A stretch of DNA of 12,581 nt from Paracoccaceae bacterium (lineage in GTDB: Bacteria; Pseudomonadota; Alphaproteobacteria; Rhodobacterales; Rhodobacteraceae). Below the pieces are notes generated by a model. It made no database searches. It was given only the letters and a program-made list of their open reading frames with translations, and had not been told where the DNA came from. The DNA lies in NCBI GenBank assembly GCA_002746395.1, contig NVXA01000003.1, positions 145,432-158,012 of the forward strand, written 5' to 3'. Below are positions 1 through 12,581 of the stretch, in pieces (within the stretch, counting starts at the first letter, position 1; every line of letters begins with the position of its first letter). A program made the translations under genes and the position numbers.

Positions 1-1
1 T

Positions 2-634
2 CTTGTCGCTTTGGCGGATAGTTTTCCCGATGACGTCCTTGTGCTAAATGCTCTTGGCGATATTTATCGCGGCGTTGAAAACTTCGAAGCATCGGTTGAT
101 GCGTACACGAAGGCGATTGCGAATGTTGATGAATTTGGTTCTCAACACTGGGTGCTGTTTTATACTCGGGGCATAGGCTACGAGCAGTTGGGTGATTGGT
201 CCGCCGCCGAAAAAGATTTACGCCGTGCGCTGGAATTATCCCCCAATCAGCCGTTCGTTTTAAACTACCTCGGGTACTCATATATCGAAATGGGTATCAA
301 GTTTGACGAAGCCCAACAAATGATTGAAACGGCGGTCGCAGGCATGCCTTCGAACGGATACATAACCGACTCGTTGGGGTGGGTTTTGTATCGTGTTGGC
401 AAATTTGATGAAGCTGTCGCCCCAATGGAACGCGCCGTTGAGTTACTGCCAGTTGACCCGATTGTTAACGACCACCTGGGCGACGTTCTTTGGATGGTTG
501 GTCGCAAACTTGAGGCCGAATTCCAGTGGCGCCGTTCCATATCATTTGACCCCACGCCCGAGGATTTGGAGCGGATCAAGCGCAAGTTGGAAGTTGGGCT
601 GGATGCCGTTCTGGAAGACGAAGTCGCAAACTGA
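2..634 (+). CDS. Tetratricopeptide repeat protein (5' end outside window)
   Basis: The frame is open to the left edge of the window, so the gene starts upstream; the TTG at 11 is only the first start-like codon inside the window. The visible 210 codons hold about five tandem TPR units, recognisable from helix pairs such as VLNALGDIYRGVENFEASVD, GYEQLGDWSAAEKDLRRALE, LGYSYIEMGIKFDEAQQMIE, LGWVLYRVGKFDEAVAPMER and LGDVLWMVGRKLEAEFQWRR. TPR arrays are protein-protein interaction scaffolds; no enzymatic domain is seen here. The stop codon TGA (632-634) shares its last base with the ATG of ispE, implying translational coupling. A long TPR protein directly upstream of ispE is, from memory, a usual arrangement in Rhodobacterales. 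Whether it is exported or lipid-anchored cannot be told without the missing N-terminus. Confidence 0.9.
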   Translation, partial: LVALADSFPDDVLVLNALGDIYRGVENFEASVDAYTKAIANVDEFGSQHWVLFYTRGIGYEQLGDWSAAEKDLRRALELSPNQPFVLNYLGYSYIEMGIKFDEAQQMIETAVAGMPSNGYITDSLGWVLYRVGKFDEAVAPMERAVELLPVDPIVNDHLGDVLWMVGRKLEAEFQWRRSISFDPTPEDLERIKRKLEVGLDAVLEDEVAN

Positions 635-1461
635 TGCGTGCGGAACTTGCCCGCGCCAAGGTAAACCTTTGCCTGCATGTTACGGGTCAACGCGATGATG
701 GAATGCATTTGCTCGACTCTATCGTAGTTTTTCCGGCTGTTGGCGACGTGCTTGAAGCAACTACCGCCATTGATTTGACGCTGGAAATCACGGGTCCTTT
801 TGGGGACGGGTTGGAGGCGGGTGACGATAATCTGATTATACGCGCTGCGCAAATGCTGGCCGATAAGGGCGCGGCCCTTCAGCTTCGTAAGAACCTGCCA
901 GTAGCGTCTGGTATTGGCGGTGGTTCTGCTGATGCGGCAGCATGTATTCGCCTGTTGTCCGACATGTGGGATGCTGCTGTTCCCTCGTTGGAACGCTTGA
1001 CCGATCTGGGGGCCGACGTGCCTGTTTGTATGGCGCAAACTCCAACCCGTATGTCCGGTATTGGTGAGAGTTTGGAGGCGATCCCCTCGTTGCCAAAGTT
1101 CTGGATTGTGTTGGTAAATGCTGGTCAGGGCGTTGAAACCGGGGCGGTGTTTGGGGCGATGACGTCTCGTGAGAACACGGGTCTTTCAAGCATTCCTGAA
1201 AGCTTCCCCAGCCCCGAAACCCTGTTTGAATATTTGCGGGCGCAGCGAAACGATATGCAGGATGCGGCGATAAAGCACTGCCCTATGATTGCCGAGGTTT
1301 TGCGTGCACTTGAAGCCACAGAAAATTGCGCGCTTAGCCGAATGAGCGGGTCAGGGGGAACGTGCTTCGGGCTGTTTGCACATGAGGCGAACGCAACTAT
1401 CGCTGCATCGAAACTTCGCGAAAACCATCCCGATTGGTGGGTTGTTTCTGCCGCAGTCTAA
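634..1461 (+). CDS. ispE: 4-diphosphocytidyl-2-C-methyl-D-erythritol kinase IspE
   Basis: GHMP-family kinase of 275 residues that phosphorylates the 2-hydroxyl of CDP-methylerythritol with ATP, the fourth committed step of the cytosolic MEP isoprenoid pathway. The N-terminal ARAKVNLCLHV segment carries the conserved lysine (Lys9), followed by DDGMHLLDS, the counterpart of the family DGYHxLxS motif. The glycine-rich ATP loop LPVASGIGGGSADAAA lies at about residues 88-103 and the catalytic aspartate at LGADVP (Asp128). A second glycine-rich motif, MSGSGGTCFGLF, is near the C-terminus. The length is slightly short for the family (about 280-300). The start overlaps the stop of the TPR gene by one base and has no strong ribosome site of its own, so it probably relies on coupling. 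The stop overlaps the opposing ispB-type gene by four bases. Confidence 0.95.
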   Translation: MRAELARAKVNLCLHVTGQRDDGMHLLDSIVVFPAVGDVLEATTAIDLTLEITGPFGDGLEAGDDNLIIRAAQMLADKGAALQLRKNLPVASGIGGGSADAAACIRLLSDMWDAAVPSLERLTDLGADVPVCMAQTPTRMSGIGESLEAIPSLPKFWIVLVNAGQGVETGAVFGAMTSRENTGLSSIPESFPSPETLFEYLRAQRNDMQDAAIKHCPMIAEVLRALEATENCALSRMSGSGGTCFGLFAHEANATIAASKLRENHPDWWVVSAAV

Positions 1462-2450
1462 ACGATCCGCGAAACGACAAAGTCGGCCAGTTCTTCTAGC
1501 AGGTTTCGCAACTCACTTTCGGGGATTGGGGCCAACGCCGCCTTCGCCGTATTCGCCCAGTCCAACGCTTTCAGGCGTGTTTCTTCGAGCGTATTGTACT
1601 TGGCCATCAACTTCATAGCGTGTTCCAGATCGCCGTCTTCCTGTTTGCCCTTTTCGATGGTGCGAACCCAGAAGGCGCGCTCCATTGTTTCGGCTTTAGC
1701 AATGGCCAGAATAACCGGCAGCGTCAGTTTGCGTTCACGAAAATCATCACCCGTGTTTTTCCCCAACGAGGCACTCGCACCGCCGTAATCCAGCAAATCA
1801 TCGACGATCTGAAAGCTGATGCCAAGCGCATCGCCGTAAGCGTGCAATGCGTCAATCTGATCTTGCGGCGCGTCGGCAACTTCACCGCCAACTTCGCAAG
1901 CTGCCGCAAACAGGGCTGCGGTTTTTCCACGAACTACCTGAAGGTAAATATCTTCCGTCGTCGCCAGATTCTGCGCGGCAGTAAGTTGAAGAACCTCGCC
2001 CTCGGCAATAACGGCTGATGCATTTGCCAGAATGTCCAAAACCTTCAGGCGACCAGTTTCAACCATCAACTGGAAGGACCGCGCAAAAAGGTAATCGCCC
2101 ACGAGAATGGAGGATTTGTTATCCCACAGAAGATTCGCGGTAGGGCGACCGCGCCGCTGGCCACTTTCGTCAACCACGTCATCGTGCAGAAGGGTGGCGG
2201 TGTGAATAAATTCAACGGTAGCGGCCAATTTTACATGATCGTCGCCTTTGTACCCACACATCCGCGCGGCGGCCAAGGTCAGCATAGGGCGCAAGCGTTT
2301 GCCGCCAGCCTCGACCAGATGCGCGGTAACCTCGGGGATGCGCGGCGCATGTTCACTGGCCATGCGGGTGCGGATCAGTTCATTCACTGCGTTCATGTCG
2401 TCCGCAAGTACGCTTTGCATCCGCTCAAATGGTCCGGTATTTCCCGACAT
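1458..2450 (-). CDS. ispB: Long-chain (octa/decaprenyl) polyprenyl diphosphate synthase
   Basis: Trans-isoprenyl diphosphate synthase of 330 residues that elongates farnesyl/geranyl diphosphate with isopentenyl diphosphate to make the ubiquinone side chain; alphaproteobacteria usually make the decaprenyl form, but chain length cannot be read off here. Visible are GGKRLRP (residues 49-55), the first aspartate-rich motif DDVVD (90-94), a lysine-containing RGKTAAL segment, and the second aspartate-rich motif DDLLD (217-221). The open frame extends upstream to 2672, but that would overlap the divergent DUF2007 gene. The ATG at 2450 has a purine-rich site (AAGGGAAG) just upstream and gives the normal family length, so I chose it. 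It lies tail-to-tail with ispE, so two isoprenoid genes face each other, with TAA and TAG stops overlapping on opposite strands. Confidence 0.93.
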   Translation of the reverse strand: MSGNTGPFERMQSVLADDMNAVNELIRTRMASEHAPRIPEVTAHLVEAGGKRLRPMLTLAAARMCGYKGDDHVKLAATVEFIHTATLLHDDVVDESGQRRGRPTANLLWDNKSSILVGDYLFARSFQLMVETGRLKVLDILANASAVIAEGEVLQLTAAQNLATTEDIYLQVVRGKTAALFAAACEVGGEVADAPQDQIDALHAYGDALGISFQIVDDLLDYGGASASLGKNTGDDFRERKLTLPVILAIAKAETMERAFWVRTIEKGKQEDGDLEHAMKLMAKYNTLEETRLKALDWANTAKAALAPIPESELRNLLEELADFVVSRIV

Positions 2451-2510
2451 TGTTATCTTCCCTTTGTTTACGGTCTCGACGTGCTTGAATTCAGGCCCTA
2501 AGTTACGGGC

Positions 2511-2732
2511 ATGAAAGAAATTTTGCGAACCACCGACCCGACGATCATCGCTTTCGCGACTGCAATGCTTCGGAGCGAAGATATAGAGGCCTTTGTGCTG
2601 GACGTAAACATGAGTGTGCTCGAAGGGGGCATCGGATTGTTCCCGCGCCGCCTGATGGTGGCCGATGCTCACAATTTCCGCGCTCGCGCGATCCTTAAAG
2701 ACAACGACATCGAGCTTTCGGAGGGGCGATGA
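2511..2732 (+). CDS. DUF2007 family small protein
   Basis: A 73-residue soluble protein that matches the DUF2007 (putative signal-transducing) family by pattern: an N-terminal MKEILRTTDPTIIAFATAML segment, a central EAFVLDVNMS strand, and a GLFPRRLMVADAHNFRARAI ending. Family members are short alpha/beta proteins with no firmly established activity. It is divergent from the polyprenyl synthase with a 60-base gap. Its stop overlaps the start of the following methyltransferase as ATGA (2729-2732), so the two are almost certainly cotranscribed and translationally coupled, which suggests a shared function. The ribosome site in front of ATG 2511 is weak. Confidence 0.8.
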   Translation: MKEILRTTDPTIIAFATAMLRSEDIEAFVLDVNMSVLEGGIGLFPRRLMVADAHNFRARAILKDNDIELSEGR

Positions 2733-3490
2733 GCTTCACCGATGACCAGTTGACGCAGGATGATTTCTTGGGCGGGGCAATCAAGATGTGGCAGCCAAAA
2801 AACGGATACCGCGCCGCGACTGATCCAGTTTTTCTGGCAGCTGCGATTGTCGCAAAATCTGGCCAAAGCGTGTTGGAAATCGGCTGCGGTGCTGGCACAG
2901 CGTTAGCGTGTTTATGCAAGCGGGTGGCGGGGTTGGAGGCGCACGGCTTGGAAATTCAGGCGGATTATGCAGACCTTGCGCGGCGTAACGCGAATGATAA
3001 CGGGTTAGGTTATGTCGTGCATGACGGCGATTTGTTGGACATGCCTGAACCTATCCGCACAGCCGCTTTCGATCATGTGTTTACCAATCCGCCGTTTTAC
3101 GACGCATCGGCCAGTTCTGCCCCGGTTGATGCGGGCCGCAATACGGCGCACCGGATTGGCGAAGCGCGGTTGGTCGAGTGGATTACCGTTGGCCTGCGTC
3201 GGTTGAAACCTAGGGGTTATTTTACGATTATTCATCGAGCCGAGCGACTGGCGGATATTTTGGCCGTGCTAAATGGTAAGGCGGGCGACATCCGAGTTTT
3301 GCCACTGACCTCCCGCGAGGGACGTACGGCGGGGCGCGTGATTGTGCGTGCCCGAAAGGGAGCTGCTGGGCCGTTGGAGCTTCTCGCACCGCTAATACTT
3401 CATCAAGGTTTGGCGCATTCCAAAGACGAAGATTCTTTTCGGCCGGATGTGCGAAAGGTATTACGAAACATTCACCCTATAGTAATGTAA
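2729..3490 (+). CDS. TrmN6/YfiC-like tRNA adenine-N6 methyltransferase
   Basis: A 253-residue class I SAM-dependent methyltransferase. Near the N-terminus is the QPKNGYRAATDPVFLAA segment typical of the YfiC/TrmN6 group (tRNA1(Val) A37 N6-methylation in E. coli). SAM motif I is VLEIGCGAGTALACL (about residues 48-62), an acidic LEIQ follows motif II, and the amino-methyltransferase signature NPPF lies at 120-123, consistent with methylation of an exocyclic adenine nitrogen. The precise tRNA target is inferred from family resemblance and not proven. It overlaps DUF2007 by four bases. An excellent promoter begins 13 bases after its stop, so the next gene is probably a separate unit. Confidence 0.82.
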   Translation: MSFTDDQLTQDDFLGGAIKMWQPKNGYRAATDPVFLAAAIVAKSGQSVLEIGCGAGTALACLCKRVAGLEAHGLEIQADYADLARRNANDNGLGYVVHDGDLLDMPEPIRTAAFDHVFTNPPFYDASASSAPVDAGRNTAHRIGEARLVEWITVGLRRLKPRGYFTIIHRAERLADILAVLNGKAGDIRVLPLTSREGRTAGRVIVRARKGAAGPLELLAPLILHQGLAHSKDEDSFRPDVRKVLRNIHPIVM

Positions 3491-3502
3491 ATTAACCATA
3501 TA

Positions 3503-3531
3503 TTAACACTTATCCTCCTAGAGTGTATTAT
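3503..3531 (+). promoter_or_regulatory. Candidate sigma-70 promoter for the EamA gene at 3545
   Basis: TTAACA (3503-3508) and TATTAT (3526-3531), each five of six matches to the sigma-70 consensus, are separated by exactly 17 bases. Transcription would be expected to begin near 3538, only about 7 bases before the ATG at 3545. The purine-rich GGTGAGG site (3534-3540) would then be at or partly outside the 5' end, giving a nearly leaderless message. This is a pattern match only. Confidence 0.5.
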
Positions 3532-3544
3532 TTGGTGAGGTTGA

Positions 3545-4453
3545 ATGCGAATAGGTGTTGGAATTCTGGTGGCCGCGATGGCCTTAACGCCGCTAACCGA
3601 CGGGTTTTCAAAAGCACTAAGTGCAGATCAAACGGCATTCTTCATTGTTTTTTCGCGATATTTTGTGGCGGGATTAATCGCATTGGCCATTGCTGTTGTT
3701 TTTCGAAAACCAATCGAAATCCCAAATCATGACCGTCTGGGACAAGTCTTCCGAACAGGACTAATGATGGGCGCAATGAGCGCGTTGATTTATGCGTTAT
3801 CTATCGTGCCACTTGCCAAAGCCGTGGGGGGCTTCTTGATTGCGCCAGTCGTCGCTTCGTTGATTTCGGTGCTGCTTTACAAAGAAAAAATGGATGGCTT
3901 TCGATTTGCAGGTGCAGCGTTTAGCTTTGTAGGGGCATACGTAATTTTACGGCCCGAGGGCAGCTTTGAACTTGGCACCTTAATGGCGCTGCTTGGCGGG
4001 GTTTTTCTGGGTGCGTATCTGGCGACAACACGGCGTGCCTGTGCGTGTGGCGATGCGTTCTCGACCTTAGTCGTGCAATGTATCCTTGGGTCAGTAATGC
4101 TCGCCCCGTTGGCATTTTGGAACGGCATTCCAGATGTTTCCTTTCAAAATGTAACATACATCGTCGCACTGGGTGCTGTATCGGCGATCTGCCATTTCTT
4201 GACCGTGGCGGCGTATAACCGCGCCGACGCTTCGGTTTTGGCGCCGTTCTTCTATTTCAACATCGTGTTCGCTATCCCTGTCGGGTATTTCTGGTTTAAC
4301 GAGGTTCCAACACCGGCAACCCTTATAGGCTTGGCCGGAATCACGTTGGGCGGTGTCATCGCTATGCTTTCAACGAACGCCCATGTGAACCCGTTCACAG
4401 GTATTTTTGCCGTACCTTGGCAATTTGTGAAAAACTTTACCTTGAAGGCTTGA
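3545..4453 (+). CDS. EamA/DMT-family transporter
   Basis: A 302-residue integral inner-membrane protein with about ten hydrophobic segments arranged as two EamA repeats (roughly residues 5-140 and 150-285), the drug/metabolite transporter fold. Recognisable pieces include FSRYFVAGLIALAIAVVF in the first repeat, PLAKAVGGFLIAPVVASLIS (the segment corresponding to the conserved central helices) and APFFYFNIVFAIPVGYFWFN plus LIGLAGITLGGVIAML in the second. DMT proteins export or import small metabolites; the substrate cannot be predicted here. The start at 3545 has a GGTGAGG ribosome site four bases upstream. It is a different subfamily from the YddG-like EamA gene about 230 bases downstream on the other strand. 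Confidence 0.85.
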   Translation: MRIGVGILVAAMALTPLTDGFSKALSADQTAFFIVFSRYFVAGLIALAIAVVFRKPIEIPNHDRLGQVFRTGLMMGAMSALIYALSIVPLAKAVGGFLIAPVVASLISVLLYKEKMDGFRFAGAAFSFVGAYVILRPEGSFELGTLMALLGGVFLGAYLATTRRACACGDAFSTLVVQCILGSVMLAPLAFWNGIPDVSFQNVTYIVALGAVSAICHFLTVAAYNRADASVLAPFFYFNIVFAIPVGYFWFNEVPTPATLIGLAGITLGGVIAMLSTNAHVNPFTGIFAVPWQFVKNFTLKA

Positions 4454-4463
4454 TGACAATGCA

Positions 4464-4482
4464 TATCTCTTATGGTGAGATA
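4464..4482. repeat. Inverted repeat upstream of the DUF465 gene
   Basis: TATCTC (4464-4469) and GAGATA (4477-4482) form perfect six-base arms around a seven-base loop TTATGGT. It sits in the 63-base gap between the EamA gene and the DUF465 gene. No T-run follows, so it is not an intrinsic terminator. It could be an operator or a leader hairpin for the small gene, or chance. Confidence 0.4.
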
Positions 4483-4516
4483 CATTCACTACCACAACTC
4501 AAATAAGGAGAGAAAT

Positions 4517-4687
4517 ATGAGCCTGACTTCCCATCTGTCCGAGCTACGTAAGAAACACGAGTCCCTTTCCGGTAAGATTGAAGTTGAGCAACGAAGTCCT
4601 GGGTCCGATGATTTAGTTGTCGCCGACCTTAAAAAGGAAAAGCTGCGTCTCAAAGAAGAAATCGAGCGGGTCGCCGCGCAGGTTTAA
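4517..4687 (+). CDS. YdcH/DUF465 family small coiled-coil protein
   Basis: A 56-residue, highly charged helical protein: SHLSELRKKHESLSGKIEVE, a short turn at QRSPGSDD, then LVVADLKKEKLRLKEEIERV. This two-helix pattern, with an LKKEKLRLKEEI second helix, is typical of the YdcH/DUF465 family, which has no established function. The frame is open back to 4472, but ATG 4517 has an excellent ribosome site (AAGGAGAG, 4505-4512) at correct spacing and starts with the normal family N-terminus, so I chose it. Its TAA stop overlaps the TAA of the opposing YddG-like gene by four bases. Confidence 0.85.
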   Translation: MSLTSHLSELRKKHESLSGKIEVEQRSPGSDDLVVADLKKEKLRLKEEIERVAAQV

Positions 4688-5544
4688 CGATCAGCAACCG
4701 CGGCGAGGGCTGCGCCTGATGTAATCAACGCCGCTGCCAGCAACAATATCCAACTGGCTGTGGCGTATCCTGCAAATATCAAAATTACGGTCGATAGCAT
4801 TGGTGCCGCGTAAGATGCGACGCCAAGAATTTGAATATCACCTTTTTTGACACCAATATCCCAAATATAAAACGCCAACCCGACTGGGCCAAGGCCAAGC
4901 CCGATTACGGATCCCCATCCGATTGTGTCCTTCGGCCAAACGGTTTCTTCCAAGCCCATATGTGCCAACCATGACAGACCTGCCGCAGCGATGCAGAAGA
5001 CCGCGACGCTTTCGGTTGGCGTGTTACCCACGAGGCGCGAAAGCACCGAATACCCTGACCATGTGAAGGCGCATACGAGGGCGGCACCGTAACCAAGCCA
5101 GTTTGCAGCAGAAAAAGAAGATACCCCTCCACCAACAATTAGTGCAGCGCCACAAAATGCGATCACAGCGCCGATGATGTGCAATCGCTTCAGGTTTTCA
5201 CCGGGCAAAAAACCTGAAAACAAGACGATCAATAACGGCCAAAGGTAGGCGATTAACCCGGCCTCGGCTGGCGGAGCCAGTTTTAGGGCGGTGAAGTAAA
5301 AGAAGTGGTATCCGAAGATGCCGCCAATACCCAGCGCCCAAATTTTCCAATTAATTCCGCGCAGTATTCCGAAGCCATTGCCCCCGAACACTATCCACAA
5401 AAGGCCAATTACGCCGCCAATCGTGAAGCTCATCGTGCTAAGTTGAAACGGGGGAACTTCGGATGCACCGACAGTAAGCGTGGCGAGGAATGCCCATAAA
5501 AGCACGGCGCCAAAACCAATATATGTGGCGCGAGCCCGGGTCAT
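4684..5544 (-). CDS. YddG-like EamA exporter (aromatic amino acid type)
   Basis: A 286-residue membrane protein of the drug/metabolite transporter superfamily with about ten hydrophobic helices in two EamA repeats. The stretch YHFFYFTALKLAPPAEAGLI followed by YLWPLLIVLFSG resembles YddG, the E. coli exporter of aromatic amino acids; the second repeat has LGPVGLAFYIWDIGVKKGDI and SYAAPMLSTVILI. The substrate is therefore a guess (amino acid or derivative). Its ATG overlaps the stop of the upstream glutamine amidotransferase as ATGA (5541-5544), so the two form a coupled operon. It converges with DUF465, and the stops overlap. Confidence 0.85.
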   Translation of the reverse strand: MTRARATYIGFGAVLLWAFLATLTVGASEVPPFQLSTMSFTIGGVIGLLWIVFGGNGFGILRGINWKIWALGIGGIFGYHFFYFTALKLAPPAEAGLIAYLWPLLIVLFSGFLPGENLKRLHIIGAVIAFCGAALIVGGGVSSFSAANWLGYGAALVCAFTWSGYSVLSRLVGNTPTESVAVFCIAAAGLSWLAHMGLEETVWPKDTIGWGSVIGLGLGPVGLAFYIWDIGVKKGDIQILGVASYAAPMLSTVILIFAGYATASWILLLAAALITSGAALAAVADR

Positions 5545-6278
5545 TCCTTGTTATGCGTGGCCGCTAAATCAAGGAACTTATGAATCCACAACGCCCAATC
5601 CGCGTTATTAACCGGCAGACCCAAAGTCGCTCGCGCTTTGCTGGCATCGTCTTCGGAAAACACGTCAGGCACACGGATTTCAATCAAATCATCGATAAAA
5701 TCAGCCGAGAACTCAGGGTGGGGTTGCACACTCAGCGCATCCGGTTTTTCCGGGTCGCCGTAAACCAAGGCCGCGTATGGGCAAAATTCGGAACTAGCGA
5801 TCACAGTTGCTGTTTCTGGCAAGTCAATGATTTGATCTTGATGTACCGCGTGACCGGAAAATGCCTCGTCGAATCCGTGCATCCATGTGGGTTTCGCCTC
5901 GACGGTGTAATCATGCACCCCAAGCCCCCAACCTTTATGGGATTTTTCAACCTTACCACCCAAAGCCTCGGCCAAAATTTGGTGGCCAAAACAAATCCCC
6001 GCAAGTGGTACTTTATGATCAATGGAGGTGCGGATGAATTTTTTCAATGGCACGATCCACGGCAAATCCTCGTAGACACCAAACTTTGATCCGGTGATGA
6101 TCCAGCCATCAGCATCATCGGGGCCTTCCGGCAATTCACCGTCCAGAACCTTAACGCTAAAGAAATCGACATCGGGGTCGATGGCATGCAAAAGGCGCTT
6201 GAACATGGACGGGTAATCGCCATGCTTCCCCAATAAATCGTCGCTGATCTCGCCGGTTTCGAGTATGCCAATTTTCAT
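5541..6278 (-). CDS. Class I glutamine amidotransferase (GMP-synthase-like)
   Basis: A 245-residue stand-alone class I glutaminase domain. The nucleophile elbow GICFGHQ places the cysteine at residue 96, and the QPHPEF motif supplies His187 and Glu189, so the triad is complete. WIITGSKFGVYEDLPWI near residue 60 is typical of the group often labelled GMP synthase in databases. The ATP-pyrophosphatase and dimerisation domains of true GuaA are absent, so this is not GMP synthase. Related proteins hydrolyse gamma-glutamyl compounds or feed ammonia to an unknown acceptor; the substrate here is unknown. A ribosome site (AGGA) lies upstream of ATG 6278. Its stop overlaps the start of the YddG-like exporter, which suggests that the enzyme and the transporter handle the same nitrogen compound (inference). 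Confidence 0.87.
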   Translation of the reverse strand: MKIGILETGEISDDLLGKHGDYPSMFKRLLHAIDPDVDFFSVKVLDGELPEGPDDADGWIITGSKFGVYEDLPWIVPLKKFIRTSIDHKVPLAGICFGHQILAEALGGKVEKSHKGWGLGVHDYTVEAKPTWMHGFDEAFSGHAVHQDQIIDLPETATVIASSEFCPYAALVYGDPEKPDALSVQPHPEFSADFIDDLIEIRVPDVFSEDDASKARATLGLPVNNADWALWIHKFLDLAATHNKE

Positions 6279-6299
6279 GGTGGTGTCCTGCTAATGCCT

Positions 6300-6316
6300 T
6301 TTATAGAGTTTCTCTA
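6300..6316 (-). promoter_or_regulatory. Candidate -10 element and inverted repeat upstream of the amidotransferase
   Basis: On the minus strand TATAAA (6305-6300) lies about 22 bases before the amidotransferase ATG, at a plausible distance for a -10 box, but no good -35 is seen 16-18 bases upstream. A perfect inverted repeat TAGAG-TTT-CTCTA (6304-6316) abuts and overlaps it and could be a repressor site. Because a strong terminator ends the phbAB operon just upstream, this gene pair needs its own promoter. Confidence 0.3.
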
Positions 6317-6350
6317 AATCATGTTTTCATGCCTTTGGAAATCGGCATTT

Positions 6351-6387
6351 CAAAATAAATGCACGACGGAATGGACCGTCGCGCATT
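6351..6387 (-). terminator. Intrinsic terminator of the phbA-phbB operon
   Basis: Read on the minus strand, a 12-base-pair stem (arms 6376-6387 and 6358-6369, one G-T wobble) with a six-base loop is followed by TATTTTG (6357-6351). It begins about 20 bases after the phbB stop. It is the clearest terminator in the window. The plus-strand side also has an ATTAAATTTTG tail, so it may work weakly in the other direction. Confidence 0.85.
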
Positions 6388-6407
6388 AAATTTTGTTATC
6401 CGTTCGG

Positions 6408-7133
6408 TTAAACTACGAACTGGCCACCGTTTGCCGTCAAAGTCGATCCGGTAATAAAGCCGGCATCGTCGGATGCAAGGAACACTACACAACGTGCTAT
6501 CTCTTCGGGTTCGCCTAGGCGGCCAACCGGAATTTGAGGGATGATTTTCTCGTTGAGAACTTTTTCAGGCACGGCACGCACCATTTCGGTGCCGATATAC
6601 CCCGGGCAAATTGCGTTAACTGTGATGCCTTTGAACGCACCCTCTTGCGCCAAAGCCTTGGTGAAACCAAGGTCGCCAGCCTTTGCTGCGGAATAGTTAA
6701 CCTGTCCCATTTGACCCTTTTGACCGTTGATCGAACTGATGTTGATAATCCGCCCGAAGCTACGATCACGCATGCCAGTCCAAATCGGGTGCGTCATGTT
6801 GAAAACGCCCGATAGGTTGGTGTCGATCACTTCCTTCCAGCTTTGCGGGGTCATCTTGTGGAACATCCCGTCGCGCGTAATGCCTGCGTTGTTCACCAGC
6901 ACCTCGATCGGCCCAAGGTCGGCTTCGACCTTGGCAATGCCCGCCACGCATTCATCGTAATCCGCGACGGACCATTTGTAGGTCGCAATGCCGGTTTCTG
7001 CGGTAAACTTAGCGGCAGCTTCGTCATTGCCGGCATATGTTGCGCCGACAGTATAGCCTTCGTTTTTAAGTGCGGTGGAGATAGCCGCGCCTATGCCACG
7101 CGTGCCACCGGTAACTAATGCAATTCGTCCCAT
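6408..7133 (-). CDS. phbB: Acetoacetyl-CoA reductase (NADPH)
   Basis: A 241-residue short-chain dehydrogenase that reduces acetoacetyl-CoA to (R)-3-hydroxybutyryl-CoA, the monomer for polyhydroxybutyrate. Cofactor motif TGGTRGIG at residues 8-15, NNAG at 80-83, and the catalytic set Ser133, Tyr146 and Lys150 (YSAAK) are present. The family-specific stretch ISSINGQKGQMGQVNYSAAK separates it from the FabG ketoreductases. The C-terminus ends in FITGSTLTANGGQFVV. An AGGGGA ribosome site precedes ATG 7133. It lies 22 bases downstream of the thiolase gene in one operon that ends at the terminator near 6370. Confidence 0.95.
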   Translation of the reverse strand: MGRIALVTGGTRGIGAAISTALKNEGYTVGATYAGNDEAAAKFTAETGIATYKWSVADYDECVAGIAKVEADLGPIEVLVNNAGITRDGMFHKMTPQSWKEVIDTNLSGVFNMTHPIWTGMRDRSFGRIINISSINGQKGQMGQVNYSAAKAGDLGFTKALAQEGAFKGITVNAICPGYIGTEMVRAVPEKVLNEKIIPQIPVGRLGEPEEIARCVVFLASDDAGFITGSTLTANGGQFVV

Positions 7134-7155
7134 TTTATTCCCCTAGATGTTGATT

Positions 7156-8331
7156 TCAGTCGCGCTCAAGGCACATGGCTACGCCCATACCGCCGCCGAT
7201 ACACAGCGTGGCAAGGCCTTTTTTCGCATCGCGTCGCTGCATTTCGAACAAGAGTGTGTTCAATATACGCGCACCGGACGCGCCGATCGGGTGGCCGACT
7301 GCAATCGCGCCACCGTTTACGTTAACAATTTCCGGGTTCCAGCCCATGTCTTTGTTGACGGCGCAAGCTTGTGCGGCAAAGGCCTCGTTCGCCTCGACCA
7401 GATCAAGTTCGCTTGCGTTCCAGCCGGCCTTTTCTAGCGCTTTGCGACTGGCATAAATTGGGCCAACGCCCATGATGGAAGGGTCAAGACCAACAGTTGC
7501 ATAGGATGCAATTCTCGCCATCGGTTTAATCCCGCGTTTGGCCGCGTTTTCTGCGCTCATCAGCAACGTCATCGCGGCCCCGTCGTTCAGGCCCGATGCG
7601 TTCGCCGCAGTGACAGAACCGTCCCTCGCAAATGCAGGGCGCAGTTTTTGCATGGCTTCCATGGTGGCGCCGTACCGAATGTATTCATCGCTATCGACGA
7701 CAATATCGCCTTTGCGGGTCTTAATGGTAAACGGCACGATCTCGTCAACGAACTTGCCAGCCTTTTGCGCCGCCTCGGCTTTGTTCTGCGAGGCGACAGC
7801 AAATGCGTCTTGCATCTCGCGATCAATCTCCCATTTTCCGGCAACATTTTCTGCCGTCGTACCCATGTGATAGTCATTGAAAGCATCCCAAAGCCCGTCT
7901 TTGACCATCGAGTCGATGAACTTCATATCACCCATCTTTTGACCCGACCGCAGGTTCGCGATATGTGGTGAAAGCGACATGTTTTCCTGCCCACCGGCCA
8001 CCACGATTTCAGCATCACCAAGCATGATGTGTTGCGCACCGAGCGCCACGGCCCGAAGGCCGGAACCACAAACCTGATTAATGCTCCAGGCGGCACTTTC
8101 AATCGGCAAACCCGCATTAATGTGCGCCTGACGCGCCGGGTTTTGTCCTTGACCAGCGGTTAATACTTGTCCGAGGATGGTTTCGGATACGTCCGCTGCA
8201 TCAACGCCCGCACGCTGCAAAACGGCCTTGATGGCGGCTGTGCCCAGATCATGCGCTGGTGTTTTTGCAAACGATCCCAGAAAACTCCCGACGGCGGTTC
8301 GTGCGGCAGAAGCAATTACGATATTGGTCAT
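7156..8331 (-). CDS. phbA: Acetyl-CoA C-acetyltransferase (beta-ketothiolase)
   Basis: A 391-residue biosynthetic thiolase condensing two acetyl-CoA into acetoacetyl-CoA, the first step of polyhydroxybutyrate synthesis; it acts in the cytosol as a tetramer in known homologues. Catalytic residues are visible: Cys88 in [11 protein letters not shown], His347 in [12 protein letters not shown] and Cys377 in [10 protein letters not shown], matching the spacing of the well-studied Zoogloea enzyme. An AAAGGA ribosome site lies seven bases before ATG 8331. It is followed after 22 bases by phbB, and preceded by a 120-base gap with a candidate promoter and palindrome that could be controlled by PhaR. 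Confidence 0.96.
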
Positions 8332-8370
8332 GGGGTATTCCTTTTGTCACGCCCTGTTTATGTGATTCGC

Positions 8371-8400
8371 ATTGTGACGTATTGTGCAGTGCAGCGCAAT
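8371..8400 (-). promoter_or_regulatory. Candidate phbA promoter with TGC-rich palindrome (possible PhaR operator)
   Basis: On the minus strand TTGCGC (8399-8394) and CACAAT (8376-8371) are separated by 17 bases, a modest -35/-10 match. Bases 8400-8381 read ATTGCGCTGCACTGCACAAT, an imperfect 20-base palindrome (7 of 10 positions paired) rich in TGC/GCA. It contains CTGC-ACT-GCAC, one base away from the CTGC-N3-GCAG pattern I recall being reported for PhaR in Rhodobacter. A repressor bound here would cover the promoter spacer. The rest of the 120-base gap between the phaC-like gene and phbA is AT-rich with no strong terminator. Confidence 0.45.
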
Positions 8401-8451
8401 TAAATTTCTTAAAATGTTATAATTTGGTAATATTCGGTTGTTTGAATGGAA

Positions 8452-9681
8452 CTACAAGTTGCCGGTAAAGAAATCAGAAACGGGTTTCCATACGGTTTCC
8501 CGAGCCTTGGACCCGACGATCATCCCGACGTGCCCCGCATCAGGCGTAAGCAGTTTTGCATTAGGGATTTCTTTAGCCATGGCCGCCGCGACATCAAGTT
8601 GCGTAATGCTATCGCGCAACCCGCAGACGTGAAGCGTCGGCTGCTGAAGTCGGGATAAATCGACCGGCGTTTCGCGTAATTTCCAACTGCCGGCCGCGGT
8701 TGCATTGTTTAAGTTCCAGTCGATCAAAACGTCTTTGGCACTTGGCAGCGCAAGCGGCACCCCGTCGGCTAACCAATCCTCGATAGCCACGAAATGATTT
8801 GCGGCAGGGCTGTTCAAATCCATATTGTCCAGTTTGCGAAACTTCACGGCAGCTTGCATGGGGTTGATCAACGCAAATAGTTGTTGGAAAAGCTCTGTCG
8901 GAATCATCCCGAAAACATGCCCGATATTTTCGATCATTTCAGTGGCTTGAGACTTTGTTGCCACCGACCGCAAGGAAGCCGTAACGCCCTTGCTAGCGTC
9001 GAAATTCCATGGCGACCCGATGGTTGCGAAAGCGCCCACATCGGTGTTTCGAAGGGACAAGACGCCTGCGGCCAACGTGCCCCCCATACAATACCCCAAG
9101 ACCCCGACCGGCTTATTGGTTAGCCCGTTGGATACTGCAAGGGCAGGTAATAATCGCTGTGTGGTATAGGTATTCAAGCTAAATTCTCGCTCGGTGTCCG
9201 ACGGAATTCCCCAGTCTAACAATAACGGGCGCAGCCCTTGTGCGGCCAAATACCGAAGCAGTGAGCAGTTTTCGTTAAGGTCCAAAATATAGGCGCGGTT
9301 GATCAGTGAAGGGACCACAAGTATCGGCGGGCCATTGGGGTTTGTGGCCTCTGGGCAATGTCCATAATCAAGCAAACGGGAGGAGCCTTCTGACCATATC
9401 ACTGGTGGATCCGTGACCGCCCGTTTGTATGGATGTGCCTGCCATTTTTCCAACCCAGATAGCATTGCCCGTATGCGTGCAATTGCGGCGCGGTGAAGTG
9501 CGGGGGCGCTTAGATCGCCAATTGAGCTTGCTTGTTCAATTAGTTCTGGTTGCCACGTGAAATCTGCGGTGTCAGGGTTGGAGGCATTCGCAATGGCACT
9601 TTGGTATCCGGCTACCGCAGCACCCAAATGGAAGATTAGCGGTGATGGGTGACCCATCCTGTGTTGTGGGCTTTCAGTCAT
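8452..9681 (-). CDS. Short PhaC-like alpha/beta-hydrolase (polyhydroxyalkanoate synthase family)
   Basis: A 409-residue alpha/beta-hydrolase fold protein with the PHA-synthase type lipase box GYCMGGTL, in which cysteine (Cys198) replaces serine. Asp357 (GLRDSITQ) and His384 (DAGHVGM) complete the triad, and WNLNNATAAGSW resembles the conserved tryptophan segment of PHA synthases. VVPSLINRAYILDLNE aligns by eye with the IVPPWINKFYILDL region of class I enzymes. Known class I/II synthases are nearly 600 residues and class III PhaC about 355 with a partner subunit, so this is an intermediate short form; it may be a polymerase or a related thioester hydrolase. ATG 9681 overlaps a small upstream ORF by eight bases; an alternative in-frame ATG at 9711 would give 419 residues. 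Neither has a clear ribosome site, which favours coupling from the small ORF. Confidence 0.8.
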   Translation of the reverse strand: MTESPQHRMGHPSPLIFHLGAAVAGYQSAIANASNPDTADFTWQPELIEQASSIGDLSAPALHRAAIARIRAMLSGLEKWQAHPYKRAVTDPPVIWSEGSSRLLDYGHCPEATNPNGPPILVVPSLINRAYILDLNENCSLLRYLAAQGLRPLLLDWGIPSDTEREFSLNTYTTQRLLPALAVSNGLTNKPVGVLGYCMGGTLAAGVLSLRNTDVGAFATIGSPWNFDASKGVTASLRSVATKSQATEMIENIGHVFGMIPTELFQQLFALINPMQAAVKFRKLDNMDLNSPAANHFVAIEDWLADGVPLALPSAKDVLIDWNLNNATAAGSWKLRETPVDLSRLQQPTLHVCGLRDSITQLDVAAAMAKEIPNAKLLTPDAGHVGMIVGSKARETVWKPVSDFFTGNL

Positions 9682-9817
9682 CTTTATTTTGTGGTTTTTG
9701 AGCAGGGCCATTGGCGGCTAGCAGTCGAATGTTCTCTTCCCACAAGTCCAGATAGTGTTCTTCACGGCCCCCAATATGAGGTGTTTTGTCGTTTGAAGAG
9801 GGGGGATTCTGCGCCAT
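9674..9817 (-). CDS. Small ORF (47 aa) overlapping the PhaC-like start
   Basis: An open frame of 47 codons from ATG 9817 to TGA 9676-9674. An AAGG ribosome site lies six bases before the ATG; a second in-frame ATG at 9850 would add 11 residues. The product starts MAQNPPSSNDKTPHIGG, then has one predicted amphipathic helix, EEHYLDLWEENIRLLAANG, and a polar tail PAQKPQNKDD. Its stop falls inside the first codons of the PhaC-like gene (shared ATGACTGA), an eight-base overlap that implies translational coupling. I do not recognise a family. The helix with aromatic residues and a WEEN motif recalls the short amphipathic helices of PHA-synthase partners (PhaE/PhaR-type subunits, phasins), but that is inference. 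It could also be a detached N-terminal segment of the synthase, since a single frame change would fuse it to the next frame. Confidence 0.6.
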   Translation of the reverse strand: MAQNPPSSNDKTPHIGGREEHYLDLWEENIRLLAANGPAQKPQNKDD

Positions 9818-9879
9818 TTCATACCTTACATTCAATAATCCAGTGACCATAACATGGCACGGGATGTTCGCTCATGCGA

Positions 9880-9903
9880 TATTTTCGTTGCAGTTGCGAA
9901 ATA
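9880..9903. promoter_or_regulatory. Inverted repeat with TTGCAGTTGC in the phaC/phaR divergent gap
   Basis: TATTTTCG (9880-9887) and CGAAATA (9897-9903) are near-perfect inverted arms (one extra T) around TTGCAGTTG. The core TTGCAGTTGC (9888-9897) is a tandem of TTGC half-sites, similar in flavour to the TGC-rich element before phbA. It sits in the middle of the 142-base gap between the small ORF (minus) and phaR (plus), where an autoregulatory PhaR site could control both directions. No convincing -35/-10 pair was found for either gene. Confidence 0.35.
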
Positions 9904-9959
9904 CTGTATTAGATTGTTGTTAACATATGGCCGCAGGGCATCATCAGAAGGGTTCCGTA

Positions 9960-10556
9960 ATGGCCGATAAAACCGATACAAACGAAGATACCGTTGTCAT
10001 CAAGAAGTATGCCAACCGGCGGTTATACAACACCCAGAAATCGAGCTATGTAACGCTAGACCACTTGGCCGAAATGGTGCGGGAGGGGCAGGACTTTGTG
10101 GTTATTGACGCGAAGTCCGGCGAGGATATTACACGATCCGTGTTGACTCAGATTATTTTCGAAGAGGAAAGCAAAGGGCATAACATGTTGCCTACTAAGT
10201 TTCTTCGCCAACTTATCAGCCTGTATGGGGATTCGGTTCAGGGATTTGTACCCGGATATCTCGAGGCTTCGATGGAAACGTTTACGAAAAATCAGGACGG
10301 TCTTCGTGAGCAGATGCAGGGCGCTATAGCGGGAAACCCTGCGATGGCCGGATTCGAGGCATTGGCGCGCCAAAACATGGATTGGTTTGACAACGCAATG
10401 CGAATGTTTACGCCAGCGGTCAGTGGTGCAACTGACAAGGCTGCGGCCACAACGACTGATACCAATGATGATGCATCGGATGTCGAGCTTGGTGACTTGA
10501 AGGCGCAGCTTGCCCAGATGCAGGACCAGCTTAGCAAGCTTGTGGATAAATCGTAA
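9960..10556 (+). CDS. phaR: Polyhydroxyalkanoate synthesis repressor PhaR
   Basis: A 198-residue transcription regulator that in characterised homologues binds both DNA and nascent PHA, repressing phasin genes and its own gene until polymer appears. The N-terminal PHB/PHA accumulation DNA-binding domain (about residues 11-70) begins VVIKKYANRRLYNTQKSSYV and continues to IIFEEE; a second conserved region (about 75-115) follows with LPTKFLRQLISLYGDSVQGF. The C-terminus has a low-complexity Thr/Ala/Asp linker and a short coiled coil, LKAQLAQMQDQLSKLVDKS. The frame opens earlier at 9927, but ATG 9960 has an AGAAGGG site at good spacing and gives the usual N-terminus, so I chose it. It is divergent from the PhaC-like gene; the stop is two bases from that of the opposing EAL gene. 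Confidence 0.95.
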   Translation: MADKTDTNEDTVVIKKYANRRLYNTQKSSYVTLDHLAEMVREGQDFVVIDAKSGEDITRSVLTQIIFEEESKGHNMLPTKFLRQLISLYGDSVQGFVPGYLEASMETFTKNQDGLREQMQGAIAGNPAMAGFEALARQNMDWFDNAMRMFTPAVSGATDKAAATTTDTNDDASDVELGDLKAQLAQMQDQLSKLVDKS

Positions 10557-10558
10557 TA

Positions 10559-11389
10559 CTATCCCGCGACTTTTTGATCCAGTTCCGGTCTTTGAAACGG
10601 AGCGATTGGTTGGGCAGTTGGTTCGCCGATCAGGTACCCCTGCAAGCAGTCGATGCCCAACTTTGCGGCCATTTCAGCCTCCCCATCGGTTTCAACGAAT
10701 TCGGCTACGGTCACCATGTCGAAGTGCTTGCTGATGTCGATTAAGGCCTGAACTAATACCTGATTATCTTTGTCGTAGCAAAGGTCGCGGATGAATAGTC
10801 CGTCGATTTTGACGAAGTCGAACAGGAAGTCTTTGAAATACCGGAAGGATGTCGCGCCGGTTCCGAAATCATCCAGCGCGATACTGCAATGTTTGCGGCG
10901 AACGCGGTGCATAAAAGCGGTGGTCAATTCGACATCAGACATAGCCGCCCCTTCGGTGATTTCGATAATCAGACGTTCGCAAGTATCAGTGGCGGCAGAT
11001 TCCAGAATGGTCAGCCAACCGGAATCCTGCATCGAAAGTACGCTCATATTGATAGAGAGGCGGATATCCGGGGTGTCATCCAACCGTTTCAGGGCCAAGC
11101 GTAAAATTTGACGATCCAATCGAGTTCCAAGGGCCGTATTTTCAACGAACGGCATAAATTGCCCAGCAGATATTATTGCTCCCTCTGGCATTTTTATGCG
11201 GGCCAACCCCTCGTAAAAAGCCACGAAGTTGTTTGTGCCCGAGCGCACGATGGGTTGGTAGAACAACTCCAACCGGTTTTCATTCATAGCGTTATGAACG
11301 CGAGCGGTTTCGAGGTCAGCCAGCGTGTTTGACATCACGGCAGGGATATCAGCATTTCTAGAAATCTGATTATTGGCACTGGCCATCAT
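10559..11389 (-). CDS. EAL-domain cyclic-di-GMP phosphodiesterase
   Basis: A 276-residue protein made of a single EAL domain (about residues 35-265) with no sensor, GGDEF or membrane segment visible, so it is probably cytosolic. It should hydrolyse c-di-GMP to pGpG. Residues matching the metal and catalytic positions of active enzymes are present: Glu60 in YEGLAR (EGL in place of EAL), Asn114 in SINMS, the EITE motif (143-146), DDFGTG (173-178), Lys194 in VKIDG, Glu230 in AEFVE and Gln250 in QGYLIGEP. Activity is therefore likely, although not shown. Two consecutive ATG codons (11389, 11386) follow a strong AGGGGAGGGA site. The 191-base upstream gap holds a perfect LexA-type box 75 bases before the start. 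Confidence 0.93.
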   Translation of the reverse strand: MMASANNQISRNADIPAVMSNTLADLETARVHNAMNENRLELFYQPIVRSGTNNFVAFYEGLARIKMPEGAIISAGQFMPFVENTALGTRLDRQILRLALKRLDDTPDIRLSINMSVLSMQDSGWLTILESAATDTCERLIIEITEGAAMSDVELTTAFMHRVRRKHCSIALDDFGTGATSFRYFKDFLFDFVKIDGLFIRDLCYDKDNQVLVQALIDISKHFDMVTVAEFVETDGEAEMAAKLGIDCLQGYLIGEPTAQPIAPFQRPELDQKVAG

Positions 11390-11463
11390 TCCCTCCCCTA
11401 ACTCGTTGTTTCTGGGGCTATTGGGGGGTTAAAGAGTTAAATGTTCGTAAATTTTCCCGATAT

Positions 11464-11478
11464 GTTCTTACAATGTTC
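11464..11478. promoter_or_regulatory. LexA (SOS) box, GTTC-N7-GTTC
   Basis: GTTC (11464-11467), seven bases TTACAAT, GTTC (11475-11478): an exact match to the direct-repeat SOS box of alphaproteobacteria (GTTC-N7-GTTC, read GAAC-N7-GAAC on the other strand). It lies in the 191-base gap upstream of the EAL gene, 75 bases from its start; no other gene starts in this gap. A third ATGTTC at 11441-11446 is 21 bases away from the first half-site, which is two helical turns. A TTGTAA inside the box on the minus strand could serve as a weak -35. No confident promoter was identified. Confidence 0.6.
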
Positions 11479-11511
11479 GAAAAAATTAACATGAATTAGA
11501 TGTAAATTGAG

Positions 11512-11533
11512 CAGATTGGCATCTGATAGATGC
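11512..11533. repeat. Two overlapping, mutually exclusive inverted repeats
   Basis: CAGAT-TGGC-ATCTG (11512-11525) and GCATCT-GAT-AGATGC (11519-11533) are perfect inverted repeats that share bases, so only one hairpin can form at a time. They lie downstream of the tlpA stop and upstream of the EAL gene on the minus strand. Neither is followed by a T-run. They may be an operator, a transcript-end structure, or a chance arrangement. Confidence 0.35.
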
Positions 11534-11580
11534 AGCGCGACATCGAATTGTATAAAAATGCCGCGCCGGTGGGATTGGCT

Positions 11581-12153
11581 CTATTCCGCGTCCATCAACG
11601 CCCGCAATACTGCAATGGCATTTTCAGATGCCCAATCTGCGCCGCCAGTCAGGCGCGAAATTTCGCGACCTTCACGATCCAGAAGAATCGTAACCGGCAA
11701 TCCCAGTGCGCCCATACGCGTGGCCAGCCTACCCTTAGGGTCCAGCAAAATAGGCAGGTTGGTGACGTTGGCTTCTGCATAAAACTTATGGATACCCGAC
11801 AGCCGATTACGGCCCGTGGCTATTGTCATGACCTGAAAATCGTCACCGCCCATTTCCACTTGCAAGGCGTCCAGTGCGGGCATTTCTTCGCGACACGGCG
11901 CGCACCATGTAGCCCAGAAGTTGACTAACCGGAACTGTCCGTTTGTATCAGCGAACGTCATTTTGTTGCCATCCACGTCTTCGAATTCAGTGTCGACGGG
12001 CTTGGCAGCCACTGCAAGAATTTTCATCTTCCGCATGTCGTCGACCCGCATGTCCAGAATGATCTGGCGTGTTTCCGGATCGATTGCCGCCGCAGGGTTT
12101 GCACCCAAAGTCAGAGCGGCGTATAGCAGGGCGGTAAGAAGGGGTCTTTTCAT
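11581..12153 (-). CDS. TlpA-like periplasmic thiol:disulfide oxidoreductase
   Basis: A 190-residue thioredoxin-fold protein with a Sec-type signal peptide: MKR, a hydrophobic stretch, and a probable cleavage after AAA at residue 23. The active site WCAPC (residues 83-87) follows LVNFWAT, and a cis-proline candidate is in GLPVTILLD near the C-terminus, both typical of TlpA/ResA/CcmG reductases. It would act in the periplasm, reducing disulfides in client proteins such as apocytochrome c or copper-binding cytochrome oxidase chaperones; the client is not evident here. A GAGG ribosome site lies five bases before ATG 12153. It is divergent from argH with only 30 bases between starts. Downstream lies the EAL gene on the same strand after 191 bases. 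Confidence 0.92.
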   Translation of the reverse strand: MKRPLLTALLYAALTLGANPAAAIDPETRQIILDMRVDDMRKMKILAVAAKPVDTEFEDVDGNKMTFADTNGQFRLVNFWATWCAPCREEMPALDALQVEMGGDDFQVMTIATGRNRLSGIHKFYAEANVTNLPILLDPKGRLATRMGALGLPVTILLDREGREISRLTGGADWASENAIAVLRALMDAE

Positions 12154-12183
12154 TTTGGCCTCGTGGATTGAACAGGTATCACA

Positions 12184-12581
12184 ATGTCGGACAAAAAATC
12201 ATCAAATGCAATGTGGGGCGGGCGGTTTGCCGCCGGACCGGATGCGATCATGGAGGCTATCAATGCCTCGATAGGTTTCGACAAACGTATGGCCCGACAG
12301 GACATTGAAGGTTCCCGCGCCCACGCGGCGATGTTGGCTGCCTGTGGTATTATTAGTGATAGTGACGGGAAAGCGATTAGGGAAGGCCTGCTCACGGTAT
12401 TGTCAGAGATCGAGGCTGGAGAGTTTACCTTTTCGAAAGAGCTCGAAGATATTCATATGAATGTGGAATCGCGGCTGAAAGATTTGATTGGCGAACCTGC
12501 GGGGCGGTTGCACACTGGTCGTTCAAGGAACGACCAGGTCGCGACGGATTTCAAATTGTGGACACGGGAACAATTCGATGC
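12184..12581 (+). CDS. argH: Argininosuccinate lyase (3' end outside window)
   Basis: The first 132 codons of argininosuccinate lyase, which splits argininosuccinate into arginine and fumarate in the last step of arginine biosynthesis. The frame starts at ATG 12184 and reads [15 protein letters not shown], with the family MWGGRF motif, then [31 protein letters not shown] and [27 protein letters not shown] is a signature segment of the fumarase/aspartase superfamily. The gene is intact as far as it can be followed and runs off the right edge. The ribosome site is modest (an AGG about nine bases upstream). It is divergent from tlpA. Confidence 0.96.

Follow-up and report, generated by a model that had tools for sequence, protein, structure and literature searches.

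Bacillus PhaR, a protein of about 20 kDa, partners the short PhaC of class IV PHA synthases. PhaE (PF09712) is encoded directly 5′ of a short, class III-like phaC, and combines a tryptophan-containing helix with a C-terminal coil. The Cupriavidus necator protein PhaM (NF043076) is a PhaC activator with a basic tail; it serves a class I PhaC and has a mass of 32 kDa, according to excerpts of PMC9049629, and the synthase classes rest partly on subunit composition, as stated in excerpts of PMC5509742. For R. rubrum, excerpts identify phaC1 as Rru_A0275 (PMC4026134) and PhaR as Rru_A0276 (PMC4958253, PMC7109303); these numbers are consecutive, and thus leave no locus number between the two genes. 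The short PhaC of Azospirillum and R. rubrum is treated as a single-gene synthase in the literature excerpts at hand, which mention no partner.

The locus described here lies in the window, which is the whole analysed stretch of 12,581 nucleotides from a Paracoccaceae bacterium (assembly GCA_002746395.1, contig NVXA01000003.1). Its short phaC shares the synthase family of the Azospirillum gene and, judged by a primer site, that of the R. rubrum gene, as well as the phaC-phaA-phaB cluster beside phaR, and is directly preceded by a 47-codon ORF. As with PhaE, a gene directly 5′ of a short, class III-like phaC belongs to a family with a tryptophan-containing helix and a C-terminal coil, and probably encodes a synthase partner. 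The family differs from PhaE in size (35-207 aa, compared to a 311-position model), in the lack of a family match, and in the out-of-frame overlap of about 90-260 nt that most members have with phaC. The proposed role, partner of a short PhaC, is that of Bacillus PhaR, which is unrelated to the PhaR repressor adjoining the window phaC. Long forms of the family share with PhaM the basic tail and a similar-looking coil.

The small gene and its genomic context

The minus-strand ORF 9817..9674 is a real, conserved protein-coding gene. It extends from an ATG at 9817..9815 to a stop at 9676..9674, and translates to the 47-residue product MAQNPPSSNDKTPHIGGREEHYLDLWEENIRLLAANGPAQKPQNKDD. The coordinates (Table 1) confirm the original prediction of an ORF with its own AAGG site, on the same strand as and directly 5′ of the PhaC-like gene, whose ATG its stop overlaps by eight bases, ATGACTGA; the overlap of 8 nt follows from the position of the phaC ATG (9681..9679) relative to the small-ORF stop. 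A second in-frame phaC ATG corresponds to PhaC residue 9. An alternative upstream in-frame ATG of the small ORF would give 58 aa, and such 58-aa models make up four of the eight close relatives in the public protein collection (the window's own protein included). The AAGG-spaced ATG is the start common to most of the genus, and a ribosome site (AAGG, AGGG, GAGG or GGAGG) occurs at similar spacing in 7 of the 9 same-genus copies (L001-L005, L007, L008). Pfam and NCBIfam scans of the small protein returned no family match, and an Rfam scan of the window at gathering scores returned no RNA element.

Table 1. Features of the small gene-phaC locus in the window.
Feature	Position	Strand	Basis
phaB-like acetoacetyl-CoA reductase	6408..7133	-	TIGR01829 above cut-off; downstream of phaC
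phaA-like acetyl-CoA acetyltransferase	7156..8331	-	Pfam/NCBIfam scans; downstream of phaC
Short PHA synthase PhaC (predicted), 409 aa, likely client of the small protein	8452..9681	-	PF00561 and PF07167 above cut-off
Stop/start overlap ATGACTGA, 8 nt, small gene/phaC	9674..9681	-	sequence; probable termination-reinitiation coupling
47-codon gene, putatively accessory, short form of the family	9674..9817	-	sequence; conserved 5′ of phaC, pN/pS 0.41
Amphipathic W-helix REEHYLDLWEENIRLLAANG, 20 residues, part common to the family	9707..9766	-	pN/pS 0.19; motif HMM
AAGG ribosome site of the small gene	9824..9827	-	sequence
phaR repressor, divergent	9960..10556	+	TIGR01848 above cut-off

Nine same-genus copies (the window and eight relatives with contigs reaching upstream) were compared for selection. 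The pN/pS of the small ORF was 0.41 overall and 0.19 in the 20-residue LWEEN helix, compared to 1.0 and 1.3 for the two shifted frames, which indicates that the ORF is under purifying selection. It had been proposed that a true gene would be kept at this position in relatives and show an excess of synonymous change, and both were found: the ORF is retained 5′ of related phaC genes, and the pN/pS values give the expected bias. Relatives in which the region is read as one continuous frame with phaC had been named as contrary evidence. None was found in either locus set with the motif HMM at E 1 or better in the PhaC frame, where the sole match at this level (L282, E 0.85) is an ORF that is phaC itself.

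On the minus strand the order is small ORF, phaC, phaA and phaB, with phaR divergent; the four genes probably form a single operon. Linkage of phaC with phaA, phaB and phaR is likewise present in Azospirillum. The ORF after phaR (10559-11389, minus strand) looks EAL-domain-like by eye.

The best-scoring PHA synthase model for the window PhaC is that of class III (TIGR01836; E 4.7e-42), with 144.2 bits, below the cut-off of 365.3 bits. The protein contains a GYCMGG box (G-x-C-x-G-G), and Cys198, Asp357, and His384 are invariant in 58 aligned rows; we take these residues to fill the catalytic triad roles, consistent with the literature on PHA synthases. The AlphaFold2 model (pLDDT 91.4) has an N-terminal helix at residues 15-33, and the best 15 PDB matches in a structure search with it were all PHA synthase chains (TM-score by query 0.54-0.66). 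By triad, box and fold, the PhaC-like protein is thus predicted to be a PHA synthase. The window's 2.6 Mb assembly encodes a second PhaC-like frame of 621 codons elsewhere, and showed no PF09712 PhaE match. The phaC of one same-genus relative, L014, is broken by an in-frame TGA and was found in pieces, reflecting either a pseudogene or an assembly error.

Distribution of the family

A first set of 105 short-phaC loci (25 + 80) yielded 96 distinct loci with upstream DNA, after L006, L010, L034, and L059, which begin at a contig edge, and five duplicates were left out. A motif HMM built from 33 motif pieces (33 seed loci) detected an ORF 5′ of phaC in 85 of the 96 loci at E 3 or better, a cut chosen after the list was seen, and in 52 of 63 when the seed loci were omitted. 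The first match off the expected place, among 10,068 six-frame ORFs, had an E of 4.1; the window's own ORF scored 0.025, and weak members lie close to the cut-off. A related motif was visible by eye in L019, L022, L024, L042, and L048, the motif region of L071 is broken by unknown bases, and L018, L025, L044, L045, and L050 had no motif by HMM or by eye.

A second survey sampled the class as a whole, and found this type of PhaC in 118 of 289 genomes. The place upstream was examined in 110 of the 118, excluding G364, G337, G772, G424, and G788, as well as G048, G049, and G055, which are L025, L018, and L024 of the first set, have no HMM motif match, and were not recounted. The motif was present 5′ of phaC in 83 of the 110 loci at E 0.01 or better, with the first off-target match at E 0.37; of the 83 matches, 81 share one frame relative to phaC and 79 have a long overlap, and motif and coil occur in one ORF at 73 loci. 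Eleven of the 110 loci also occur in the first set, so that the two sets are not wholly independent; without them the motif was found in 75 of 99. A looser pattern, picked afterwards, added 15 loci, including the window. The remaining 12 of the 110 had no motif by HMM or looser pattern (one is cut by a contig end and two have a coil match). At family level, short-phaC loci carried the motif in 11 of 18 cases at E 0.005 or better, or in 7 of 12 without six from the first set.

Neither the 14 class I phaC loci (best E 2.0) nor the 33 PhaE loci (best E 1.7) gave a convincing match to the same HMM. Within the loci searched, the small gene occurs only beside this kind of PhaC. Ten long forms compared with Pfam and NCBIfam likewise reached no model's cut-off. 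The small gene is the short form of a family that is widespread in alphaproteobacteria and is matched by no Pfam or NCBIfam model. The original suggestion of a new tiny partner variant is supported as far as a conserved, specifically positioned gene is concerned, and is extended in that the window protein is the short form of a family whose usual members have 100-207 aa.

The absence of the small gene from some short-phaC loci implies that the gene is dispensable to the synthase in some lineages. An intact short phaC without the small gene was observed in L044, L194 (the same locus as L044), L201, L045, and L050. PhaC branch lengths are 1.13-1.69 in L045, L050, L018, and L025, compared to a median of 0.37, as if PhaC had changed after loss of a partner; the effect is much less in L044 (0.55).

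Short and long forms

The end of the small ORF shows a bimodal distribution over the 85 loci when measured from a conserved proline codon close to the start of phaC. In the short form (21 loci) the ORF ends 13-53 nt before this codon, whereas in the long form (64 loci) it ends 50-233 nt after it. Measured from the latest possible phaC start, the long overlap spans 92 nt in L108 and 134-257 nt in the other 63 loci; among the 20 short-form loci listed, the overlap is 8 nt in nine and 4 nt in six. With the nearest plausible ATG taken as the start, long forms have 100-207 aa (median 141) and short forms 35-72 aa.

The long form consists of a W-helix, a linker, a coiled coil, and a basic tail. An alignment of 54 selected long forms shows no variation at the first-helix tryptophan or at one arginine in the coil. 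An AlphaFold2 model of one long form (mean pLDDT 71, pTM 0.29) predicts helices at residues 7-27, 29-57, and 85-108, with ten-residue pLDDT averages of 96 (first helix) and 91 (coil), and a disordered linker and tail. The last 20 residues have a net charge of +3 or more in 54 of the 64 long forms, whereas the short-form median is 0. The window protein corresponds to the first helix only, and has neither coil nor basic tail.

A tree of 95 of the 96 PhaC proteins (L014 was dropped as too short) placed 18 of 20 short-form rows in one group, mainly from the window's family (support 92/71), and two Sneathiella short-form rows inside the long group (support 98/96). This nesting indicates that the coil was lost secondarily in Sneathiella; the root of the tree is not fixed, and neither is the direction of change in the window's family. 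Sneathiella and, separately, the window's relatives thus have the helix alone and overlaps of a few bases. In L108 (about 2197-2640), the stop of the small ORF falls right before the coil, and coil-like sequence continues in frame past it, which could represent an intermediate between the two forms or a sequence error.

Dual coding across the phaC start

The last part of the long form is encoded out of frame inside phaC, over about 92-257 nt. Synonymous divergence of phaC was compared between the overlap and the rest of the gene in pairs drawn from 37 chosen loci in ten groups. It was lower in the overlap in 48 of 50 pairs and in all eight long-form groups (34/36, 3/3, 1/1, 1/1, 6/6, 1/1, 1/1, and 1/1 pairs); pairs within a group are not independent, so that the eight groups are the better count. 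Two control groups without overlap, for which the first 52 codons after the same conserved proline were used, behaved in the opposite way, with lower values in only 4 of 21 and 0 of 6 pairs.

In a second approach, the phaC codons of the overlap were swapped for synonyms drawn from the gene's own usage, in 100 replicates. The real coil outscored all 100 randomisations in each of the 30 test loci of the first set (31 loci served for training, and neither group contained L021, L063, or L108); in the class sample it did so in 66 of 73 loci. In the seven exceptions the real score was reached by 1, 1, 2, 3, 10, 24, and 31 of 100 randomisations; at most three of the 73 loci (L190, L202, L210) also belong to the first set, and none of them is among the exceptions. 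The coil is thus not a by-product of the PhaC sequence. Between 16 and 98 of the 100 randomised frames were free of stops, and an open frame alone is weak proof. Together, codon randomisation and synonymous divergence make it well supported that the long form and the start of phaC constitute an out-of-frame overlapping gene pair, widely conserved in bacteria.

Proposed function of the small protein

By analogy with PhaE or PhaM, to neither of which it is recognisably related, we infer that the small protein is a PhaC-binding accessory peptide. It is likely that the 47-codon ORF, as the first gene of the small gene-phaC-phaA-phaB cluster, specifies a pared-down accessory subunit for the short PHA synthase of alphaproteobacteria. 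The W-helix would dock on PhaC, or might aid PhaC dimerisation or chain start, and the docked helix would activate or stabilise the synthase, as reported for PhaE, Bacillus PhaR, and PhaM. In the long form, the coil might oligomerise the protein, and the basic tail may anchor the complex at the granule or nucleoid; the window's lineage would have retained the helix alone. A broader proposal, which we favour with caution, is that about one third of the sampled alphaproteobacterial genomes encode a two-component class of PHA synthase with a W-helix subunit, of which the 47-residue protein shows the working part, the helix alone. Under this proposal, the subunit tends to escape annotation because its coding frame crosses the phaC start in a different register.

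A role in positioning granules, without contact with catalysis, as in a phasin-like or PhaM-like granule or nucleoid protein, would be compatible with the amphipathic helix and with the basic tail of the 54 long forms, and PhaM itself combines synthase binding with a basic DNA-binding tail (excerpts of PMC9049629). We regard this as unlikely, since the short form has neither tail nor coil and yet its helix stays fixed beside phaC, and since the window protein has no phasin or PhaM match. Among ten long forms none exceeded the cut-off; only L107 matched NF043076, at a chance-level 13.5 bits (E 0.04; cut-off 38 bits).

Translation of phaC

The small ORF might instead be a leader, a translational device that brings ribosomes to the phaC start and whose product is incidental. 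No Shine-Dalgarno-like pairing was found at the window phaC ATG (computed energy +2.0), and none of the nine same-genus phaC starts reached -4 kcal/mol, compared to 258 of 1000 random positions, bearing out the earlier remark that the PhaC-like gene lacks a clear ribosome site. Measured in this way, the start of the small gene itself showed only mild enrichment (9 of 21 short-form loci, 24 of 64 long-form loci). The missing site at phaC, together with overlaps of 8 or 4 nt, is what a leader would predict, and phaC translation is probably coupled to the small ORF in the window's genus, the one genus from which the Shine-Dalgarno evidence for coupling comes. Ribosomes ending the small ORF would restart on phaC via ATGACTGA, and coupled translation would yield both proteins together, in ratio.

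Across short-form loci a good ribosome site at phaC was found in 6 of 20. At long-form loci, phaC had its own site at -5 or better in 31 of 64, compared to 191 of 1000 random positions, and starts far 5′ of the small stop, so that such coupling would be a short-form trait. With the long-form stop 92-257 nt inside phaC even from the latest possible start, termination-reinitiation cannot serve the phaC start. Moreover, the helix sequence itself is conserved (pN/pS 0.19), and is so across families, so that a purely translational role is decidedly improbable.

Relation to known synthase proteins

An extremely diverged PhaE, which would make this a true class III synthase, would account for the E-C gene order, the W motif and C-terminal coil of both proteins, the best score of PhaC to the class III model, and an hhalign single-comparison E of 6e-4. 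The corresponding alignment, made with a profile from which L021, L023, L063, and L108 were left out, covers 34 columns at a probability of 28%, with the W motifs out of register in the best alignment. Neither the window protein nor the ten long forms matched PF09712 or other PhaE models, and the PhaC score of 144 bits stands against a cut-off of 365. Genomes with PhaE numbered 54 of 299 across the phylum, including a single one from the window's family, and PF09712 matched in 3 of 142 class genomes, the window's genome not among them. Given this distribution, the profile probability, and the silence of the motif HMM at 33 PhaE loci, membership of PhaE was rejected, and divergence from it is very improbable. 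The Pfam and NCBIfam scans also gave no Bacillus PhaR-type match, in libraries where the presence of such a model is unconfirmed.

The suggestion that the ORF is an N-terminal piece split off from a longer (class I) synthase, with which its place directly before phaC would agree, was not borne out and was rejected as having virtually no likelihood: the motif had no convincing match at the 14 class I loci, the window PhaC already has its own N-terminal helix, and no fusion was found at the loci of either set or among the 120 listed PhaC relatives, all of 337-444 aa, of the 4930 found by the synthase profile.

Evidence from R. rubrum and implications

R. rubrum PhaC1 appears, by a published primer site only, to belong to this synthase family. 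The primer encodes VEDWLN and has 143 sites with four or fewer mismatches in the examined loci, repeat copies counted; a second R. rubrum primer has one site only, with four mismatches. Overexpression of phaC1 increased PHA about 1.4-fold (excerpts of PMC4026134), and PhaC1 was reported as more active than PhaC2, with the phaC1 transcript undetectable under the tested conditions (excerpts of PMC9999600). As far as these excerpts go, the R. rubrum data argue that the synthase does not strictly need a partner, provided that the small gene did not accompany phaC1, and that the role of such a partner in this species is not large. Lineages without the gene likewise speak against a strict need of PhaC for its partner.

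No small gene or subunit at this place was found in the literature excerpts covered, which do not include the primary gene studies of R. rubrum and A. brasilense. If many short alphaproteobacterial synthases do have an accessory subunit, single-protein studies of them, R. rubrum PhaC1 among them, may have been done with only part of the enzyme. A 47-residue activator, if real, would give bioplastic engineers a convenient component and offer a compact model of how accessory subunits switch PhaC on, and the long forms offer an overlapping gene pair for which lineages naturally without the overlapped domain exist.

The tables of seven Azospirillum plasmid records, which are known to be incomplete, annotate phaR and phaC and list no gene for the small protein. 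A search with one long-form query returned 28 predicted proteins, a number that is only an indication beside the 4930 synthases, since query and synthase profile differ in reach; one of the 28 was named by NCBI, as "hypothetical protein". Two records titled Oceanobacillus (L043) and Nitrosovibrio (L100) contain a typical alphaproteobacterial locus, and their titles may be wrong.
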